Positions 1 through 64,000 of a stretch of 64,000 bases of DNA are shown piece after piece. The notes beneath the pieces are model-generated. The model was not told where the DNA came from. It ran no database searches and worked only from the letters and a program-made list of their open reading frames with translations. This stretch comes from Fodinibius sp. Rm-B-1B1-1 (GTDB lineage Bacteria > Bacteroidota > Rhodothermia > Balneolales > Balneolaceae). The stretch lies in assembly GCF_038594945.1 (NCBI RefSeq), contig NZ_JBCFYD010000001.1, positions 930,001 to 994,000 of the forward strand, read 5' to 3'. Each line of letters begins with the position of its first letter. The first letter of the stretch is position 1. Both the position numbers and the translations under genes were made by a program.

Positions 1-1627
1 CATTATCGGACCGATGTACAAACTGCGAAGTGGCATATAGGATATCCGGGTTGTGAGGTGAAATATAAATGGGGAAGGTCCATTGGAAACGATATTTCAG
101 ATCCTCGGCACCGGCGCCCATGGGATTGTCAGGCCACACATCAATACGATCGCTTTGATCCGTAAAGTCGTTAAATTTATTAAAGTATCCACCGTAACTA
201 CCACCATAGGTTACATTGGGATTTTCTGGATCAGGGGCAATATAGCCACTTTCTCCACCGGCTACGGGATGCCAGTCGCGGGTTTCAATACCGTAGTCGG
301 CCGTGCGACTTTTGATGCCTACTGTACTGTTATCTTGCTGGGCTCCATAAATGCGGTAGGGAAATTCATTATCGGTAATTACCTGGTAAAACTGTGCGGT
401 AGCATATTTGTGGTATTCTGACCAGCTTTTTCCTTCGTTATAGGAAACCTGTCCACCGCCGTCATCAGCTATCACCATACGATCGCCATCATTTGGATCG
501 ATCCAGAGATCATGATGATCGCCGTGGGGGGTACCAATACGATCAAACGATTCACCGCCGTCGGTAGATTTATAGAATCCTACATTTAGAACGTACACTT
601 CATCTTCGTCCTCGGTATCAGCTACAATATGAGTATAGTACCAGGCGCGTTGACGAAGATTTCGCTCGCTGTTGACACGGTTCCAGGTTTTGCCGCTGTC
701 ATCAGAGCGAAAGACACCACCATTATCACTTTCAATAATGGTCCAAACGCGATCGGGGTTAACTGGAGAAATAGCTACACCAATTTTGCCCATTAGTCCC
801 TTGGGCATACCAGGACGTTCAGAAATATTGGTCCATGTTTCTCCTCCATCAGTACTTTTATAAAGACCACTACCTTCACCACCGCTGGACATCTCCCACG
901 GATTGCGGTAGGCCTCCCAAAGAGAAGCGTACAAAATATTGGGATTAGTGGGGTCAACTTCGACATCAACAGCGCCGGTAAATTTATTATGATACAGCAC
1001 TTTTTCCCAGTTGTCGCCGCCATCTGTGGTTTTATAGACGCCGCGTTCTTCATTACCTTCGGTGCCAAATGCATGGCCCATTACCGCTACCCACGCGACA
1101 TCTTCGTTTTTGGGATGGACTGCAATTTCACCAATAAAATGAGATTCTGGTAGACCAATGTGCTCCCAGTTTTTTCCGCCGTCCGTCGTTTTGTACATAC
1201 CATCTCCCGCAGACATATTTCCACGGATGCATGTTTCTCCCATCCCTGCATAAATAACATTACTGTTGGAGGGTGCTGCTGTCAGGGCACCTACGGATCC
1301 CGTTTTAAAATCCCCGTCTGATACGTTCATCCAGTTTTTTCCGCCATCGGTTGTTTTATATACCCCACCGCCGGTAAATCCGGTATAATAGGTATCTGGT
1401 TGGTCCGGATGGCCGGTTACAGCCACCGATCGTCCACCGCGAAAGGGTCCGATATTTCTGTATTCTAAATTTTGCAGATAGGGTGCCTCAAACGAGACCT
1501 CATCAATGCCTTCAGCTTGATCTGATCCACCAAAGCGTTGAGCTTCGGCAGAGAATGAAATCCCCATAAAAAGCAGAGCAACAATGGTTGCCATGCCCCA
1601 TTTGAACTTTTTATTACATCGTAACAT
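1..1627 (-). CDS. Secreted WD40/YVTN/BNR-repeat (VPS10/sortilin-like) protein, 3' end cut by window edge
   Basis: The reading frame opens with ATG at 1627 and stays open to base 1, so only the C-terminus is missing (about 542 residues visible). Residues 1-29 form a signal peptide ending in SFSAEA before Gln30. The mature part carries repeated BNR/Asp-box motifs: KTTDGGKNW twice, KTTDGGDNW, KSTDGGETW, RSDDSGKTW and KSTDGGESF, which indicate a multi-bladed beta-propeller of the VPS10/photosystem-stability-like class. In Bacteroidota-type genomes such proteins are secreted or surface-bound and often annotated as glycosyl hydrolases, but no catalytic residue can be assigned from the repeats, so substrate is unknown. 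It lies downstream of susC and susD on the same strand, 156 bases after the susD stop, and may be the secreted partner of that uptake pair. A hairpin between susD and this gene may separate or attenuate transcription. Confidence 0.85.
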   Translation of the reverse strand, partial: MLRCNKKFKWGMATIVALLFMGISFSAEAQRFGGSDQAEGIDEVSFEAPYLQNLEYRNIGPFRGGRSVAVTGHPDQPDTYYTGFTGGGVYKTTDGGKNWMNVSDGDFKTGSVGALTAAPSNSNVIYAGMGETCIRGNMSAGDGMYKTTDGGKNWEHIGLPESHFIGEIAVHPKNEDVAWVAVMGHAFGTEGNEERGVYKTTDGGDNWEKVLYHNKFTGAVDVEVDPTNPNILYASLWEAYRNPWEMSSGGEGSGLYKSTDGGETWTNISERPGMPKGLMGKIGVAISPVNPDRVWTIIESDNGGVFRSDDSGKTWNRVNSERNLRQRAWYYTHIVADTEDEDEVYVLNVGFYKSTDGGESFDRIGTPHGDHHDLWIDPNDGDRMVIADDGGGQVSYNEGKSWSEYHKYATAQFYQVITDNEFPYRIYGAQQDNSTVGIKSRTADYGIETRDWHPVAGGESGYIAPDPENPNVTYGGSYGGYFNKFNDFTDQSDRIDVWPDNPMGAGAEDLKYRFQWTFPIYISPHNPDILYATSQFVHRSDN

Positions 1628-1743
1628 ATATCCCTGTTTTGTGTTGAAGTTAGTTGATCCCATCATAGAAAAAGCAATGTATAAAAAATGAATTACCGTA
1701 TTAGGTAAAATCTTGTGAAGAAATTTTTGTAGGATAGATTGAA

Positions 1744-1772
1744 ATCCCCGGCAAGATGGGTTTACCGGGGAA
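1744..1772 (-). terminator. Possible terminator or attenuator after susD
   Basis: CCCCGG (1746-1751) pairs with CCGGGG (1765-1770) around a 13-base loop, just downstream of the susD stop at 1784. On minus the stem is followed by only a short T stretch (ATTTC), so it may be a weak terminator or an RNA-processing hairpin that lowers expression of the downstream BNR protein. Confidence 0.4.
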
Positions 1773-1783
1773 GTAGTTGTTGC

Positions 1784-3181
1784 TTATTGATAGGCCTCGT
1801 TTTGGTCTAAATTATCGTTGGCATCGATGTCGCGCGATGGGATTGGAAATACCAAACGACCGGGATTATCGAGTGATACCGGGTCGCTGTTTGAACGATC
1901 TATATTTGTGAGTACGGTGGTTGCGCGTCCTGTGCGGACCAAATCATGCCAGCGGTGTCCTTCTTCGATAAATTCAATGCCGCGTTCTTTTTCAATAGCT
2001 TGAAGAACTTCTTCTGGTTCGTCAACCCCGGTACCGGTGGTATCCTGGAGGCCGGCTCGATTACGGATTTCGTTCAGATCCGACAAAGCACCTGTCAAGT
2101 TGGGTGTTTGCTGTCGGGCACGAGCCTCGGCACGGTTGAGGTATAATTCTGCCAATCTCAAAATTTGAATATTATCATCGCTGCCAGATTTTTGATATTT
2201 GGTTGGGTAGTATACGCCCACATTGTCATCAAATGCGATAAGAGCTCCGCGTTCATCATCCGATCGAGAAGTCACCATTTCAGCATATTCGTCATGAATA
2301 GCGATATCGCCACGGCCACCTCCACTTGAGGGATAATACCAGAACCGAATGTCATTAGCATCGGTGGTATTATAGGCCAGTTCGAAGATTGCTTCAGAGG
2401 TGTTTTCGTCGATAAAAATATCGGCGAAGTTTTCTACCAGTTCAAAGTTTGAGTTGCCAATCACATCTGTGGCGTATTGTTCGGCAAGATCAAAGTCTTG
2501 GGTATAAAGGTAATACCGTGAAAACAATGCCTGTACGGCAGCTCCAGATACGCGATTGGGAGAATCAAATCCCGATAACCGGCTTTCGGCGGCTTGTAAA
2601 TCTGACTTTACCTGGTTGTAAGAAGCTTCAATAGATGCCCGTTCGGGAAAACTGCTTTCATCAATTTGGCGGGAGGGTTCGGTAGGAAGGGGAACGCCCA
2701 TTGTTCCAGCCTCACCGGGAACACCGCCAAAGGTTCGTGTTAAGTCGAAGAAAGCTAATGCTCGAATGAAGTAAGCCTCTCCTAAAATTTGATCCTTATT
2801 TTCCTGTGAAATCTCGTCAAGATTCTGAACATCGGTAATAATATTGTTCGCATGATTTACCGCTGCATAGGCCTGTGACCACAGGTTTCGGTTTTCCAGG
2901 TTTCCAGGTGATGTTACATAGGTGTCCATTTCTCGATAAAAATCCCAAGTACCAACGCTTTGGGAAATATCGGAAGTAACATCACTTATAATTTGAAAGT
3001 TGCTGCCGTAATAATCATTGGATTGCAATTGACTATATAAGCCATTTAATGCTGCATTGGCACTTTTAAGATCCCGGATGGCATTATCTTCTGATATTGC
3101 AGTCTGGGGATCCTGATTTAATACGTCACAGCCTGAAGCTGTTATAAATGTGATGAGAAAAATTATGTTTAAATATTTCAT
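1784..3181 (-). CDS. SusD/RagB-family outer-membrane nutrient-binding lipoprotein
   Basis: A 465-residue protein with a lipoprotein signal: ITFITASGC places the lipidated Cys at residue 18. The segment after it (LNQDPQTAISEDNAIRD) and the C-terminal part with NRAEARARQ, LNEIRNRAGL, EKERGIEFIEEGHRWHDLVR and a closing VFPIPSRDIDANDNL are the usual SusD/RagB signature with TPR-like helices. SusD lipoproteins sit as a lid over the SusC TonB-dependent channel in the outer membrane and bind the nutrient. The gene follows susC by 20 bases, so the two are co-transcribed. Length fits the smaller SusD group. The ligand cannot be read from sequence; the neighbouring BNR protein gives no clear sugar or peptide assignment. 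Confidence 0.93.
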   Translation of the reverse strand: MKYLNIIFLITFITASGCDVLNQDPQTAISEDNAIRDLKSANAALNGLYSQLQSNDYYGSNFQIISDVTSDISQSVGTWDFYREMDTYVTSPGNLENRNLWSQAYAAVNHANNIITDVQNLDEISQENKDQILGEAYFIRALAFFDLTRTFGGVPGEAGTMGVPLPTEPSRQIDESSFPERASIEASYNQVKSDLQAAESRLSGFDSPNRVSGAAVQALFSRYYLYTQDFDLAEQYATDVIGNSNFELVENFADIFIDENTSEAIFELAYNTTDANDIRFWYYPSSGGGRGDIAIHDEYAEMVTSRSDDERGALIAFDDNVGVYYPTKYQKSGSDDNIQILRLAELYLNRAEARARQQTPNLTGALSDLNEIRNRAGLQDTTGTGVDEPEEVLQAIEKERGIEFIEEGHRWHDLVRTGRATTVLTNIDRSNSDPVSLDNPGRLVFPIPSRDIDANDNLDQNEAYQ

Positions 3182-3201
3182 AAGTAAAAATCCTTTATCA
3201 G

Positions 3202-6200
3202 TTAAAAAGTGATATCAAAGCCGCCCATGATGGTTTTGGACTGTGGCATCGTATAAAATTCGATTCCCCGCGTAAGCTGTGTGGTAGCAGTGGCTGTTAC
3301 TTCGGGATCAAGACCGCTGTAGTTAGTAAAAGTCAACAGATTTTGTCCTGTTACGTAAAAGCGGGCTCGTGAGATGTTAAAACCAAGCTTTGATAAAAAG
3401 GAATCGGGGATGGTATATCCGAGCGTGGCGTTTTTGAGTCGGATATATGAACCGTCTTCCACAAATCGCGATGGGCGAAGGTTACCGGCGTAATTGGAAC
3501 TGGTCATTTTAGGCACCATTGTTTGATCACCTGGTTCTTGCCAGCGATCCAGTTGCGATGACAGATAACTGGTATTACGAGTACCACCGTGCTCCTGGAA
3601 AAATCGGTTCCAATTTAACTGATCGTTACCGTAACTGTATTGAAAAAAGACAGAAAGGTCGAACCCTTTGAAATTAAATTTATTGGTTATTCCACCGAAA
3701 AAGTCGGGATTTGCATCGCCTACAATCTTACGGTCAGAATTAGGGTTAAAACTTCCATCGCCATCGACATCCTCAAAAATAGGTTCGCCGGTTTCGGAAT
3801 CTACCCCAAGTTGATTGTGAAAATAGAAGGAGTACATAGGGTATCCTTCTTGATAACGGTAGATATCACGATTGTATACATTAAAGGGCGAAGCGAGTCG
3901 TGTTACTTCATTGCGATTTCCGGCAATATTAAATTGCACATTCCAGTTAAAATCGTCTCGCTGGATGGCATCGGCGTTAATGGCCAGTTCCATACCTTTG
4001 TTTTCGAGGGCACCAAAGTTTTGTACGAGCTCTTCAAATCCGGTTGACATGGGTACCGGTACTGCTAAAAGCAGATCTTTGGTCTGTTTGTCATAGTAAT
4101 CGTACATGATTGTCACACGATCTTCCCATAAACCAAGATCAAACCCGATATCAAGCTGACTGGTAGTTTCCCATTTTAAGTTGGGATTGGAAAGCTGCTC
4201 GGGACTTGTTCCGGGGCTGTCGGTATAACTTTCGCCGCCCCAGAGTCCTTGTGCTTGAAAGTTGTTGATTCCGCTTTGGTTTCCGGTAATCCCGTAACTA
4301 CCTCTTAATTTGAGGTTACTGATCCAGTTAACATTAAAGAACTCTTCTTCTGAAGGAACCCAACCTAATGCTATAGATGGGAAGGTACCCCATTGGTTAT
4401 TTTCTCCAAATCTTGAAGATCCGTCTCGTCGCAAGGTAATAGTTGCCAAATATTTTCTGTCGTAATCATATTTTATACGACCGAAGAAAGATGCAATACC
4501 CCAGCTTGTTCCTGTTGAGGAAGCTGTTTGGACGGCGGCATCTTCAATACGCTGGAAATCATCACTTGGAAACTGTTGTCCTGTTGCGGTTGTTCGCTCA
4601 AAAGATGATTCCTGGTAACTGGTACCAATTAGCGTTGAAAAGTTGTGGTTCCCTGTATTATAGAGATAGCTTAGCGTATTTTCTCCGGTCCAGTTGCTGG
4701 TTAAGGCGACCGTAGAAAGAGCATCACCATTGACGGCTGCACCGCCATTTGTTAAACTGTTGTCGTATCGATCTTCTTTGACTTCGTTGTAGTCGTAGCT
4801 CCAGCTGGAACGGAATGTGAGTCCGGGGAAGAATTCATATTCTCCAAAAACATTTCCAACAAAGCGGTTTACATCCATATTGAAATCGACTTCTTCTGCC
4901 GCTGCAATAGGATTTTCAAAAATACTGAATTTAGTATAAGAGCCATCCTCTTGGTAATATGGAAGATTAGGGGGCAAGAAGTACACTCCGCCCAGAACTC
5001 CGGTAATATTGTCGTTATTTCGAGCCCGATTTCTATTTGAAAACGAATAGGTTAGGCTGGTACCGACGGTGAGATTTTCTGTCGCATTAAGATCCAGATT
5101 TACACGAGCACTGTTACGCTTGTAGGTGGCCGGTTTTACAACACCGTCTTGTTTAAAATTTGATCCGGATATCGAATATTTAACTGTTTCATTTCCGCCG
5201 CTGAGTGTAACATCATAATTACGAATTGTCCCCGTACGAAAGACCGGATCGGCCCAGTCAGTATTGGTCGCATTTTGTGGGTTGGCATAGGGTTCGGCTT
5301 CCCCGTTATTACGTGCTGCTTCGTTCATAAGCATTTCGAATTCTGAGCCGCTAACCAGGTCTGGCATATTTACTGGTTCTTCAAATCCATAGTAACTACT
5401 TACTTCAATAGAGGGCGCAGCATCGTCGCCACGTTTTGTAGTAATGAGTACGACTCCATTTGCTGCACGTGCTCCATAGATAGCAGTGGCTGAAGCATCT
5501 TTTAATACTTCAATAGATTCAATATCTGATGGGTCGATATCAGCCAGAGCACTGGTTGTTGCTCCACCGAGATCCAGCCCAAAGTTTCCGGTTTCAATTG
5601 GAACGCCATCTACAATATAAAGTGGATCACTACCCCCGGAAATTGAGGTTGTTCCCCTAATTTTGACAAAAATTCCACCGCCCGGGGTTCCGGAATTACT
5701 GCTAACTTGAACGCCAGCTGCCCGACCTTGCATAAGTTGATCACTGCCGGCTACCGGAGTGTTTTGAATATCTTCCGAGTTTACGGATGATACAGAGCTT
5801 GTTAGTGTTTTACGGTCTTGTTCTCCGTATCCTACTACAACTACATCTTCAAGCATTTCAACATCTTCTTGTAGCTGTACGTCTAAAGTGGTCTGTTGAC
5901 CTACCTCGACTTCTTGTGAGACGTAGCCGATATAGCTAAATACTAAGATTGCATCCGGTCCGGATACTTCAATTTCAAAATGTCCCTCATTGTCAGTACT
6001 GGCTCCATTTGTGGTTCCTTTTTCAAGTACGTTAACGCCGGGTAGTGTACTACCGTCTCCGGCCGAGGTAACGGTACCGCTGACTGTTATTTGGGCAAAC
6101 GAAATAGAAGCAGAAATAGATAGAATAAGGAGTGTTGCCCAGAAAAATCGTATTGTTTGTTTGGTAATTGCCGTTGGTATAGGTATAGATTTAACTATAC

Positions 6201-6219
6201 CTGTGGTGTTAAGTGTCAT
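3202..6219 (-). CDS. SusC/RagA-family TonB-dependent outer-membrane receptor
   Basis: A 1005-residue protein with a long N-terminus and a hydrophobic signal at about residues 25-43 (ATLLILSISASISFA). Then come a carboxypeptidase-regulatory-like domain (about 44-125, TVSGTVTSAGDGSTLPGVNV), a plug domain containing the SusC signature around LEDVVVVGYGEQDRKTLT, RGTTSISGGSDPLYIVDGVP and IEVLKDASATAIYGARAANG, and a beta-barrel ending in a terminal Phe (IMGGFDITF). The family imports oligomeric nutrients with TonB/ExbBD energy and its SusD lid, encoded 20 bases downstream. Upstream lies a 552-base divergent region with an inverted repeat (6307-6325) that may carry the control signals. A start further in, nearer the signal peptide, is possible because about 24 residues precede the hydrophobic core. 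Confidence 0.95.
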   Translation of the reverse strand: MTLNTTGIVKSIPIPTAITKQTIRFFWATLLILSISASISFAQITVSGTVTSAGDGSTLPGVNVLEKGTTNGASTDNEGHFEIEVSGPDAILVFSYIGYVSQEVEVGQQTTLDVQLQEDVEMLEDVVVVGYGEQDRKTLTSSVSSVNSEDIQNTPVAGSDQLMQGRAAGVQVSSNSGTPGGGIFVKIRGTTSISGGSDPLYIVDGVPIETGNFGLDLGGATTSALADIDPSDIESIEVLKDASATAIYGARAANGVVLITTKRGDDAAPSIEVSSYYGFEEPVNMPDLVSGSEFEMLMNEAARNNGEAEPYANPQNATNTDWADPVFRTGTIRNYDVTLSGGNETVKYSISGSNFKQDGVVKPATYKRNSARVNLDLNATENLTVGTSLTYSFSNRNRARNNDNITGVLGGVYFLPPNLPYYQEDGSYTKFSIFENPIAAAEEVDFNMDVNRFVGNVFGEYEFFPGLTFRSSWSYDYNEVKEDRYDNSLTNGGAAVNGDALSTVALTSNWTGENTLSYLYNTGNHNFSTLIGTSYQESSFERTTATGQQFPSDDFQRIEDAAVQTASSTGTSWGIASFFGRIKYDYDRKYLATITLRRDGSSRFGENNQWGTFPSIALGWVPSEEEFFNVNWISNLKLRGSYGITGNQSGINNFQAQGLWGGESYTDSPGTSPEQLSNPNLKWETTSQLDIGFDLGLWEDRVTIMYDYYDKQTKDLLLAVPVPMSTGFEELVQNFGALENKGMELAINADAIQRDDFNWNVQFNIAGNRNEVTRLASPFNVYNRDIYRYQEGYPMYSFYFHNQLGVDSETGEPIFEDVDGDGSFNPNSDRKIVGDANPDFFGGITNKFNFKGFDLSVFFQYSYGNDQLNWNRFFQEHGGTRNTSYLSSQLDRWQEPGDQTMVPKMTSSNYAGNLRPSRFVEDGSYIRLKNATLGYTIPDSFLSKLGFNISRARFYVTGQNLLTFTNYSGLDPEVTATATTQLTRGIEFYTMPQSKTIMGGFDITF

Positions 6220-6771
6220 ATTGTATCCCTGTTTTATTATTAATTGTGATGGGAAATATTATTTACCCATACGTCCTTCTATTGTTTTTATAGGTTGCTG
6301 TAACCTCCTTGACATAGGGTCAAGGTTCGTAGTCCTTTATTATTAATAGATGACTTTCTAAGTCTTTTCACACAGTAGCTCATCAAGCGTATAATTTCAA
6401 TCATTTATTAAAATTTTTTAATAGGTGAAGTCATAGCTATTAATGCATTAAGGCTATTGAGTGTAAATAGTTGATGGCCTTGACTTTAGGATGGAAGGGA
6501 CGAAGAGTTTTTTGGGATAGTTTAAGGAGAGATGAAGGAGATAGGTTTATTTTTCCAGCAGCTCATATTGTGCGATGTGAGCGAAGATGTGCTAATTAAG
6601 CTAAAAATAATTTCTATAGGTCAAGATCGTACTCCTTAATGTTGATTTGAATTGAGATAATGATGTAATTTTTTGAGATCAGAAAAGTCAATTTTAAATC
6701 AACAAGTTGCCTGATAAAGAATTAGATAGATCGGCTGTAATCCTTCTTTTTTATGATTATTTTCAGAGCTT
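6220..6771. promoter_or_regulatory. Divergent intergenic region between susC and the LolC/E-like gene
   Basis: 552 bases without a convincing gene. It holds a perfect 7-bp inverted repeat (CCTTGAC, 5 nt, GTCAAGG; 6307-6325) about 82 bases before the susC start, and an imperfect direct repeat of about 24 bases at 6314-6339 and 6616-6638 (shared TAGG, TCAAG, TCGTA and TCCTT blocks). Promoters for both divergent genes must lie here but I cannot define -10/-35 elements with confidence. Confidence 0.5.
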
Positions 6772-7998
6772 ATGAAAACAACCGGATTTGTAGCCAGACG
6801 TTATCTTTTTTCGCGAAAGCACATCTCGCTGATCTCTACTTTAACAATTATCAGTATTGTTGGGGTAACGATTGGTACAGCGTTATTGATTGTAGTGTTG
6901 TCGGTATTCAACGGTTTTTTTGACGTGATTCAGGGATTTCTCCTCCAGAATGATCCAGATCTGCGTATAGAATCGACTACTTCGAATTCATTTCTCTATG
7001 CCGGGGATATGGAGCAGCAACTTGCTGGCATTCCCGAAGTGCAATCCTTGACTTCTTATGTGGAAGGGAAGGCCCTTTTGGCGTTTGAGCGTGGTGATGA
7101 TCAAGTAGTTCAGGTTCGGGGGATTAATTCAGAAGAATATTTCGAAGTAAGTGACCTGGATCAAAGTATCAGTGATGGAAAGTTGGACCTGTCGGTTCAA
7201 AACCGAAGGCCGGGAATGTTGCTTAACGAGCGCTTGATGAATGAGCTGAATTTACGTATTGGCGATGAGGTCGTACTTTTAAGTGCGGCCGGGATGCGGA
7301 AATCGCTGACTCAGTTTTCATTACCCCGCAGCTTTCGTTTTGAAATACGAGGGGCGTATTCCCAAATTCAAATTACCGACGGACCGGGAGTATACGTAGA
7401 TAAGGAAGCAGCTCAGAGATTATTCGAACTTCGAAATAAAGTTTCGGGTATCGATATTCGATTAGTTGATACGGATCAAGCGGAATCAGTTAAGAAAACA
7501 GTTGCGTCTTTGTTAGGGGCCGGCTTTGAAATTTCTACCTGGTACGACTTGCAGAAACCGCTCTACGATGTAATGTATCTCGAAAAATGGAGTTCCTATA
7601 TCATTTTAATGATTATCGTACTGGTAGCAGTGCTCAATATTATTGGTTCGCTGACGATGATCGTTATCCAAAAAAACAGGGATATTGGAATATTGCTTAC
7701 CATGGGTTTTACGCCATCAGACATCAAAAATATTTTCGTACGCCAAGGACTTTATATTGGTCTTATTGGTTGTGTAATAGGTGGGGGAGTAGGTTTGTTG
7801 CTAAGCTGGCTACAGCAACAATATGGGCTCATAAAACTGTCATCTGCTTTTATTATTGATGCCTATCCCGTAAGTATTAGTTATGTAGATGTGAGCATTG
7901 TACTTGTGGGAAGTTTGCTGCTGTGCCTGTTGGCCAGCTGGTATCCAGCCAAAAGAGCTGCGCAAGTAGATCCGGCTGATGCTATTCGCTACGATTAG
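6772..7998 (+). CDS. LolC/LolE/FtsX-type ABC transporter permease
   Basis: A 408-residue inner-membrane protein. The N-terminus (ARRYLFSRKH, then the helix STLTIISIVGVTIGTALLIVVLSVFNGFFD) is characteristic of LolC/LolE; a periplasmic domain spans about residues 50-260 and three helices follow at about 270-400 (IILMIIVLVAVLNIIGSLTMIVIQKNRDIGIL). LolCE with the LolD ATPase extract lipoproteins from the inner membrane for transport to the outer membrane. Many Bacteroidota encode one LolC/E-type protein that may act as a homodimer. No ATPase gene is adjacent. The stop lies one base before the stop of the convergent MarR gene. A general FtsX/MacB permease role cannot be excluded. Confidence 0.85.
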   Translation: MKTTGFVARRYLFSRKHISLISTLTIISIVGVTIGTALLIVVLSVFNGFFDVIQGFLLQNDPDLRIESTTSNSFLYAGDMEQQLAGIPEVQSLTSYVEGKALLAFERGDDQVVQVRGINSEEYFEVSDLDQSISDGKLDLSVQNRRPGMLLNERLMNELNLRIGDEVVLLSAAGMRKSLTQFSLPRSFRFEIRGAYSQIQITDGPGVYVDKEAAQRLFELRNKVSGIDIRLVDTDQAESVKKTVASLLGAGFEISTWYDLQKPLYDVMYLEKWSSYIILMIIVLVAVLNIIGSLTMIVIQKNRDIGILLTMGFTPSDIKNIFVRQGLYIGLIGCVIGGGVGLLLSWLQQQYGLIKLSSAFIIDAYPVSISYVDVSIVLVGSLLLCLLASWYPAKRAAQVDPADAIRYD

Positions 7999-7999
7999 C

Positions 8000-8446
8000 T
8001 TATTCTTGTAATCCTAATTTTTTGCAGATGTTGCTGAGTTGCTCCAGTTCTTCGTCCGAAAGCACCTCAAATTCTTTTTTGATTCTGGCCAAGTGTTTTG
8101 GAAAGTAGTTGGAAATAAAATCTTCGCCTTCCTCGGTTAAATGAATGAGCATGGAACGTCGATCTTCTGGATCTTGGTGACGTTCTACCCAACCGCTTTT
8201 TTCGAGGTTATCGATAACGAGCGTAATATTACCTCCACTTTTCAGGAGCTTTTCGCCCAACGCCTTTTGATTGAGAGGGCCTAAATGCAGGAGCGCTTCC
8301 AATACTCCAAATTGACTTACGGTTAGTCCGGCATCGCTCAGCTGCCGATTCAACCTGTTGTTTAGTGAATCAGTTGCCCTCATTAATTTAATAAATGCGT
8401 TTAGCGTCTTCTCTTCTCTGTCGCTTCCTTGATAGTGCGTACCCAT
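8000..8446 (-). CDS. MarR-family transcriptional regulator
   Basis: A 148-residue protein with the winged-helix core of MarR regulators: LTVSQFGVLEALLHLGPLNQKALGEKLLKSGGNITLVIDNLEKSG is the helix-turn-helix region (about residues 43-87) and VERHQDPEDRRSMLIHLTEEG is the wing, whose Asp-Arg-Arg is typical. The flanking helices form the dimer interface. Members sense small ligands or oxidants and repress transport or stress genes, usually close to their own locus; no such partner is divergently arranged here. Its stop is convergent with the LolC/E-like gene and separated from it by one base. The inducer is unknown. Confidence 0.92.
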   Translation of the reverse strand: MGTHYQGSDREEKTLNAFIKLMRATDSLNNRLNRQLSDAGLTVSQFGVLEALLHLGPLNQKALGEKLLKSGGNITLVIDNLEKSGWVERHQDPEDRRSMLIHLTEEGEDFISNYFPKHLARIKKEFEVLSDEELEQLSNICKKLGLQE

Positions 8447-8519
8447 TATTTTATCCTAAATTATTGAATATTGAATGATGCGCAACCATAAATATATGGT
8501 TTAACGAATGGGAAAGCCA

Positions 8520-9287
8520 TTAAAGGTTATAGCTAATTGTAACGGGAGCGTGATCAGACAAATCCCAATCCATCTCAATAACAGCTTCTTCGGCAGCTTC
8601 GAGCATTTCTGGGCAGCTCATGTGGTAATCAATTCTCCAGCCCTTATTCCGTTCTTTTGATGCGGCCCGATAGCTCCACCAGCTGTATAAATCTTCTTCC
8701 CCTTCATGTAGGTTGCGGTATACATCCTCAAAACCAGTCTGTAACATTCGGGTAACCCACTCTCGTTCTTCAGGTAAAAATCCAGAGGTGTTTTTATTTC
8801 TCTTCGGATTGTGAATGTCAATGGGTTTGTGGCATATATTATAGTCTCCACAAAAAACAACAGGCTTATTTTTTGATAGAAATTTCTGTGCAAAAGGGAG
8901 GAAGTAATCCAGAAATTCCATTTTTAAATCTTGACGCTCATCGCCGGTTGTTCCGCTGGGCGCATAAATGGAGAAAACATAGAGATCTTCAAACTCTGCC
9001 ATAATTACACGCCCCTCGTTGTCAACCCAGTCCAGGCCCAATCCTTTTTCTATGCGGATGGGTTCCTCCTTGGACAAAACTCCTACCCCCGAATATCCTT
9101 TTTTCTCGGCGGTGTGGTAAGCTTCGTGATAATCCAATTTCTGAACCGGACCGGGAACCTGATGTTTCATAGCGCGCAACTCCTGTAAGCAAATAATGTC
9201 GGGATCCGTTTGGTCTATCCAATCCGTAAAACCGTGTCGATGTGCCGCACGAATGCCGTTAACGTTTAGCGAAGAAATCTTAAGCAT
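8520..9287 (-). CDS. xth: Exodeoxyribonuclease III (AP endonuclease, EEP family)
   Basis: A 255-residue protein with all landmarks of the ExoIII family: LNVNGIRAAHRHGF at the N-terminus, ICLQELR (metal-binding Glu), SIYAPSG (catalytic Tyr), FCGDYNICHKPIDI (Asp/Asn pair), WWSYRA, RIDYHM and the terminal SDHAPV with the catalytic Asp-His. It cleaves DNA 5' of abasic sites and removes 3'-blocking groups in base-excision repair, in the cytoplasm. It is a stand-alone gene, 73 bases from the MarR regulator upstream of it on the map and 102 bases from tyrS. Length and motif set are complete, with nothing unusual. Confidence 0.95.
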   Translation of the reverse strand: MLKISSLNVNGIRAAHRHGFTDWIDQTDPDIICLQELRAMKHQVPGPVQKLDYHEAYHTAEKKGYSGVGVLSKEEPIRIEKGLGLDWVDNEGRVIMAEFEDLYVFSIYAPSGTTGDERQDLKMEFLDYFLPFAQKFLSKNKPVVFCGDYNICHKPIDIHNPKRNKNTSGFLPEEREWVTRMLQTGFEDVYRNLHEGEEDLYSWWSYRAASKERNKGWRIDYHMSCPEMLEAAEEAVIEMDWDLSDHAPVTISYNL

Positions 9288-9389
9288 TGCATCTAATTAT
9301 TAGCTGTAAAGAAATGAGACTTGGTAAAAATGAAGAACTTCGTGTTGCGTATTCCGTATAGTAAATTAATACGCAATACTTAATGTCAT

Positions 9390-10604
9390 TTACTTGCTTT
9401 TAACAATCGCATAATTTCGCTTACCCACCTTCAACGTAAACTCAGTATCATCTTCAAAAGTCACGCTGTATCCCTTGTCAGATACTTTTTCATCGTCAAT
9501 AGAGATGCCGCCCTGCTTGATGAGCCGCTTGGTTTGTCCGTTACTGTCGGTGAAGCCCGCGTCGGATACAATATCCAATAGCCGAACTTCGGTACCCACT
9601 TCATACTCAAGAGTTGGGGCATCATCAGGAATTGCATTCCCCACAACTGTTTTTTCGAAGTGCTCTCGAGCAGCTTTGGCTTTTTCCTCACCATGATAAA
9701 TGCTGGTTATGGAAAGAGCCAGCTCGTGCTTGGTATTACGCGGATCTTCCTCAATTTTTTGTTTGTACTTGGGGAGTTCATCAACGTCTACCTCAGAAAC
9801 CAACTCAAACCAAGAGTAGATTAAATCATCGGGGATGGAAAGCACCTTGCCATACATGTCATTAGCATCTTCGGTAATACCTATGTAGTTGTCATAGGAT
9901 TTTGACATTTTTTTGGTCCCGTCAGTACCAACCAGCAAAGGCATCATTAAAGCAATTTGGGGCTCTTGACCGTCATCCTTTTGGAGTTCGCGTCCCACAA
10001 GCAGGTTAAATTTTTGATCTGTTCCACCCAGCTCAACATCCGACTGCAGGTGTACAGAATCTTGTCCCTGTGCCAGAGGATATAAGAATTCGTGTAGCGA
10101 AATGGGTTCGTTATTTTCGTAGCGTTTAGAGAAGTCATCCCGTTCAATCATACGAGCAACAGTTAACTTTGAGGTAAGCTTGATCACATCCTCAAAATTC
10201 ATATTCCCCAACCACTCTGAGTTATAGACGATTGAAGTCTTTGCTTCATCCAGAATTTTAGTTGCCTGATCGAGATATGTTTTAGCATTTTCTTCGATCT
10301 CTTCGCGCGAAAGGGCAGGACGCGTTTCACTTTTACCAGTGGGATCTCCAATAAGTGCGGTAAAATCACCGATAATCAGGATAGCCTCGTGACCCAAATC
10401 CTGGAACTGGCGCAGCTTTCGAAGGATCACCGAGTGCCCCAAGTGTAAGTCGGGCCGGGTAGGGTCACAACCCAATTTTATCTTAAGGGGTTTACCTTCT
10501 TTTTTCGATTTCTTGAGCTTCTCGACAAGCTCTTCTTCAGGTACAATTTCAACTGTACCTCTTTTAATAACTTCTAATTGTTCTTCAACGGGTAAAAAAT
10601 CCAT
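9390..10604 (-). CDS. tyrS: Tyrosyl-tRNA synthetase
   Basis: A 404-residue class I synthetase that charges tRNA-Tyr. The HIGH motif appears as HLGH (in [13 protein letters not shown]), followed by [14 protein letters not shown]; the ATP-binding KMSKS motif is intact ([11 protein letters not shown]). A C-terminal S4 RNA-binding domain starts near residue 340 ([23 protein letters not shown]). Layout and length fit the TyrZ-like subgroup of bacterial TyrRS. It is the last gene of the apparent yqeY-cvpA-tyrS operon, 6 bases after the cvpA stop. Confidence 0.96.
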
Positions 10605-10610
10605 AAATAA

Positions 10611-11180
10611 TCAGGAATTGCTCTGTTGTTCTAAAAAGGGAAAGTTTTCAATTGGGTTATATTGCTCAAGCGTCTTCTGGATGGTTGTCGTAAAATCTTC
10701 TGCACCCGGATATATGGCAGCTACCGTATCATAAGACCAAGGTGCTAAATAAATAATGTACGAATAGGTTACCGAATTTTGTCGGGTTTCTTGCGATGGG
10801 ATATTAAATCCGGCCAGAATTAACAAAAGGGCACTAATAACAATACCACTTTTCAGAAAGCCAAATCCTGCACCCGCAATACGATTTACAAAGTTGAGCT
10901 TAATAGTTTCTAAAAACTTTTTGCTTAGGAATGCCGCAAGATGGACTATGGATAATGTGCCGACAAATATGATAATAGCTGAAATAAAGGGAACAAAAGA
11001 AGCGCCTTCTTCAAAAAATGGTTTGATAGCTGTGCCAACAGGATCCATATATTGAAAGGTGAGAAAAACGCCCAAAATAATTCCAACAATACTGAACACT
11101 TCCTTAATAATACCGTTGACAAATCCCCGATAGCAGAAGTATGCAATGGGTAGGAGAATGACAAAGTCGAGGAGGTTCAT
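10611..11180 (-). CDS. CvpA-family inner-membrane protein
   Basis: A 189-residue protein with four hydrophobic segments (about residues 3-22, 25-45, 62-85 and 104-124). The first begins LLDFVILLPIAYFCYRGFVNGIIKEVFSIVG, the classic CvpA start (DhhvlliLalsaxrGfxxGxIrEvxSlxG). CvpA proteins are linked to colicin V export and envelope stress tolerance, but their molecular role remains uncertain. A C-terminal cytoplasmic or periplasmic tail follows the last helix. The gene lies between yqeY (12 bases upstream) and tyrS (6 bases downstream) on the same strand. Confidence 0.88.
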   Translation of the reverse strand: MNLLDFVILLPIAYFCYRGFVNGIIKEVFSIVGIILGVFLTFQYMDPVGTAIKPFFEEGASFVPFISAIIIFVGTLSIVHLAAFLSKKFLETIKLNFVNRIAGAGFGFLKSGIVISALLLILAGFNIPSQETRQNSVTYSYIIYLAPWSYDTVAAIYPGAEDFTTTIQKTLEQYNPIENFPFLEQQSNS

Positions 11181-11192
11181 TGGCTGGAAGTA

Positions 11193-11648
11193 TTAAGAAA
11201 GTTCTTCTTTTACAACCTTGCTTACAACTGACCCTTCGGCTTTTCCTTTAAGTTCTTGCATGAGGGCGCCCATAACTTGTCCCATATCTGACATGTCGTT
11301 GGCCCCGAGTTCGTCAATTTTTTCACGAGCGATATCACGCACTTCTTCTTCGGAAAGCATTTCGGGCAAGTAGGAGTTGATGATTTCAAGCTCCTCTTTT
11401 TCAGATTCAGCTAAATCATTCCGATCGCCTTTTTCAAACTGCTCAATCGATTCCTTGCGCTGCTTGGCCGCTTTCATGAGCACTTCAATACTTTGCTCAT
11501 CAGAAAGTTCGCCTTCTCCGCCTTTGCGCTCACTAATTTCGCGTTCCAGCAGTTTTGATTTTAATGACCGGAGTACACGAAGCTTATCTTGCTCTTTATT
11601 TTTCATGGCTTGTTTAAGATCGGCCATGATTTGGTCTTTAATAGCCAT
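11193..11648 (-). CDS. yqeY: GatB/YqeY domain protein
   Basis: A 151-residue, mostly helical protein that spans the complete YqeY family: it starts IKDQIMADLKQAMKNKEQDKLRVLRSLKS and ends GQVMGALMQELKGKAEGSVVSKVVKEEL. The domain is homologous to the tRNA-binding tail of GatB (Asp/Glu-tRNA amidotransferase), so a role in tRNA or amino-acyl transfer is inferred, but the function of stand-alone YqeY is not established. It heads the co-directional group yqeY-cvpA-tyrS with gaps of 12 and 6 bases. The next gene upstream (DUF4295-like) ends 108 bases away. Confidence 0.93.
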   Translation of the reverse strand: MAIKDQIMADLKQAMKNKEQDKLRVLRSLKSKLLEREISERKGGEGELSDEQSIEVLMKAAKQRKESIEQFEKGDRNDLAESEKEELEIINSYLPEMLSEEEVRDIAREKIDELGANDMSDMGQVMGALMQELKGKAEGSVVSKVVKEELS

Positions 11649-11756
11649 AATACGTGGATTGGTGGTTATAAAAACATGTATAAAAGCACATGCTCATAAA
11701 AAAAGGCTCCATCCACCTTTGCGGATGCAACCTCTTTTTAAATCAAAAAAAGAGTG

Positions 11757-11927
11757 TTAGTCTTTATTTTCTTTAATAAAGTCCTGCACATTATCTTCGT
11801 CAATAATGGCTTCTTTATAACCATACTTATTGTTGGCCGTTTTTTGCGCAACAATAACTTTTGCCATGCGTCGGTCACCCGACTTTTGTTCTGTTTCGTT
11901 GGTTCCAAACGTTTTCTTCTTGGCCAT
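11757..11927 (-). CDS. DUF4295-like small ribosome-associated protein
   Basis: A 56-residue basic protein, start ATG at 11927 (MAKKKTFGTNETEQKSGD) and end DEDNVQDFIKENKD. The core GDRRMAKVIVAQKTANNKYG followed by an acidic tail matches the DUF4295 pattern of Bacteroidota (basic MAKK start, middle KTxxxxY-like segment, C-terminal phenylalanine in an acidic helix). In those genomes the gene sits directly after rpmB and rpmG, exactly as here (21 bases after the rpmG stop), and is thought to be ribosome-related. Function unproven; the family call relies on context and size as much as on sequence. Confidence 0.75.
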   Translation of the reverse strand: MAKKKTFGTNETEQKSGDRRMAKVIVAQKTANNKYGYKEAIIDEDNVQDFIKENKD

Positions 11928-11948
11928 AATGCTAATGCTGGTCTTACG

Positions 11949-12113
11949 TTATTTAATTTCTTTGTGAACAGTATGCTTGCGAAGTACCGGGTTGTATTTT
12001 TTCAACTCCAAACGATCAGGAGAGTTACGTCGGTTTTTGGTAGTGTGATACCGCGACGTGCCCGGAGCTTCGGTGCATTCTAAAATTACTTGTACTCTGT
12101 TTCCTTTTGCCAT
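11949..12113 (-). CDS. rpmG: 50S ribosomal protein L33
   Basis: A 54-residue protein translated from ATG at 12113: [19 protein letters not shown], then [20 protein letters not shown] and [14 protein letters not shown]. This is a complete L33 with the TTKN(R/K)RN and LELKKYNP landmarks. Only one Cys remains of the four that bind zinc in the C+ type, so it is a zinc-independent (C-) L33. It is part of the large ribosomal subunit near the E site. The gene is 9 bases downstream of rpmB and 21 bases upstream of the DUF4295-like gene, forming one operon. Confidence 0.95.
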
Positions 12114-12122
12114 AGTGCTATA

Positions 12123-12368
12123 TTATACGTCTTTAATGAGAGTTCCTTTTTTTCTTGCTTCTTTCAGCACGGCATGGATACCCTTCTTATTAATTGTGCG
12201 AAGCGTTTTTGCAGAAACTTTTAAGGTCACCCATTTGTCTTCTTCTGGGACATAGAATTTCTTTTTCTGCAGATTTTGTTGAAACTTATGCTTCGTCTTG
12301 TTGTTGGACTTTGAGGAGCGATATCCATTTTGTGCTCCTTTGCCCGTGATGTCATCTTTACGTGCCAT
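12123..12368 (-). CDS. rpmB: 50S ribosomal protein L28
   Basis: An 81-residue protein when started at the second ATG (12368), giving MARKDDITGKGAQNGY; an ATG two codons upstream (12374) would add Met-Ile and is less likely. Landmarks of L28: ITGKG near the start, NNKTKHKFQQNLQKKKFYVP in the middle, and VSAKTLRTINKKGI towards the end. The Cys residues of zinc-binding L28 are absent (C- form, like the L33 here). No strong Shine-Dalgarno is seen upstream, as usual for this bacterial group. First gene of rpmB-rpmG-DUF4295. Confidence 0.94.
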   Translation of the reverse strand: MARKDDITGKGAQNGYRSSKSNNKTKHKFQQNLQKKKFYVPEEDKWVTLKVSAKTLRTINKKGIHAVLKEARKKGTLIKDV

Positions 12369-12634
12369 GATCAAATAAAACCGTTATTTTACATTTCTCA
12401 GATAGACTGGAAAAATAGCCTTATTCCCGAAAAAGATCAATGTTTCTTTTACAGGGATTTTTTTTACATATTAGGCCGTTCTGGGGAGAACGATAATAGA
12501 ATGTAAATATAGATCTTAAAATAGGGATAAACTTGATTTGCGAGCACATCTCTGCATTTGTCAATAAAACCCATCACTTTCTTTGATTTTGCTTATTTAT
12601 GCCCTATTTTCAGGCGTCTTCACCATTATTTTAA

Positions 12635-14581
<1,947 letters not shown>

Positions 14582-14686
14582 ATCATAGTGCTGGAGTGGG
14601 GGCAAGGACTTAATTCTAAGACCCAACACGTACTAAACCTTAGCACTTTCAGGAATTTAATTTTAACACTGTACTAAACATTATCC

Positions 14687-17143
14687 ATGGCAAGAGATAA
14701 AATTATACCTATTGCAATTGAAGATGAGATGCAATCGGCCTATATCGATTACTCGATGTCGGTTATTGTATCTCGTGCCCTGCCCGATGTTCGGGACGGC
14801 TTGAAGCCCGTTCACCGACGTATTCTTTATGGGATGAGTGAATTGGGCATGCTCCACAATAGAAATTATAAGAAGAGTGCTCGTATTGTTGGTGAGGTGC
14901 TCGGTAAGTATCACCCTCACGGCGATTCAGCTGTCTATGATTCCATTGTACGGATGGTGCAAGATTTTTCTCTGCGTTATCCACTGGTCGATGGACAAGG
15001 GAACTTTGGTTCTATTGACGGAGACTCTGCGGCGGCTATGCGTTATACAGAAACACGCATGGAGCGTATTGCTGAGGAAATGCTCACGGATATCAACAAA
15101 GAGACCGTTGATTTTAATGATAACTTTGATGATACCCTGCAAGAGCCTACCGTCCTTCCAAGTATGTTGCCAAACATGCTACTCAATGGGGCTTCAGGTA
15201 TTGCTGTGGGGATGGCCACGAATATGGCCCCTCACAATTTGACGGAAACGATTGATGGGATTGTTGCTTACCTGGATAATCCTGATATCGAATGCAAGGT
15301 GCTAATGGAACATATTCCGGCTCCTGACTTTCCCACTGGTGGTATCATTTATGGATATGAAGGTGTTAAGGAAGCATATGAAACGGGACGTGGTAAGATT
15401 ACGCTGCGTGCTCGTTGTACAACTGAAGAGCTTCGTCGTGGACGTGAGCAAATTGTTATTACAGAAATTCCATATCAGGTAAATAAGACAACGCTTGTTA
15501 AAAAGATTGCGAAGTTAACGCAAAACGAAAAGATCGACGAAATATCTGAGATTCGTGATGAATCTGATCGTGATGGAATGCGTATCGTTGTTGTGCTTAA
15601 GCGTACTGCCAATGCAGGTATTGTGCTTAATCAGCTGTACAAATATACGCAGATGCAGACTACTTTCGGCGTAATTAGTCTTGCCTTGGTGAAAGGCCGA
15701 CCGAAAGTGATGCCGCTTAAAGAATTAATTTATCACTATGTAGAGCATCGTGTTGAAGTTGTTATTCGACGAACGCTCTATGATCTTGACCAGGCAGAAT
15801 CACGAGCTCATATTCTTGAGGGGCTTAAAATTGCACTTGATGATCTTGATGAGGTGATCAAAACGATTCGAGCTTCCAATAGTCCGCAAGAAGCCAATGA
15901 GGCATTACGTTCTAAATTTGCGCTTACAGATATCCAGGCAAAGGCTATTTTGGATATGCGTTTGCAAAAACTTACTGGTTTGGAGCGCGATAAGATTGAG
16001 GTTGAATACAATGAGATTGCAGAGAAAATTGCGGATTATCGTGAAATTCTCTCCAACCGTGATCGCCAGAAGTCAATTATTAAAGATGAGCTTTTGGAAA
16101 TTAAAGATCGTTATGGTGATGAGCGCCGTACGCAAATTGTACACTCAGCTGAAGATTTCAGCGTAGAGGATATGATTGCTGATGAGGATGTGGTGGTTAC
16201 CATATCAAATAAAGGCTTTATTAAGCGAATGCCTGTTAGTGGTTATCGCCGACAGAAGCGTGGCGGTAAAGGCATGAAAGGTACAACCACAAAAGATGAC
16301 GAATATGTAGAACATCTTTTTGTAGCTACGAACCATAATTACATTCTGTTTTTTACAGAAAAAGGACAATGTTACTGGCTTAAGGTCTATGAAATCCCAG
16401 AAGGTTCCCGAACCGCTCGCGGACGTGCTATTGTAAATCTTATTGATATTGATAAGGATGATTCCATTAAAACGTTTGTTCCGGTGAAAACGCTGGATGA
16501 CGAGGAATACATCAATAATAATTACATCATTATGGCAACTAAGGAGGGTAAGGTTAAGAAAACGACCCTCGAAGCTTACAGTCGTCCCCGTCGAGATGGT
16601 ATTATTGCCATCAATATTAATGAAGGTGATTCTCTCTTAGAGGCTGCTCTCACCGATGGGGAAAGCAATGTTATTCTTGCTAATAAGAAAGGACGAGCTA
16701 TTCGATTCCATGAAGATGAAGTCCGAGATATGGGGCGTAATACTTCTGGAGTTAAGGGGATGGATCTTGCAGATGATGATGAGCTCGTTGATATGGTCGT
16801 TATCAAAAACACACACGGTGCTACCGTTCTTGCAATTTCTGAAAATGGATACGGTAAGCGTTCGCTGGTAGAAGATTATCGGGAGCAAAGCCGTGGTGGT
16901 AAAGGAGTGATTACGCTTAAAGTAACAAAGAAGACTGGCGAACTTATTGCTCTCAAAGATGTTTCTGATAAAGATGACCTGATGGTTATTACTGAAGGCG
17001 GTAAGGTTATCCGGATGAGTTGTGATGGCATTCGAACCATGGGTAGAAATACTCAGGGTGTTCGTATTATGCGTCTCGATTCAGAAGGGAAGATTGCTGC
17101 TGTTACTCGTGTCGTAAACGAAGAAGAGGACGAAACGGTCTAA
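14687..17143 (+). CDS. gyrA: DNA gyrase subunit A
   Basis: An 818-residue breakage-reunion subunit. The N-terminal winged helix begins [29 protein letters not shown]; the quinolone region [15 protein letters not shown] keeps the Ser and Asp equivalent to E. coli Ser83 and Asp87; the catalytic Tyr lies in AMRYTETRM. The C-terminal domain is a six-bladed pinwheel whose GyrA-box reads QKRGGKG (canonical QRRGGKG), with a blade repeat ending QSRGGKG near residue 740. The GyrA-box identifies it as gyrase rather than topoisomerase IV. It follows gyrB by 105 bases and is closed by a strong terminator at 17169-17207. Confidence 0.96.
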
Positions 17144-17168
17144 CTAAGTAGATAAGAACTAAGGTCTA

Positions 17169-17207
17169 AACCCTGACAGTCTTCAAAAGCTGTCGGGGTT
17201 TTTTATT
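17169..17207 (+). terminator. Rho-independent terminator of gyrBA
   Basis: CCCTGACAG (17171-17179) pairs with CTGTCGGGG (17190-17198, one G-T pair) and is followed directly by six Ts. It lies 27 bases after the gyrA stop. Confidence 0.85.
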
Positions 17208-17283
17208 TGGTAGGTTTTACTACTTAATCGTCAAGACCTGGGCTTAAAATTTTGGGCATCTGAAAACGTTTCTTCTATTTGAC

Positions 17284-17940
17284 TTAGAGTTGTTCCCATA
17301 GTGCCATTAATGGGAACAACTCATCTACGTTTTCAGGGAATGCATTTGGCAATCCACCCCAGTTAGTTAATGAATAGTCGATACCAGCAAGGTAATTTTT
17401 GCGGAGCTGTTATGATTATTACGTATTGAGTTTTTTTTTCGAAAGGGAGTGATTCAATTTGTCAGTTAGGGCACGCATAAGCTTTACTGATATTTGATGC
17501 TGATACCTTCGTATCACTTCTTTAAAGTTCTTACGTTTATCTGTTTACTGGAAAATATGTTCTTTTAGAATATCGATTCCCACAAACTTATCCAGTTCCG
17601 CCTCCCTTTTATTAAATAATGATTTTCAGTTATTAAACCAGATGTTGACCTGGGAAATATAATTTTGGACTATTTTGCTATCGGATGATGTTCTACATGT
17701 TCTCACTTTTTGTTCAGGTCTTTTTTATAATTAATGTGATTGAAAAGCAATTCTCAAATCTTCTGCGGCATCCTCAATAACTTTTAAAATTATAGTAGAA
17801 AGATTCTTTGTTTGGTCCCAGAATTTTTGGCTTGTAGTTGCAAATAGAAAAACACTGAGAAGTGGAAGGATACTGCTCAAACCATTGGTCGCAATAGTTA
17901 TAGATTCTCTCGATTTTTTCTTAACTCTCTTTATCCGTCA
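17284..17940 (-). pseudogene. Degenerate coding remnants between gyrA and the WYL regulator
   Basis: The 829-base gap 17144-17972 contains no intact gene, but the minus strand shows several short coding-like stretches in different frames. 17284-17409 reads 41 residues to a stop and includes NWGGLPNAFPENVDELFP; 17419-17544 reads 41 residues to a stop and includes KEVIRRYQHQISVKLMRAL; near 17560-17610 there is LDKFVGIDILKEHIF; near 17750-17920 two overlapping frames give IYNYCDQWFEQYPS and KVIEDAAEDLRIAF. Switching frames and in-frame stops suggest one or more decayed genes, perhaps a transposase remnant, but I do not recognise the family with any certainty. Confidence 0.3.
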
Positions 17941-17972
17941 GTAAAATTATATTTTAAGTATTGATGATAATA

Positions 17973-18917
17973 TCATATTTCCTCCATCATTTCTTCAAGT
18001 AGTTTATTCCTTTTTTCTAATAGAACTTCTGGACTAACTATTTTAACATCTTTTGGAAATTGCAGCAACCATTCATTGATAAAGTCCAAATTGTCGAACT
18101 CAAAGCTAATCCTAAATAAATTAGGATTTTTTTCTTTTTTCTTAATTATTTTTGTCGGCAGATTAGCTTTAAAACGCTTTAAAACCTTTTTGGATACATC
18201 TACTATTATTTTATGGGGTTTCCCCTCAGATCGAAAAATAAGTCCTTCTACGTCGATTTTGCCATATGGGACAAAATCTTCACCCAAAATATTGATACTT
18301 GACATGCGATCGAGCAAAAAATTGCGGGTATCGTCTCTTTTGTGGGAGTAGCCAATGACATTCCAGTGATCGCGATAAAAAACAATAATATAGGGATCAA
18401 TTTTCCGGCTGGTAATTTCTTCCGAGGATTTTGCACGGTAGTTAAATTTTATTGATTTATTTTCTGCGATAGCATTGCTAATGATATACCAATCACCGCC
18501 CTTCGTTTTTTCAGCGCCAAAATTTAAATAGGGGTCAACAACGGTTCGTTCTTCAAGTGAATCCATAAAGTCTCGGAGATTATCGGGGACCACTTCTTTA
18601 ATTTTCAACTCCACTCCTTTGGCATCTTCGATTAGTTTTTGGTCAACCTGGGATTTAACAAAATTCAGCCCTACCATAATAGTTGCCAATTCTTTATTAG
18701 TAAACATTAGTGGGGGAATTTTATATCCCTGCATAATACCATACCCATGATATTTGTCATGAGTTACGGGGACATTCATTTCCGAGAGGGCATTAAAATC
18801 CCGAAAGACGGTACGGCGGCTAATGTTAAATTTTTCGGCAATTTTATCTACCGTTATGCGGCTGTTTGACTGCTGAAGCATAAGGATCAGCTTCATTCTT
18901 CGCTCAGAACTATTCAT
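17973..18917 (-). CDS. HTH-WYL (YafY-type) transcriptional regulator
   Basis: A 314-residue protein with an N-terminal winged helix (residues 1-60; ITVDKIAEKFNISRRTVFRDFNALSE is the HTH_11/DeoR-like helix pair), a central WYL domain (about 145-235; SIKFNYRAKSSEEITSRKIDP and FYRDHWNVIGYSHKRDDTRNF) and a C-terminal WCX-like segment ending in LLEEMMEEI. WYL regulators bind nucleic acid or nucleotide ligands and control DNA damage, CRISPR or phage-defence genes in several phyla. None of these lies next to this copy: it is flanked by decayed DNA on one side and rsmG 87 bases away on the other, so its target is unknown. Confidence 0.9.
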   Translation of the reverse strand: MNSSERRMKLILMLQQSNSRITVDKIAEKFNISRRTVFRDFNALSEMNVPVTHDKYHGYGIMQGYKIPPLMFTNKELATIMVGLNFVKSQVDQKLIEDAKGVELKIKEVVPDNLRDFMDSLEERTVVDPYLNFGAEKTKGGDWYIISNAIAENKSIKFNYRAKSSEEITSRKIDPYIIVFYRDHWNVIGYSHKRDDTRNFLLDRMSSINILGEDFVPYGKIDVEGLIFRSEGKPHKIIVDVSKKVLKRFKANLPTKIIKKKEKNPNLFRISFEFDNLDFINEWLLQFPKDVKIVSPEVLLEKRNKLLEEMMEEI

Positions 18918-19004
18918 ATATTCCTGATTCTATTATGGTGATCAAAGATGAGCCCCTAATATAATTGAAAGTGGAGGACTTGTCAGTAAAGAAAAGGGGA
19001 AGGG

Positions 19005-19640
19005 TTAGGGCCGATCTATAATTACAATAGATTTCCCTTGGTAAAAATCAGAGTTTTGGGAAAGGTCCATACAGTTTATGGTTAGTTGCTGTGGGATATC
19101 TTTAATTTCTTTTTCAAATTCCAAGCCCTTGTAAAGTATCATCTTTTTCCAGGTAAGATGGTAGCTCATTCTTATGATATCGCTAATCTTAAACGCATGT
19201 TTTGAAATAAGAAGGCATTCATCATCGTGTTGTAATTCTTCTATAGATCCATCAATAATACCAATATTTTGGAGCTGTAGTTTTTGGGCGATTTGCTTCA
19301 TTGCCAGGCATTTTTTGGTTACCAAATCATTGAGCACGAAATGTTTTTCGGGATGAGTAATAGCCAGAGGAATACCTGGGAGTCCTCCTCCGGTACCAGT
19401 ATCAATGATTAAGTCTTCATTCTTAAAAATATCAAGATGAGAAATAATGAGAGAGTGGCGAATGTGTTCCCAAATAGTTTCACGTGGAACGTCGCGACTT
19501 ACAAGGTTTACGCGTTTATTCCACCAGAGAAGTTGATCTAAATAATTCTCAAGCTGCAGACGATTATTCTGAATTAGTGCATCTGTTTCTTCAAACGTTT
19601 CACGTGAAACAGAAGTGCGGATAATATTGTGTTGTTCCAC
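19005..19640 (-). CDS. rsmG: 16S rRNA (guanine527-N7)-methyltransferase RsmG
   Basis: A 211-residue Rossmann methyltransferase. The SAM-binding loop is DTGTGGGLPGIPLAI (about residues 86-100) and WNKRVNLVSR precedes it, as usual for RsmG/GidB. It methylates G527 of 16S rRNA (the streptomycin-linked site). The start is a GTG at 19640, because an in-frame TAG lies two codons upstream and no ATG occurs early in the frame. The N-terminus contains VSRET and DVPRET, which are the translations of parS-like DNA sites embedded in the gene. It follows mnmG by 42 bases, the widespread origin-proximal gene pair, but parA and parB do not follow. Confidence 0.93.
   Translation of the reverse strand: MEQHNIIRTSVSRETFEETDALIQNNRLQLENYLDQLLWWNKRVNLVSRDVPRETIWEHIRHSLIISHLDIFKNEDLIIDTGTGGGLPGIPLAITHPEKHFVLNDLVTKKCLAMKQIAQKLQLQNIGIIDGSIEELQHDDECLLISKHAFKISDIIRMSYHLTWKKMILYKGLEFEKEIKDIPQQLTINCMDLSQNSDFYQGKSIVIIDRP
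19477..19490. promoter_or_regulatory. parS-like site A
   Basis: GTTTCACGTGGAAC inside rsmG, one mismatch from the 14-base core of the bacterial chromosomal parS palindrome (GTTTCACGTGAAAC). Likely a ParB/Spo0J binding site. Confidence 0.7.
19597..19610. promoter_or_regulatory. parS-like site B (perfect core)
   Basis: GTTTCACGTGAAAC, a perfect 14-base palindrome identical to the core of the conserved parS site, within the 5' end of rsmG. Extended by A at its 3' side as in the 16-base consensus. Confidence 0.88.
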
Positions 19641-19647
19641 GTGAAAC
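19634..19647. promoter_or_regulatory. parS-like site C overlapping the rsmG start
   Basis: GTTCCACGTGAAAC, which fits the degenerate parS consensus (TGTTNCACGTGAAACA) and is preceded by T. It overlaps the GTG start codon of rsmG (19638-19640), so ParB binding and rsmG translation initiation share the same bases. Confidence 0.8.
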
Positions 19648-19682
19648 TATGTGTTTGTGGGTTAATAGGTTGTTAAAAGGGA

Positions 19683-21572
19683 TTAATTATTTAGGTACAC
19701 CATGAGAACAGAGACATCGCTGGGGGAGACGCCACTAATGCGACTTGCTTGTCCAAGTGTTTCCGGCCGAATCCGTTCCATTTTTTGCTGGCCTTCTGAT
19801 GAAAGGCTGTTAATCTTCCCATAGTCAAGCTCGTCAGGAATGAGGGTGTCCTCCTGTTTTTTCATTTCCTCTACCATCTCAAATTCTTTTTCGATATAGC
19901 CCGCATATTTTATCTGTATTTCTACTTGTTCAAAAACAAGTTCATCAGTAGTGATCTCGTGAGCTTTATCTTTTAATTCGGGATCCGCATCCATCAGATT
20001 AAAGATGGAAAGCTCGGGTCGAGGAATAAGCGTTTTTGCTTTTACCGGTTGCGAAAGGGTAGAGGTATCTTGTTCTTTGAGCATGGGATCCATTTTTTCG
20101 GGATAAACGGTATAATCAGCAAAAAGATCATGAATCTGATCGATAGCTTCTTTCTTTGCCTGAAATTTCTCGAAGCGTTTACTAGAAGCCAGCCCAATTT
20201 TATGTCCCAGTTCTGTAAGACGCAGGTCTGCATTATCTTGACGAAGCAGAATACGGTGTTCTGCACGAGAGGTGAACATCCGATAAGGTTCTTCGGTGCC
20301 TTTTGTGATGAGGTCATCAATAAGTACTCCAATATATGCTTCGGATCTTTTTAGGATGAACTCCTCTTTTCCCTGAACTTTTCGAGCCGCATTAATACCC
20401 GCCATAAGTCCTTGGCAGCCAGCTTCTTCGTAACCAGTAGTGCCGTTAATTTGGCCGGCAAAGAAAAGTCCTTCGGTTATTTTTGTTTCCATACTACGAC
20501 GAATTTGATAGGGAGGAAAGTAGTCATACTCAATAGCATAACCTGGACGAAGCATTACGGCATTCTCAAATCCAGGAATAGTACGAAGTGCTTTATACTG
20601 TACATCCTCAGGAAGAGAAGTCGAAAATCCATTGAGATACATCTCATAGGTATTCCATCCTTCGGGCTCTAAAAATAACTGGTGGCTATCCTTATCAGAA
20701 AAACGATTAATTTTATCTTCAATAGAAGGACAATAGCGCGGTCCGGTAGATTCAATAGTACCATTGAACATAGGGCTTCGATCAAATCCGGAACGGAGCA
20801 TATCATGGACTTCCTCATTTGTATTCCCAATCCAACAAGTAAGTTGTTCTTCTCTTGATGGAAGAGATTCAGTCATAAAGGAAAATGCGTTCGGATCTTC
20901 ATCTCCGTACTGGATTTCCAGTTTGTCATAGTCAATCGATCGTCCGTCAATACGAGGAGGGGTTCCGGTTTTAAGTCGACCTACTTCAAAGCCTAAGTCC
21001 TCAAGGGCGGCAGAAATTCCAATAGATGCTCGTTCGCCTGAACGTCCACCACCAAAATTAGTATCGCCAATGTGCATTAATCCATTACCAAAGGTGCCAG
21101 TTGTAAGGATAACTGCATCGGCTTCAAAAACTTGCCCAGTTGAAGTTTTTACCCCTTTAGCCTTTTTGCCATCATCAGTTGTTAATACATCAACGACATT
21201 ATCCTGGCGAAAGTGGAGATTTTCTTTTTTCTCGAGCTCTTCACGCATGGTTTTGCTATATAGAGCACGGTCGCTTTGGCAGCGAGGACTCCACATGGCG
21301 GGTCCTTTACTGGTATTAAGAATTCGAAATTGTACTCCGGATTTATCGGCAACTTTCCCCATAAGTCCGCCAAGGGCATCTATTTCTCTCACCAGCTGCC
21401 CTTTGGCAACACCTCCAATGGCAGGGTTGCAAGACATTTTTGCAATGGCATCGAGGTTCATTGTTATAAGTAGCGTATTTGCACCAATTTCTGCAGCGGC
21501 ACCTGCGGCTTCGCTACCTGCATGACCGGCTCCAACTACGATGACGTCATATTTGGGGAAAAGAGAATCCAT
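19683..21572 (-). CDS. mnmG: tRNA uridine-5-carboxymethylaminomethyl modification enzyme MnmG
   Basis: A 629-residue FAD enzyme that with MnmE installs the cmnm5 group on wobble U34 of several tRNAs. It opens with the dinucleotide-binding motif VVGAGHAGSEAAGAAAEIG, followed by MSCNPAIGGVAKGQLVREID and GTFGNGLMHIG; the GidA signatures GPRYCPSIEDK and GQINGTTGYEEAGCQGLMAG are intact. The C-terminal helical part (GLASSKRFEKFQ onwards) binds MnmE and tRNA. Length is normal. mnmG lies upstream of rsmG in the same direction, 42 bases apart, a pair often near oriC; three parS-like sites at the rsmG start support that. Confidence 0.97.
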   Translation of the reverse strand: MDSLFPKYDVIVVGAGHAGSEAAGAAAEIGANTLLITMNLDAIAKMSCNPAIGGVAKGQLVREIDALGGLMGKVADKSGVQFRILNTSKGPAMWSPRCQSDRALYSKTMREELEKKENLHFRQDNVVDVLTTDDGKKAKGVKTSTGQVFEADAVILTTGTFGNGLMHIGDTNFGGGRSGERASIGISAALEDLGFEVGRLKTGTPPRIDGRSIDYDKLEIQYGDEDPNAFSFMTESLPSREEQLTCWIGNTNEEVHDMLRSGFDRSPMFNGTIESTGPRYCPSIEDKINRFSDKDSHQLFLEPEGWNTYEMYLNGFSTSLPEDVQYKALRTIPGFENAVMLRPGYAIEYDYFPPYQIRRSMETKITEGLFFAGQINGTTGYEEAGCQGLMAGINAARKVQGKEEFILKRSEAYIGVLIDDLITKGTEEPYRMFTSRAEHRILLRQDNADLRLTELGHKIGLASSKRFEKFQAKKEAIDQIHDLFADYTVYPEKMDPMLKEQDTSTLSQPVKAKTLIPRPELSIFNLMDADPELKDKAHEITTDELVFEQVEIQIKYAGYIEKEFEMVEEMKKQEDTLIPDELDYGKINSLSSEGQQKMERIRPETLGQASRISGVSPSDVSVLMVYLNN

Positions 21573-21788
21573 AATATATTATAAGTGTATGTTTTTATTA
21601 CACTTATCTTAATTTTTATTAAAGAGTAAGTTGATATCGTGTCTCAATTGTCTGCTGTCAGGCATAAACTTGAGAGTCTCCAAAAATAAGGGTTTTTAAG
21701 CAAAATATTTAACGTTCTGTCGAAGAGTTATTATTGTAGAGATTAGCTATTAAGCAGCAACACCAAAGAATCAAAGTAAGGGTCAGAA

Positions 21789-22550
21789 ATGTCAAAGGTT
21801 ACCAAGGCGATAATTCCTGCAGCGGGAAAAGGCGAGCGAATGCAGCCACTCACAAACTATTTATCAAAGGCGATGATTCCACTTGGGGAGAAACCTGTTT
21901 TAGAATACATCGTGGAGGAATTAAAATCGGCTGGGATCACTGATGTTGCAGTAATCATTAATTCGGATGATGAAATGATCATTGAATATTTTAAAAACAA
22001 TAATAGTATTCATTTCATTTATGATGATACGTTTTCTGGACCGGGGGGAGCCATCCTTAATGCAGAACCTTTTATAAAGCAAGATAGTTTTGTAGTGGCC
22101 TTTTCCGATACTCCACTAAAGGGCATTCTAAAATCAAGAGTTGTAAAGAATTTGATATCGTTAAAGAGTCAGCCTAATGTGTTTGGGGCCTTGGCAATTT
22201 ATCCCATAGACCAGGAAGAGGTTTCAAAACGAGGAGTCGTAACATGGTGTGAAGACCAAAAAATTAGAAATGATAAACATGTGGTGTTGTCAGATATTAT
22301 TGAAAAACCTACAGAATATATTGAACACCCATGGGCATCGGCATGCCGATATGTGTTTGATGCTGATATTTTTAATGTTTTAAAAAAGATACCTAAAGAT
22401 GATAATGGAGAGCTCCAATTAACTCCGGCAATTCGGCAATGGTTGCAAGATGGAAAGCAAGTATTAGGGACTCCTTTACCCAAAGGAGTCAATCGATATG
22501 ATACGGGAAACTTCAAAGACTATTTTGAAGCGCAGCGAGCGTTTATGTAA
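21789..22550 (+). CDS. Sugar-phosphate nucleotidyltransferase (GalU/RmlA-like)
   Basis: A 253-residue NTP_transferase protein. The N-terminal pyrophosphorylase loop reads IIPAAGKGERMQPLTNYLSK, followed by MIPLGEKPVLEYIVEEL with the usual Lys-Pro; later landmarks are GPGGAILNAEP, FSDTP and VNRYDTGNFKDY near the C-terminus. It should join a nucleotide (UTP or dTTP) to a hexose-1-phosphate to feed envelope polysaccharide synthesis. Closest resemblance is to UTP-glucose-1-phosphate uridylyltransferase, but substrate cannot be settled by eye. Convergent with the epimerase gene, 8 bases between stops. It is shorter than typical GalU (about 290 residues). Confidence 0.85.
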   Translation: MSKVTKAIIPAAGKGERMQPLTNYLSKAMIPLGEKPVLEYIVEELKSAGITDVAVIINSDDEMIIEYFKNNNSIHFIYDDTFSGPGGAILNAEPFIKQDSFVVAFSDTPLKGILKSRVVKNLISLKSQPNVFGALAIYPIDQEEVSKRGVVTWCEDQKIRNDKHVVLSDIIEKPTEYIEHPWASACRYVFDADIFNVLKKIPKDDNGELQLTPAIRQWLQDGKQVLGTPLPKGVNRYDTGNFKDYFEAQRAFM

Positions 22551-22558
22551 AAAAGTTG

Positions 22559-23539
22559 TTATAAGCGTTCTGTTTCTCTGAGCCAGTTGTAGCAATCTTT
22601 TATTGATTTTTCAACGGGCGGAATGTCATAATCTAATGCCTGCTTAGCTTTTTTACTGCAGTATTTTACATTGCGGGTCATAAGTCTGGCAAGTTCAGGC
22701 GTAAGGGCCGGTTCATTCCCGGTGAAATAGGCAATACCAGCTTGAATGTAAGCAATTAGTTTCAAAAGGGGCGTTGGAACAATCTGGGGATCAGAAGAAA
22801 AGTCAGAAACTTCTCGAATGATTGAAATAAATCTTACAAACTCACAATGTTTCCCACCAAGGATATATCGGTCCCCATCAACACCATGTTCCACGGCTGC
22901 AATATGTGCTTTTGCTACCTCTTCAACATGGGCTACACTCATGTTGCCACGAGTAACACCTGGTAGATTATCATCACGTAATGCAAAAAATAGTCGTCCC
23001 CAATTGCTGTCGTCATAAGGTCCTACCACCATAGCAGGGTTCATAATCACTACCTTGATTCCATGGTTTCGAGCTTCTAATACTTTTCGCTCCGCGAGCC
23101 ATTTTGTTCGCTCATAATTAACCCAAGATGTATCCCCCTGTTGAGGCGTTTCCTCCGATATGGTTCCATCGGTTTTTCCCCAGGCCGAAACGCTCGACGT
23201 ATGGATAAAAGTTCGAACATTTTTATCCACCGCAGCTTGAACCATATTTTCTGTTCCAGTAACGTTTATTTTAGTTTGCCGGTCGTTATGTTGCGACCAC
23301 ATATTTGTATCTCCAGCCAAGTGAAAAATGACGTCGGTATTGGATGGGATGGCCTTGTGTACTGAAGATAAGTTTGTAATAGATCCTTCTGCTAAATCAA
23401 CAGGTAGTTTCTTTAAATACGAAAGATCAGATGTTGGACGATGAAGTGCTGTAACATTCCATTCTCTTGAGACCAGTTGTTTGATCAAATTAATTCCAAT
23501 AAAGCCAGTGCCACCTGTGACAAAAGCATTTTTTTTCAT
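22559..23539 (-). CDS. NAD-dependent epimerase/dehydratase (extended SDR)
   Basis: A 326-residue extended short-chain dehydrogenase. The Rossmann motif is VTGGTGFIGINLIKQL (Gly-x-x-Gly-x-x-Gly) at residues 8-23; the active site has Ser in HTSSVSAWG and the Tyr-x-x-x-Lys pair in NYERTKWLAE; NPAMVVGPYDDSNWG follows. It resembles the dihydroflavonol-4-reductase/NAD-dependent epimerase group, which act on sugar nucleotides, sterols or isoprenoids. Substrate unknown. It is convergent with the nucleotidyltransferase, so co-regulation with it is not implied. A perfect 14-bp hairpin at 23610-23643 separates it from the small gene upstream. Confidence 0.88.
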   Translation of the reverse strand: MKKNAFVTGGTGFIGINLIKQLVSREWNVTALHRPTSDLSYLKKLPVDLAEGSITNLSSVHKAIPSNTDVIFHLAGDTNMWSQHNDRQTKINVTGTENMVQAAVDKNVRTFIHTSSVSAWGKTDGTISEETPQQGDTSWVNYERTKWLAERKVLEARNHGIKVVIMNPAMVVGPYDDSNWGRLFFALRDDNLPGVTRGNMSVAHVEEVAKAHIAAVEHGVDGDRYILGGKHCEFVRFISIIREVSDFSSDPQIVPTPLLKLIAYIQAGIAYFTGNEPALTPELARLMTRNVKYCSKKAKQALDYDIPPVEKSIKDCYNWLRETERL

Positions 23540-23609
23540 ATCAGAACTGTTAGAAGGAATTTAGGATCAGGTTATTCAAGATGAATTAAAGGCAATTAAA
23601 TCCCAAGAT

Positions 23610-23643
23610 GATAAGCCCTAAACCAAAACGTTTAGGGCTTATC
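23610..23643 (-). terminator. Perfect 14-bp hairpin after the 107-residue gene
   Basis: GATAAGCCCTAAAC (23610-23623) and GTTTAGGGCTTATC (23630-23643) form a perfect stem with a 6-base loop, 17 bases past the stop of the small gene. No T tract follows on either strand, so it may be a Rho-independent-like terminator of weak type or an mRNA-end stabiliser. Confidence 0.55.
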
Positions 23644-23660
23644 AGGTAAAAAGCATTCGA

Positions 23661-23984
23661 TCATTGATTTTGATGCCAATCCAAAAAATCGATAATAGCA
23701 CGCCAAACGGCTTCCATTTTAGTTTCCGCTTCATATTCGAATGTAGTATCGTCATCGACAACAACCATACAGGCTTTGTCTTTGATGAGCACCGAGTAGC
23801 CGAGATCATCCTCTATTTTAATGACAACTGGCATCAGCCATTTCCACGCAAGGTGGAACTTCATGTCTTCAACTTGAAGAAAAGCCAAGGGGATGTCTTT
23901 CACATCATCCTGATCTATCTTAATCGTTGATCCCATAAATTTTTCGATCAGGCGATTACCATTGTTAATTTCTTCTTGCGTCAT
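23661..23984 (-). CDS. Small conserved-type protein, phage ABA-sandwich-like
   Basis: A 107-residue soluble protein of unknown function. It begins MTQEEINNGNRLIEKFMG; the centre FHLAWKWLMPVVIKIEDDLGYSV and the end MEAVWRAIIDFLDWHQNQ recall small proteins from Bacteroidota phages and genomes in which a Trp-rich segment (YHxxWxWLMPVVEKI) precedes an alternating beta-alpha fold. This is a resemblance by eye, not a proven family. It has its own hairpin downstream and 300 bases of non-coding DNA upstream, so it is monocistronic. It may be a domesticated phage gene. Confidence 0.7.
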   Translation of the reverse strand: MTQEEINNGNRLIEKFMGSTIKIDQDDVKDIPLAFLQVEDMKFHLAWKWLMPVVIKIEDDLGYSVLIKDKACMVVVDDDTTFEYEAETKMEAVWRAIIDFLDWHQNQ

Positions 23985-24287
23985 AATATTTTATTAATGC
24001 TTAAAATTTGCTGTTCTAAAATACAGAATTTTGAATAGGGTACAATGTAATTTACAAACTTCAAATGTACTACATTTCAAATAAGAGGGCAGATTAATAG
24101 GTGGTAAGTAAGGATTGTTATAAATAAAGGATCTAATAAGTGGTTAAGTATAGGTGTTCACTTTGGTGGATTAGGATACTAAATTATAACCCTGAAAATA
24201 ATTTAGTAACTATTATTCATTTCGGTCGTCATATAATTGAGTAAGGTTAAGGCATCGAAGTGATTTTGTGTTCATAGGGTATGGTAC
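23985..24287. other. Intergenic region upstream of the ECF sigma operon
   Basis: 303 bases without a gene. The right part contains the ECF-type promoter at 24205-24234; I see nothing else that I can support. Confidence 0.5.
24205..24234 (+). promoter_or_regulatory. Predicted ECF-type promoter of the sigma operon
   Basis: AGTAAC (24205-24210) and CGTC (24227-24230) are separated by 16 bases and followed by ATAT; together with the preceding bases the right half reads CGGTCGTCATAT. AAC-type -35 and CGTC -10 boxes are the hallmarks of ECF sigma promoters. The same element with identical spacing precedes the DUF4382 gene. It lies 54 bases before the sigma-factor ATG, so the sigma factor probably activates its own operon. 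Confidence 0.7.
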
Positions 24288-24860
24288 ATGGATGAGTTTA
24301 AGGAAAAGGAATTTGAAATAATCAGTGACATATTAAATGGGCAGCGCGAACTATATAGAAAACTGGTCGACAAATATGCCCCCATGGTATTTAGTATTGT
24401 TAACAAGTTTGTTGATAGGCAAGATGATAGAGAAGAGTTGGCTCAACAGATTTTTGTAAAAGCCTATGAACGGTTGGACTCATTTAACATGAAATCCAAA
24501 TTTTCTTCGTGGCTTTACCGGTTGGCTCAGAATCATTGTTTGGATTATGCGAAAAACATCCGTCGCTCAAATAAAGAATTTAGTGAGATGGAAACGGGGG
24601 AACTGGAATCTAAAATGAAGGTAGAGGAACAGCCCGATGAGGAGATTGAGTCGCAAGAACAGAAAGTTATGTTAGAACAAGCGCTTGCAACAATTACTCC
24701 CATCTACGCTGAGGCTTTTTTGATGAAATATCGTGACAATATGAGCTATAAGGCAATGGCCAAGCGATTAGATGCAAAGGAAGGGGCTCTAAAAGTGCGT
24801 GTGCACAGAGCCCGGAAGGAATTACAGGGTTATATGAAGGACTATAATATCAGCATATAA
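24288..24860 (+). CDS. ECF-type RNA polymerase sigma factor
   Basis: A 190-residue sigma-70 family protein with only regions 2 and 4. Region 2 (about residues 20-95) contains LVDKYAPMVFSIVNKFVDRQ, the DREELAQQIFVKAYERL helix and the -10-recognising SKFSSWLYRLAQNHCLDYAK. Region 4 (about 130-180) has an HTH reading ITPIYAEAFLMKYRDNMSYK and GALKVRVHRARKEL. It recruits RNA polymerase to a dedicated promoter set. The stop codon overlaps the next gene (TAATG), so it is translationally coupled to the anti-sigma-like protein. A matching promoter lies 54 bases upstream and another copy precedes the DUF4382 lipoprotein gene, suggesting autoregulation plus a second target. Confidence 0.92.
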   Translation: MDEFKEKEFEIISDILNGQRELYRKLVDKYAPMVFSIVNKFVDRQDDREELAQQIFVKAYERLDSFNMKSKFSSWLYRLAQNHCLDYAKNIRRSNKEFSEMETGELESKMKVEEQPDEEIESQEQKVMLEQALATITPIYAEAFLMKYRDNMSYKAMAKRLDAKEGALKVRVHRARKELQGYMKDYNISI

Positions 24861-25570
24861 TGACTATGGATAACGAAAAACTACTACAAAAATATCTGGA
24901 TGGAGAGCTTTCCGGAGAAGAAGAGCGGGAGGCCCTTCATATTATTGCCGAAGATCCCGAAATGCGAGAGCTTATCACATTTGAAAGAAAAATGAGGAGT
25001 GTGGTTAGCAATTGGGATGAGGATGAATCGGTAGCAGTTCCTGAGGGGTTTACTGATCAGGTTATGCACAGTATTGAACAAGCTGATGAATCAGAAAAGA
25101 GTAAAAACAGGTTACGATCATTTAAAAAGTGGCTCCAATCTTGGTGGATTCCCCAGCCGATAACCTGGCGCCCGGTATATGGTGTAGCTATGTTTGTGGT
25201 ACTGGTTTTTGCATTAATAGTACCCATGTATTTGGGTATGCCAATTGAGGATCAGCAAGAAAGTGAGAGGTACGGAGAGTCGATCCAACAAGTATCGCAG
25301 ACAGAAGACCGTGTGTGGGTACGCTTTGTTTATATAGATGAGAATGCCCAATCTGTAGAAGTCGCAGGTGATTTTAACGGGTGGAATCCTATACCGCTTG
25401 ACAAGCAAGAGGTGAACGGCGAAAAAGTTTGGACAGGATTAATTGCCATGAAGCGGGGAGAACATCGCTATATGTTTGTAAAAGATGGTGAACAATGGGT
25501 TACTGATCCAATGGCTCCTGTTCAGCGAGATGATGGTTTTGGGAATAAAAATGCAGTTATCTACTTATGA
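24860..25570 (+). CDS. Anti-sigma-factor-like membrane protein with C-terminal CBM48 domain
   Basis: A 236-residue protein. Residues 1-100 are soluble and acidic, with LQKYLDGELSGEEEREALHI like the start of many anti-sigma factors; the zinc-binding His-Cys-Cys motif is absent. One transmembrane helix lies at about 107-126 (YGVAMFVVLVFALIVPMYLG). The exported part (150-236) is a CBM48/AMPK-beta glycogen-binding-like domain: VEVAGDFNGWNPIPL, an aromatic stretch GEHRYMFVKDGEQWV and the end DDGFGNKNAVIYL. By position (TAATG overlap with sigma) it should hold the sigma factor at the membrane; the CBM48 domain would make it a candidate sensor for a polysaccharide or a structural module. This combination is unusual. 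The next gene overlaps by 4 bases (ATGA). Confidence 0.8.
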   Translation: MTMDNEKLLQKYLDGELSGEEEREALHIIAEDPEMRELITFERKMRSVVSNWDEDESVAVPEGFTDQVMHSIEQADESEKSKNRLRSFKKWLQSWWIPQPITWRPVYGVAMFVVLVFALIVPMYLGMPIEDQQESERYGESIQQVSQTEDRVWVRFVYIDENAQSVEVAGDFNGWNPIPLDKQEVNGEKVWTGLIAMKRGEHRYMFVKDGEQWVTDPMAPVQRDDGFGNKNAVIYL

Positions 25571-26835
25571 GGATAGTTCTTGTTACTGTGATTTTACTAC
25601 TTTCTATATCAAATGAATTGTTAGCTCAGGAGTGGGATACCGTGTTTTCTGTAGACTCTCGATTGGGATATTCTACGAACACTTATTTGAATCCCTACTA
25701 TGGAGAATGGGATCGTTCTCAAAATGTGGGATATGGAGTTCTATCAGGGATTGTACAAACGTCGTGGATCGATGACCAAAATATTCTGGATCTGACAGGC
25801 TTAGCAGTTGTTGAGCCATTATTTGAAGGGAGCGGTACCTGGAAAGGGGGACTTGGTCTTGTGAGCTATCGTCGAAAAATAACGCCATCGTTTAGTGTTG
25901 GGGTTGAAGGAGGCGGAAGCCATTTTAATTCATCTTTTAGTCGCAGTATGGGATGGATTCAACCCAAGTTGGTTTGGTCGGTTACTCCCTTTAGTCAGTT
26001 GAAACTGAAAGCGGGATCCAACTTTCGATCGTATCAAGATTATATGGTTGATAGTGTTTCAACCACGGTTAGTGATCGATCTGAGCTGTATGCCATTGAG
26101 TTTGAGACATGGCCAAGTTTTAACTGGAAGTTTTCGTCAGGCTTATATGGCAATATGGACGCTTTCCCAGCCATCCAAGAGGGATTTAGCTCATTTATTG
26201 CACTTAGTCGGTTATTCCGGGAAGGGGCAAAAATAAGAGTGAAAATGGGGCTTGAACAATATCAGAATGAACAAACGGTAACGACGGGCGGTGGGGGTGG
26301 GTTTCCACCTGTAGGCGGTGGCCCCCAAGAAACGACGGAAACAATACGCGAAACAAATCGAATATTCAAACTGGGTGTAGAAGGTAGTGTGCCTGTAAAT
26401 AAAAGGATAACAGCATTTGTACATGCCCAAGGGCTGCGCTATAACGCTACTACTACCGACCAAAATATTAATGATGTACAGATTTCAGGAGGAATACGAT
26501 TATCGCTGCAGCCGAAATCCCGGAAAAATAAAGGGAAAGCTTCGCCGGATTGGAATTCCAACAGTAACAACAAACAGCAGGTGGAAATTAAATACTCTGG
26601 AGATGGTCGCCTATATGTAGTCGGAGATTTTAATAACTGGAACCGCCCGGGTATACCACTGGTGAATGTAGAAAAGGATTTTTATCGGGCAAGTATAGAA
26701 TTACCGCCGGGCTCGTATGAATATAAAATTCTAAAGATAGAGCAGGGAGAAGAAAACTGGATTGACTTTGCAGAAGGCACGTACACCGTTGACGATGGTT
26801 TTGGCGGGCAAAATGCACTGTTACTGGTTCAATAA
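25567..26835 (+). CDS. Outer-membrane-type protein with C-terminal CBM48 domain
   Basis: A 422-residue protein with a signal peptide (residues 1-20, ending SNELLAQ). Residues about 20-320 are rich in alternating aromatic and polar residues with Gly turns (SVDSRLGYSTNTYLNPYYGE, SVGVEGGGSHFNSSFSRS, LFREGAKIRVKMGLEQYQNE), as in outer-membrane beta-barrels. After a basic, Asn/Ser-rich linker (KSRKNKGKASPDWNSNSNN), residues 339-422 form a CBM48-like domain: LYVVGDFNNWNRPGIPL, PPGSYEYKILK and DDGFGGQNALLLVQ. That domain resembles the one at the end of the preceding anti-sigma-like protein. Glycine-rich loop GGGGGFPPVGGGP lies in the barrel region. Function unknown; a surface or periplasmic role with the same ligand as the anti-sigma partner is inferred. 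Confidence 0.75.
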   Translation: MRIVLVTVILLLSISNELLAQEWDTVFSVDSRLGYSTNTYLNPYYGEWDRSQNVGYGVLSGIVQTSWIDDQNILDLTGLAVVEPLFEGSGTWKGGLGLVSYRRKITPSFSVGVEGGGSHFNSSFSRSMGWIQPKLVWSVTPFSQLKLKAGSNFRSYQDYMVDSVSTTVSDRSELYAIEFETWPSFNWKFSSGLYGNMDAFPAIQEGFSSFIALSRLFREGAKIRVKMGLEQYQNEQTVTTGGGGGFPPVGGGPQETTETIRETNRIFKLGVEGSVPVNKRITAFVHAQGLRYNATTTDQNINDVQISGGIRLSLQPKSRKNKGKASPDWNSNSNNKQQVEIKYSGDGRLYVVGDFNNWNRPGIPLVNVEKDFYRASIELPPGSYEYKILKIEQGEENWIDFAEGTYTVDDGFGGQNALLLVQ

Positions 26836-26845
26836 TAAAAGTGAA

Positions 26846-27772
26846 ATGAATATTATGAAGGATTTTAAACAACATATAAACGTTCTTACAGTTTTGTTAT
26901 TTGTCTGCATTAGTTTGAGTGTCACAGATAGTGCACTTGGGCAAGCCGGTGATTTGAATACCTTGCAGGAGCGAGCGAAAAAGGCTGGTATTGAACAATC
27001 TATCATCGATGATCTCAAGGTTCGTAAAGAATCTCGAGGACTCACGAATGAGCAGTTGATAGCAATTATTGAACCTGCTGTAGCACTTGCAGAGGATAAT
27101 CTACCAGCTAATCATGTCTTGCAAAAAGCACTCGAAGGATTATCAAAAGGAGTGCCCGATGCACAGATTGTGCCTTATATAAATAGTATGGCTAATGCTA
27201 CACGTCAGGCAGCTGGCGTTGTGGATCCTTGGCTGGAAAATCCTGGAGTCAAAAAAATGGTAGAGGCAGAAGACCATCGCGCTGGGCCTAATAGTGTTCG
27301 AAACCGGATGGTAGAATCGTCCTCCAGGGCGATAAATCAAAATATTTCTCCGGATGAAGTTAGCCAGCTGCTATCTGATATAGGAGACAAATCTGTGATG
27401 TCTAAGACTACGCCATCCAATATCATTTCAGCGATGGATATATTGCCGGATTTACCTATGCAGGATCAGCCTCAGCTTACTCGGTCATTTGTTATCCGGG
27501 CTTTGAAGGGCGGTTTCGAGGCGGCAGAATTCCAGAAATTGCCAATGGCCTTAAATATGGCTCAAAAACGAAGTCAAATTCCTGCCGCAAATATTGTTGA
27601 GGGAATAGCAAATCAATTGCAACGTGGAACACCGGCTCAAGATATCTTGCGAAATCTGTTTGATGGAAATATCGGAGGGGGACCGCCAGGAAATATCCCA
27701 AAAGGAATGGAAGATAATCCCGGAAGAGGCAATAATGGTAATAGGGGCACGGGCAACAATGGAACGTTGTGA
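26846..27772 (+). CDS. Secreted helical-repeat protein with Gly/Asn-rich tail, unknown family
   Basis: Start chosen at ATG 26846 (MNIMKDFKQHINVL; ATG 26855 is also possible) because both precede a signal peptide (VLTVLLFVCISLSVTDSALG) and lie 10 bases after the preceding stop, giving 308 residues. The mature part is alpha-helical with recurring units of the type ALEGLSKGVPDAQIVPYI and IANQLQRGTPAQDILRNL, each with a Gly-x-Pro-x-x-x-(I/V) turn, which suggests tandem helical hairpins. The last 35 residues are Gly/Asn/Pro-rich (GGGPPGNIPKGMEDNPGRG), a low-complexity tail. I recognise no characterised family. It is the fourth gene of the sigma/anti-sigma operon and is probably exported under ECF control. 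Confidence 0.75.
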   Translation: MNIMKDFKQHINVLTVLLFVCISLSVTDSALGQAGDLNTLQERAKKAGIEQSIIDDLKVRKESRGLTNEQLIAIIEPAVALAEDNLPANHVLQKALEGLSKGVPDAQIVPYINSMANATRQAAGVVDPWLENPGVKKMVEAEDHRAGPNSVRNRMVESSSRAINQNISPDEVSQLLSDIGDKSVMSKTTPSNIISAMDILPDLPMQDQPQLTRSFVIRALKGGFEAAEFQKLPMALNMAQKRSQIPAANIVEGIANQLQRGTPAQDILRNLFDGNIGGGPPGNIPKGMEDNPGRGNNGNRGTGNNGTL

Positions 27773-27850
27773 TAAATACTCTTCCTATTGTTATTGGCAG
27801 TATGATTTACCCCGTGCATCAAGGGGAATAAAATAAATTTGAAAAAAGTC

Positions 27851-27880
27851 AGTAACCATTCAGCATCTCGGTCGTCATAT
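27851..27880 (+). promoter_or_regulatory. Predicted ECF-type promoter of the DUF4382 gene
   Basis: AGTAAC (27851-27856) and CGTC (27873-27876) with a 16-base spacer and the shared 12-mer CGGTCGTCATAT (27869-27880). The element equals that at 24205-24234 in both boxes, spacing and the ATAT extension. It lies 42 bases before the ATG at 27922, so this gene is a probable second target of the sigma factor. Confidence 0.7.
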
Positions 27881-27921
27881 GTTCTAATTTAACACCAATA
27901 ATAAATCTACAGGTGATTATT

Positions 27922-28737
27922 ATGACGACAGGAAAGATACGAAACATACCATTTGTACTGTTATTAGCAGTAAGTGTGGTTTTTATGGGATGTAATAGCG
28001 GGACGAATGCTGATGGAGATACGGGAACGATGGAAGTTTTAATGCATGATGCCCCGGCAGACTACGATGAGGTAAACGTTTTTATAGAAAGCGTTGAAGT
28101 AAATAATAGCGATAATGAAGAGGGATGGGTAGAAGTTAATAGTCCCCAGCAAAGTTATGATTTGTTAGAGCTTACTAATGGGGCCACCGAAGTACTGGGA
28201 TCTGCGGAGCTCCCTGCTGGTACCTATGAACAAATACGACTTATTTTAAGTAGTGACGGTCACAGTGTGGTTATTGACGGTCAGGAGCATGATATGTTTG
28301 TCCCCAGTGGAGAGCAGACTGGCGTAAAGCTTAACGTCAATGCAGAGATAGAGCCAGATATTACCTATACCTTATTGTTGGATTTTGATGCAGCCCGTTC
28401 TGTGGTAGTAAGAGGAAATCAGCAATCTGGTGAAGATTATTTGCTAAAACCGGTAATTAAGGCAACTAATCAAGCGGTAACCGGAAATATTGCAGGAGTG
28501 GTTGAGCCGATTGAAGCGAATCCTTTTGTATATGCTATAGCTGGTGAAGACACGCTTTCGTCAACAAAAGCAGATACATCTAACGGTGAGTTTAAATTAA
28601 TTGGACTTGAGGAAGGTACCTACACGGTATCCGTAGATCCTACCAACGAATCATTTGCCACCGAAAATGTTGAAGACGTTGAAGTAACGGTAGGTGAAAC
28701 AAATGAACTTGGCACGATAACGGTTTCTGAAAATTAA
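27922..28737 (+). CDS. DUF4382 domain lipoprotein
   Basis: A 271-residue lipoprotein from ATG 27922, chosen because AGGTGAT lies 5 bases upstream; a GTG at 27913 is in frame but overlaps that site. The signal ends in SVVFMGC, lipid-Cys at residue 24. Residues 35-180 match DUF4382: GTMEVLMHDAPADYDEVNVF, then VEVNNSDNEEGWVEV, LLELTNGATEVLGSAELPAGTYEQIRL and the strand LLLDFDAARSVVV. The last 80 residues look like a carboxypeptidase-regulatory (beta-sandwich) domain (GEFKLIGLEEGTYTVSVDP). DUF4382 proteins are surface lipoproteins of unknown role. An ECF-type promoter precedes it. Confidence 0.88.
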   Translation: MTTGKIRNIPFVLLLAVSVVFMGCNSGTNADGDTGTMEVLMHDAPADYDEVNVFIESVEVNNSDNEEGWVEVNSPQQSYDLLELTNGATEVLGSAELPAGTYEQIRLILSSDGHSVVIDGQEHDMFVPSGEQTGVKLNVNAEIEPDITYTLLLDFDAARSVVVRGNQQSGEDYLLKPVIKATNQAVTGNIAGVVEPIEANPFVYAIAGEDTLSSTKADTSNGEFKLIGLEEGTYTVSVDPTNESFATENVEDVEVTVGETNELGTITVSEN

Positions 28738-28787
28738 TAGTTATACATGGCAGTTCGTGCTGTGAATATATAATCGCATACTTTTCT

Positions 28788-28823
28788 AGTCCGTTGAGTG
28801 AAATCATTTTCACTCAACGGACT
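28788..28823. terminator. Perfect 16-bp hairpin between DUF4382 gene and the pilin-like genes
   Basis: AGTCCGTTGAGTGAAA (28788-28803) pairs perfectly with TTTCACTCAACGGACT (28808-28823) around the 4-base loop TCAT, 51 bases after the lipoprotein stop. It is followed by ATATATTAAAAG rather than a T run, so termination is likely but not certain; it may also act as an mRNA-end structure. Confidence 0.65.
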
Positions 28824-28919
28824 CTATATATTAAAAGAGAAATATTAGAATGAGTGATAGATTTTTGACGAAGCATTAATTTTTTTTAATGTTAAAAATG
28901 TAAATAGGGATTAGGGCTT

Positions 28920-29462
28920 ATGATAGGTTACGGTGAAGTTTTCCAGACAATTGGAGCAATGGTGATTTTTTCACTAATTCTGCTCAGTGCCACCAGTATG
29001 ATCCAACGAAATACGTACATGCAGGTGGAGGGTGAATTAGAGGAAGAGGTGATAGCGTTAGCTCAAGATGTGATCGAAGAAGCGCGTACTCAGGAATTTG
29101 ATGAAGTGAGTGTTGAGGCAACTGCCCCACCAGCAGATATTCCCGGAAATTTTGCTACGTCATCTGATTTAGGACCCGAAGCAAATGACGATGAGAATAG
29201 TGATAATGATATTAAACGCCATGAATTTGATGACTTTGATGACTATAACGGATGGGAGGATACTATTACAACTGAGCAGGGCGAATTTAACATCAGGGCC
29301 GAAGTATTTTATGTGGATGAAACTGATTTTGATTCTACGGGTACCCAAACCACGTTTAAAAAATTACGAGTGCATATCACCAGTAAATTTTTGAATAGAA
29401 ATAACTCTGGGAATCCTACCAATTATAAGTTGGAATTTATTCGTAATTATTACGCTGATTAG
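28920..29462 (+). CDS. PilV-like membrane-anchored minor-pilin-like protein
   Basis: A 180-residue protein with one N-terminal transmembrane helix (about residues 8-28, FQTIGAMVIFSLILLSATSM) followed by an amphipathic stretch (IALAQDVIEEARTQEFDEVS) and a beta-rich soluble domain. Size, helix position and the downstream neighbours resemble PilV. The prepilin signature Gly-Phe-Thr-Leu-x-Glu at the cleavage site is absent (MIGYGEVFQTIG instead), so processing by a prepilin peptidase is unlikely or noncanonical. Family assignment is inference from architecture. The 12 bases before the next gene hold its AGGTGAT site. Confidence 0.55.
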   Translation: MIGYGEVFQTIGAMVIFSLILLSATSMIQRNTYMQVEGELEEEVIALAQDVIEEARTQEFDEVSVEATAPPADIPGNFATSSDLGPEANDDENSDNDIKRHEFDDFDDYNGWEDTITTEQGEFNIRAEVFYVDETDFDSTGTQTTFKKLRVHITSKFLNRNNSGNPTNYKLEFIRNYYAD

Positions 29463-29474
29463 CGAGGTGATATT

Positions 29475-30107
29475 ATGAACATGGGATTAATTACCAGTTA
29501 TATTATCGGTGGTATCTTGTTGATTGGGATTCTTGCGCTAAATATGTCCGTCTCACAGAGTTCTACCGCATTAACGTTGACCCAAACAACTCGTGAAAAA
29601 GCCAAGGGGGTCCAGGAGATATTGACCCATGACATTCAAAAAATGGGATATAATAAGGGGGGGAAGACAGCGACTATTTTGGAAGTTGCTGAAAGCGATA
29701 AAATTCAGTTTCAAAGTAATATTGATGATACGGATGCCAATCCCAATAGTGATGTAGAGCGTATAACCTGGGAATTTACAGATACCTCGTTAGATAATGG
29801 CAATCCTAATACGTTTGTGTTGATGCGTACGGTAGAACACCTCGACACTGGTGATATTGAGCAAACGCCCATACGGTTGGGAGTGGCCAATTTTGAAATA
29901 AGATATTTTGATGAATATGGTAAAAAGATAAGCGAATATATGGCCACGCCGTTGTCATCATCAGAAAGGTCTGATGTGCGTCAGCTATATATAAAATTAG
30001 AACTGCAGAGCTCAGGAAAGGTTTATCAAAATACCAGCGGCAATGGAAGGTATGTGCGTACAATATGGGAGAAGCGATTTTCACCGCCAAATTTAGAAAA
30101 CATTTAA
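29475..30107 (+). CDS. PilW-like membrane-anchored minor-pilin-like protein
   Basis: A 210-residue protein with an N-terminal helix (about residues 5-28, LITSYIIGGILLIGILALNM), then TTREKAKGVQEILTHDIQKMGYN, a typical pseudopilin helical extension, and a beta-rich domain. The segment ANFEIRYFDEYGKKISEYMA and the later VRQLYIKLELQSSGK resemble the C-terminal strand pattern of PilW/PulJ proteins. A canonical prepilin cleavage motif is not present. Strong Shine-Dalgarno (GAGGTGAT, 29463-29470 region) precedes ATG 29475. It sits between the PilV-like and PilX-like genes, the order found in type IV pilus minor-pilin operons. Assignment by architecture only. Confidence 0.55.
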   Translation: MNMGLITSYIIGGILLIGILALNMSVSQSSTALTLTQTTREKAKGVQEILTHDIQKMGYNKGGKTATILEVAESDKIQFQSNIDDTDANPNSDVERITWEFTDTSLDNGNPNTFVLMRTVEHLDTGDIEQTPIRLGVANFEIRYFDEYGKKISEYMATPLSSSERSDVRQLYIKLELQSSGKVYQNTSGNGRYVRTIWEKRFSPPNLENI

Positions 30108-30125
30108 TTCATAAAAGGTATTGTT

Positions 30126-31265
30126 ATGGGTAGAGCAATGTTAATTATTTGTGCCGGGCTGTTGGTTTCGTTCGGAATTGTAGCAATAGGAACATCAGGA
30201 CAGGGTAAACTTTTGACCCAAAAAACGGTTGAGTATGCCCAAAAAACGCAAGCGCTAAATGCATCACATACTGCTATTCAAATAGTTATGCAGGAAATTA
30301 ATGACAAGGGCATCGAAAATATGGACCAGCAGTATGTGGATGATAAAAATAGTAACAATTCGTGGACATCATCCAAGGTCAATGATGCAGATATTGTGTT
30401 TTCAATAGAGTTTTTGAATAGCGACTGGGAAACTAATCCCTATTTCGAAGAGGATAGAGTGCGCTTGGTTTCCCAGGCTACTTATGATGACAAGTATCAG
30501 GCCAACGTAGAAAGTGTGTACGAAGTAGCGCCCTTTAGTAACTTGGTGCCAAAGTTTAAATCATCGCTTTCTATTGCTACGGATAACTTTACAATTAGCA
30601 CTGATGGAAGTGCCAGTTTAAGTGGGAATTCGCCATCGGCTTGTGAGGATGGTGATCAGAGTAAGCCAGCTATTTCAGTGCTGAATGAAAACCTGGAAGA
30701 TAATGTCCAATCAGAAACGAATGATATTGATATAGAAGGTGATCCCAAGGTGGCTACAGACAATGATTTATCATATGAGCCAACGGATGAACTTATTGAA
30801 AGATTAGCAAATACAGATGGTGTGCAAAAACTATCTGGCAATACAGATGATACGCTTGGCACCGCAGATAATCCTGGAGTATTTTTTGTAGAAGATGGTA
30901 CTCTGAAACTTACTGGTAAGCAAAAGGAAGGCTATGGGATTTTGGTAATACGAGATAATGGGAATATGGAATACGAGGGGGACGATGGGGCAACACTGGA
31001 AGTTGCCGGTAATTTTGAATGGAATGGACTTGTTGTTTTTGAAAATGCGTACAATTTCGATGGAAATGGAACGCCAACAATTAATGGTTCGGTATTGGTA
31101 GGTCATACTGATAGTGACGATACTATTAATATAGATTTAAATGGGAATATTCATATGCAGTATGATTGTCAAGCAGAGACTTATGCAAAGATGGCAGCGG
31201 CAGGTGCTGTTAAGCAGAATAAGTATACCCGTGTGGTTACTCTTGAGGAAACATCAATGAAGTAA
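30126..31265 (+). CDS. PilX-like protein with DUF7305-like beta-helical C-terminus
   Basis: A 379-residue protein. The N-terminal helix (about residues 3-22, RAMLIICAGLLVSFGIVAIG) continues into QKTVEYAQKTQALNASHTAIQIVMQEIND, the layout of PilX-type pilus-assembly proteins, in which a membrane anchor is followed by an amphipathic helix. The last 130 residues carry GYGILVIRDNGNMEYEGD, EVAGNFEWNGLVVFENAYNF and TPTINGSVLVG, which repeat hydrophobic-Gly-Asn strands as in DUF7305-like domains at the end of PilX-type proteins. No prepilin motif. AAAGG precedes the ATG. Third gene of the set; 20 bases after it lies the convergent kinase. Confidence 0.6.
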   Translation: MGRAMLIICAGLLVSFGIVAIGTSGQGKLLTQKTVEYAQKTQALNASHTAIQIVMQEINDKGIENMDQQYVDDKNSNNSWTSSKVNDADIVFSIEFLNSDWETNPYFEEDRVRLVSQATYDDKYQANVESVYEVAPFSNLVPKFKSSLSIATDNFTISTDGSASLSGNSPSACEDGDQSKPAISVLNENLEDNVQSETNDIDIEGDPKVATDNDLSYEPTDELIERLANTDGVQKLSGNTDDTLGTADNPGVFFVEDGTLKLTGKQKEGYGILVIRDNGNMEYEGDDGATLEVAGNFEWNGLVVFENAYNFDGNGTPTINGSVLVGHTDSDDTINIDLNGNIHMQYDCQAETYAKMAAAGAVKQNKYTRVVTLEETSMK

Positions 31266-31285
31266 TGTAATGGGAGCTTGGTTCA

Positions 31286-34200
31286 TTACATTAAATGGGA
31301 GCTACCAATACCTTTGGGCTCAGATTTTTGAAAGGACAGGCTGAACTTTGTACCATTACTCAGAGAATTATAAGCGTAGTCTGCATCTAACTGTTGAGCA
31401 AGGGTATCAATCAATTTAAGTCCTAAGGTTTTATTTGTCATCATTGTATTAAAATTAGATGGCAATCCTTTCCCATTATCTTTTACTGTTACTATAACTT
31501 CTTGGCTTTTTTCACGGACAGAGACCGTCATTTTACCATCATCTCCTTCCTCAAAAGCATGTTTTAAGATATTGGTAATAACCTCGTTAATAATTAAAGA
31601 GCAAGGGATGGCTTGATTAATATTCAGGTCAACAGATTGCAGGTTATAATCTACCGTAAGGTCGAAATCCGTTTGGAATGTGTTAGATATTTCACTGACC
31701 AATTTTTGAATATTTTCATCAAAGTTAAGCCTTGAAAAGCTTTCTGACTGATATAATAGTTCATGAATAGAGCCCATGGTTTGAATACGGGCAACGCTAT
31801 CGAATAATTGTTCGCTAAATTTTTTATTTTCTGTCTCGTATGCTTGGAGCTGTATCATGCCCGAAATAACTGCTAAATTGTTTTTAACACGGTGGTGAAT
31901 TTCAAGCAGCAAGGTTTCTTTTTCTTTGAGCGATTCACGAAGTTCATTTTCATGTTTCTTTTGCTCAGTTATATCCCTGCCCACACAGACCCAATAGTGT
32001 GTTTGGTTTGGTCCCTTTACGGGAGTCATTGAAATTCGAACCCAGAACTCTTCACCACTTTTTTTGTAGTTAATCAATTCTGCTTCGTAAGACTCCCAAC
32101 GGTCCATATGTTGTACCAGTTTGTTTTGTTCCTCTGTGCTTGTTTTAGGACCAGTTAATATTTTGAGTGTTTTTCCCTTTGCTTGGTCTTTGGGATAGCC
32201 AGTCATATTTGCAAAAGCATCGTTTACATACAGAATTTCACGGCCTGGCAAGTCACTTGGTTGTGCCTCAAGAATGGCAATTGATTCTTTTGTGCTGGCA
32301 ACAGCTGATTCAAACAATTGAAGCCATTTTTGCTCTTCACGTTGCTGGGTTACATCCTGCATGGCCCCGATAACTCGAATAGCATTATTATTTTTATCTG
32401 AGACAACAAATGCACGGTCGTAAATATGTTTATACGTTCCATCGGCTGCTTCAAAGCGGTATTTTAACTGAAGACGTTCGGTGCCATTTTCAATAGCTTT
32501 CTCAAGAGTATCTAATACCTGTTGGCGATCATCAGGATGCAATTTATCACGCCACCATTGCCCAATTTCTTCCACCTCTTGTTTTTCGTAGCCAAACATG
32601 GCATAAATATTCTGATTGTATTCAATGGTGTCTTTGTCAAGGTCCAAGTCCCAGATTGTGTCGCTGGTAGCTTTTGAAACAATTTCGTACCGTTCTACAC
32701 TTTCACTAAGTTCACGCTGACGTTCAATTTGTTCGGTAACATCTTTTTGTATGGCAATAAATCCATCGCAATCACCATTGTTATCAAAAATGGGGTCAAG
32801 CGTTAGGTCAAACCAATATTTATCACCCGTTTTGGAATAATTGAGAACGACTTCTTGTAGTGGTTTTTTGTTTTTAAATGCCTTAGAAATACGGCTTAGG
32901 GTTTGCTCCTGGTTCTCTGGCCCTGTAAGAATATTTCCTGGTGATTTACCAATAACTTCATCAAAATGATAACCGGTCATTTTTTCAAAGGCATCGTTCA
33001 CCCAAGTTATTCGTTCATTGGGATCTGTCATAAAGATGACATCTGTAGTTTTTGAGGCTACTAAAGCTAACTCCTCCAGTTTCTCTTCATATTTTTTCCG
33101 CTCCGTAATATCCTGAAGTGATCCAATCATACGAATAGCATTACCACTATGATCTCGGATAACAAATCCACGTTCAAAAACCGTGGCATACGAGCCGTCA
33201 TTTTTTTTGAACCGGTACTCCTGTTCCCATTTCGATCGATCAGAGCTTAAAAAATTGTTTAAGCTTTCCTGTGTTTTTTGAAGGTCATCGGGATGGACAT
33301 GATCTGCCCAGTCTTTGATCGAATAGGCATCTTCATTGATGTCTAAGATAAATTTTTCGTGGAAGCTGTCGTCCCATTCAAAAGTATCTTTTTTAATATC
33401 CCAGTCATAAACGACATCATCAGTAGCCTTGGTCACATATTCATACAGCTCAAGGCTGTCCTGTAACTTCTGTTTTCGTTCAATTTTTTCCGTAACATCA
33501 CGAGAGTTGGCCACAAATCCTTCTACCGCGGGATTATCGAACATACTTGTGTAGGTTGTCTCTACCCAGCGCCACTCCCCGTCAGCATTTTTAAACCGGT
33601 AGGGGGCAACTTCAACGCGATCATTTTTATCAAGATTTTTAACATGTTCTTGTATACGTGCCCTGTCATCTGGATGGACAAACTGGTAGGCGTTTACTCC
33701 AATATAGTCTTCGGGATGCATACCTAAGACATTTACATAGGTTTGCGATAAGTAAGTAAAGTTTGCCTCTCGATCAAGGATGGCAATGAGGTCACCTCCA
33801 TTTTGGACCAGAGACTTAAACCGTTGTTCGCTGAGGGCAAGCTGCCTTTCTGTTTTAAGACGATCTGTCACATCATCAGCAACAACTATTCGGGCTTCTT
33901 GACCCTTAAAAGTTATAAAAGTGCTTTTAATGTTTACTTTAATTCGGGCGCCATTTTTTTTCTGATGAGTGTGTACGCCACTTTCAAAAATACCTTTGGT
34001 TTGTAGTGACTTTTCAAGCGTTTCTTCTAAGTCAGGAATTTCTTCTTTGGGGCGTATATCCCTGATAGTCATTGATAAAAATTCTTTTCGGCTATATCCA
34101 TAATGATCAATAGCCCGCCGGTTGACATCCAAAATATTGAGTGTCTTAATATCGTATACGAATTTAGGTTGAGGGCTTAACTCAAAAAGATCGCGATATT

Positions 34201-34624
34201 GTTTTTCAGATTCCCGAAGTGATTTATTAATACGATTTCGTTCAATGCTATACGAAATGCTTTTTGAGAGCAGAAAAGAATTCAGTTCATCTTTAAGGAG
34301 GTAATCGGCGACCCCCATACTTAATGTTTTTAAACTAAACTCCTTATTCTCGTATCCAGTTAAAACGATAACGGGTATATCGCCTGAAAGGCTAACAATA
34401 TCACGTACCAGCGTTTCACCACTTGCATCCGGCAGGGTAAGATCAAGCAGAATAATATCATAGGAGGTGTCATTTTGGATAGATTCTTTAGCCTCAGCAA
34501 AGGTAGAGACACGATCAATTTCAGTACCCGATGATTCTTCCATCAGGTATTCCTGGATAAGGACAAAATCCCCTTTGTTATCCTCAATGACTAAGATTTT
34601 AGTACCTTTATCCAATGGAGCCAT
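31286..34624 (-). CDS. Hybrid sensor histidine kinase, REC-PAS(6)-HisKA_2-HATPase
   Basis: A 1112-residue cytoplasmic protein without membrane segments. Residues 1-130 form a receiver (TKILVIEDNKGDFVLIQEYL, phospho-Asp in IILLDLTLPDASG). Six PAS/PAC units follow, each closed by a signature such as DVTDRLKTERQ, DVTEKIERKQ, DITERKKYEEK, DVTEQIERQR, DVTQQREEQ and DITEQKKHENEL. The kinase core is of HisKA_2/HWE type: LLEIHHRVKNNLAVISGMIQ, with an HATPase domain containing NEVITNILKHAF and DNGKGLPSNF. It should sense several ligands or redox/light cues and pass phosphate to a partner; the single-domain regulator gene lies 12 bases upstream on the same strand. Signals unknown. Confidence 0.92.
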   Translation of the reverse strand: MAPLDKGTKILVIEDNKGDFVLIQEYLMEESSGTEIDRVSTFAEAKESIQNDTSYDIILLDLTLPDASGETLVRDIVSLSGDIPVIVLTGYENKEFSLKTLSMGVADYLLKDELNSFLLSKSISYSIERNRINKSLRESEKQYRDLFELSPQPKFVYDIKTLNILDVNRRAIDHYGYSRKEFLSMTIRDIRPKEEIPDLEETLEKSLQTKGIFESGVHTHQKKNGARIKVNIKSTFITFKGQEARIVVADDVTDRLKTERQLALSEQRFKSLVQNGGDLIAILDREANFTYLSQTYVNVLGMHPEDYIGVNAYQFVHPDDRARIQEHVKNLDKNDRVEVAPYRFKNADGEWRWVETTYTSMFDNPAVEGFVANSRDVTEKIERKQKLQDSLELYEYVTKATDDVVYDWDIKKDTFEWDDSFHEKFILDINEDAYSIKDWADHVHPDDLQKTQESLNNFLSSDRSKWEQEYRFKKNDGSYATVFERGFVIRDHSGNAIRMIGSLQDITERKKYEEKLEELALVASKTTDVIFMTDPNERITWVNDAFEKMTGYHFDEVIGKSPGNILTGPENQEQTLSRISKAFKNKKPLQEVVLNYSKTGDKYWFDLTLDPIFDNNGDCDGFIAIQKDVTEQIERQRELSESVERYEIVSKATSDTIWDLDLDKDTIEYNQNIYAMFGYEKQEVEEIGQWWRDKLHPDDRQQVLDTLEKAIENGTERLQLKYRFEAADGTYKHIYDRAFVVSDKNNNAIRVIGAMQDVTQQREEQKWLQLFESAVASTKESIAILEAQPSDLPGREILYVNDAFANMTGYPKDQAKGKTLKILTGPKTSTEEQNKLVQHMDRWESYEAELINYKKSGEEFWVRISMTPVKGPNQTHYWVCVGRDITEQKKHENELRESLKEKETLLLEIHHRVKNNLAVISGMIQLQAYETENKKFSEQLFDSVARIQTMGSIHELLYQSESFSRLNFDENIQKLVSEISNTFQTDFDLTVDYNLQSVDLNINQAIPCSLIINEVITNILKHAFEEGDDGKMTVSVREKSQEVIVTVKDNGKGLPSNFNTMMTNKTLGLKLIDTLAQQLDADYAYNSLSNGTKFSLSFQKSEPKGIGSSHLM

Positions 34625-34636
34625 AATTAAACGAAG

Positions 34637-35071
34637 TTACTTAACTTTTGGAGGAAGTTGTACAATGGAAATCCAAAAATCTTCAATAGTTGATATTACT
34701 TCTATAAAATTATCAACATCAACCGGCTTGGTGATATAGCAATTGCTGTGGTTATCATATGCTTTTTCGATATCAACTTGATCGGAAGAAGTGGTAAGCA
34801 TGATAACCGGAATTTGTTTAAGCTCATCACTTTCTTTGATGTGTTTTAGTACTTCATGACCATTAACCTTTGGAAGATTAATATCCAGTAATATTAAGTC
34901 TGGCTGTTCAGCATTTTCGTAGCCCTCGTTTTGTTCTAAATATTGAATAGCCTCCCAACCATCTCTTACAATAGAAATTGAGTTGGCAATTTTACCTTCT
35001 TCCAGCGCTTCGGTTGTGAGAACAATATCACCTTCGTTGTCTTCGACTAATAATATATGTATGGGGTTCAT
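34637..35071 (-). CDS. Single-domain (Rcp1-like) response regulator
   Basis: A 144-residue receiver with no output domain: IHILLVEDNEGDIVLTTEAL at the start, phospho-Asp in PDLILLDINLPKVNGHEVL, the Thr/Ser in IPVIMLTTSSDQ and the Lys in YITKPVDVDNFIEV. Rcp1-like receivers of this form work with bacteriophytochrome-type kinases. The gene is flanked by two large REC-PAS kinases, 12 bases from the downstream one and 66 bases from the upstream one, all on minus, so it is the probable shared phospho-acceptor. No DNA-binding domain; a relay or allosteric role is inferred. Confidence 0.92.
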   Translation of the reverse strand: MNPIHILLVEDNEGDIVLTTEALEEGKIANSISIVRDGWEAIQYLEQNEGYENAEQPDLILLDINLPKVNGHEVLKHIKESDELKQIPVIMLTTSSDQVDIEKAYDNHSNCYITKPVDVDNFIEVISTIEDFWISIVQLPPKVK

Positions 35072-35137
35072 AGAAATAGCACTTAATAATTAATCCGGGA
35101 AATTATGCTCATCACTCTTTTGATAGTTTTTAGCAAG

Positions 35138-38100
35138 TTAGTATTTGCGAATGGTAAAGTAAAAAGTACTGCCTTCACCTTCTTTAGAATCTACCCATAT
35201 TTCCCCACCGTGTTTTTCTACAATTTTTCGGGATATGGCCAATCCAATGCCTGTTCCTGCATATTCTTCCTGGGTATGGAGGCGTTGGAAAATAGTAAAG
35301 ATTTTATCTTGAAACTCTTTTTTAATGCCAATACCGTTGTCGGTTATTGAAAATTTCCAATAGTTGTTGTGTTCTTCGCACGAGATATGGACCTCTGGAG
35401 TGGTATCTTCTTTAGTATACTTTATGGCATTGTTAAGTAGATTTTGGAAAACTTGCTGAATAGGAGTTTGAGCTGCTTCGATGGTGGGTAAGTCATCACA
35501 GTGTATGATAGCACTTTTTTCTTGTAAGCGAGTGTGTTCTAATTTTTTGATTTCGTCAATCAGCTTATTGAGATTTACTTCCTGCTTTTTGTGATCATTT
35601 TGGTCAATACGGGAGTAATTAAGCAAATCTAAAATAATACGTCTCATGCGTTGAGACCCATCTACGGCAAAGTCAATATACTGTTGTGCTGTATCATCAA
35701 GTTTATGGGCATATTTCTTCTCGAGACGTTTTAAGAAGCTTGATACCATGCGAAGAGGTTCTTGCAGATCGTGAGAAGCTACGTATGCAAATTGCTCCAG
35801 CTCCTTATTAGCGGCGGCCAGTTCTTCGGCATGATCTTCTAACTCTTGGTTGAGTTGTAGGAGTCGTGCATGCGATTTTTTTTGTTCCGTAATATCTCTG
35901 AAATATACCGATAAGCCTGTTTCGGAAGGGTAGGCATTTACCTCGAACCATTTGTCGAGCGGTGGGTAATGTTCCTCAAATTGAACGGTAACTTGTTCTG
36001 TTAGTGCTTTATGATATTTTGGGTAAAAATCGAGGGTTATCGCATCATCATAAATCTCCCATAGGTTTTCACCCAATATTTGTTCACGAGGCATTTCTAA
36101 AAGTTCTTCTGCCTTATTATTCCAGTAGGTTACAACCCAATTCTCATCGAGAGCAAAAAAGGCATCATCAATGCGTTCCAGTATTTGTATTTTTTCCCGT
36201 TCCGCCTCTTTTTCAGCGGTTACATCAACAACAGTCGAAATCATCAGGTTTTGATCAGGCAGGGGAATATTTTTACTGTTAACGATCCGCTGGTCACCAT
36301 TCTGTGTTGTGATTTTGATGTTAGACCACTGCATTCGTTCTGGATCACCACTTTGAATATCAGTGAGTATCTGATCCTTTATTTGCTCTCGGTATTCTCC
36401 GTCCGGATATACTTTTTCAAAGAACGTATCCTTGTCATTTAAAACCTTCTCAGGCCAGCCGTATATTTTGCTAAACTGTGGGTTCATCAAAACTTTTTTT
36501 CCATTATCAATTTGGTTAACGGCGATACCGATAGGAAGGTTATTAAGGGTAGTTTCAATAAATTCGTTGCGTCGTTCAAGCTCCAGCTCCGAAGTCTTTC
36601 GGTCATGGATATCCTGGTAGCTGCCATAGATACGTACACATTCTCCGTCTATAAACTCTGGTTGTCCAATACTGCGAACCCATCGTTTATTACCTGTAGC
36701 GGTTTTGACCAAGAGCTCGAGATCGAAAGCAATACCCTCGTTAATGGCTTTGTCGATAGATTTTTGAATACGCTTCCGGCTGTTGGGCTCATAGAATTTA
36801 ATAGCTTTTTCGAGGGTTGGATTATAATCTGGTTTAACCTCTAAAATTTCGCGGGTCATTTCCGACCAGAATACTTGTTTAGACTTATCTTTGGTTAGGT
36901 CAATCTCCCAGCTGCCAACGCGGGCCAACCGATTTGTTTGATTAAGGAGTAGCTCCAGTTCTTTTTTCTCGGTGATATCTTGCACTGTACCTTCAAGCGA
37001 AATAGGGGTACCATCGGAAGCAGTTTCAATTGTCCCCATCACCTCTACCCATTTATACGATTTGCCAGGTAGCAATATGCGGTGTTGAAAATTTAGGGGC
37101 TGATGATTAGTTAATGTTTTTTCATTTTCTTTGATGAAAGCATCCCTGTCATTGGGATGCATATGTGTAAGAATAACATCCATATCAATGGGTTGATTCG
37201 GGTTGATCTCCCATATATCATAGGCTTGTTTAGACCAGTAGACCTCATCTGTTTGTAGGTCAAGCTTCCAATAGCCAAGTTTGGCAATATTTTGGGCAGC
37301 CTTCAGTTTCTTGTTGGTTTCTTTGATCTTCTTTTCGTATTCCTTTTGGTCAGTGATGTCAGTTAAAGAACCTACAATGGCTACGGTTTCTCCGCCTTCT
37401 ACAATTGGAGCCTCGTTGACAAGAACCCAGATGATGTCTCCATCCTTTTTCTGAAGCTGGAGTTCAAATGGTGGTTGTGTTTGACCTGTGTAGATAGCCT
37501 GTTGTGTATATTCGAATCCCTTTTTATTAATAGGATGATCGGTAGCAAACTCCGTCCATTTCTGTTTGGCTTCTTCGGGGGGGTATCCTAAAAAATCTTT
37601 TGACTGTGGACTTACATAGCTAAGCACGTGATTTGTATCATGGCGATAGAACATATTGGTGCTGTGTTCAACAACATCGCGAAGCTTTCTTTCTACTTCT
37701 TTACGCGCAGTAATATCTTGCGTGCTCCCATAAATACGAACACAAGTTCCATTGCGGAATTCAGGTTCGCCAACGGCGCGAACCCAGCGTTCATTCCCAC
37801 CTGCCGTTATTATCTTGAGCTCAACATCAAAGGGGGTACCGGTTTCTATTGCTTGTTCTATAGCGTTAGTTATTTTTCGCCGATGGTCATCTTCCTTATA
37901 GAAGTCAAGAGCCGTCTCTAAATCAAGTTCAAAATTTTGATCAACTTCATGCAGGCTTTTAACAGCATCCGACCAGAAGAGATTATCGTGGATTAGGTCA
38001 AGTTCCCAATGACCAATATCAGCAATTTCATATGCTTTATCGCGTTGAAACTCGGTTTGTTTTTCTTTTGAAATATCAACCATTAATCCACGCAACTGGC

Positions 38101-38827
38101 TGGGCTGGCCGTCCTCATAAATTACGGACACGTAATCTCTGATCCAGACTATCTCATTATTAGAGCTAAGCATCCGGTATTCAAAAGAATGATCGTTCCC
38201 CTGCTTTGTTTGATGGTGGCAAAACTTGGTAGCTTCTTCGCGGTCTTCGGGATGAATGTGATTTTGCCAAAAGTCAGATGTGTTTAGCCACTCTTCAGGA
38301 GAGTAACCCAGTATGTCATTAGCTTGTGGGCTTATATATTGAAATGCAAAAGTATCAGCATCAGCTTCCCATACAATACCATTTACCGACTGGATGAGCG
38401 ATTCGTATCGACTTTGTGTTTCCTCAAACCTCGATTGTTGAGCCTTGTGTTCTTCATAGTTGGTAATTTCTCTGATAATAGCAGGGCATAATCGGCTGAG
38501 GTCGTTTTTCATTACGTAGTCTGAAGCCCCCTTTAACATAGCATCTACGGCTTTATCTTCACCAATAGATTCTGATACTAAAATAAATGGAAGATTGGGA
38601 CTGTTTTCTTGTACATAAGTAAGGGCCTCAATACCGGTGATGTTGTGCAAGTCATAATCACAAATAATGAGTTGGGGAGGAGCTTCTTTAAGACAGTTGA
38701 TCAGCTCTTGTTTTGTGGATATTACCTGCAGTTGGATATCAGAATCTACCTTATTGAGTTCCGCCTTTATCTGTTTTACATCCTCGTCGTCATCCTCAAT
38801 TAGTAGTATTTGGTATGATTGTCCCAT
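35138..38827 (-). CDS. Hybrid sensor histidine kinase, REC-PAS(7)-HisKA-HATPase
   Basis: A 1229-residue soluble protein, with no membrane helices. Residues 1-125 are a receiver (YQILLIEDDDEDVKQIKAEL; phospho-Asp in LIICDYDLHNITGIEAL). Then come about seven PAS/PAC units, for example AYEIADIGHWELDLIHDNLF, AQNIAKLGYWKLDLQTDEVY and TNRLARVGSWEIDLTKDKSK, separated by the PAC endings DITARKEVERK, DITDQKEYEKK, DITEKKELELL, DIHDRKTSELE, DVTAEKEAERE and DITEQKKSHAR. The kinase core differs from that of the neighbour: a phytochrome-type HisKA (LEQFAYVASHDLQEPLRMVS), then HATPase (NLLNNAIKYT, DNGIGIKKE, GTGIGLAISRKIVEKHGG). First of three co-directional signalling genes. Confidence 0.92.
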   Translation of the reverse strand: MGQSYQILLIEDDDEDVKQIKAELNKVDSDIQLQVISTKQELINCLKEAPPQLIICDYDLHNITGIEALTYVQENSPNLPFILVSESIGEDKAVDAMLKGASDYVMKNDLSRLCPAIIREITNYEEHKAQQSRFEETQSRYESLIQSVNGIVWEADADTFAFQYISPQANDILGYSPEEWLNTSDFWQNHIHPEDREEATKFCHHQTKQGNDHSFEYRMLSSNNEIVWIRDYVSVIYEDGQPSQLRGLMVDISKEKQTEFQRDKAYEIADIGHWELDLIHDNLFWSDAVKSLHEVDQNFELDLETALDFYKEDDHRRKITNAIEQAIETGTPFDVELKIITAGGNERWVRAVGEPEFRNGTCVRIYGSTQDITARKEVERKLRDVVEHSTNMFYRHDTNHVLSYVSPQSKDFLGYPPEEAKQKWTEFATDHPINKKGFEYTQQAIYTGQTQPPFELQLQKKDGDIIWVLVNEAPIVEGGETVAIVGSLTDITDQKEYEKKIKETNKKLKAAQNIAKLGYWKLDLQTDEVYWSKQAYDIWEINPNQPIDMDVILTHMHPNDRDAFIKENEKTLTNHQPLNFQHRILLPGKSYKWVEVMGTIETASDGTPISLEGTVQDITEKKELELLLNQTNRLARVGSWEIDLTKDKSKQVFWSEMTREILEVKPDYNPTLEKAIKFYEPNSRKRIQKSIDKAINEGIAFDLELLVKTATGNKRWVRSIGQPEFIDGECVRIYGSYQDIHDRKTSELELERRNEFIETTLNNLPIGIAVNQIDNGKKVLMNPQFSKIYGWPEKVLNDKDTFFEKVYPDGEYREQIKDQILTDIQSGDPERMQWSNIKITTQNGDQRIVNSKNIPLPDQNLMISTVVDVTAEKEAEREKIQILERIDDAFFALDENWVVTYWNNKAEELLEMPREQILGENLWEIYDDAITLDFYPKYHKALTEQVTVQFEEHYPPLDKWFEVNAYPSETGLSVYFRDITEQKKSHARLLQLNQELEDHAEELAAANKELEQFAYVASHDLQEPLRMVSSFLKRLEKKYAHKLDDTAQQYIDFAVDGSQRMRRIILDLLNYSRIDQNDHKKQEVNLNKLIDEIKKLEHTRLQEKSAIIHCDDLPTIEAAQTPIQQVFQNLLNNAIKYTKEDTTPEVHISCEEHNNYWKFSITDNGIGIKKEFQDKIFTIFQRLHTQEEYAGTGIGLAISRKIVEKHGGEIWVDSKEGEGSTFYFTIRKY

Positions 38828-39459
38828 GATAGTACCAACTTTTTAGCTCCACTGTGACGATTATGATTAATAAATTGCCAGTTAGCAGAATGGTACCTTC
38901 TTATAGGATTTCATTAACAGACTGGCTAACAAACAACAATATTGATGCTACTTTATATTTATACCCCATTAAAAAGCACGTAGTTATTAACAAATATAAA
39001 AATTCTCTAATCTTATTATAATACGGCGGGGATAATAGTTCAAGAACAATGGAGATAAATTTCTACAAAGCAAAAATATCAAGGCCGTTATATTAGATCC
39101 ATCAGTAATTATTAGTTACAGAGAAGGGGATAATTATTGAGAAAGGTATATTAAAGTACTGTCTCAACAAACGTCTTATCCGCGAATTGCACGCATGCTT
39201 AGTCTATAAGTTGTACACCGATGAAAACAAAATTGGTGTATTACGGCTTGAATTTCAGATGTTGTATGGTCTTCGATAAGAAATAATGGAAACGGATATT
39301 AATACTTGCATTTACGTGCTCCTTGGTACTATGAGGTCCCCCTATTTTACATGTCGGCAGATGGAGCGGAAGAAAAATATTTGGTTGTCCCTTCCACCTT
39401 ATTTCAGAAATAGTTGTGGTGCGTGTGTTTTTTGCAAAGACTATCAGCTGTTTTATAGA
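38828..39459. other. Intergenic region, kinase start to NSS transporter stop
   Basis: 632 bases without an intact gene. It should contain the promoter of the kinase genes near 38830-38990 and the end of the NSS transcription unit. One coding-looking fragment is listed separately at 39303-39413. Confidence 0.5.
39303..39413 (+). pseudogene. Coding-like fragment of unrecognised gene
   Basis: Between an in-frame TAA and a TAG the plus strand reads 36 residues including LHLRAPWYYEVPLFYMSADG and EEKYLVVPSTLFQK, which looks like the end of a gene rather than random sequence. No start codon and no upstream extension were found. I do not recognise the family. Confidence 0.25.
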
Positions 39460-40965
39460 TCAAGCAGGGGAAGACTTTTCAGAAATAGTTCCATTATAAT
39501 AGTAGAGAAGTCCCATAATTATTCCCCACTGGACTACTATAGTAGCAACAGAGAATGCACTGAGAGGGTTATACCAAGTGTTTGGCGCATAGGTGGAAAT
39601 ACTTAAATAAATCCACCAAATTAGTAACGAGATAACTTCGACCGGAACAACATACTTAATAATTACTTTCCACCAACCACCGAGAGTATATTTTTCTTCT
39701 CCATTATTTACAATTTCTGATCTAAAACGTTCTGGTCCAAATCGGATAACAGCAAAAGACATAAAAGCACCGGATACCATTAGCCCAACAGACCAAACAA
39801 AATCTTGATTAGCCAGAATATCTACCGATAAAGCTGAAGGCAACCCCATAAAAAAGCCGGTCAAGCAGATAAAAATTGTCGCTGTTTTTCGGGGAAACCC
39901 CATATCTACAAACACACGACTGGCCAATTCAATCATTGATATCAATGAGCTAAAAGCAGCAAATGTCAAGCCTAAGAAAAATAGAATCGAAAAAAACTTC
40001 CCCCATGTCATCTCATTAAAAAGTTGTGGCATCCACATAAAAGTAAGACCTGTTGATGCGGGGCCAGAGGTTTTCATTATCTCCAGTATTTCAGCATTGT
40101 TCATCGTACTTCCCAAAGTTCCAAAAACTGTTGCGAAAATAGTCATGGCAGCAAGAAGTGAAACAATATTATTGCCAATACCTGTTTGAAATGCACTAAT
40201 TGTAATATCATCCTTGGTACGCATGTATGCACCATATGTCAAAATAAGCCCCCAGGCAGCCCCGGTATCCCAGGCGTTTTGGGTTAGTGCTTCGAGCCAT
40301 AGACTTGGCTCTAAAAGTGTTTGCCAATCGGGGGTAAATAAATACTCTAACCCCTGAATACTACCTGGAAGTGTAACGGCACGAATTAATGAAATTACAA
40401 CGACCAAAAGTAATGAGGGAATTAGAATTTTATTGATTCGTTCTATTGATGAAATGCCTTTTATGACAACAAGTCCTCCCAACCCCATCATAATAGCATG
40501 AAAAACAGAAGGCCAGAATGAACCCTGAAACCCTTCCCAAATCATATTGGCTTGTTGCATGTTTTCAGGGAGACTGGATGTGATAGATTCGACTAAATAG
40601 AATAGAGACCAACCTGCAACTACGCTATAGTAGAACATTATTGCAGTAGCAACGAAGCCTATAAAGCCTCCCATCCACCCATATTTTTTGCCTACCAACT
40701 TAACAAATGAGCCAATTACCCCTTTTCTCCCATATCTACCAATCCCGTACTCTGCAATAATAAGGGGGATGGAAAATAAGAAAAGACAACACAGCCAAGC
40801 GATTAAAAAAGCGCCACTTCCTTCTTCACCACCGTTTTGTGCTGCAATACGGGGGAATCGCCATATATTCCCTGTGCCTACTGCAATTCCCAATACGCTT
40901 AGGATTAAACCCAATTTGGTAGAAAATAAGGCCGTACTACTCTCACTCTTTTTGTCGGTGTTCAT
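39460..40965 (-). CDS. Sodium-dependent transporter, NSS (LeuT/SNF) family
   Basis: A 501-residue integral membrane protein with about 12 helices. The start KLGLILSVLGIAVGTGNIWRFP with GGGGAFL-like AQNGGEEGSGAFLIAWLCC is the signature of the LeuT/NSS fold, where unwound helices 1 and 6 hold Na+ and substrate. AILLTGAYMR-type motifs (GAAWGLILTYGAYMR) and TGLTFMWMPQLFNE are also typical. Members co-transport amino acids or related amines with Na+. It is divergent from the S10 carboxypeptidase gene and near SusC/SusD and two amidohydrolases, so an amino-acid role fits the context. The substrate is not readable. Confidence 0.92.
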   Translation of the reverse strand: MNTDKKSESSTALFSTKLGLILSVLGIAVGTGNIWRFPRIAAQNGGEEGSGAFLIAWLCCLFLFSIPLIIAEYGIGRYGRKGVIGSFVKLVGKKYGWMGGFIGFVATAIMFYYSVVAGWSLFYLVESITSSLPENMQQANMIWEGFQGSFWPSVFHAIMMGLGGLVVIKGISSIERINKILIPSLLLVVVISLIRAVTLPGSIQGLEYLFTPDWQTLLEPSLWLEALTQNAWDTGAAWGLILTYGAYMRTKDDITISAFQTGIGNNIVSLLAAMTIFATVFGTLGSTMNNAEILEIMKTSGPASTGLTFMWMPQLFNEMTWGKFFSILFFLGLTFAAFSSLISMIELASRVFVDMGFPRKTATIFICLTGFFMGLPSALSVDILANQDFVWSVGLMVSGAFMSFAVIRFGPERFRSEIVNNGEEKYTLGGWWKVIIKYVVPVEVISLLIWWIYLSISTYAPNTWYNPLSAFSVATIVVQWGIIMGLLYYYNGTISEKSSPA

Positions 40966-41067
40966 GTTATGGGCTTGTGTGTGTCTGTTCCAATTGGCTA
41001 AACATATAAATAACTAACTACTATGAATTATTGAGGATATCATCAAACCGTTCTATGGTTAAACTTT

Positions 41068-41086
41068 GTAAATGATAATCATTGTG
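41068..41086. promoter_or_regulatory. Fur-box-like palindrome
   Basis: The 19-base window contains AATGATAATCATT and matches the E. coli-style Fur consensus (GATAATGATAATCATTATC) at about 15 of 19 positions by hand count. Located between divergent genes, 103 bases upstream of the transporter start. Confidence 0.4.
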
Positions 41087-41098
41087 ATTTTATCACAA
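41082..41098. promoter_or_regulatory. CRP/FNR-like inverted repeat
   Basis: TTGTGA and TCACAA arms, six bases each, around the 5-base spacer TTTTA. Same arm sequence as CRP-family half sites (TGTGA/TCACA) but with one base less spacing. It overlaps the Fur-like palindrome by five bases. Confidence 0.4.
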
Positions 41099-41329
41099 GG
41101 TTAGAGAAACATAGGTTGCCCATAAACCCTAATTGCTTTGAATAACTATCTCCCTTGTTACTTGTAGATTATAAATTATTGTAAAACCCTACAGCTTGCT
41201 TTTGGAAAGACGGGGAGGTGTATTTATAGTAAAATTTAAAAATGGGATGTAATAGACTAATAAAGCTAATAGCAAATAACTAAGTCTATCTGATAGATAA
41301 TTCTAATTGAAAATAAACCTGTTGAATAT

Positions 41330-42844
41330 ATGGATATAAGAAAAAGAAATACCTTTTGGGAGTATTGTTGTTTTGTAGTCTTATTTCTTGTTCTGGCAAT
41401 GATGTCCACAAAAAGTTATGCCCAAGAGAGAAAACTACCTGCAGACACAACGATTGTCTCAACAGATAATGTGACGATTAAAGGTGAGGAAGTGCCTTAT
41501 CGTGTAAGTGTAGGCACCCAGCCCGTTTACGGTGAAGATGGTAAACCTGATGCTTCTCTGTTTTATACCTACTACGAACGAACTGATGTAGAGGATAAAG
41601 AGAATCGTCCAATTTTCGTTTCATTCAACGGTGGACCTGGTGCGGGTTCCTTATGGATGCATTTGGGATATACCAGTCCCAAACGTTTGAAGATTAGTGA
41701 TGAAGGTTATCCTGTACAACCATATGGAGTTGAGGATAATCCGCATTCTATTTTAGATGTAGCGGATATTGTATATGTAAATCCTGTTAATACAGGTTTT
41801 TCGCGGATTCTCAATGATGGTGAAAAAGAACAGTTCTTTGGTGTTAATGAGGATCTCAAGTATTTAGCTGACTGGATCGATAATTTTATTTCGAGACAGG
41901 AACGCTGGGAATCACCTAAATATCTGATTGGGGAAAGTTATGGAACTCCGAGAGTTTCTGGTTTAGCCGGACAGTTACAGGGTCGGCACTGGATGTTTTT
42001 AAATGGAATAGTATTGGTATCTCCAACTGGTTTAGGTTTAGAGCCAGAAGGTCCATCCCCGCGTTCTTCTGTATTAAAACTACCCTATTTTACTGCTGCT
42101 GCTTGGTATCATGAACAGCTGCCTCAAGATCTGCAAAGTCAGAAACTGGAAGATATTTTACCTGAAGTAGAAGAATTTACTATTGAAGAATTCTTGCCGG
42201 CAATATCCTACGGAGGTTTTATTGATGAAAAACGTCGACAAGATCTGGCTCAACAAATTGCACGCTATTCTGGGTTGTCGAAAGACTTTGTTCTTGATTA
42301 TAATCTTGCGGTACCGGCATCGGTATTTTGGAAAGAGCTACTTCGTGATGAGGGATATACTATAGGCCGACTCGATTCCCGTTATACAGGAATTGACAAA
42401 ACCCAAGGTGGTGATCGACCAGATTATTCTCCTGAATACTCCTCTTGGAAACACTCTTTTACACCGGCCATTAATCATTACCTGCAAGACCAGCTTGGCT
42501 TTAAAACAGATCTGCAATATTATGTTTCAGGACCAGTCCGACCATGGAATAGAGAAGGTAATGAAACAGGAGAGATGCTTCGTCAAGCTATGGCAGAGAA
42601 TCCAAACTTGGAGGTGATGGTTCAATCAGGATATTACGATGGTGCAACGGATTATTTCTCAGCTAAATATACCATGTGGAATATAGATCCAAGCGGAAAG
42701 ATGCAGGATCGTTTCCGTTTTGAAGGGTATCGAAGCGGACATATGATGTATTTACGTTCTGAAGACTTAGAAACGTCGAATGAACACATTCGAGAATTTA
42801 TTAGAGAATCGATGCCTGCTAAAGGGGCACCCGCAAAGTATTGA
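41330..42844 (+). CDS. Secreted serine carboxypeptidase (peptidase S10)
   Basis: A 504-residue exported protein; signal peptide at about residues 13-31 (FVVLFLVLAMMSTKSYA). The S10 motif NGGPGAGSLWMHLGY (oxyanion region), the nucleophile in IGESYGTPRV (Gly-x-Ser-Tyr-Gly), the Asp in SGYYDGATDYFSAKY and the His in GYRSGHMMY complete the triad. S10 enzymes remove C-terminal residues from peptides at acidic to neutral pH. Located in a group with NSS transporter, SusC/SusD and two secreted amidohydrolases; a role in extracellular or periplasmic peptide degradation is inferred. Terminator hairpin follows at 42868-42908. Nothing truncated. Confidence 0.93.
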   Translation: MDIRKRNTFWEYCCFVVLFLVLAMMSTKSYAQERKLPADTTIVSTDNVTIKGEEVPYRVSVGTQPVYGEDGKPDASLFYTYYERTDVEDKENRPIFVSFNGGPGAGSLWMHLGYTSPKRLKISDEGYPVQPYGVEDNPHSILDVADIVYVNPVNTGFSRILNDGEKEQFFGVNEDLKYLADWIDNFISRQERWESPKYLIGESYGTPRVSGLAGQLQGRHWMFLNGIVLVSPTGLGLEPEGPSPRSSVLKLPYFTAAAWYHEQLPQDLQSQKLEDILPEVEEFTIEEFLPAISYGGFIDEKRRQDLAQQIARYSGLSKDFVLDYNLAVPASVFWKELLRDEGYTIGRLDSRYTGIDKTQGGDRPDYSPEYSSWKHSFTPAINHYLQDQLGFKTDLQYYVSGPVRPWNREGNETGEMLRQAMAENPNLEVMVQSGYYDGATDYFSAKYTMWNIDPSGKMQDRFRFEGYRSGHMMYLRSEDLETSNEHIREFIRESMPAKGAPAKY

Positions 42845-43196
42845 GTTTTTTAGTGAGTAACTCTTTTAATGGCATAGCATATTTTATGCTATGCCATTTT
42901 CTATTTTATAAGAGTGTAACCTGAAATTATAACCTACAACTTTGATTTGTAAACTTCCCTAAAGCAGGCTTACAGGAGAGAATTATTGGATATGCTGTAA
43001 TAGCATAAAAAATTGGAGAGTATACCCATCTATTTTTAATGAAAGAATTGTAAATATTGCCCACTACACGCGATTTTTTCATCCTTTTACAATATAAATA
43101 TTGATTTTGTGGCTGTATTCGACAACCATACCGAGTCAAATTAAAATAATCTAATCTCAAAAGGAGTTTAGATAAATAAAGTAAGGGGATATAACT
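42845..43196. other. Intergenic region upstream of the second susC
   Basis: 352 bases holding the terminator at 42868-42908 and, at its right end, AAAGGAG (43158-43164 region) some 30 bases before susC. No clear promoter boxes were found. Confidence 0.4.
42868..42908 (+). terminator. Terminator of the S10 peptidase gene
   Basis: AATGGCATAGCAT (42868-42880) and ATGCTATGCCATT (42886-42898) form a perfect 13-bp stem with a 5-base loop, followed by TTCTATTTTA. It lies 24 bases after the stop. Confidence 0.75.
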
Positions 43197-46100
43197 ATGA
43201 GGACATATATAAAAACGGCTCTGGTTTTATTTTTCCTTTTGTGTTTTACAAGTATCGGATGGGCACAAACAGGAAGTATAGAAGGACAGGTTACGGAAAG
43301 TAATGGAACGACAATGCCTGGAGTTAATGTGGTTGTTGAAGGGCAAAGTATTGGATCTACAACCGATGCAGAGGGTAATTTTCGTATAAATTCGGTGCCC
43401 ATAGGAGTGGTAGAAGTAACGGCTCGTTTTATCGGGTATAGTACCCAAACAAAAGAAGTTGAAGTGACTGCGGATGAAGTTGTTCGAGTCAATTTCACAT
43501 TAAGAACTTCAACGATGAATTTAGATGAAGTTGTTGTAACTGGAACGGGGGGAGAGGTGGAACGCCAATCGTTAGGTCACACTATTTCTTCTGTTAATAT
43601 GAGCGGGGTGGAAAATGTTTCTTCAAATTCTGTACAGGATGCCTTGCAAGGTAAAATTGCTGGAGTGAGTATTAATACCCAGAGTGGTGCGATTGATCAA
43701 GAACCAAAGATACGAATCCGGGGTACCTCAAGTTTGGCAATGTCAAACCAACCATTGATATATGTTGATGGGGTTCGAGTTAATGGGACTGGAGGTTTTG
43801 CTCCGGGATTTGATGCTGGGGGGTTAGGTTCTCCATCAGGGTTATCCAATATAAATTTTGATGCTATAGAAAGAGTTGAAATTCTGAAAGGTCCAGCTGC
43901 TGCAACTCTTTATGGATCACAAGCAAATGCAGGGGTAATGCAGATTTTTACGACACAAGGAAGTGAGCAGTCGGCTCCAAAGTTTGATATTGAGTTAGGA
44001 GCCAGTGTTCATCAAATGCCAGATAGATTTAAGAAAAATGCTGGTTTTGCAGAGACGCCAGCTGAGCAGCAAAATATAAGAGATATCCTGGGGGTGAATG
44101 TTGATTTATATGAACCATTTGAGACTCCCGTTAACCTTATTGACTTGTATAGTCCTGGGATTGGTCAAGAATACTCAGGTTCGGTGCAAGGTGGCGGAGA
44201 GTCAATGACCTATTTTGCTAATCTTCGATATAATCATACTGATGGTCCTTGGAACCCTCAGTCCTCAAATTTTAATGGTGGAGATATTGGGCAATCAAGT
44301 GATATTTATAAAAAGTTTTATTTTAGTGGAAATTTAAACTTTATACCCACCGATGAGTTTCGGATACGAGCTCAAACATCTTACACAAATTCCAATATTG
44401 ATATCTATGAAAGTGGCATTACTATTTATACGCCAACAAGTACTGCCCGATATGCCAAGCCAGAGCGAGTTGGACAAGTAAGTGAATATGATACTTTTGG
44501 AATCCCCTTATTTGCAACAGTAAGAGAGGGGACGTATCCACAAGTAACGGATGTGTCTAATCAAGGAAGGTTTGTTCTACAGGCTGATTACTTACCTTCT
44601 GAAGATATTACAATCGATGCTTCGTTTGGTATAGATTACCGTGATCAGCGAAGTACTAATTATTTGCCATTTGGTTATGCTGTTGATGGATTAGCTCCTA
44701 CTTCAAATGGTGAGATAACTATTGGTACAAGGCAACAAATGATTTGGTCTTTAGAGGCAAAAATGAATTGGTCAACAAATTTCACGGAAAATATCGAATC
44801 GAAATTTGTCACTGGCTTTCAAGGATACCATGATGAACAGAATACCTCTGCCAGTACGGGGACTAATTTTTCAGGTCCAGGATTAGAAGTTTTAGGTGCG
44901 ACTGCTTCTCAAACCAGTACATCTGGTTTCCAAGAAGTGGTAAACGCTGGTTTATTTGCCCAAGAGCAAATTGACTATAGCGATTGGGTTTATTTTACAG
45001 TTGGAGTTAGATTAGATGCAAGTAGTGCTTTTGGGGATGATTTTAATTATGCCACCTATCCCAAGGTTTCAGCATCATTTTTACCGACGGATGCTTTTGA
45101 TTTTGAAATCAATAATGTTTCAACAATAAGATTACGTGCAGCTTGGGGGCAATCAGGTCAACAGCCGGGTGCATTTGATAGATTTACAACCTTTGTTCCG
45201 GTTAATTCTCCCGAAGGTTCTGGGGTATTACCAGGAAATCCGGGCAATCCAGATTTAAAGCCTGAAGTAGCTACAGAATGGGAGGCTGGTTTTGAACTTG
45301 GGTTATTAGAAGATCGAATAGGAATAGAAGCAACTTATTGGGATAGAATTGTGGAAGACGCACTTATCGACCGAACCTTTGCACCATCGGGAGGGTTTAC
45401 CACTCCGCAGCTTACAAATGCTGCAGAGCTCAAAGCCCGGGGAGTAGAATTGGGGTTGAATAGTGATGTTATACAAAGTCAAAAACTTGATTTAAGTGTT
45501 TTTGTAAACGCTGCTTATTTGTATGAAAATATTAATTCTCTTGGAGGAGAGCCTCCGATAAAGGTTGACGCAAGTTATATTCGTGACAGAATGTTTATTA
45601 AAGAGGGTTATGCACCGGGTTCTTATTTTGGCACTAAGTTACCAACGGGTATTGACTTTCCATTTGATAGCAATCAGGACGGTACCCCTGATACGCAATC
45701 AGAACTTGAAAACTTTTTCTCTGGTCCAGTAGATCCTGGTACATTTAATTCGGCTATCATGGTAGCTGGCCCTGATGGCGAAGCGTTACCCGGAGGATCG
45801 ACCTACTTAGATCATTATCTTGGTAAGCAAACTCCTGATTGGGAAGGAAGTTTTGGGTTTAATGCAAATCTATTTGAAAATTTCACAATAAGTTCTCGCT
45901 TTCAGTATGCAGCGGGCAATTATTACCATCATAACTTAACCGATGCTTTTAGGAGAGTGAATAGTGCTATTGGACGGAACGTTATGAAGTCTGCTGAATT
46001 GGAAGCTACGTTAAAAAATCCAAACAGTAGTACAAGTGAAAGAATATCAGCAGCCCGCACTTGGGTTAATGAGATGGTTTCTCTTTCTCCCTTTGATGGG

Positions 46101-46388
46101 CTTAACGAAATCGAAAAAGCGGACTACATAAGATGGCAAAATTTGAGTATCTCCTATCAAATTCCATCGGAAAAGGTCGAAAGTTTGGGAATCAATAATG
46201 CTTCTTTGACGCTTTCCGGAAGTAATATCGCATTATGGAGTAAGTACGGTGGGGTTGATCCACTGGCCACTGGAGAAGGTAGCTTGGGTCAGGGGGCCTC
46301 ATTACAAGAAAACTTTGGTGGCGGTATGGATACCTATGGAACGCCACTGCTAAGAAGTTATACAATGACTCTCAAGTTTGATTTTTAA
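43197..46388 (+). CDS. SusC/RagA-family TonB-dependent outer-membrane receptor (second locus)
   Basis: A 1063-residue receptor: signal peptide 1-23 (LLCFTSIGWA), a carboxypeptidase-regulatory-like domain (about 24-105; EGQVTESNGTTMPGVNVVVEG), plug with LDEVVVTGTGGEVERQSLGH, RIRGTSSLAMSNQPLIYVDGV and IERVEILKGPAAATLYGSQANAGV, and a barrel ending YTMTLKFDF with terminal Phe. It imports an oligomeric nutrient using TonB energy. The plug reads VVTGTG rather than the VVVGYG of the other SusC, marking a different subgroup. It starts a group with SusD and two secreted amidohydrolases and lies next to the S10 peptidase, so peptides are a plausible substrate, by context only. Confidence 0.95.
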   Translation: MRTYIKTALVLFFLLCFTSIGWAQTGSIEGQVTESNGTTMPGVNVVVEGQSIGSTTDAEGNFRINSVPIGVVEVTARFIGYSTQTKEVEVTADEVVRVNFTLRTSTMNLDEVVVTGTGGEVERQSLGHTISSVNMSGVENVSSNSVQDALQGKIAGVSINTQSGAIDQEPKIRIRGTSSLAMSNQPLIYVDGVRVNGTGGFAPGFDAGGLGSPSGLSNINFDAIERVEILKGPAAATLYGSQANAGVMQIFTTQGSEQSAPKFDIELGASVHQMPDRFKKNAGFAETPAEQQNIRDILGVNVDLYEPFETPVNLIDLYSPGIGQEYSGSVQGGGESMTYFANLRYNHTDGPWNPQSSNFNGGDIGQSSDIYKKFYFSGNLNFIPTDEFRIRAQTSYTNSNIDIYESGITIYTPTSTARYAKPERVGQVSEYDTFGIPLFATVREGTYPQVTDVSNQGRFVLQADYLPSEDITIDASFGIDYRDQRSTNYLPFGYAVDGLAPTSNGEITIGTRQQMIWSLEAKMNWSTNFTENIESKFVTGFQGYHDEQNTSASTGTNFSGPGLEVLGATASQTSTSGFQEVVNAGLFAQEQIDYSDWVYFTVGVRLDASSAFGDDFNYATYPKVSASFLPTDAFDFEINNVSTIRLRAAWGQSGQQPGAFDRFTTFVPVNSPEGSGVLPGNPGNPDLKPEVATEWEAGFELGLLEDRIGIEATYWDRIVEDALIDRTFAPSGGFTTPQLTNAAELKARGVELGLNSDVIQSQKLDLSVFVNAAYLYENINSLGGEPPIKVDASYIRDRMFIKEGYAPGSYFGTKLPTGIDFPFDSNQDGTPDTQSELENFFSGPVDPGTFNSAIMVAGPDGEALPGGSTYLDHYLGKQTPDWEGSFGFNANLFENFTISSRFQYAAGNYYHHNLTDAFRRVNSAIGRNVMKSAELEATLKNPNSSTSERISAARTWVNEMVSLSPFDGLNEIEKADYIRWQNLSISYQIPSEKVESLGINNASLTLSGSNIALWSKYGGVDPLATGEGSLGQGASLQENFGGGMDTYGTPLLRSYTMTLKFDF

Positions 46389-46425
46389 AAAATTGTTAGT
46401 GAGACCAATTTTTCATTCTAAAATT

Positions 46426-47715
46426 ATGTCAATTATGGAACGTTTATTTCAAAAGATAACAACTCGTTACGGTGCGATACCGATTTTAGTATTATCCATT
46501 TTATTTATGGGAAGTTGTGGAATAATGGATGTAGAAAATCCTAACAGTTTGACTGAAGAAGATGTGAGTATTCCTTCTTCAGCGAATGGATTAAAAAATG
46601 GTGTTCTTAGTGCCCTAATGACTGGAACGGGATGGACATATGCATCTATATCTACGGTTAGTGATGAAATTTATTGGACAGGCTCATATGAATCGTATAA
46701 GACTTATAATGAAGGAAGAGTAGCCTTTGAAGAAAATGAAATCACGGTTGCTGGTTATCCCGAGATTAGCGAAGCACGGTATATGTCAGATTTAGCTGTT
46801 ACCAGATTAGAAGAGTTTGATTCAAATGGTGAATTGAATGATAGGTCAATCTTGGTGCGTACATATATTTATGCTGCACTCACACGAATAACAATTGCTG
46901 ACACATATGATAACTTTGTGTTTTCAGATGGACGAGAAACGAGTCCACCAATAGGAGAAGAAAATATGAGTCAGCTTTATGATCAGGCTATTAGCATGTT
47001 AAATGAGGCTGTAAGCATTTCAAGAGAAATTGAGAATGAAACATATGAGATGCAGGCATTGGGGGTTCGTGCTCGAGCTAAGCATGCTAAAGGAGTATGG
47101 GAGAAGCTAAACCCCAAAGGTGACGTTCCGCAAGACCCATTAGTTTCAGGGACAGGAGCATCCGATGATGCAGAAGCAGCCTTAGATTTAATGACGCAAG
47201 ATTATAAAGCCCAATTCAATTATAATGAACCGCAACTTCAAAACTATTTGGCAAACCAGGTAAATAGTCGGGGAGAAATTACATTATCGGACCCGTTTGA
47301 TGATATAAAAACTGGCGAAGAAGATCCTCGGGTAGTAGACATACAAGAGGATTTTGAAGATATAGGAACATATACCGAAAACTATTCGCCTTTGACATGG
47401 TTATCAGCTCGCGAAATGCGGCTGATTATTGCTGAAGAAGCGGTTGGAACCAATGATACAGAAGCACGCAACCAGATCAATGCAGTACGAGCGCTTGATG
47501 GATTGCCTGACATGGAGCTTACTGATACTAACTTTGAAGAATTTATAGAGCATGAACGCCGTGCCAACCTTTATTTACAAGGGCGAAGGTTAAATGATAT
47601 GTATCGCTTCGGGTCTCAATCAGACAATTGGTTGTCAGGGGAAGATGCATTAGAAACGCCGGGTATATTACTGCCAATTCCAGCGAATGAAAGATTAGCA
47701 AACCCTGATGTGTAG
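46426..47715 (+). CDS. SusD-like outer-membrane lipoprotein (second locus)
   Basis: Start chosen at ATG 46426 (MSIMERLFQKITTRYG; 46435 also possible) since an upstream ATG at 46378 overlaps susC and adds a non-signal-like extension; this gives 429 residues. The signal ends LFMGSC, the lipidated Cys about residue 31. The sequence after it (GIMDVENPNSLTEEDV) and the C-terminus (IEHERRANLYLQGRRLNDMYRFG, LPIPANERLANP) are typical of a SusD/RagB subgroup. It pairs with the upstream SusC (37 bases). The ligand is unknown; context suggests a peptide. Confidence 0.9.
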   Translation: MSIMERLFQKITTRYGAIPILVLSILFMGSCGIMDVENPNSLTEEDVSIPSSANGLKNGVLSALMTGTGWTYASISTVSDEIYWTGSYESYKTYNEGRVAFEENEITVAGYPEISEARYMSDLAVTRLEEFDSNGELNDRSILVRTYIYAALTRITIADTYDNFVFSDGRETSPPIGEENMSQLYDQAISMLNEAVSISREIENETYEMQALGVRARAKHAKGVWEKLNPKGDVPQDPLVSGTGASDDAEAALDLMTQDYKAQFNYNEPQLQNYLANQVNSRGEITLSDPFDDIKTGEEDPRVVDIQEDFEDIGTYTENYSPLTWLSAREMRLIIAEEAVGTNDTEARNQINAVRALDGLPDMELTDTNFEEFIEHERRANLYLQGRRLNDMYRFGSQSDNWLSGEDALETPGILLPIPANERLANPDV

Positions 47716-47765
47716 TAGTTGAAAGTTGTTTCAAACCTTTTTTAAAAACTTAATTAGGATTAGTT

Positions 47766-49373
47766 ATGTGTAAATTATTTAGAATAGGAATATCAGTTAT
47801 TGTTGGTGGTTTTCTTTTAGTAGCAATTTCAACTCCAATATGGGCTCAGCCATCTGATCCTGCACCTGATCGTCCATCCGATGAGGGGCAAGGACCTTAT
47901 GAGCGGCTTATCATTCGAGGTGCAACTGTAATTGATGGAACAGGTGCGCCAGCTTCAGGGCCGAAGGATATTGTTATTGAAGATAACCGAATAGTATCAG
48001 TAGAAAGTGTAGGGTATCCGGGGGTTCCGATTGATGAGGAAGAGCGTCCAGATGGAGCTACCAAAGAGATAGATGCTTCGGGCATGTATGTAATGCCTGG
48101 TTTTATAGATATGCATGTTCATACCGGTGGGAAACCAAAGGTGCCTAATGCTGAATATACCTATAAGCTTTGGATGGGACATGGAATCACGACGGCAAGA
48201 GGAGTCCCCTTTGATGAGCTGGAATGGTCGTTAAGCGAGAAGGAGCGGGCCAATAACAATGAAATTACAGCACCCAGAATGTACAGCTATCATCGGATAG
48301 GTTCTGGATGGGAAGATCGTGAGGTTACAGATCCCGAGTCGGCGCGAGAATGGGTACGCTGGGCGAAGGATCAGGGGATTGATGGTCTTAAATTAGGTGC
48401 ACATGATCCTGAAATAATGAAAGCAGTATTAGATGAAGCTGAAAAATTGGATCTAAATAGTACTGCTCACCTTGATCAAATGGGGGTTGCTCGAATGAAT
48501 ACATTAGATGCTGCTAAATTAGGATTGGGAGCACAAACACACTACTATGGTTTATTCGAATCTATGTATGATGATCATGATGTTCAGCCCTATCCCTATG
48601 ACCATAATTATCAAAATGAACAACATCGATTTGGCCAGGTAGCACGACAGTGGGATAAAATTGTAGAACCGGGAGGAAAGGAGTGGAATAACCTTATCGA
48701 TCAGTTTTTAGATTACGATCTAACCATGGATCCTACAATGACTATCTATGAGGCAAGCCGTGATGTAATGAGAGCACGGGCAGCGGAATGGCATAAAGAC
48801 TACACGTTACCCAGTTTATGGGATTTCTACTCTCCAAGTAGACGTGCACATGGTTCGTATTGGTTTAACTGGACAACTGAAGATGAGATCGAATGGAAAA
48901 AATTCTACGATCGTTGGATGCAGTTTCTTGATGATTATAAGGATGCTGGAGGCAGGGTAACTACAGGATCAGATTCTGGTTTTATATATAAACTGTATGG
49001 TTTTGGATATATTCGGGAACTGGAACTTTTGCAAGAAGCAGGGTTCCATCCCTTAGAAGTTATTCGTTCGGCAACAATGTCTGGGGCAGAAGAACTTTAT
49101 AAAAAAGTAGATGAAGATGCTCCATTTGGTATTATACGTCCCGGTAAGCTTGCGGATTTAGTAATAGTTGATGAAAACCCACTGGAAAATCTGAAAGTTC
49201 TTTATGGAAATGGAGCTGTTCAAGTTGAAGGTGTCAATGAAGTTAAGAGAGCAGGTGGGGTTAAGTATACGATTAAAGATGGTATTGTGTATGATGCCCA
49301 AAAACTGTTAGAGGATGTTCGAAATATGGTTGATAAGCAAGCTGAAGAAGAGGGAGAAAAAGAATGGTATTAA
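47766..49373 (+). CDS. Secreted amidohydrolase-superfamily hydrolase 1
   Basis: A 535-residue protein: signal peptide 1-27 (IPVIV-type core, ending TPIWAQ). TIM-barrel amidohydrolase motifs: GFIDMHVHTGG (His-x-His), a carboxylated-Lys candidate in DGLKLGAHDPEIM, STAHLDQMG, the second metal His in QTHYYGLF, and the Asp in TTGSDSGF. The beta-sandwich before and after the barrel is complete (KLADLVIVDENPLENLKVL). Members include imidazolonepropionase-like enzymes and Xaa-Pro or cyclic-amide hydrolases, so it likely breaks an amide or peptide bond outside the cell or in the periplasm. Followed by a terminator and a paralog. Confidence 0.88.
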   Translation: MCKLFRIGISVIVGGFLLVAISTPIWAQPSDPAPDRPSDEGQGPYERLIIRGATVIDGTGAPASGPKDIVIEDNRIVSVESVGYPGVPIDEEERPDGATKEIDASGMYVMPGFIDMHVHTGGKPKVPNAEYTYKLWMGHGITTARGVPFDELEWSLSEKERANNNEITAPRMYSYHRIGSGWEDREVTDPESAREWVRWAKDQGIDGLKLGAHDPEIMKAVLDEAEKLDLNSTAHLDQMGVARMNTLDAAKLGLGAQTHYYGLFESMYDDHDVQPYPYDHNYQNEQHRFGQVARQWDKIVEPGGKEWNNLIDQFLDYDLTMDPTMTIYEASRDVMRARAAEWHKDYTLPSLWDFYSPSRRAHGSYWFNWTTEDEIEWKKFYDRWMQFLDDYKDAGGRVTTGSDSGFIYKLYGFGYIRELELLQEAGFHPLEVIRSATMSGAEELYKKVDEDAPFGIIRPGKLADLVIVDENPLENLKVLYGNGAVQVEGVNEVKRAGGVKYTIKDGIVYDAQKLLEDVRNMVDKQAEEEGEKEWY

Positions 49374-49404
49374 TAATGGGTATCAGATAAAACATAAAAG
49401 TTAT

Positions 49405-49438
49405 GGCCCCTGATATCCTCGGGGGCTTTTTATTTTTA
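49405..49438 (+). terminator. Terminator between the two amidohydrolase genes
   Basis: GCCCC (49406-49410) pairs with GGGGC (49422-49426) and is followed by TTTTTATTTTT. It separates the two paralogs, so they may be only partly co-transcribed. Confidence 0.7.
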
Positions 49439-49451
49439 ATACATAAACCGG

Positions 49452-51041
49452 ATGATGATGGATAAAGTAATAACGTTTATAACACTTTTGGTTTTAGTAC
49501 TGGTAGGGGCTCAAGGGAGCTTGGCACAGGATTTCGGTGAGTTGGCCGAAGGACCCTATGATCGTTTAGTAATTCGTAATGCGATGGTTATCCCGGGACA
49601 CGGGGGCCCACCGGTAGGTCCTTATGATATTGTGGTTGAACAGGATAAAATAACTGAAATGATCCCATTTGATCCGGTTACAGCTGAACGGCGTGGTAAT
49701 TCGGACCGACCAACGGGGAACCGTGTCATTGATGCCAGCGGAAAATATGTAATGCCGGGACTAATTGACCTGCATGGGCATCTTCGCCAGGAACCCATGT
49801 CTCTTGAATATATTTACTATCTAAAACTTGCTCATGGGGTAACAACGTTTGGGCCGGCTTCGGATCGCGGAGTAGAAAATGCGATGGAGGAAGTTCGCCG
49901 AGAACAACAAAATGAGTTACTGGCGCCTACCATGTATCCGCTGTGGTCTTGGGGTTCAGGATTAGATTATGATCAAGAGTTTTTGGAGAATCCTGAGAAT
50001 GCAGATCAAATAGCGCGAGAAATGGTGGAAAAAGGAGCTCACCAGGTTTACCTGAATGGTATAACCTGGAATGATGAACTTTTTGAAGCTGCCGCCAAAG
50101 CTGTTTGGGAAGCTGGTGGAGTAACAGGTGTACACATCCCACCTTCAAATACGGCGGTAATAGATGCAGTTGATGCAGCGCGACTGGGTGTTACTATGAT
50201 TCTGCACCACTATGGATACGCTGAATCTTCGCTCGACCGAGAGGTTCAGGACTATCCCCGGGATTATAATTTCAATAATGAAAACCACCGTTTCAGAGAA
50301 GCAGGAACGGTGTGGCAGCAGGCGAATAAGAAAAAGCTGTTGGGTGAAGTGGCTGATTCACTGGCAGAGTACGGGGTCATCATGCAACCAACCCGCGTGG
50401 TGTATGAAGCTAACCGGGATATTTTGCGGGCTCAAAGCTTACCGTGGCATGAGAAATATACTCACCAGTCGCTTATAGAATGGAACCTTCCTGATCCAGC
50501 TTATCACGGATCATATCACTATGAGTGGACATCTGATGACGAGCAAATTTGGTATGAGGCTTATGACCTATGGGGAGATCTAATATATGAATTCAACAAA
50601 CGTGGTGGTACTGTTGCCTATGGAACAGATGATAACTATATCTGGGCAACACCAGGATTTTCCAATATACGGGAGCTCCAGCTGATCAGGGAATCGGGCA
50701 TGCATACTCTTGAGGTGTTGAAAGCGGCAACTCAAAATAGTGCTAAAGCTCTTCGCATAGAAGATGAAACAGGTTTGGTGCGACCGGGTTACGAAGCAGA
50801 TTTGCTTATTGTTGATGGAAGCCCGCTGTATAACTTACGTTTTATGTATTCCTTTGGAGCGATAACTTTGGACAATAATGATGAGATGTATCGTACTGAA
50901 GGTATTATTCATACAATCAAAGACGGAGTTGTTATCAATAATGATAAGTTGATGGAAGAAGTGGCCCGAATGGTGAAAGAATCTAAAGAAGGCGTGGGGG
51001 AAAATATTGCAAATGAGCCCTTTTTAATTGAAGAAGAGTAG
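49452..51041 (+). CDS. Secreted amidohydrolase-superfamily hydrolase 2 (paralog)
   Basis: A 529-residue paralog of the preceding enzyme, with signal peptide 1-25 (VLVLVGAQGSLAQ). Metal motif His-x-His in GLIDLHGHLRQEP, the pair GVHIPPSN and ILHHYGYAE, and the Asp in AYGTDDNYIW are present. The carboxylated Lys found in the first copy (GLKLG) is replaced: the aligned stretch is AHQVYLNG with Tyr at that position, so the bridging ligand for a binuclear site appears to be missing. It may use one metal or a different bridge. Terminal ADLLIVDGSPLYNLRFMY is conserved. Start at ATG 49452; two further ATGs follow at once. Confidence 0.86.
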   Translation: MMMDKVITFITLLVLVLVGAQGSLAQDFGELAEGPYDRLVIRNAMVIPGHGGPPVGPYDIVVEQDKITEMIPFDPVTAERRGNSDRPTGNRVIDASGKYVMPGLIDLHGHLRQEPMSLEYIYYLKLAHGVTTFGPASDRGVENAMEEVRREQQNELLAPTMYPLWSWGSGLDYDQEFLENPENADQIAREMVEKGAHQVYLNGITWNDELFEAAAKAVWEAGGVTGVHIPPSNTAVIDAVDAARLGVTMILHHYGYAESSLDREVQDYPRDYNFNNENHRFREAGTVWQQANKKKLLGEVADSLAEYGVIMQPTRVVYEANRDILRAQSLPWHEKYTHQSLIEWNLPDPAYHGSYHYEWTSDDEQIWYEAYDLWGDLIYEFNKRGGTVAYGTDDNYIWATPGFSNIRELQLIRESGMHTLEVLKAATQNSAKALRIEDETGLVRPGYEADLLIVDGSPLYNLRFMYSFGAITLDNNDEMYRTEGIIHTIKDGVVINNDKLMEEVARMVKESKEGVGENIANEPFLIEEE

Positions 51042-51355
51042 TTTTTAATGGATACAGTTTAATAGTCAAACTTCGCAATCTTCAAGAAAAGGGGACCAGA
51101 ATTATATAACATCTTTAAAGACTCAAACTTTACTTGGATAATTAGATTAAAAAAAGATCGCCCAGCAACTGGTTTTGAGTAAGACCTATTTGCCGATGGT
51201 TAACAAATTTGATTCTGATTTTGTAATTCCACGGATTCATATCAATTTGTCTGAAAAACCATCCCAAGCTGTCCAGAAGAGCGAGGAAGGTAAATTTTGA
51301 GAGGTATAAATAAAAAAGCCGCTAACTCTTTGCGAGCAAGCGGCTTAGTTGAAAG
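51042..51355. other. Intergenic region between amidohydrolase 2 and tRNA-Asp
   Basis: 314 bases with the tRNA terminator at 51310-51347. A short ATG-initiated stretch of 34 codons on plus (51196-51300) containing DFVIPRIHINLSEKPSQAVQ is open but has no ribosome-site support; I do not call it a gene. Confidence 0.4.
51310..51347 (-). terminator. Terminator of tRNA-Asp
   Basis: AAGCCGCT (51316-51323) and AGCGGCTT (51339-51346) form a stem that on minus is followed by TTTTTATTT. It lies 10 bases beyond the tRNA 3' end. Confidence 0.85.
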
Positions 51356-51429
51356 CGATCCGGACGAGATTCGAACTCGCGACCTCCTGCGTGACAGGCA
51401 GGCGTTCTAACCAGCTGAACTACCGGACC
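51356..51429 (-). tRNA. tRNA-Asp (anticodon GUC)
   Basis: 74 bases on minus, folding as a standard cloverleaf: acceptor GGTCCGG pairs with CCGGATC (one G-T), D-arm with TAGTTCAGCTGGTTAGA, anticodon arm centred on CTGTCAC (GTC), T-arm with GAGGTCGCGAGTTCGAATCTC. Discriminator base is G and the 3' CCA is not encoded. The gene has a hairpin terminator directly after it and no other tRNA beside it. Confidence 0.96.
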
Positions 51430-51552
51430 AAATGAGAGCCCAAATATAATGACCTTTTGCCTCTATTGTCAAGCTTAATTTATTTAATTTGCTTTCCTTT
51501 GATTCACGTATTCTCTTTTATTACTATGAGAAAAATAAATCGAGTTATTTTT

Positions 51553-51945
51553 ATGTATCAGCCTGTATTTAAAGAGGTTTCTCATGACATTTGTGTTGAG
51601 GTAACGCCCATTTATTTAGAGGAAGAATCAAGTCCAGTTACGCACAAACATGTTTTTGCATACTTCGTGACGATTCGAAATATGGGAGGTCAGGAAGTGC
51701 AGTTGTTACGTCGACATTGGGATATAAAAGATTCTGAGGGAGAAGATCACGAAGTGGATGGAGAAGGGGTGATTGGATTACAACCTAAAATTTCTCCTGG
51801 AGATGTACACAAGTATAACAGCTTTTGTGTGCTAAGATCATACCGGGGAAGTATGCAAGGATATTACACAATGAAACGGGCTGATGGTGAAAAACTAAAT
51901 GTGCAAATTCCCAAGTTTTTATTAAGTGCTCACATATTGAACTAA
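51553..51945 (+). CDS. apaG: ApaG domain protein (Co2+/Mg2+ efflux family)
   Basis: 130 residues when started at ATG 51553 (MYQPVFKEVSHDICVEVTPI), the usual length of ApaG; an upstream ATG (51457) would prepend a hydrophobic, unlikely extension. The core VTIRNMGGQEVQLLRRHWDI and IGLQPKISPGDVHKYNSFC match the immunoglobulin-like ApaG fold. ApaG is linked to cobalt and magnesium tolerance and nucleotide (Ap4A) turnover, but its exact activity is unclear. No partner apaH or ksgA nearby. Opposing gene gpx ends 77 bases away with a shared hairpin region. Confidence 0.88.
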   Translation: MYQPVFKEVSHDICVEVTPIYLEEESSPVTHKHVFAYFVTIRNMGGQEVQLLRRHWDIKDSEGEDHEVDGEGVIGLQPKISPGDVHKYNSFCVLRSYRGSMQGYYTMKRADGEKLNVQIPKFLLSAHILN

Positions 51946-51984
51946 ATAAAAAGGGAGGACCGCAAGTATCAGTTACGGTCCTCC
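51945..51984 (-). terminator. Terminator of the glutathione peroxidase gene
   Basis: GGAGGACCG (51954-51962) pairs with CGGTCCTCC (51976-51984); on minus the stem is followed by CTTTTTATTT. It lies just past the gpx stop at 52023. Confidence 0.8.
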
Positions 51985-52022
51985 GTCGGGATGGTGATGG
52001 GATGTATTAGGGATACATATAC

Positions 52023-52574
52023 TTAACTATTTAATTCCGTTTCTATTGCCCGCAAAATTTCATCGCTTTTAGGTTCAACATCACTGCGAAAGCGATGTTT
52101 GAGGGTACCATTTTTACCAACAACGAACTTCTCAAAATTCCATTTAATCTCACCAGTAAAATTTGGGTTTTTAGCCGTTGTTAAGTAGGTAAACAGAGGA
52201 TGTTGATCGTTACCCTTTACCGAAATTTTTGAAAACATCGGAAAGCTTACATCATAGTTTACTTTACAAAACTGTTTAATCTCCTCGTCCGTTCCCGGTT
52301 CTTGGCCACCAAAGTTATTGGCAGGAAAGCCCAATATAACGAGACCATCATCTTTATACTTTGCATATAAGTCTTGTAATCCCTCATATTGAGGAGTGTA
52401 ACCGCACTCAGATGCAGTATTTACGATAAGTAATACCTTTCCCTCAAATTCATGTAACGAAATTTTATTACCATCAATATCAGTAAGTGTGAACTCGTGT
52501 ACAGAGTCTGTAGTTATATCGTCAGGAGCTAATGTCATCAGTAAAAGTGTTATTAAGAGTCCTAAGGTTTTCAT
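52023..52574 (-). CDS. Glutathione peroxidase-like thiol peroxidase
   Basis: 183 residues with a thioredoxin fold. After a signal-like N-terminus (KTLGLLITLLLMTLAPDD) come FTLTDIDGNKISLHEFEGKVLLIVN, the active-site Cys in NTASECGYTPQYEGL (Cys, not selenocysteine), the Gln in FPANNFGGQEPGTDEEI and the Trp/Asn pair in IKWNFEKFVVG, completing the catalytic set. It reduces hydroperoxides, probably with thioredoxin rather than glutathione. The export signal suggests a periplasmic location. Divergent from the next gene (86 bases to its likely start), strong minus-strand terminator downstream. Confidence 0.92.
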   Translation of the reverse strand: MKTLGLLITLLLMTLAPDDITTDSVHEFTLTDIDGNKISLHEFEGKVLLIVNTASECGYTPQYEGLQDLYAKYKDDGLVILGFPANNFGGQEPGTDEEIKQFCKVNYDVSFPMFSKISVKGNDQHPLFTYLTTAKNPNFTGEIKWNFEKFVVGKNGTLKHRFRSDVEPKSDEILRAIETELNS

Positions 52575-52660
52575 AGATTTTACCCAACATTTAACGGATT
52601 ACATGTATGAACTATAAAGGCATCATAAATAATTCCCTTTTGATTGAAAAAAAAATTAAA

Positions 52661-53401
52661 ATGGTTAGGCTGTTTACTCTTATCGTGTTGTTTCTGGTTT
52701 TCGGGCAATCTAATGTGCTACAGGCGCAAATGTTTTCTGTAGGCGAAAGGGGCCCTCGGTATAGTGGACCTCCTTCCGAGGTTTATATTGGGTTGGAATC
52801 AATGGAGGCTACATATAAAGGTGGTTCTAATCCCAGCCAAGGTGTGCCGGGTGCATTTGAGTATTCCGGACCCGTTGTAAAACTCGGATACAATACGGAA
52901 GGACTTGATTTGTATCTTGCAACGGGCGGGCAGGTTACGGGTGTTGAAGAAGCTTCCTATTTTCATACTGGAGGTAATTTTGATTTTGGGATAAACCTAT
53001 ACCGGAGCCCAAAGTTCCGCCTTCAGGTTCCGCTTCGTCTATCATCTCGATATACAAACATCGCAAGTAACGAAACATTTAGCATTCAGTCGGTGAATAG
53101 GTTTCAGTTCGGGATGGTTTCTGGTGGAGTGGGAGTGAGTGGAGAATGGCGTCCTACTAAAAAAATACGTGCAAGGCTTGGAGCACTTCCCGGATATGGA
53201 TTTTCATTTGCAACAGGTGGATTTTTCGGGGGGGCAATTGGCGTGGTAGATGCTTTTGGAAAGCTTTATGTTGACCGTTTGTACAATGATTTGGGAGTAT
53301 CAATTGGATACAACTATGATTTTCGCAGCTATGATATCGAAGATGATATTTATGATTATGATTTGCGAGGACACAGTATCGAAATAGGAGTTACATTTTA
53401 A
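52661..53401 (+). CDS. Outer-membrane beta-barrel-like protein, unknown function
   Basis: Start chosen at ATG 52661 because the following MVRLFTLIVLFLVFGQSNVL and QAQ end form a good signal peptide; the upstream ATG (52607) would give an extra 18 residues before it. The resulting 246-residue protein is rich in alternating aromatic and Gly residues (GPVVKLGYNTEGLDLYLATG, FRLQVPLRLSSRYTN) and ends IEIGVTF, with a terminal Phe as in outer-membrane barrels. No named family recognised. It lies 4 bases before a small gene and the MBL hydrolase on the same strand, so it may be co-transcribed. Confidence 0.75.
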   Translation: MVRLFTLIVLFLVFGQSNVLQAQMFSVGERGPRYSGPPSEVYIGLESMEATYKGGSNPSQGVPGAFEYSGPVVKLGYNTEGLDLYLATGGQVTGVEEASYFHTGGNFDFGINLYRSPKFRLQVPLRLSSRYTNIASNETFSIQSVNRFQFGMVSGGVGVSGEWRPTKKIRARLGALPGYGFSFATGGFFGGAIGVVDAFGKLYVDRLYNDLGVSIGYNYDFRSYDIEDDIYDYDLRGHSIEIGVTF

Positions 53402-53405
53402 GCTG

Positions 53406-53714
53406 ATGAAAACAGAAAAATTACTTTTAGAACTTGAAGAGCTCGTTGAGCAATTAGGTTATACGATCCGTAAAGAGAAGGGAACATTTCGCGGTGATTC
53501 TTGCGTGATGGAGGGGCAGAAATTGGTTGTGCTGAATAAGAAGAAACCAGAACAGCAGCAAGTAGGTTTGTTAGCCCGTGTACTTAAGGACAAAGATGAT
53601 GAGTTGAAGGATATTTATATTAAACCGGTTTTGCGGCAACATCTCGAGGAGCTCTGGGAACGATTCGATAAGTTTAAGGATAGTGAAATCGAAGAAATGG
53701 ATATTGATATTTAA
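53406..53714 (+). CDS. Conserved-type small acidic protein, unknown function
   Basis: 102 residues, no signal or membrane segment. Starts MKTEKLLLELEELVEQLGYT and has FRGDSCVMEGQKLVVLNKKK in the middle, then a charged helical C-terminus (RQHLEELWERFDKFKDSEIEE). The layout (helix, GTFRGDxCxxxG turn, then helix) is seen in small proteins next to MBL-fold hydrolases in Bacteroidota, which it precedes here by 2 bases. Function unknown; a role with that hydrolase is inferred from the tight spacing. Confidence 0.7.
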   Translation: MKTEKLLLELEELVEQLGYTIRKEKGTFRGDSCVMEGQKLVVLNKKKPEQQQVGLLARVLKDKDDELKDIYIKPVLRQHLEELWERFDKFKDSEIEEMDIDI

Positions 53715-53716
53715 TC

Positions 53717-54478
53717 ATGAAGCTAACGTTTTTGGGAACAGGTACTTCAATGGGCGTGCCTACAGCCGGTGGTTTTGGCAAAGATCAGATTGACGGAGAT
53801 CCGCGAAATGTTCGCTGGCGATGTTCCGCATGGATAGAAACCGAAAAATCTTCAATTGTTATCGATACGGGACCTGAATTTCGATTGCAAACTATTCGGG
53901 CGGGACTTTCAGAGATTGATCTCGTGTTGATTACACATGAGCATATGGATCATATTGCCGGGCTTGACGATTTGCGTCCGTTCTGCTATAAACAGGAGCA
54001 AAGTATTCCCGTGTATGGCAGTAAAACTTGTTTGGCAGCTATTCGCCGCCGATTTGACTACATGTTTGGCCCTGATCGCTATCCCGGAGCAACAAATATC
54101 GATTTACAAGAAATTATGGATTCTCTTACGTTTCGGGACTTGAAAATAACCCCGCTTCCGGCTATCCATGGCAAGATACAAGTGTTAGGTTATCGTGTGA
54201 ATGATATCTGTTATATTACGGATGTGAAAGAGCTTCCGGAGTCAACCAAGAAGCTAATGAGGGGAGCCAAACTATTAGTACTGGATGGACTTCGTTGGAA
54301 GCCGGAACATCCTACTCACATGACTATTCCTGAAGCGGTAGAAATAGCTAATGAGTTAGATATTCCCCAAACCTATCTGTGTCATATGAATTCGTATGTA
54401 AATCATGAAGAGTCTAATAAGCGGCTTCCCGATCACGTGCGACTGGCTTACGATCAGCTGACATTGACAATTAATTGA
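53717..54478 (+). CDS. MBL-fold metallo-hydrolase (PhnP/RNase Z-like)
   Basis: 253 residues with a beta-lactamase fold. Zinc motifs: LTFLGTGTSMGVPTAG at the start, LITHEHMDHIAGLDDLRPF (His-x-His-x-Asp-His), the third His in PLPAIHGKIQVLGYRV, and the terminal His-Met in YLCHMNSYVNHEE. The phosphodiesterase-like GTGTSMGVP start suggests the PhnP/RNase Z lineage rather than a lactamase. Substrate likely a cyclic nucleotide or phosphodiester, unproven. Second gene of a tight pair; 3 bases separate its stop from that of the convergent guanylyltransferase gene. Confidence 0.86.
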   Translation: MKLTFLGTGTSMGVPTAGGFGKDQIDGDPRNVRWRCSAWIETEKSSIVIDTGPEFRLQTIRAGLSEIDLVLITHEHMDHIAGLDDLRPFCYKQEQSIPVYGSKTCLAAIRRRFDYMFGPDRYPGATNIDLQEIMDSLTFRDLKITPLPAIHGKIQVLGYRVNDICYITDVKELPESTKKLMRGAKLLVLDGLRWKPEHPTHMTIPEAVEIANELDIPQTYLCHMNSYVNHEESNKRLPDHVRLAYDQLTLTIN

Positions 54479-54481
54479 GCG

Positions 54482-55567
54482 CTATACAAAACGCTTTAGC
54501 TCATCATCTTTTCGCAGCTTGTTAACCACCTTTTTAACACCTTGCGAATTATCGAGATCACAGACCAAAATAGCATTATCTGTTTCAACAACCGCTAAGT
54601 TCTCAACGCCCACCAGGGCGATCATTTTACCGCTGTCACTTTGAATTAAATTATGATTAGAATCAACGGTGCTGGCCATTTTAGTTTGGATGACGTTACC
54701 ATCTTCATCTTTGTCACGTAAATCATAAACGGCGCGCCAACTGCCAACATCATCCCACTCAAATGAACCGGGCACTACAAAAACCGAATCGGCCTGTTCC
54801 ATAATACCATAGTCGATCGAAATAGAAGTACAGCCGTGGTAAAAGGTATCAATAGCAGCTTTCTGTTTTTTGGTACCGACGGATGGTTTAAGCTGCTTTA
54901 CCTGCTCATAGATGGTAGGTAAATGCTCCTTAAATTTTTGTAGGATGGTTGAAGCTTTCCAGACAAACATACCACTATTCCATAAAAAATTGCCGGAAGC
55001 AATAAACTCTTTAGCAGTTTTCAGATCAGGCTTTTCGCGAAATTGATTTACCTTTTTTATTTCATGTTCCCCTTCAAGTTCGGATGAATCCTTATCAAAC
55101 TCTATGTATCCGTATCCGGTTTCGGGGTGGTCGGGCTCAATGCCAATAGTGAGAAGCGCATCTTCTTTCTGAGCTTTTGATTCGGCTGTTTTTAAAATTG
55201 ATAAAAATGTTTTGGGTTTACCGATCAGGTGGTCTGCCGGTAACACAGCCATAGTACCATCGGGATCTTGATCTTGGATAAGGGTTGCTGCTGCTGCAAC
55301 ACAGGGGGCTGTATTTTTTCCTACAGGTTCACCAATAATATTATTGGCGGGAATATTCGGAAGCTGTTCTTTAACCAAATCGACATATCGATCATTAGTA
55401 ATAATCCAGACACGGTCGGCAGAAATAAGGGGGGTGATGCGGTCGACCGTTGATTGTAGCATCGTGCGATCACCAAAAATATTCAAAAACTGCTTGGGAC
55501 GAGATTCCGTGCTTCTCGGCCAGAATCGGGTGCCTGATCCACCAGCCATAATAACAGCATGCAACAT
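54482..55567 (-). CDS. Mannose-1-phosphate guanylyltransferase
   Basis: 361 residues with the nucleotidyltransferase loop IMAGGSGTRFWPRSTESRPKQF (GDP-mannose pyrophosphorylase form), VLPADHLIGKP, GIEPDHPETGYGYIEFD and FREKPDLKTAKEFIASGNFLWNSGMFVW. It produces GDP-mannose from GTP and mannose-1-phosphate for envelope glycans or O-antigen. There is no isomerase fusion domain at the C-terminus (contrast ManC-type with the PMI domain). Convergent with the MBL gene. Confidence 0.93.
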   Translation of the reverse strand: MLHAVIMAGGSGTRFWPRSTESRPKQFLNIFGDRTMLQSTVDRITPLISADRVWIITNDRYVDLVKEQLPNIPANNIIGEPVGKNTAPCVAAAATLIQDQDPDGTMAVLPADHLIGKPKTFLSILKTAESKAQKEDALLTIGIEPDHPETGYGYIEFDKDSSELEGEHEIKKVNQFREKPDLKTAKEFIASGNFLWNSGMFVWKASTILQKFKEHLPTIYEQVKQLKPSVGTKKQKAAIDTFYHGCTSISIDYGIMEQADSVFVVPGSFEWDDVGSWRAVYDLRDKDEDGNVIQTKMASTVDSNHNLIQSDSGKMIALVGVENLAVVETDNAILVCDLDNSQGVKKVVNKLRKDDELKRFV

Positions 55568-55661
55568 ATAATTAAATTAATTTGGTGTTGATGAATTTTG
55601 ATCTGGAAAGTATCGAAATTTACAACAAGATCGAAGTAGTTATCGTACTTACAACCTTTCT

Positions 55662-55913
55662 TTAAACAGTGGGCGTATATTCGTTGTCAAGATGATGCTT
55701 GTTAATCAAGGTAATTATTTGATGGGCAGATTCAGCAAAGGCGGTATTAGGATAGTATTTGACAATTTTTTCCGCCGTGAAAATAGCCTCTAAGTACTGT
55801 TTATTTACCACTTTCATACGTGCTTTTTGCAAGATGGGTACCGCTTGATGAGAGCCGCAGGCAGTAACAAGTCCAGTTATCAAAAATAAGATCGTAGTTT
55901 CTTGTTGATTCAT
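55662..55913 (-). CDS. Small lipoprotein, TPR-like
   Basis: 83 residues; the N-terminus FLITGLVTACGSHQ has a lipobox (Cys19). The rest has the helix pattern of a TPR-like pair: VNKQYLEAIFTAEKIVKYYPNTAFAESAHQ. No family recognised. It starts 11 bases after the kinase stop, so it is the third gene of the response regulator-kinase operon and may be an envelope partner or a target of the pair. Confidence 0.65.
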   Translation of the reverse strand: MNQQETTILFLITGLVTACGSHQAVPILQKARMKVVNKQYLEAIFTAEKIVKYYPNTAFAESAHQIITLINKHHLDNEYTPTV

Positions 55914-55924
55914 GTAAATTGAGA

Positions 55925-57025
55925 TTACGAGTTCTCAGCTGGCTTTTCTTGTGGGATTGCAGAATATGCCTTGGTTAATGTAAAACTAAACGAAGAGCTG
56001 ACATTCGGAATACTTTCAATAAATAACTCTTCGTCATGAGCTTTTATAATATGTTTCACAATAGCTAATCCCAAGCCAGTTCCTTCTCCATCTTCTCGTG
56101 ATCGAGACTTGTCGACCCGAAAGAATCGCTCCGTCACCCGCTCAATATGCTGTTTATTGATGCCGATGCCTGTATCTTTCACATATACTAATACTCGATT
56201 TTCATCCTCAGCCCATTCTTTAATCCCAACGGTCACTTTTCCGCCTTTAACATTGTACTTAATGGCATTGTCAACCAGGTTGATGAGCACTTGCTTAATT
56301 TGATTGCGGTCGGCACTGACCTGAAAATTATGGGGGATGTCGGTTTTAAGAAGTACCTGCGCTTTTTCGGCCTTGTATTGTAAGTTATTAACAACCTCCA
56401 TAACCACATCTTTTATACTGATATTTTGGATGTCGGATTTTAATTCACCAGTCTCGAGTTTGGAAATTTCCATGAGGTCTTTGGTGAGATAAATCAGCCT
56501 ATTAACGTTGCGCATCGCCTTTTCAAGAAACTTGCGGTTGACGTCCTCATCATCAATGGCACCATTAAGGAGCGTTTCAATAAATCCCTGGATGGCGAAA
56601 ATAGGGGTCTTTAGCTCGTGAGAGATATCCCCAATAAACTCCTTTCGATAATTTTCGATGCGATTGAGGCGCTGGATTTCACGTTCAACCGTTTTGCTGG
56701 CCCGCACTGTTTGTTTGATGAGGTAGTCAAGCTCATCATGACTATTGGTTTGCAGGTGTTCATAGTCCCTGAAACGCTTGCGCAAAATATTTTTATTAAT
56801 CTGATGTAACGTCTCGAGACGTCGAAACTGATTCTTTTGAATAACCAGATAAACAACGAGAGCCGTAAAAATAGCAAGGCATAATCCAAAAGCGGATGCC
56901 TGAGCGAGTGATGCCGGCCCCCAAAAATGGAGGGCCAATCCCCCGGCAATACCAACAACTATGCTTGAATACAGTGCGCTGCGAAAGGCTAATCGCGATG
57001 ATCTTTGAAAGGGCTTTTTCCTCAT
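55925..57025 (-). CDS. PhoR-like sensor histidine kinase
   Basis: 366 residues with two transmembrane helices (about residues 16-32 and 41-62) and almost no periplasmic loop, then a HAMP/linker-like helix, HisKA with phospho-acceptor His in FIGDISHELKTPIFAIQGF, and HATPase with LVDNAIKYNVKGG, DTGIGI, RFFRVDKSR and GTGLGLAIVKHII. PhoR-type kinases in phosphate control share the short periplasmic part, but no PAS domain is present here, so sensing must differ. The start overlaps the response-regulator stop by 4 bases, so they are translated together. Confidence 0.93.
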   Translation of the reverse strand: MRKKPFQRSSRLAFRSALYSSIVVGIAGGLALHFWGPASLAQASAFGLCLAIFTALVVYLVIQKNQFRRLETLHQINKNILRKRFRDYEHLQTNSHDELDYLIKQTVRASKTVEREIQRLNRIENYRKEFIGDISHELKTPIFAIQGFIETLLNGAIDDEDVNRKFLEKAMRNVNRLIYLTKDLMEISKLETGELKSDIQNISIKDVVMEVVNNLQYKAEKAQVLLKTDIPHNFQVSADRNQIKQVLINLVDNAIKYNVKGGKVTVGIKEWAEDENRVLVYVKDTGIGINKQHIERVTERFFRVDKSRSREDGEGTGLGLAIVKHIIKAHDEELFIESIPNVSSSFSFTLTKAYSAIPQEKPAENS

Positions 57026-57702
57026 TCTTTAAACTTGTAGCCTACTCCTTTAACGGTTTCGATATAATCGCTGCCAATTTTTTCACGGATTTTACGGATA
57101 TGTACATCTACGGTGCGATCTACAACATACACATCATTTCCCCAAACTTGGTTAAGCAATGTTTGCCGATCCATCACCTTGCCCTTTCTGCTGGCAAGAA
57201 AATAAAGCAGTTCAAACTCTTTGCGCGGCATCTGAAATTCCTCGTCACCCTTGGTAACAATGTAGCGGTCTTTATCAATCACAACATCGTGAACATCGAT
57301 TTTATTGGTCATCGGCTGGGTTTCTTCAAACCTCCGGAGAACTGCTTTAATACGAGAAATAAGCTTCGTAGTGCTTATCGGTTTCGTTATATAGTCGTCG
57401 CCGCCTTTATCGAGCCCTTCAACCTCTGTTTTCTCATCGCCACGGGCCGTTAAAAAGATGATGGGAATATGTTTTAAATCCTTGTCAGAACGCATACGCT
57501 CAACTACCTCCATGCCATCCATTTTAGGCATCATGATATCCAGCAAAACCAGGTTTGGGTTATGCTCACGCGCTACTTTAATGCCCTCTTTGCCATCCTC
57601 AGCCTTGAGCACATCAAAGCCTTCTTTTTGGAGGTTATATTCAATTAAGTCCAGAAGATCTTGTTCGTCATCAACAACTAAGATTGTTTTTTTGTCAGAC
57701 AC
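57022..57702 (-). CDS. OmpR/PhoB-family response regulator
   Basis: 226 residues: receiver (ILVVDDEQDLLDLIEYNLQK; phospho-Asp55 in LVLLDIMMPKMDGME; Thr and Lys in FLTARG and ITKPIS) and a C-terminal winged helix (about 130-226; RYIVTKGDEEFQMPRKEFEL, NQVWGNDVYVVDRTVDVHIRK). It activates or represses promoters as a phosphorylated dimer. Overlap with the kinase gene (ATGA type) makes it the cognate partner. A phosphate-starvation role is suggested by kinase type but no pst genes are nearby. Confidence 0.94.
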   Translation of the reverse strand: MSDKKTILVVDDEQDLLDLIEYNLQKEGFDVLKAEDGKEGIKVAREHNPNLVLLDIMMPKMDGMEVVERMRSDKDLKHIPIIFLTARGDEKTEVEGLDKGGDDYITKPISTTKLISRIKAVLRRFEETQPMTNKIDVHDVVIDKDRYIVTKGDEEFQMPRKEFELLYFLASRKGKVMDRQTLLNQVWGNDVYVVDRTVDVHIRKIREKIGSDYIETVKGVGYKFKE

Positions 57703-57891
57703 GGTCAGAAATTGATTGCAATGTTAAATTAAGATAAGCAAAAAGTTACTTACATTTTACGTAAGCAATAGTACAAAGCCCCATCCGTAATTGAAACCGC
57801 AGGTCTATTAAATAATTGTTATGATTTGGGGGATAAGAAAATGATAGTATTCATCGGATGGCAACACCAGCCACGCGATCAAAGAGCCTGC

Positions 57892-58500
57892 TTACTTATC
57901 CAGTTGAGAAAGAGCTTTTTTGACCAATGCTTGCACGTTGCCGTCGATATCCTCTTTCTTGGCAGCCAGCTCAATCGATTCCTGCGCATCACGCTTTTTA
58001 AAGCCAAGCGATTGCAGAGCCGAAACGGCCTCTTCTTTGACATTACTGCTGAGAGTAGCAGAAGAACTACCTCCAGTTGCATAAGTTGCATCTACCATCT
58101 CCGAGATTTTATCCTTCAGTTCCAAAATCATACGCTGGGCCGTCTTTTTCCCAATACCCTTAATTTGAGATAGGGCTGATTTATCTTCTTGTACAATCGC
58201 GCCCGTAATCTCCTGGGCTGGGAGTCCCGATAGAATAGTCAGTCCAAGTTTGGGACCCACGCCTTTAACGGTAATCAGCAGCTCAAAAAGATCTTTTTCA
58301 TTTTGATTGGCAAAGCCAAATAGTCGCTGATCGTTGTCCGTAACATGATGGTAAACCAGCAATTCCACTTCTTCATCTTTATTCGGAAGTTCATCAAACG
58401 TTTGATTCGAAATCTCCAGCAGGTAACCGACGTCACGGACATCAATAATAATTTGTTCAGGAGATTTGGTATGAACGGTGCCTTTTAAATATGCAATCAT
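57892..58500 (-). CDS. ruvA: Holliday junction branch migration protein RuvA
   Basis: 202 residues from ATG 58500 (MIAYLKGTVHTKSPEQIII), where RuvA normally begins; an ATG 48 bases upstream would add a hydrophobic extension and is not preferred. Domain I OB-fold, domain II HhH motifs (LLITVKGVGPKLGLTILSGL and LSQIKGIGKKTAQRMILEL) and domain III (SALQSLGFKKRDAQESIELA) are complete. It forms the tetramer that clamps Holliday junctions for RuvB. It lies 82 bases after ruvC on the same strand; ruvB is not in the window. Confidence 0.95.
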   Translation of the reverse strand: MIAYLKGTVHTKSPEQIIIDVRDVGYLLEISNQTFDELPNKDEEVELLVYHHVTDNDQRLFGFANQNEKDLFELLITVKGVGPKLGLTILSGLPAQEITGAIVQEDKSALSQIKGIGKKTAQRMILELKDKISEMVDATYATGGSSSATLSSNVKEEAVSALQSLGFKKRDAQESIELAAKKEDIDGNVQALVKKALSQLDK

Positions 58501-58582
58501 TAAGAAAAAGAATTTCGTAAAATAAAATTCAATGTCATTCTGTAACAAGTTCAGAATGACATATGGTTAAGTATTATACCAG

Positions 58583-59164
58583 TCAATCTTTAACACGATC
58601 GGGATTATTAGCTACAAAATCAGCCCAATTCGATTTGCTGTTGTTTTGGTGTGTTTTCTTTTGGGATTTGGGGGCTTGCCGGTTAAAACTGTTTTGTTTC
58701 ATCAGGTGACACCACGCTACCGCCAACGCATCGGTAGCATCTTTCGATAACTTCTCATCAGGCAGATTTACGGTCTTACGCAACATAAAAGCAACCTGCT
58801 CTTTGCTGGCGTTTCCATTCCCCGTAATCGATTTTTTTACCTGCTTGGGATAATATTCCGTAACTCCAATATCCTGATTGGTAATGGCCAGCATAGCTGC
58901 AGCTTGTGCCCGGCCCAGTTTCAGCATTGCCAGCGGATCAACGCCATAAATAGGTGTCTCTACTGCGCACGAATCGGGATTAAACGAGGAAATAATTTTG
59001 GAAACTTCTTCAAAAATGTATTGCAGCCTATCGGAGTGGTCATCCATGTGCGCCATTTTGAGCACGTCACAACGTAAGGCCACCAGTTTGCTGTTTTCTT
59101 CCGTGAGGATAGCGTAGCCAGTATTTCGCGAGCCAGGATCGATACCAAGAATCACATCAGCCAT
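58583..59164 (-). CDS. ruvC: Crossover junction endodeoxyribonuclease RuvC
   Basis: 193 residues. The RNase H-like fold starts LGIDPGSRNTGYAILTEENSK with the first catalytic Asp (Asp7), Glu in CAVETPIYGVDPLAMLKLGRA, and DATDALAVAWCH with the last Asp pair. It resolves Holliday junctions loaded on RuvAB. The C-terminus carries a basic, Gln/Ser/Lys-rich extension (RQAPKSQKKTHQNNSKS) beyond the usual end near residue 165. Upstream of ruvA in the same direction. Confidence 0.95.
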   Translation of the reverse strand: MADVILGIDPGSRNTGYAILTEENSKLVALRCDVLKMAHMDDHSDRLQYIFEEVSKIISSFNPDSCAVETPIYGVDPLAMLKLGRAQAAAMLAITNQDIGVTEYYPKQVKKSITGNGNASKEQVAFMLRKTVNLPDEKLSKDATDALAVAWCHLMKQNSFNRQAPKSQKKTHQNNSKSNWADFVANNPDRVKD

Positions 59165-59248
59165 AATACATTTTACTTGATTCGTTTAATTGAATATAAC
59201 GTATTTGTGATGGATTTCTCACCGACAAAATTGTTCAGCATTCACTGG

Positions 59249-60652
59249 TTATTTAAATGTCTCAAAGGTATCAATCCGATTAAAGTAGCTGGTAGCAGCC
59301 TCCTTGACTTTCGGTGCCAGCAATATTGTGGAAACCATTGTGGGAATCGCCATCAGGGCAAACATACCATCAATAAGATCAATGACGGCACCAATAGAAG
59401 CAACTGAACCGAAAATAATGGACCCTACATAGAAATAATTATACCAGTGTTGTTTATCGGCGCCAATTAAGTAACCCAGGCATTTAGTTCCATAGTAGGA
59501 GTAGGTAAGCATCGAGCTAATGGCAAAAAAGACCACACATATCACCAATAAGTAAGTGCCGAACTCAGGTAGTGCTTCATTAAAAGCATTGAGCGTAAGC
59601 GTAACGCCATTGGCTTCAGTTGATTTCCAGACTCCGGTGACCAGAATAGCAAGGGCAGTCATTGTACAGGTAATAATAGTATCAATAGCGGGCCCAAGCA
59701 TGGCAACCAGCCCCTCACGGACAGGCTCCTTGGTTTTGGCCGCACCGTGGGCTAGTGCTTCGGTACCAAGGCCAGCTTCATTAGAGAATACCCCTCGTTG
59801 AATACCGATGACAATGAGGGAGCCTACGGCACCACCCATAACAGATTTACCAGTAAAAGCGTCTGTAACGATTAGCCCAAGATAATGAGGAATCTCTGTA
59901 ATGTGGGCAGCCAAAATGGCAATAACGCATCCTACATAAATAACGACCATAGCGGGTACGAGTCGAGAAGTTACTTTGCCAATACGAGTAATGCCGCCGA
60001 AAATAACAATAGAAACGAGTACAACGAGCACGAGTCCCGTAATAAGATCTCCACCCATGTGAGCATTTGCGGCCACCCAGCCTTGGGGGATATAAATGGA
60101 ATCACGTAAGATTTGTGTCAGCTGGTTCGCCTGAAAAATGGGTAGGGGACCAAAAATACCGGCCAGAGCAAACAGTGCAGCCAGTGGTTTGAAAAGATAG
60201 GTCCAATTGCCGCCCCACTTTTTTTGGAGACCTTCGCGAATCACGTACATCGGTCCGCCCTGAACTTTGCCTTCGGAATCTTCTCCACGATATAAAATCG
60301 CCAGCGTACAGGTAAAGAACTTAGTAGCCATCCCCACAAAGGCGCTAACCCACATCCAGAAAAGAGCACCGGGGCCGCCCATGAAAATGGCAACGGCCAC
60401 ACCGCTGATATTTCCCATCCCTACGGTTGCAGCCAGGGCACTTGATAATGCCTCGAAGTGCGTAATATCACCCGGATCATCGGGGTCATCATAACGACCA
60501 CGAAGAATATTGAGAGAATGCTTAAAATATTTGAAGGGGGCAAAGCGTGAATAGATTAGGAAGAAAAGTCCGCCGCCAACCAAAAGGTAAACGAGCGGCA
60601 TGCCCCACATGAAACTGGAGAATGCACTTAAAAACTGTTCAATTACTTGCAC
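59249..60652 (-). CDS. Sodium:alanine/glycine symporter (AGCS family)
   Basis: 467 residues with about 10 membrane helices. Landmarks: PLVYLLVGGGLFFLIYSRFAP, HFEALSSALAATVGMGNISGVA, the AGCS signature GAVGSLIVIGIQRGVFSNEAGLG and KTKEPVREGLVAMLGPAIDT. It transports alanine or glycine with Na+. No linked gene suggests a different substrate. A possible member of the amino-acid supply set together with the NSS transporter, though they are 19 kb apart. Confidence 0.93.
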   Translation of the reverse strand: MQVIEQFLSAFSSFMWGMPLVYLLVGGGLFFLIYSRFAPFKYFKHSLNILRGRYDDPDDPGDITHFEALSSALAATVGMGNISGVAVAIFMGGPGALFWMWVSAFVGMATKFFTCTLAILYRGEDSEGKVQGGPMYVIREGLQKKWGGNWTYLFKPLAALFALAGIFGPLPIFQANQLTQILRDSIYIPQGWVAANAHMGGDLITGLVLVVLVSIVIFGGITRIGKVTSRLVPAMVVIYVGCVIAILAAHITEIPHYLGLIVTDAFTGKSVMGGAVGSLIVIGIQRGVFSNEAGLGTEALAHGAAKTKEPVREGLVAMLGPAIDTIITCTMTALAILVTGVWKSTEANGVTLTLNAFNEALPEFGTYLLVICVVFFAISSMLTYSYYGTKCLGYLIGADKQHWYNYFYVGSIIFGSVASIGAVIDLIDGMFALMAIPTMVSTILLAPKVKEAATSYFNRIDTFETFK

Positions 60653-60696
60653 ACTAAAGATGTTTAATTGATGATATAATGAAGCGCGGGAATATA

Positions 60697-61164
60697 CTAA
60701 TTAGCGCGACTAAAGAAGATAAAATCGGTGGCCGGGGGATCAATTTTTGCATTTCGTAACAATTTGGCGATTTGGGCTCGGTGGTGCTGGCCGTGAATGA
60801 TCACGTGGAAAAGGATATCGGATAGGCTGGTTTCGAATGATGTGCCTTTGGAGTTTTTGTAAGATATAATCCGGTTCAGATTATTGTTATTGCTTTCGAT
60901 TAACTGTTTCCACTGTTGATTGAGTGTTTTCAGGTGTTGCAGGGCATCAGCTAATCCATAATCCGGCCAGATTGCTATATCTTCAATGGATGTCTCCTGA
61001 ATTCGAGCAAGCCACATTTTCTGTGATCCGGCGATATGGGCAAAGTATTTGACGGCTTGATCCGATCCGTCAAAGCCGATATTGTCTTGAAGGCTCAACA
61101 AAACCTGTTCGTTGGCCCAATTGTCATATCTAAATAATCGGAGTACGTGATCTGATGTATTCAT
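60697..61164 (-). CDS. DinB-family protein (putative metal-dependent thiol transferase)
   Basis: 155 residues, four-helix bundle pattern: LRLFRYDNWANEQVLLSLQD, AVKYFAHIAGSQKMWLARIQ and DILFHVIIHGQHHRAQIAKLL. The metal-binding His residues of the YfiT/DinB family are present in the second and third segments (FAH and HGQHH). DinB/YfiT proteins include bacillithiol and mycothiol transferases; the thiol here is unknown. 44 bases from the AGCS gene, same strand. Confidence 0.87.
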   Translation of the reverse strand: MNTSDHVLRLFRYDNWANEQVLLSLQDNIGFDGSDQAVKYFAHIAGSQKMWLARIQETSIEDIAIWPDYGLADALQHLKTLNQQWKQLIESNNNNLNRIISYKNSKGTSFETSLSDILFHVIIHGQHHRAQIAKLLRNAKIDPPATDFIFFSRAN

Positions 61165-61280
61165 ATAACTTTTTAGTTGATGCTCAAAAGCATATTAGAA
61201 TTTTAAATATAATACAAATTTTGAAGTAGCTAAGTGCCCTCCTATTTTAGCGGGGTAACTTTAAATCAACAATAAATCAT

Positions 61281-62048
61281 ATGCTGCTCGCTCTCGATAT
61301 CGGAAATAGTAATATTGTGATTGGCGCTTCCTCAAATGGGGAATGGGAACATCAGTGGCGTATCCAAACGGATACCGATAAAACCGCTGATGAGTATATT
61401 GTGCTTTTTAACAGTTTGTTTTCTGAAATTGATCTGGCTTTCAATAAGTTTGATCACGTCATTATCAGTAGTGTAGTGCCCCAGCTAACGCGAACAGTCA
61501 GTGAGGTGTTCGAGAAAAAGTCGCATACCGAAGTGCTCATTTTAAATGGGGATGTTGATACAGGGCTTGCCATCAAACGGGTAAATCGTAAAAGTGTGGG
61601 GGCCGACCTCATTGCGGATTCGGTAGGGGCATACGCATTGTTTGGAGATAACTGCATTGTCGTTGATTTTGGGACAGCGACTACGGTAATGGCAGTGCAA
61701 AATCCTGGAGAACTTATCGGCGGAGCGATTTGTGCGGGGCTTAAAGTCACCATCGATGCATTAGTGGGCAAAACCGCGCAGCTGTCGCAAATTCCGCTGG
61801 AGCCTCCCAAGCAGGTTATTGGCGGTAGTACTATGGAGGCTATGCAATCGGGATTGGTACTTGGCCACTTGTGTATGATTGAAGGGCTCATCGACCGGAT
61901 GAAAAAGCAGTTGGGTGGTTCGGCAAAAGTAGTTGCCACGGGTGGGCTGTCGGAGCAAATAGCCGAGCATACCGACTATTTTGATGTCATTGACCCTATG
62001 CTCACGCTGGATGGATTACGGTTAATTATGGAACGGCAGCAGAAGTAA
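61281..62048 (+). CDS. coaX: Type III pantothenate kinase
   Basis: 255 residues with the ASKHA fold of CoaX: LLALDIGNSNIVIGASSNGEW at the start, TDTDKTADEYIV, VISSVVPQLTRTV, GADLIADSVGAYAL and VVDFGTATTVMAV (adenine site) and GGAICAGLKVTIDALVGKTAQL. It phosphorylates pantothenate in the first step of CoA synthesis. Cytoplasmic, stand-alone, no biotin protein ligase fusion, which is a frequent neighbour. Divergent from DinB. Confidence 0.95.
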   Translation: MLLALDIGNSNIVIGASSNGEWEHQWRIQTDTDKTADEYIVLFNSLFSEIDLAFNKFDHVIISSVVPQLTRTVSEVFEKKSHTEVLILNGDVDTGLAIKRVNRKSVGADLIADSVGAYALFGDNCIVVDFGTATTVMAVQNPGELIGGAICAGLKVTIDALVGKTAQLSQIPLEPPKQVIGGSTMEAMQSGLVLGHLCMIEGLIDRMKKQLGGSAKVVATGGLSEQIAEHTDYFDVIDPMLTLDGLRLIMERQQK

Positions 62049-62180
62049 AAAAGGCAAAAAGCTTAGCTACTATCTTTCATTTTTGATAGCAAAGCAAAAA
62101 TCTCATTCATTATATTTTTACTTTTCCTTTCTGCCTTTTCACGCTTCACGGTTACCGTATGACTTCTCGCACCTCTCGGT

Positions 62181-62855
62181 TTAAACGCCAAAAAACTTAG
62201 AGATACCATTCAGTATAAACTGCACGCCAATAGCCATGGCAATGAAGCCCATCATGCGAGTAATAGCATTCATTCCGGTAGGACCAATATATTTCGCGGA
62301 AAATGGTGCCAGCCGTAATACGCCATAAGAGATAAGGGCTACGAGAATAATTGCAGCACTCATAATGATTAGATCGATAAACCCTTCCGCTTGCGAAGCT
62401 AAACCAATGACAACAGCAATACTGCCGGGGCCTGATAGCATGGGCATAGCCATGGGGCTAAAAGAGATGTCTTCTTTATCTTTGGCTGCTTCTTGGGCTT
62501 CATCCGATATTTTCTTCTCTGAGACATCCGGATTCAACATCGCATAGGCGGCGCGCAGAATGATAAGTCCGCCCGCAATGCGGATTCCCGGCAGGCTGAT
62601 TCCAAAAAAGCTCATAATATATGTCCCCGCCAGTAGAAAGATGATGAGTACCAGGAACATGTAAAACGAGGATTTTTTAGCCACTGATGTGCGCTCAACA
62701 TCATTGTTTTTCTCAGTCAGGGAAAGAAAAACCGGCATAGCAGCCAGTGGGTTTGCTACTGATATAATAGATGTAAAGGCTGCAACAAAAAGGGTTGTAG
62801 TTCCTGAGAAATACGTAGTAAGTACATTGCTTTGACTTAAAATATCTTCAAACAT
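62181..62855 (-). CDS. MarC-family integral membrane protein
   Basis: 224 residues, six hydrophobic segments. TTLFVAAFTSIISVANPLAAMPVFLSLT is the MarC start, and PMAMPMLSGPGSIAVVIGLAS the conserved second half motif; the end RMMGFIAMAIGVQFILNGI is also typical. MarC family (UPF0056) function is unknown; originally thought to be a drug resistance transporter, later not supported. Separated from coaX by 132 bases, convergent. Confidence 0.9.
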   Translation of the reverse strand: MFEDILSQSNVLTTYFSGTTTLFVAAFTSIISVANPLAAMPVFLSLTEKNNDVERTSVAKKSSFYMFLVLIIFLLAGTYIMSFFGISLPGIRIAGGLIILRAAYAMLNPDVSEKKISDEAQEAAKDKEDISFSPMAMPMLSGPGSIAVVIGLASQAEGFIDLIIMSAAIILVALISYGVLRLAPFSAKYIGPTGMNAITRMMGFIAMAIGVQFILNGISKFFGV

Positions 62856-62981
62856 AAGTCGCCAAGATATAAAATGGAGCTCAAACTTTTAACAGTTTTT
62901 ACCAACGATATATGTTTTTCAAATGTTAAATTTACCCTTAGATTTAGAACCAATTTTTTATAGTGATTAAGAAAAGAATCA

Positions 62982-63458
62982 ATGAATCAAAAAACAGTAC
63001 AAAACTCTCAATCGCTCATTAATAGTGTGCGTCAAATTGTTGATAAAAAGAATGCTACACGAGATCAAAAGCTAAAAGAAATCAGTGAGCTCCTTGCAGA
63101 GAAAATTGAGGTCTTTGATTGGGTAGGCTTTTATCTGGTTGATCCCGATGCCGACCGCGAACTGGTATTAGGACCGTATGTGGGAGAAGAGACCGATCAC
63201 ACGCGCATACCCTTTGGAAAAGGAATTTGTGGTCAAGCGGCCGAGACGAACGAAACTTTTGTAGTGCAGGATGTAAGCAAAGAAGAAAACTACTTGGCCT
63301 GCAGTGTACATGTAAAAGCCGAAATTGTTGTACCCATTAAAAAGAACGGTGAGTTTGTTGCAGAGTTGGATATTGATTCGCACACCAAAGATTCCTTAAC
63401 TGACGAGCATCGCAAAGTATTAGAACAAATTTGTGAGAATCTGTCAATACTCTTTTAA
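62982..63458 (+). CDS. GAF-domain protein, free methionine-(R)-sulfoxide reductase-like
   Basis: 158 residues, a single GAF domain. DWVGFYLVDPDADRELVLGPY, FGKGICGQAAETNETFVVQD, ACSVHVKAEIVVPIKKNGEF and LDIDSHTKD match the fRMsr group, including Cys in the GICG turn and in the ACS position. These enzymes reduce free Met-R-SO with thioredoxin; whether the third family Cys is needed here is not clear. Followed after 18 bases by the DUF4920 gene on the same strand. Confidence 0.85.
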   Translation: MNQKTVQNSQSLINSVRQIVDKKNATRDQKLKEISELLAEKIEVFDWVGFYLVDPDADRELVLGPYVGEETDHTRIPFGKGICGQAAETNETFVVQDVSKEENYLACSVHVKAEIVVPIKKNGEFVAELDIDSHTKDSLTDEHRKVLEQICENLSILF

Positions 63459-63476
63459 TAAAATTTAGGTACGATT

Positions 63477-63977
63477 ATGAAATCGTTAATAACTACTTTT
63501 GTCGGACTTTTGTTATTGGTCAATGTGGGTATAGCACAAAATAAAGATGCCCCTCCAGAATTAGCCGAACCGGTAGAAAGCGGTAAAAACTACGAAGTAT
63601 ATGGCAGTGAGTTCCCCGAGGAAGTAAAGTTTTTTGCACCGGGCTATTTGGTTCGAAATGCGGATGTTTTTAAGGGACAGCAAATTGCTGCGAGGGGAGA
63701 AGTTAAGCAAGTTTGCCAGAAAAAAGGATGCTTTTTTATTCTTCCAGCCGGAGACCAGAGCATCCGTGTAACATTTAAGGATTATAAGTTTTTCATTCCC
63801 AAAGATGCTGCCGGTCAAGAAGTACAGCTTGTTGGTACTTTTCAGGTAAAGGATCTATCCGAAGAAAAAGCCAAACATTATGCTGAAGATGCTGGTGAAG
63901 ACCCCAATGAGGTTGAAGGAGCGCAAAAAGAGTACGGCATAGTGGCCACATCTGTTAAAATTATTGATACGAAATAG
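63477..63977 (+). CDS. DUF4920 secreted protein
   Basis: 166 residues with a signal peptide (LITTFVGLLLLVNVGIAQ). The domain core ARGEVKQVCQKKGCFFILP and IRVTFKDYKFFIPKDAAGQEV is a DUF4920 signature, with a Cys-x-x-x-x-Cys pair that could bind a metal or form a disulfide. Function unknown; periplasmic or surface location. Probably co-transcribed with the GAF protein. Confidence 0.88.
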   Translation: MKSLITTFVGLLLLVNVGIAQNKDAPPELAEPVESGKNYEVYGSEFPEEVKFFAPGYLVRNADVFKGQQIAARGEVKQVCQKKGCFFILPAGDQSIRVTFKDYKFFIPKDAAGQEVQLVGTFQVKDLSEEKAKHYAEDAGEDPNEVEGAQKEYGIVATSVKIIDTK

Positions 63978-64000
63978 AGTTATTAGTTTGGACACATTTT

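Follow-up and report, generated by a model that had tools for sequence, protein, structure and literature searches.

A predicted two-promoter ECF sigma factor regulon with CBM48-type domains in Fodinibius and other Balneolales

The window (G000:C1:930001-994000), a 64,000-nucleotide stretch of the 3.41-Mb genome of a salt-lake bacterium of the Fodinibius group, contains a locus that we interpret, with a probability of nearly nine in ten, as a two-promoter ECF regulon, whose sigma factor would read both a promoter before its own operon (P1) and a second one before a DUF4382 lipoprotein gene (P2). An earlier note on the same DNA had proposed that the sigma factor drives its own operon and the DUF4382 gene. 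This proposal is supported by comparative evidence: by phylogenetic footprints, by the co-occurrence of the promoter motif with the sigma factor across genomes, by motif copies at unlinked DUF4382 genes and by a change of the -10 element in a sister lineage. We infer that the encoded sigma factor reads both promoters and is autoregulated, autoregulation being usual among ECF factors (PMC8103513); such a loop is of a known kind.

Organization of the locus and its promoter-like sites

The gene order given in Table 1, from the sigma factor gene to the DUF4382 gene, is retained in most of the loci of 25 relatives; close relatives of this genome bear the names Fodinibius/Aliifodinibius, of the family Balneolaceae. 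Pfam matches of the sigma factor are confined to Sigma70_r2 (residues 26-92) and Sigma70_r4_2 (128-179), joined by a linker of 35 residues. A linker of <50 residues, AAC/CGT boxes and autoregulation are ECF hallmarks, which the box type of P1 and its placement before the sigma factor's own gene also match (PMC8103513). The start codon of the anti-sigma gene overlaps the sigma stop codon, synteny of the pair is conserved across relatives, and this co-encoded protein, in keeping with a further ECF criterion, is predicted to be the cognate partner. By eye it has one TM segment near residues 105-126, and its match to the NCBIfam anti-sigma profile is weak (24.7 bits, cut-off 100).

The model of the outer-membrane protein (pLDDT 79) has 14 long strands and recovered OmpG-, CymA- and FadL-like barrels with low TM-scores in a fold search. 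The orf4 product has an unstructured tail rich in Gly, Pro and Asn; it matches no Pfam family, and a fold search gave no match to a solved fold. The lipoprotein matches the DUF4382 profile (PF14321) at 127 bits (cut-off 25), and a search by sequence found no solved relative. The hairpin downstream of it is probably the terminator that closes the unit. As the interval from orf4 to P2 yielded no terminator, the DUF4382 gene may also be transcribed from P1.

Table 1. Features of the locus, in coordinates of the window
Feature	Position	Strand	Remarks
P1, predicted ECF promoter	24205..24234	+	AGTAAC-N16-CGTCATAT; orthologous promoters aligned
CGTC of P1	24227-24230		
Predicted transcript start from P1	about 24238		
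ECF sigma factor, 190 aa	24288..24860	+	sigma2 and sigma4 only
Membrane anti-sigma factor, 236 aa	24860..25570	+	N-terminal anti-sigma-like part, TM, C-terminal CBM48/AMPK1_CBM
Predicted outer-membrane beta-barrel, 422 aa	25567..26835	+	C-terminal CBM48-like domain
orf4, secreted all-helical repeat protein	26849..27772	+	conserved; model pLDDT 85
P2, predicted ECF promoter	27851..27880	+	AGTAAC-N16-CGTCATAT; linked DUF4382 promoters aligned
CGTC of P2	27873-27876		
Predicted transcript start from P2	about 27884		
Shine-Dalgarno-like AGGTGA	27911-27916	+	before DUF4382
DUF4382 lipoprotein, 271 aa	27922..28737	+	C-terminal CarboxypepD_reg-like stretch
Strong hairpin, 16 pairs	28788..28823	+	3' of DUF4382

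P1 (AGTAAC TATTATTCATTTCGGT CGTCATAT) and P2 (AGTAAC CATTCAGCATCTCGGT CGTCATAT) lie, on the plus strand, exactly where the earlier note had placed its two AGTAAC-N16 sites, and the equal 16-nt spacing and common 12-mer CGGTCGTCATAT that it described were both recovered. Its description of the promoters as identical holds for boxes and spacing, whereas the spacers themselves differ, leaving 25 of 30 bases matching. In P1 we predict GTAAC as the -35 box and TCGTC as the -10 core; the end of P1 is 53 nt from the ATG of the sigma factor, and that of P2 is 41 nt from the ATG of the lipoprotein. P1 and P2 are the only exact matches to AGTAAC-N16-CGTC in the window, and they are also the only two sites in the whole genome for the refined motif GTAAC-N15-TCGTC-N-H-A-Y. 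The shorter GTAAC-N16-CGTC has 8 matches in the genome against 36 for a reversed-pattern control; with one mismatch allowed there were 11 further sites, compared with 39 for the control. Apart from P1 and P2, the GTAAC-N16-CGTC sites lie inside genes and were for this reason rejected as promoters, as were all but one of the one-mismatch sites, which are likewise inside genes.

Co-occurrence of the motif with the sigma factor

A genome-wide scan for the motif, run on 92 genomes of the family with the refined pattern GTAAC-N15-TCGTC-N-H-A-Y (strict sites), showed that these sites follow the sigma factor ortholog, which was called with a profile independently of the motif. Full-length orthologs scored 262-313 bits and truncated ones 207 and 141, and the next ECF factor scored 135; on these scores the orthologs are a class apart within the family. 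The sigma-plus set includes the truncated copies (G048, G042) and a genome (G044) in which the contig starts within the anti-sigma gene. The 28 sigma-plus genomes (99.5 Mb) contain 95 strict sites versus 23 in the 64 sigma-minus genomes (204 Mb; p=2e-26), an 8 times higher density, and the reversed control pattern occurs 40 and 69 times, respectively (p=0.41; totals summed by hand). Since the motif had been derived from the operon loci, these were left out of a second comparison, in which 44 unlinked sites of sigma-plus genomes still stand against the 23 of sigma-minus genomes (p=5e-8). Thirteen of the 44 are upstream of unlinked DUF4382 genes, the chance expectation over all DUF4382 genes being about 0.003. 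Among the sigma-minus genomes, the fragmentary assemblies G073 and G077 have DUF4382 genes bearing the motif and a third, G049, has five motif sites; the sigma gene is likely to be missing from these assemblies.

These data bear on the possibility that P1 and P2, though ECF promoters, belong to some other ECF factor of the cell, which would have the linked sigma gene as just one more target. Such sharing is conceivable because the motif differs little from the general ECF consensus, AAC/CGT boxes being common to ECF promoters (PMC8103513), and this genome encodes four further proteins matching the sigma profile at E<1e-20; moreover, genera without this sigma factor have a related motif, ending CTCGTCTAAC, upstream of another gene. 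We nevertheless consider this improbable, as the motif tracks this ortholog alone although ECF proteins matching the profile occur in 91 of the 92 genomes, and the related motif differs both in its -10 end (TAAC rather than ATAY) and in its target. In four genomes without this sigma factor (G001, G002, G091 and G035; loci L175, L176, L177 and L180), the gene for a secreted protein of ~900-940 aa has a similar site, in most cases with the ending TCGTCTAAC, about 80-113 nt upstream, which probably serves another ECF factor as its promoter.

Conservation of P1 and P2 and extent of the regulon

Upstream regions of 250 nt were compared among 25 related loci and the present one. All 25 genomes with the region upstream of the sigma gene have GTAAC-N16-CGTC there, within 250 nt in 24 of 25 and 366 nt before the sigma match in the remaining one; the motif also precedes the linked DUF4382 gene in 23/23. 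Corresponding regions of the anti-sigma (0/25) and barrel (0/26) genes lack it, and it was found before orf4 in 2/25. The expectation from dinucleotide shuffling is at most 0.015 per upstream set. GTAAC and TCGTC are invariant in all 24 aligned orthologous sigma promoters, the spacer being variable, and the same two blocks are invariant in the 23 linked DUF4382 promoters. Column information reaches 2.0 bits at GTAAC, TCGTC and the A three bases after TCGTC, whereas most spacer columns fall to 0.1-1.0 bits. Conservation is confined to GTAAC, TCGTC-N-(T)-A and, in part, an A-tract 4-9 nt 5' of GTAAC.

In genomes at 43-65% anti-sigma identity the motif keeps these positions. GTAAC-N16/17-CGTC is also present before the sigma gene, and mostly before DUF4382 too, in other Balneolales and in a single MAG with the label Rhodothermaceae. 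In these sister-lineage sites the base before CGTC is mostly G, not T ([G]CGTC), and the corresponding stretch of sigma factor region 2.4 has forms such as DESRRAKH in place of DYAKNIRR; the two changes are correlated, though probably through one event only. Nitrospirota and Eisenbacteria MAGs encode a distant pair of sigma factor and CBM48 anti-sigma factor, again with GTAAC-N16/17-CGTC upstream of the sigma gene. Three Nitrospirota MAGs (L286, L287, L288) encode another protein with a CBM48-like match immediately 5' of the sigma gene, thus placing CBM48 proteins on both sides of it, and two of the three have strict GTAAC-N15-TCGTC sites ~1 kb upstream.

In the three closest relatives (G019, G018, G013; L069-L071) a kinase-like gene lies just upstream of the sigma operon; it is related to the C-terminal part of window positions 31286-34624, and is absent from that place in this genome. 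In G042 (L142:1760-2419) the first ~87 sigma codons are in frame with the C-terminal half of DUF4382, with the motif intact before them; this looks like an internal deletion of ~4 kb that joined both ends of the locus, unless it is an artefact of assembly.

A tree of DUF4382 proteins has two clades, and the motif was scored for 38 of 39 rows of one and none of 30 of the other; in the sole exception (L091) the site is present but falls within an ORF that was called too long. The putative promoter has travelled with one DUF4382 subfamily through duplication and relocation: G018, for instance, has an operon without DUF4382 and two DUF4382 copies elsewhere that still have the motif. The second DUF4382 copy of the present genome (G000:C2:86748, L190) belongs to the motif-less clade and was rejected as a target, its best upstream match having 4/11 mismatches.

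One could also read DUF4382 as the fifth gene of a single operon transcribed from P1, with a dispensable match at P2. The conserved gene order and the lack of a detected terminator between orf4 and P2 would suit this, but P2 is conserved to the same degree as P1, and the 13 unlinked DUF4382 copies, two of them in G018, retain the P2 motif, which makes a dispensable P2 very improbable. That the pair is a chance match, or unconstrained sequence common to close relatives, is scarcely credible: GTAAC-N16-CGTC alone is indeed rarer than its reversed control in this genome, but the two five-base blocks stayed invariant while spacers and flanks diverged, and their placement persists across divergent anti-sigma factors and into the sister lineage, far beyond the shuffle expectation.

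The earlier note had further called the regulon self-contained, and for this genome, with its two sites, the term stands; it does not extend to some relatives, which have 9-12 sites. In G034, G058 and G069 the motif variously precedes genes for response regulators, a PAS histidine kinase, orf4-like proteins, TIG-domain and other lipoproteins and pilin-like proteins, the latter homologous to products of window positions 28920-31265. The three proteins encoded in this segment, 3' of DUF4382, are pilin-like or small and secreted and belong to no Pfam family; a motif was not seen upstream of their genes in this genome, and their homologs in G034, G049 and G058, located elsewhere, have their own motif copies. 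Genes for single-domain response regulators and for a PAS/HisKA_2 kinase follow the motif at L149, L153, L154 and L140 (G058, G034), which suggests that in relatives with large regulons the sigma factor is tied to two-component signaling. An MbnP-like lipoprotein is a motif target in G010/G011/G018; its distant relative in this genome has no motif.

Relation to known systems and a possible glycan-linked signal

In its sigma2-sigma4 architecture with a short linker, its overlapping anti-sigma gene with a TM segment, its AAC/CGT boxes and its predicted autoregulated promoter and envelope targets, the system resembles group IV ECF modules of the SigW and RpoE-RseA type. Unlike in these, the anti-sigma factor has a CBM48/AMPK-type carbohydrate-binding domain as its predicted periplasmic part, and the operon encodes a predicted outer-membrane barrel with a second CBM domain. 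An outer-membrane barrel, a periplasmic anti-sigma part and an ECF factor are also, in outline, the components of FecI/FecR/FecA. Membership in this type was rejected, as Pfam gives only AMPK1_CBM/CBM_48 on the barrel and the anti-sigma factor, with no FecR or TonB-dependent receptor domain reported in either. Furthermore, TonB-dependent receptors have 22 strands, and the predicted barrel has 14 long ones. The operon also carries its own promoter motif, unlike those of FecI-type factors, which are listed exceptions to autoregulation (PMC8103513). In strand number and barrel size the protein resembles the monomeric 14-strand porins CymA and OmpG (target-normalized TM 0.53-0.60), from which it differs in that sequence identity is 8-10% and in the additional C-terminal CBM domain.

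The AMPK1_CBM/CBM_48 match of the anti-sigma factor scores 38.8 bits (cut-off 26.8), and that of the barrel 26.4 bits, just below the same cut-off. The anti-sigma C-terminus is the best-conserved part of that protein, with an invariant DGFGNKNA and conserved Trp and Asn positions. It matches in sequence (E=2e-7) the CBM48 of the AMPK beta-subunit, a glycogen-binding domain (4yef, 1z0m), two Trp of which align with W175 and W213, invariant in the anti-sigma family; the differences are the predicted periplasmic anti-sigma setting and a Met in place of the AMPK Lys in H-x-Y-K/M-F. The paired CBM domains suggest glycan- or envelope-sensing control. Given how well the anti-sigma C-terminus is conserved, and that a related domain forms the end of the barrel protein, a common glycan ligand or direct contact is plausible. 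More tentatively, and with the odds somewhat against it, the two domains may form a trans-envelope switch that recognizes one common (poly)saccharide, or in which they recognize one another, thereby releasing the sigma factor for the DUF4382 clade.

Based on these observations we propose that the sigma factor would be held by the membrane anti-sigma factor, with its predicted carbohydrate-binding domain in the periplasm, until the latter lets go, probably upon an envelope or glycan signal that, speculatively, involves the outer-membrane barrel. Once free, the sigma factor would guide RNA polymerase to both promoters: at P1 it would boost the operon that encodes it, a positive feedback loop, and at P2 it would provide the DUF4382 lipoprotein with additional or independent expression. 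The arrangement of CBM48 sensors and the link to a DUF4382 clade appear to be undescribed in the literature searched, where no paper was found on CBM48 or AMPK1_CBM with ECF/anti-sigma or sigma factors, or on DUF4382 together with a sigma factor.

Our analysis identifies a predicted ECF/anti-sigma family with a carbohydrate-binding sensor domain, conserved across Balneolales and with more distant relatives in other phyla. GTAAC-N16-CGTC would serve as a defined promoter with which regulons can be read out in unannotated genomes. For DUF4382 lipoproteins, which are known from both archaea and bacteria but hardly figure in the literature, where the search yielded one table row in one paper, the analysis supplies a predicted regulator and with it a condition under which they may be assayed.
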